From: Treponema sp.
Lineage (GTDB): Bacteria > Spirochaetota > Spirochaetia > Treponematales > Breznakiellaceae
DNA: 5,817 bases
Assembly (NCBI GenBank): GCA_031288815.1
Contig: JAITQR010000229.1
Span: 1-5,817, forward strand
Direction: 5' to 3'
The notes under the pieces: model-generated
Databases searched by the model: none
The model's input: only the letters and a program-made list of their open reading frames with translations
Told to the model about the DNA's origin: nothing
Part shown: positions 1 to 5,817 of the stretch, piece by piece
Layout: every line of letters starts with the position of its first letter
How positions within the stretch are numbered: position 1 is the first letter of the stretch
Program-made: the position numbers and the translations under genes

Positions 1-318
1 ATGGAACGATTTACCTGGAAGGCCAGGCTGCTCCCCGGAGCCAAGGCGGAGTACATACGCCGCCACGATGAGATCTGGCCGGAAATGACCGAATTGTTAA
101 ACCAGGCGGGCATTCATAACTACACGATATGGTGCGCGGGGGACGAACTTTTCGGTTATTACGAGGCCGAAAAGGGGGTTGAGTTTGCCTCCAGGGTACA
201 GGCGGAAAGTCCGGTAGTGGATCGCTGGAACGAGTACATGAAAGACGTAATGATAATGGAAAAGGATCCGGAAACCGGTACCCATTACCAGCTGGAACAG
301 GTGTTTTTTCATCCCTGA
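1..318 (+). CDS. rhaM: L-rhamnose mutarotase (RhaM/RhaU, DUF718 family)
   Basis: A 105-residue cytoplasmic protein of the usual family length (about 104). It interconverts the alpha and beta anomers of L-rhamnose, feeding the isomerase with the usable form. Seen in the sequence: RRHDEIWPE at 20-28, holding His22, the family's proposed proton donor; HNY at 39-41 with Tyr41; RW at 75-76; YMKDVM at 79-84; and the family ending EVFFHP. From memory, these align without gaps to E. coli RhaM (YiiL) around His22, Tyr41 and Trp76. Residue 77 is Asn where I recall a second Trp in the E. coli protein. The start is the first base of the window and fits the family N-terminus, so the promoter and ribosome site are out of view. 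It sits 33 bp upstream of the ABC ATPase, evidently as the leading or an early gene of the same operon. A mutarotase for a related deoxysugar is possible. Confidence 0.9.
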   Translation: MERFTWKARLLPGAKAEYIRRHDEIWPEMTELLNQAGIHNYTIWCAGDELFGYYEAEKGVEFASRVQAESPVVDRWNEYMKDVMIMEKDPETGTHYQLEQVFFHP

Positions 319-351
319 TCGTTTCATTCCCGATTATATAGAGGATTCCCT

Positions 352-1881
352 ATGGATAAACCGGCCCTGCTTCTTTCTTCGATTACCAAATCTTTTCCCG
401 GCGTTATTGCCCTGAACGACATGAATTTTGAGCTGAGAGCCGGGGAAATACACGCGATTTGCGGCGAGAACGGCGCCGGAAAGTCTACCCTGATGAAGGT
501 GGTTACCGGCGTTCATTCCCCGGATTCGGGCCGTATTGTCCTCTTTGGCGATGAGGTAAAAATTTCCGATCCCCTGGACGCTTTCTCCAAGGGTATCGCC
601 ATCATCTACCAGGAAACCAGCCTCTTTGAGGAAATGACGGTACTGGACAACCTTTTCTTAAACCGGGAAATCGTAAAAAAGATAGGACTCTTTACGGTGC
701 TGGACTACCGGGCCATGGCCCTGAAAATGGAGAGCATCTTCACGAACCTGCGCATTTCCATTTCGGTGGATGAAAAAATAAAGAACCTTGGCATGGCCCA
801 GAAGCAAATGGTGGAAATCGCCAAGGCCCTGACTTTTGAGTCCCGGATACTCATTCTGGACGAGCCGACCGCTTCCCTTACCCAGCAGGAAGTCGACGCC
901 CTGTTCGCCATAATCCGGGATCTCAGGAAGCACGGGGTCAGCATCGTCTACATTAGCCACCGGCTGGAAGAAATTTTTACCCTCTGCGACCGGGTTACCG
1001 TTATCCGGGACGGCCGGTACATATCCACCCGCGAAGTTTCCGCCACCAACAAGGATCAACTGGTGGCCGACATGGTGGGCCGCGCCATGGACAACTATTA
1101 CCCCAAAACCGAGGTGGAAATCGGCGGGGAACTGCTCTCCGTTAAGGGATTGGGCGGCCGGGAACTGCTCCACGACATCGATTTCTATGTACGCCGGGGC
1201 GAAATTCTGGGGTTTGCCGGCCTTGCCGGTTCCGGCCGTACCGAACTGGCCATGACACTGAGCGGCTTTACCCCGCCGGAACGGGGGGAAATTCTGCTCG
1301 ACGGCAGGCCGGCGTGTTTCAGGAATTACCGGGAGGCTATGGACCGGGGGCTGGTCTACGTCACCGAAGACCGGGGTAAGTACGGCGTTATCGTCAACAT
1401 GAATATCAAGGACAACATCGTAATGCCCCAGCTTGAGAAAAATTCCCGCCTGGGGGTTATCAATACCCAAAAGGAATATACGGTGGCGGAGGGAATGCGG
1501 GAAAAAATGGGCATAAAAGCGCCGAACACGGACTTCCTGGTGGTGAACCTTTCCGGGGGAAACCAGCAGAAGGTTTCGGTGAGCAAGGCCCTTGCCCTGA
1601 ACCCCAAGATACTTATCCTGGACGAGCCGACCCGGGGCGTAGACGTGAACGCCAAGGCCGAAATTCACCGGATCATCAGCAATATGGCCGCGTCCGGCCT
1701 GACCATCCTGCTGATTTCAAGCGAGCTGCCGGAACTTATCGGCATGTGCGACCGTATTTATGTGATGAAGGACGGCACCATTGCCGGCTGCTTTGACCGG
1801 GACAATTTTTCCCAGGAAGACATTCTGCACATTGCCCTGGCTTCCGGCGCGGCGAATACGGCGCAAAGGGTGGCGGTATGA
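352..1881 (+). CDS. Sugar ABC transporter ATPase, fused double NBD (RhaT/LsrA/RbsA-like, CUT2)
   Basis: A 509-residue cytoplasmic motor of a CUT2-type importer, with two nucleotide-binding domains in one chain and the normal family length (about 500). NBD1 has Walker A GENGAGKST at 38-46, Q-loop Gln87, a non-canonical signature LGMAQ at 146-150 followed by KQMVEIAKAL, Walker B ILILDEPT at 166-173 and switch His203. NBD2 has a degenerate Walker A GLAGSGRTE at 290-298 with Arg in place of the lysine, a canonical signature LSGGNQQK at 400-407, Walker B LILDEPTRGVD at 421-431, and Ser-Ser-Glu (456-458) where a switch His would lie. Such asymmetry is normal in RbsA/MglA relatives. The NBD1 signature region most resembles LsrA/RhaT-type proteins. 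AGAGGA at 340-345 lies 6 nt before the ATG. The stop overlaps the next start as ATGA at 1878-1881, suggesting translational coupling. The ligand cannot be read from the ATPase. The rhamnose assignment comes from the neighbouring mutarotase and binding protein. Confidence 0.93.
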   Translation: MDKPALLLSSITKSFPGVIALNDMNFELRAGEIHAICGENGAGKSTLMKVVTGVHSPDSGRIVLFGDEVKISDPLDAFSKGIAIIYQETSLFEEMTVLDNLFLNREIVKKIGLFTVLDYRAMALKMESIFTNLRISISVDEKIKNLGMAQKQMVEIAKALTFESRILILDEPTASLTQQEVDALFAIIRDLRKHGVSIVYISHRLEEIFTLCDRVTVIRDGRYISTREVSATNKDQLVADMVGRAMDNYYPKTEVEIGGELLSVKGLGGRELLHDIDFYVRRGEILGFAGLAGSGRTELAMTLSGFTPPERGEILLDGRPACFRNYREAMDRGLVYVTEDRGKYGVIVNMNIKDNIVMPQLEKNSRLGVINTQKEYTVAEGMREKMGIKAPNTDFLVVNLSGGNQQKVSVSKALALNPKILILDEPTRGVDVNAKAEIHRIISNMAASGLTILLISSELPELIGMCDRIYVMKDGTIAGCFDRDNFSQEDILHIALASGAANTAQRVAV

Positions 1882-2867
1882 AACGCAAAGTACAGCTTAG
1901 CGCGGAACTGTACCTGGGACTCTTTCTTCTGGGTATGCTGCTTATCCTTGGGATCTTTGCCCGCGGCTTTTTCTCCCTGAACAATGCCATGAGTATGCTC
2001 AACCGCTTTAGCTACCTGCTTATCGGGGCTATCGGCATGAATCTGATCATCATCACTTCCAATATCGACGTGTCGGCCGGAAACATCATCTCGGTGGTGT
2101 GCCTGACCCTCGCGGCCCTGGGCAAGTTTGATCTGGGGCTTCCGGTCCTGCTCCCGGCCTCAATGCTCATGGGGATGTTCCTCAGCCTTATCAACGCCCT
2201 GTTTATCACCCAGTTCCGTATTCCCGCCATCGTCGCGACTCTGGCAACCGCCCAGCTTTTTTCGGGCATCCTGCCCCTGATAGTGGAAGGTTCCCTCTAC
2301 GATCTCCCGGCGAGTTTCACCTGGCTTGCCTTTGAGGCGAAGATCTTCGGGATCATTCCGGGCAGCGTGCTTATTATGTTTATCGTCACGGTTGTCGCCC
2401 TTGTCTTTATGAAATATTCCCGCTTCTCCAAAAAAATCTACGCCATCGGCAACAACATGGAAGCGGCGCGCCTGTCGGGAATAAAAGTAAAACAGGTTAT
2501 CATAATCACCTACGTCATCGCCGGGGCGCTTTTCGGCATTTCCGGAACCATTATCGCCACCGCAAGCCAGCGGGTTACCACCACCATGGGCACCGGCCTG
2601 GAAATGACCTTTATCGCCTGCGTGGTCCTGGGCGGTACCAGCGTGGCCGGGGGCCGCGGCAAGATCCTGGGAACGGTCTTCGGGGCGGCGGTACTTTCGG
2701 TAATAGCCCCGGCGGTAAACTACCTGGGAATCAGTTCCGACTGGTCCGACGCGATCATGGGGGCCATCATAATAGCCGCGGTAATTGTCAGCGCCCTGTC
2801 CCTGGAGAAACGAAAACGTACCGCGCCGGCGGCCGGGGGAGAGAACGGAGGAGGGAACAATCGATGA
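1878..2867 (+). CDS. Sugar ABC transporter permease 1 (RhaP/LsrC-like, BPD_transp_2)
   Basis: A 329-residue inner-membrane permease, one half of the translocation channel. Roughly ten hydrophobic segments can be seen, near residues 11-28, 46-60, 66-81, 87-110, 116-136, 157-178, 207-229, 241-257, 262-283 and 289-308. Family landmarks are IITSNIDVSAGN (58-69), RIPAIVATLAT (114-124), the cytoplasmic coupling loop IGNNMEAARLSGI (190-202) and LGGTSVAGGRGKILGT (251-266). The first landmark departs from the common TGGIDLSVGS form and resembles the TRNIDVSVG form I recall from LsrC/RhaP, which marks it as the LsrC/RhaP-side subunit. The C-terminus is charged and glycine-rich (residues 310-329). The start overlaps the ATPase stop (ATGA), with GGGTGG (1868-1873) upstream as a weak ribosome site. 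The end overlaps permease 2 in the same way. It should pair with permease 2 as a heterodimer. Confidence 0.92.
   Translation: MKRKVQLSAELYLGLFLLGMLLILGIFARGFFSLNNAMSMLNRFSYLLIGAIGMNLIIITSNIDVSAGNIISVVCLTLAALGKFDLGLPVLLPASMLMGMFLSLINALFITQFRIPAIVATLATAQLFSGILPLIVEGSLYDLPASFTWLAFEAKIFGIIPGSVLIMFIVTVVALVFMKYSRFSKKIYAIGNNMEAARLSGIKVKQVIIITYVIAGALFGISGTIIATASQRVTTTMGTGLEMTFIACVVLGGTSVAGGRGKILGTVFGAAVLSVIAPAVNYLGISSDWSDAIMGAIIIAAVIVSALSLEKRKRTAPAAGGENGGGNNR
2847..2855 (+). promoter_or_regulatory. Strong ribosome binding site for permease 2
   Basis: GGAGGAGGG lies 8 nt before the ATG at 2864, inside the last codons of permease 1. It is a near-ideal anti-Shine-Dalgarno match and supports the overlapping ATGA start. 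It also explains the Gly/Asn-rich end of permease 1, since these codons double as a ribosome site. Confidence 0.8.
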
Positions 2868-3850
2868 AAAAGAGGAAAATCAGATTCACTTTTAACTGGG
2901 CCCTTGCCATCATCCTGTTTGCGCTTTTTGTTGGCATAGCCGCCATTAACAGCGTGTTCCTCTCTTTCGATTACCTTGTGGGAGTCATGCTCCGTAACAT
3001 CGTGGAAATCGGCATGATGGCCCTGGCGGTTACCCTTATCATCATCACGGGCGGGATCGATCTTTCCGTGGGCTCCGTGCTGGTGCTTTCGTCCATGATT
3101 GGGGGGCTCGCCGCCGTCCGCGGCGGAAACGTCCCGGGCGTCGCCGCGGCGCTTTTGACCGGGACGGCCTGCGGCTTTTTCAACGGCTTCCTCATCGCAA
3201 AGATAAAAATATCCCCCCTGGTTACGACCCTGGCGACCATGTACCTGTACATGGGACTCGCCCGGAGCATCTCCGGGGGCGACAGCGTTTACTCCTATCC
3301 GGCAAGCCGGTGGTTCGGCACTTCGGAGATCGCCTATATTCCGCTTCAAATTTTTTACTACGCGGCGCTGGCCTTCGTATTCTGGTTTGTACTTTCCAAA
3401 ACCACCCTGGGCCGCAAACTCTACGCCATAGGCCTTAACGAGCAGGCGACAAATTTCAGCGGCATAAATACGAGCGGGGTAAAGCTTATCATCTATACCC
3501 TGAGCGGCTTTATATGCGCCTTTGCCGGACTTATCTGGCTGGGGCGTTTTACCAGCATCAAATACGACGCGGGTACCAGCCTGGGCCTAAAGGTAGTCAC
3601 CATCATCGTATTGGGGGGCACCAGCATAATGGGGGGCATCGGCGACATGAAGGGTACCATACTGGCAACCCTGATCATCGCCGTACTCAACAGCGGGCTT
3701 ACGGTCCTCAATATCCCCATCGCGGCCCAGACCATCGTACACGGCACCATTTTGATCATCAGTCTGGTAAGCTACTTTATTCTGAATACCAGGGTGAGCA
3801 GACGCCGCATAGTGGAGTTAAAAGACCTTCCCTCGGCGGGAAGCGCCTGA
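2864..3850 (+). CDS. Sugar ABC transporter permease 2 (RhaQ/LsrD-like, BPD_transp_2)
   Basis: A 328-residue inner-membrane permease, the second channel half. It has a basic N-terminus (MKKRKIR) followed by about nine or ten hydrophobic segments, including 12-30, 46-62, 66-85, 92-112, 118-133, 160-178, 207-226, 243-258, 265-282 and 288-307. It keeps the canonical family motif ITGGIDLSVGS at 61-71, the loop IGLNEQATNFSGI at 189-201, where the EAA-like contact with the ATPase is expected, and LGGTSIMGGIGDMKGT at 250-265. The length is typical. It overlaps permease 1 by ATGA at 2864-2867 and has a strong ribosome site within that gene. The sequence differs clearly from permease 1, so the pair is an ancient paralogous heterodimer rather than a recent duplication. 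The substrate is inferred from the neighbours only. Confidence 0.93.
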   Translation: MKKRKIRFTFNWALAIILFALFVGIAAINSVFLSFDYLVGVMLRNIVEIGMMALAVTLIIITGGIDLSVGSVLVLSSMIGGLAAVRGGNVPGVAAALLTGTACGFFNGFLIAKIKISPLVTTLATMYLYMGLARSISGGDSVYSYPASRWFGTSEIAYIPLQIFYYAALAFVFWFVLSKTTLGRKLYAIGLNEQATNFSGINTSGVKLIIYTLSGFICAFAGLIWLGRFTSIKYDAGTSLGLKVVTIIVLGGTSIMGGIGDMKGTILATLIIAVLNSGLTVLNIPIAAQTIVHGTILIISLVSYFILNTRVSRRRIVELKDLPSAGSA

Positions 3851-3862
3851 CAAGGTATCTTT

Positions 3863-3879
3863 GGCGGCGTATTGCCGCT
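3863..3879 (+). other. Small hairpin between permease 2 and the binding-protein gene
   Basis: GCGGC (3864-3868) pairs with GCCGC (3874-3878) around a GTATT loop, with a possible G-T pair outside. It lies in the 59-bp gap before the binding-protein gene and has no T-run, so it is not an ordinary intrinsic terminator. Hairpins here often act as mRNA processing or stability elements that let the binding protein be made in excess of the membrane parts. That role is inference. Confidence 0.4.
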
Positions 3880-3898
3880 GAATATAAAAACATGTATC

Positions 3899-3904
3899 AG
3901 GAGG
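3899..3904 (+). promoter_or_regulatory. Ribosome binding site that fixes the binding-protein start
   Basis: A perfect AGGAGG lies 5 nt before the ATG at 3910. An in-frame ATG at 3892 lies upstream of this site and would place it inside the coding region. Only the 3910 start gives a clean signal peptide beginning MKKFLAAAL. The same reading frame stays open upstream to about 3514 through permease 2, but that extension is not coding. Confidence 0.9.
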
Positions 3905-3909
3905 ATAGC

Positions 3910-4986
3910 ATGAAAAAGTTTTTGGCAGCAGCATTGGTGCTGCTCGTCGTCTGCTCATCTCTGGCTTTTGCCGCGGGTGGCAGTGATTCGTCCGGGACCC
4001 TGAAGATCGCCATGATGCCGAAATTCAAGGGTGAGAACTATTTTGACGCCGTAAAGATCGGCGCCCAGGAAGCGGTTGATGAACTCAACAAATCGGGCAA
4101 AAAGGTCGACTTCCTCTACGACGGCCCTCCCCAGGATCAGGCCACCAACCAGCGGCAGGTGGACATCCTCGAAGGCTGGATCGCCCAAAGGGTAGGTGTC
4201 ATTCTCTTGTCCCCCAACGATCCCAGCGCCATTGCGCCGACCCTGAAAAAAGCCCAGGAAAGGGGCATCAAGGTTATTACGTTTGACGCCGACGCGCAGG
4301 CGGACGCCCGGGATCTTTTTGTGAATCAGGGAACCTACGAAGCCATCGGCAAAGGCCTTATAAGGGGCATTGCCGACAGCCTCAAGGCAAAAGGCTACGG
4401 TCCTTCGAACCCCGCGAACATCGCCTTTGTATCATCGGCCAAGACAGACGCCAACCAGAACGCGTGGCTTGCCGAGGCGAAAAAAGCCATAGGCTCCAGC
4501 GAGTACAACTGGCTCAAACTTAAAAACGAGGACACCGATGTGTACTATCCCGGGCCGGATGAGACAACCACCCAGGCCCAGAGCGGTATCCTTATCGGAA
4601 GAATGGGCGCCGGTACCGACCGGATTCAGGGCGCCATCGGCCTTACCTCCATGTCTACTCCCGCGCTGGGTTCCCAGTACGAATCCGCGTCGGTAAAGCC
4701 GGACGTTTCCAAAACCGCCATTACCGGCCTTGCCACACCGGCTGCCCTTAAATCCTACATCAAGAATTCCACCAATCCCCTTGACACCGGTGTTCTCTGG
4801 GACTGCATGGACCTTGGCTACCTCGCCGTCCAGGCCGGCTACCAGCTGGCTACCGGCGTCATAACCAGTTCGTCGACTTCGATAACCGCCGGCAGGCTTG
4901 GTACAAAGAGCATTGCCAACAAGGAACTGGTTCTTGGCGACGCCCTGGTTTTCGACAAGACCAATGTAGACAAGTACAATTACTGA
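3910..4986 (+). CDS. Periplasmic sugar-binding protein (RhaS/LsrB-type, Peripla_BP_4)
   Basis: A 358-residue exported receptor that should capture the sugar and hand it to the two permeases. The signal peptide runs over residues 1-21: basic MKK, a hydrophobic core, then SLAFA with likely cleavage before AGGSD. Cys15 follows LVV, a poor lipobox. The type I periplasmic-binding fold is indicated by LKIAMMPKFKGENYF (31-45), YDGPPQDQ (70-77), ILLSPNDPSAIAPTLKKA (98-115), RGIKVITFDAD (118-128), NQG (139-141), SSAKTDANQNAW (175-186), ITGLATP (271-277), WDCMDLGY (297-304), AGRLG (327-331) and the ending LVFDKTNVDKYNY, which mirrors LsrB. The WD..DLGY and AGR-G blocks resemble what I recall of rhizobial RhaS. 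Relative to LsrB as I recall it, Lys38, Asp126 and Gln183 match ligand-site residues, but Asn182, Leu245 and Ser247 do not. That argues against AI-2. An automatic annotation might still say 'autoinducer 2-binding'. The start is set by AGGAGG at 3899-3904. Confidence 0.9.
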   Translation: MKKFLAAALVLLVVCSSLAFAAGGSDSSGTLKIAMMPKFKGENYFDAVKIGAQEAVDELNKSGKKVDFLYDGPPQDQATNQRQVDILEGWIAQRVGVILLSPNDPSAIAPTLKKAQERGIKVITFDADAQADARDLFVNQGTYEAIGKGLIRGIADSLKAKGYGPSNPANIAFVSSAKTDANQNAWLAEAKKAIGSSEYNWLKLKNEDTDVYYPGPDETTTQAQSGILIGRMGAGTDRIQGAIGLTSMSTPALGSQYESASVKPDVSKTAITGLATPAALKSYIKNSTNPLDTGVLWDCMDLGYLAVQAGYQLATGVITSSSTSITAGRLGTKSIANKELVLGDALVFDKTNVDKYNY

Positions 4987-4995
4987 TTCCTTAAA

Positions 4996-5011
4996 ACCGC
5001 GTTTTCGCGGT
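4996..5011 (+). other. Hairpin just after the binding-protein stop codon
   Basis: CCGCG (4997-5001) pairs with CGCGG (5006-5010) around a TTTT loop, and A4996 can pair with T5011. It begins 9 nt after the TGA. No T-run follows, so by itself it is not a standard intrinsic terminator. It may protect the transcript 3' end or act together with the structures downstream. Confidence 0.5.
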
Positions 5012-5014
5012 AAC

Positions 5015-5040
5015 CTCTATCTAACGTAAGTTCGATAGAG
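5015..5040 (+). other. Symmetric hairpin with GTAA (GNRA-type) tetraloop
   Basis: CTCTATC (5015-5021) pairs perfectly with GATAGAG (5034-5040). Inside, after one T/C mismatch, AAC (5023-5025) pairs with GTT (5030-5032) and closes a GTAA loop. As RNA, GUAA is a GNRA tetraloop. An alternative pairing uses ACCTCTA (5013-5019) with TAGAGGT (5044-5050), also perfect over 7 bp, so two mutually exclusive folds exist. No known regulatory RNA family is recognised. Confidence 0.55.
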
Positions 5041-5077
5041 TATTAGAGGTCCGCGAATGAACGTTAATTTTCGCGAA

Positions 5078-5161
5078 CGGACTTTAGCCCCCGGACTTTA
5101 GTCGTCGGGCTTTAGCCCTCGGACTTTAGTCGCTGGGCTTTGGCCCTCGGACTTTAGTCCG
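5078..5161 (+). repeat. Six tandem 14-bp units, each a minihairpin (C-GGRC-TTTA-GYC)
   Basis: Six head-to-tail copies with an exact 14-bp period start at 5078, 5092, 5106, 5120, 5134 and 5148. Units 1, 2, 4 and 6 begin GGAC after the first base, and units 3 and 5 begin GGGC. The right arm is GTC in 2, 4 and 6, but GCC in 3 and 5, so the stem stays paired. Unit 1 alone has an A/C mismatch. The loop is TTTA, except TTTG in unit 5. Unit 6 forms the best stem (5 bp, CGGAC/GTCCG). Units 2+3 and 4+5 are a 28-bp duplication differing at three positions. A period of 14 is not a multiple of three, and the array lies in a non-coding gap, so it is not protein-coding. Confidence 0.9.
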
Positions 5162-5171
5162 ATTATTCGGA
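5158..5171 (+). other. Hairpin overlapping the last tandem unit
   Basis: TCCGA (5158-5162) pairs with TCGGA (5167-5171) around TTAT. It shares 5158-5161 with the right arm of the sixth minihairpin, so the two cannot form together. It is followed by ATTA (5175-5178) / TAAT (5183-5186) around GCGT, another weak 4-bp hairpin. Confidence 0.4.
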
Positions 5172-5234
5172 TTCATTAGCGTTAATTTGCGTAATTCGCG
5201 GACTTTTTTGATCTCATGTTATCTATTGCCCGTT

Positions 5235-5240
5235 AAGGAG
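5235..5240 (+). promoter_or_regulatory. Ribosome binding site of the URO-D-like gene
   Basis: AAGGAG lies 9 nt before the ATG at 5250 and supports that start. No convincing -35/-10 pair could be made out between the T-run at 5204-5209 and this site. Confidence 0.75.
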
Positions 5241-5249
5241 AATCATCTT

Positions 5250-5817
5250 ATGAATTCCAGAGAAAGAGTCTTCGCCGCCTTCAGGAAACGGCCGGAATTG
5301 CCGGACCGCGTTCCCTTTCAGTTCGACCTTTGCAGAAAATTGACGGATCATTTCGGTAAAAAACTGGGAATTACGCCGAAATACACCCTTTCTTATTATG
5401 AGGACTTAACGTACCGCATTTCGGCAAACGAAATTCGTACGGCAATGGGCAGTGACTGCGTTGTTGTGGGGGGACAGGTTGCGAAGAATTTTATTCCCCA
5501 GGTAGTACGGGACGACATAACCACCAATGAATTCGGCATGCACATGAAACCGACATCACTCTATGTGGAAGTGGTAAAGTGCCCGCTTGACCAGGCGGAA
5601 TCCGTCGAGGATGTGGAGGCCTATCCCTTTCCCGATCCATACGCCCCGGGCCGTATGGAAGACGCCAGGCGGGATATTGACCGGTTCGGAAAGGATCACT
5701 TTATCATCGGCGACTGCGAGCTTTCGCTTTTTGAGCTTGCCTGGCATTTAACCGGGCTGGAAAACTATATGGTCAACATGGCCGGTGAGGAAGACTGGAT
5801 TGAGGCGCTCAACGATA
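5250..5817 (+). CDS. Uroporphyrinogen decarboxylase superfamily protein (MtaA/CmuA-like), 3'-truncated by window end
   Basis: The first 189 codons of an open frame running off the window. The superfamily usually has 330-390 residues, so about half is missing. Seen: MNSRERVFAAFRKRPELPDRVPF at the N-terminus (a starting helix then P-DRVPF, typical of URO-D-like methyltransferases), SYYEDLTYRISANEIRTAMGSDCVVVGG (48-75), a PLDQAESVEDVEAYPFPDP segment (112-130), and IGDCELSLFELAWHLTGLENYMVNM (153-177), matching the family pattern of E-x-A-x-x-L-x-G-x-E. The HemE substrate motif RQAGRY is absent, so genuine haem synthesis is unlikely. Relatives move methyl groups to or from corrinoid proteins, or have unknown roles. 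Any zinc-binding His/Cys residues of the MtaA type would lie beyond the window. It is 263 bp downstream of the binding-protein gene behind a terminator-like structure, so it may be a separate or attenuated unit. Its substrate is unknown. Confidence 0.85.
   Translation, partial: MNSRERVFAAFRKRPELPDRVPFQFDLCRKLTDHFGKKLGITPKYTLSYYEDLTYRISANEIRTAMGSDCVVVGGQVAKNFIPQVVRDDITTNEFGMHMKPTSLYVEVVKCPLDQAESVEDVEAYPFPDPYAPGRMEDARRDIDRFGKDHFIIGDCELSLFELAWHLTGLENYMVNMAGEEDWIEALND

Follow-up and report, generated by a model that had tools for sequence, protein, structure and literature searches.

A palindromic minisatellite probably grown in the apical loop of a dispersed hairpin element in Treponema

In the BrickBuilt elements of Porphyromonas gingivalis, a minisatellite with units of 23 nt lies inside a MITE and the array forms part of the element (PMC4596501), while REP families can occur as tandem reiterations; CGTC-tagged repeats are described from five phyla including Spirochaetes (PMC3733652). 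The Treponema locus reported here resembles BrickBuilt, as presented in that source, in being a spacerless tandem repeat within a small intergenic element that has inverted-repeat ends and several copies per genome, yet its units are 14-nt palindromes and the copies of its element that we compared lack the array (PMC4596501). With the REP, BIME and REPIN sequences associated with RAYT transposases (PMC3733652, PMC6006769) it shares dispersed intergenic hairpins that are sometimes in tandem, whereas the array units here are direct repeats of whole short palindromes. Among seven copies of the element, GTAG or CTAC occurs in two (only at an end) and CGTC or GACG in five, in differing places, so that there is no consistent tag; the copy analysed here has one CGTC, inside the array. 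Prokaryotic MITEs (PMC10969869) are similar in being short and dispersed, with terminal inverted repeats and no obvious coding capacity, but no consistent target duplication was seen for our element. A further likeness is to template-switch mutation at quasi-palindromes, described as producing one-step changes that match both arms (PMC3820800, PMC7954356), a process that we infer at this locus. A survey of the open-access literature by titles and abstract openings turned up no description of arrays like this one in these bacteria; BrickBuilt is the precedent.

The window, by which we mean the whole stretch of 5,817 nucleotides analysed, carries on its + strand genes for a rhaM-like mutarotase, a two-domain sugar ABC ATPase, two permeases and a RhaS-like sugar ABC substrate-binding protein (3910..4986; 186.7 bits, under the NCBIfam cut-off of 342.25), followed after a gap of 263 nt by a downstream gene on the same strand (5250..5816), which runs off the window and of which the 189 aa present have no Pfam or NCBIfam match. 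The closest relatives of the binding protein are from Spirochaetaceae and Treponema MAGs (one MAG gives 92% and 91%, and none of the others exceeds 80%), which we take, going by their isolate codes, to come from termite guts. A separate small hairpin, ACCGCGTTTTCGCGGT (4996..5011, +), lies just 3' of the binding-protein gene, and a hairpin of different sequence is found in the corresponding gap at locus L001.

The array itself occupies 5078..5161 (+), in the apical loop of the element, as delimited by TRF, by the unit stems and by the insertion point in an alignment. TRF reports a period of 14 with 5.7 copies (5078-5157) and a period of 28 with 2.9 copies (5078-5159, 90% matches), and lag-14 identity in a 70-nt stretch beginning with the array is 0.70, a value reached in the window only from starts 5077 and 5078; these results confirm the six 14-bp units of exact period described in a first-pass annotation, which was also correct in cautioning that units 2+3 and 4+5 reflect one 28-bp duplication. 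Counting both strands and allowing up to two mismatches, the sequence GGRCTTTAGYCC is present at 11 sites in the window, of which the array holds 9; the expected total is 1.95, and none of 200 shuffles reached 11 sites. From unit 1 to unit 6, the pairs adjoining the closing C-G are A.C, A-T, G-C, A-T, G-C and A-T, and thus the reported switch between A/T and G/C pairing stands, with the mosaic unit 1 (A in the left arm, C in the right) as its exception. The accompanying description of every unit as a stem, a TTTA loop and a stem is accurate for the general form but too regular in detail: counting the closing pair and allowing G.T, the six stems have 1, 3, 4, 3, 4 and 6 pairs, such that unit 1 keeps the closing pair only and units 2 and 4 just three pairs, and the loop of unit 5 reads TTTG. 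A minisatellite (or VNTR) is built from units of roughly 10-60 bp repeated head to tail, and the array, with its 14-bp units in tandem, has this form.

Judged by sequence, the interval 5023..5220 (+) is one copy of a dispersed MITE/REP-like hairpin element with the array in its apical loop, its limits being taken from an alignment with seven array-free copies and from arm matches in relatives. On the + strand, its parts run from a left terminal inverted repeat AACGTAAGTTCGATAG (5023..5038; mostly ACGTGAGTTCGAYGG in relatives) to the left arm of a 14-bp basal stem, AGAGGTCCGCGAAT (5045..5058), which includes two G.T pairs in the folds, and, beyond the array, from an inner right arm ATTATTCGGATTCATTAGCGTTAATTTGCGTA (5162..5193) common to array-free copies, through the right arm of the basal stem, ATTCGCGGAC (5194..5209), which in the folds leads into a terminator-like T6 (5204-5209), to a right terminal inverted repeat GATCTCATGTT (5210..5220), shortened and changed where relatives mostly have GTCGAACTCACGT. 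The tetranucleotide ATCT lies on both sides of the element (5019..5022, +, and again at 5221-5224) as a possible 4-bp target duplication, and these flanks, together with the presence of the same ATCTATTGCCC at locus L002, fit insertion of the element. Inspection by eye of the other extracted copies gave one 5-bp case (L170) and no clear case elsewhere, and hence no consistent duplication. The element is roughly 110 bp in length: eight copies recovered complete elsewhere, with ends near ACGTGAGTTCGAYGG and GTCGAACTCACGT, measure 101-130 bp, and one of these eight, L075, carries two minihairpins in one arm. Thus the element is short, has terminal inverted repeats and occurs in many dispersed copies, as expected of a MITE; from this dispersal we infer that it may be mobile.

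A search with 5036-5220 of the window gave matches at E<=0.1 in 90 of the 195 genomes of the family (here the taxonomic family that includes G001, which carries locus L001), the closest genome, G001 itself, being without a match. The best matches listed cover query positions 127-174 and 2-42, which flank the array on either side and are often found next to each other in one place; most of those listed fall on the arms, and a few (e.g. in G126, G133, G145 and G154) on the array instead. Both arms could be placed in 22 rows of array-free copies, representing 19 distinct places, and, compared with the two flanks in the window, the arms in these rows enclose an additional -20 to 14 nt (at most 1 nt in 19 of the 22), as against 84 nt in the window. 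In a gapped alignment with seven array-free copies, the insert of the window sits between GCGAA and TTATTCGG and the right end of the element is shortened, whereas in the copies from relatives GCGAA runs directly into TTATTCGG. Another copy of the same element (L156) has an additional near-repeat in its loop, and a stringent pattern in two parts, written for the element's left side, is found in 6/195 family genomes. The consensus fold of the seven copies has two-sided changes in 2 of 39 pairs and a slightly unfavourable covariation term (+2.05), and therefore rests on inverted repeats and not on covariation.

Because the arms recur without the array in relatives, joined at the very point at which the array is inserted, we consider it probable that what is seen here is a palindromic minisatellite that expanded within the apical loop of this dispersed MITE/REP-like element, between the binding-protein gene and the next. 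For the same reason, the best supported of the readings offered by the first-pass annotation is that of a replication-slippage repeat tolerated in a terminator loop. Under the mechanism that we propose, the element would have inserted between the two genes, a C-TTTA-G minihairpin would then have been born by template switching at a palindrome, and replication slippage and unequal exchange would subsequently have altered unit number. Palindrome correction, or exchange between units of different type, may have produced the switch from A-T to G-C in one go, in place of gradual compensatory selection. Such an exchange would fit the mosaic unit 1, and likewise L118, the sole three-unit copy in G126, with its mosaic A..C middle unit. 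The basal stem, intact despite the insert in its loop, could together with T6 act as a transcription terminator or attenuator between the two genes. Folds place the 14-bp stem ahead of T6 in the manner of an intrinsic terminator, while a terminator pattern scan picked out a smaller stem (5186-5202) ahead of the T run at 5204-5209 (1 site, against 0.5 in shuffles), a count at chance level. Across copies of the element, 22 of 34 rows had a recognisable T run, and an upstream gene was found in 31 rows, directed towards the element in 17 of them.

The half-unit CGGACTTT of the array is also present at the foot of the element's right arm (CGGACTTTTTT, 5199-5209), and in G041 two copies of the element (L164 and L075) have one or two minihairpins adjoining that right-arm junction, the loop in L075 reading TAAA in element orientation. 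We considered CGCGAA...CTTTAG, found in 43/195 genomes (some of which also have backwards-control matches), as a possible single-unit form, but it is mostly CGCGAAGGCTTTAGCC, which in the places read is another repeat, and none of the 32 such loci inspected was a single-unit form of the window element: at L268 the same junction letters surround one unit but the arms are missing, and L262 contains part of an arm at a different place. A repeat in which CGCGAAGGCTTTAGCCTGAG is followed by GCGCGCCG, or by a close variant of it, was seen in several genomes (L260, L263, L264, L269-L273), in places as direct copies ~118 bp apart.

Tandem minihairpins are not restricted to the window. Matches to the pattern CTTTAGYC N1-7 GRCTTTAGYC, which represents two units, occur in 28 of the 195 family genomes, as against 2/195 for the pattern read backwards; in a sample of 392 genomes from the phylum, six match, and the 17 family members among the 392 hold three of these six, leaving 3/375 genomes sampled outside the family. 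The backwards control matches 12 of the 392 phylum genomes, none of them family members. The first-pass annotation had named a lack of other copies, together with unpaired stem changes at homologous loci, as pointing to a chance local expansion; this is not what was observed, since the motif recurs in tandem in those 28 relatives with stems that are mostly paired. The arrays elsewhere have periods of 11-17 and 2-7 units, the longest of the class seen here being a seven-unit array of period 15 in G157 (L127), with units such as AAGGGCTTTAGCCGG. In G126, tandem minihairpins lie at 53 places, of which 19 were fetched. Copies of one element vary in unit number, with two units in nine distinct arrays and three in one in G126, and with 2, 4 and 6 units in G074. 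The arrays read in these two genomes are enclosed by arms of the type GCGGTTTC...GAAACCGC or TGCGGTTTT...AAAACCGCA, and so belong to an element different from that of the window. Flanking arms scored above 99% of shuffles within 70 nt at 7 of 45 arrays, by a test that misses short adjacent arms such as those in G126, and an enclosing long inverted repeat may thus not be general.

Other repeats and searches deserve mention. In G008, 105 GGRCTTTAGYC sites (7 in the backwards control) were considered as copies of the window element, and 17 of the 23 sites read proved to be a separate repeat with ends AGGAGTCTGTGG. This dispersed repeat, seen among loci L048-L067 of that genome, starts with AGGAGTCTGTGGGGCTTTAGCCC and has inverted ends and one GGGCTTTAGCCC hairpin, several copies lying near contig ends. 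G184, for which 226 candidates were counted in a first look at the search with window 5036-5220, has a repeat element in which several minihairpins that differ from one another follow in a row (L274-L280), reading GGCTATAAGCC, CGCGAACGCG and CGGACTTTAGTCCG at L274. A hairpin census over 400 kb of G145, a weak test because the mask left 8% as non-coding, gave no excess of TTTA loops. Five records of a plasmid collection had short matches (best E 0.5), as had one phage record (E 7), and viral contigs gave no matches.

To what extent do these arrays carry paired changes? The set used for this purpose was drawn from the tandem matches listed and comprises 52 arrays from 27 genomes plus the window, with 123 units in total, identical arrays having been dropped (including one from G125, identical to one from another genome) and most of the G126 places lying outside the set. 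In these 123 units, the pair is A-T or G-C in 100, G.T in 10, A.C in 8 and something else in 5. When right-arm letters were redealt across arrays, a mean of 59 units were paired and 100 was reached in 0/5000 trials; when they were redealt within arrays, the mean was 87 and 100 was reached in 10/5000. With one array per genome (28 arrays; 58 of 73 units paired, with G.T and A.C in 6 each), the observed value was reached within arrays in 390/5000 trials, or in 1169/5000 without the window. Minihairpin units are thus palindromic far beyond chance, while independent switching of pairs inside arrays is weakly supported. The far-above-chance pairing (0/5000) leaves room for selection on the dyad.

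Several alternative explanations may be weighed against the minisatellite reading. One is that the family possesses a dedicated process, such as a hairpin-specific nuclease or transposase or a habit of replication, that seeds and multiplies C-TTTA-G minihairpins in the loops of many unrelated elements, in which case the minihairpin would be the replicating unit and the larger elements its hosts; we regard this as unlikely. We give slightly less credence to a lineage-specific enzyme acting on hairpins (a single-strand transposase, resolvase or similar) that would recognise C-TTTA-G hairpins and copy or insert them, much as RAYT enzymes are thought to copy or insert REPs. Such an enzyme would account for tandem CTTTAG hairpins occurring in several host elements and being nearly confined to one family, and for the scarcity of the TTCG-loop form of the tandem pattern (4/195 family genomes, 3/195 for its backwards control), but the constancy of the CTTTAG core is imposed by the search pattern, TTCG was the sole other loop tried, and the minihairpins of G184 are unlike one another. 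Y1_Tnp genes are present in 37 of 50 genomes searched, yet they occur in 23/28 genomes with arrays as against 14/22 others (MAGs may be incomplete), none of 20 fetched Y1_Tnp loci matches the element, and no consistent target duplication was seen. We set aside a RAYT/REP link, although Y1_Tnp genes are abundant: besides these 20 loci, in one of which (L198) two GGCTTTAGCC cores lie unlinked ~490 bp past the gene, 5 of the 28 array genomes have no Y1_Tnp match. Loci L189-L208 (G033, G040, G041, G042 and G048) illustrate the number of Y1_Tnp or RAYT-like genes in these genomes (38 matches in G033, 25 in G048), and GGTGTCWGACA was seen near a Y1_Tnp gene in 3/20 loci (L198, L204, L205).

It is also conceivable, and to our minds very unlikely, that selection has kept the array between these two genes as a regulatory RNA structure or as a stabiliser of mRNA 3' ends. 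The fold of 4987-5249 is indeed strong (better than 200/200 shuffles, z -7.27; -4.1 for the array alone), but the array alone prefers one rod of units 2-6 (-39.6 kcal/mol) to six hairpins in series (-18.9), and serial minihairpins are thus ~20 kcal/mol worse and not the best fold. At homologous loci, most of the 12 gaps inspected hold some hairpin by eye, with strongly differing sequences, yet the array motif is absent from all 17 loci encoding relatives of the binding protein, including two from the closest genome, at L009 there is an almost zero gap between the two genes, and Rfam has no match in the window at family gathering scores. If selection acted on the RNA of one strand, G.U would be expected as a tolerated state; the 10 G.T against 8 A.C pairs show no clear wobble tolerance and so give no sign of RNA-level selection, a comparison that is blunt if elements are transcribed from either strand. 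These results count against a structured RNA kept by selection, one of the possibilities first put forward. Least probable of all is a multi-site protein operator of six dyads, also proposed at the outset, since the regular 14-bp period and paired dyads, with G.T and A.C mismatches similarly frequent, as a DNA dyad would have them, are outweighed by the absence of the motif from the same 17 loci, by periods of 11-17 among arrays, which would shift helical phase, by the location of arrays in different elements, and by a promoter pattern scan near the array whose sole match lies inside the upstream gene, at chance level (1 vs 0.6).

The array therefore looks like tolerated repeat growth and not like a dedicated switch. 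A palindromic repeat growing inside a mobile-like hairpin can produce, through repeat mechanics, a look-alike of covariation, and so represents a trap in the discovery of structured RNAs. Tandem minihairpins that recur in several elements of one bacterial family provide, in turn, a concrete and testable case of hairpin-driven repeat birth.
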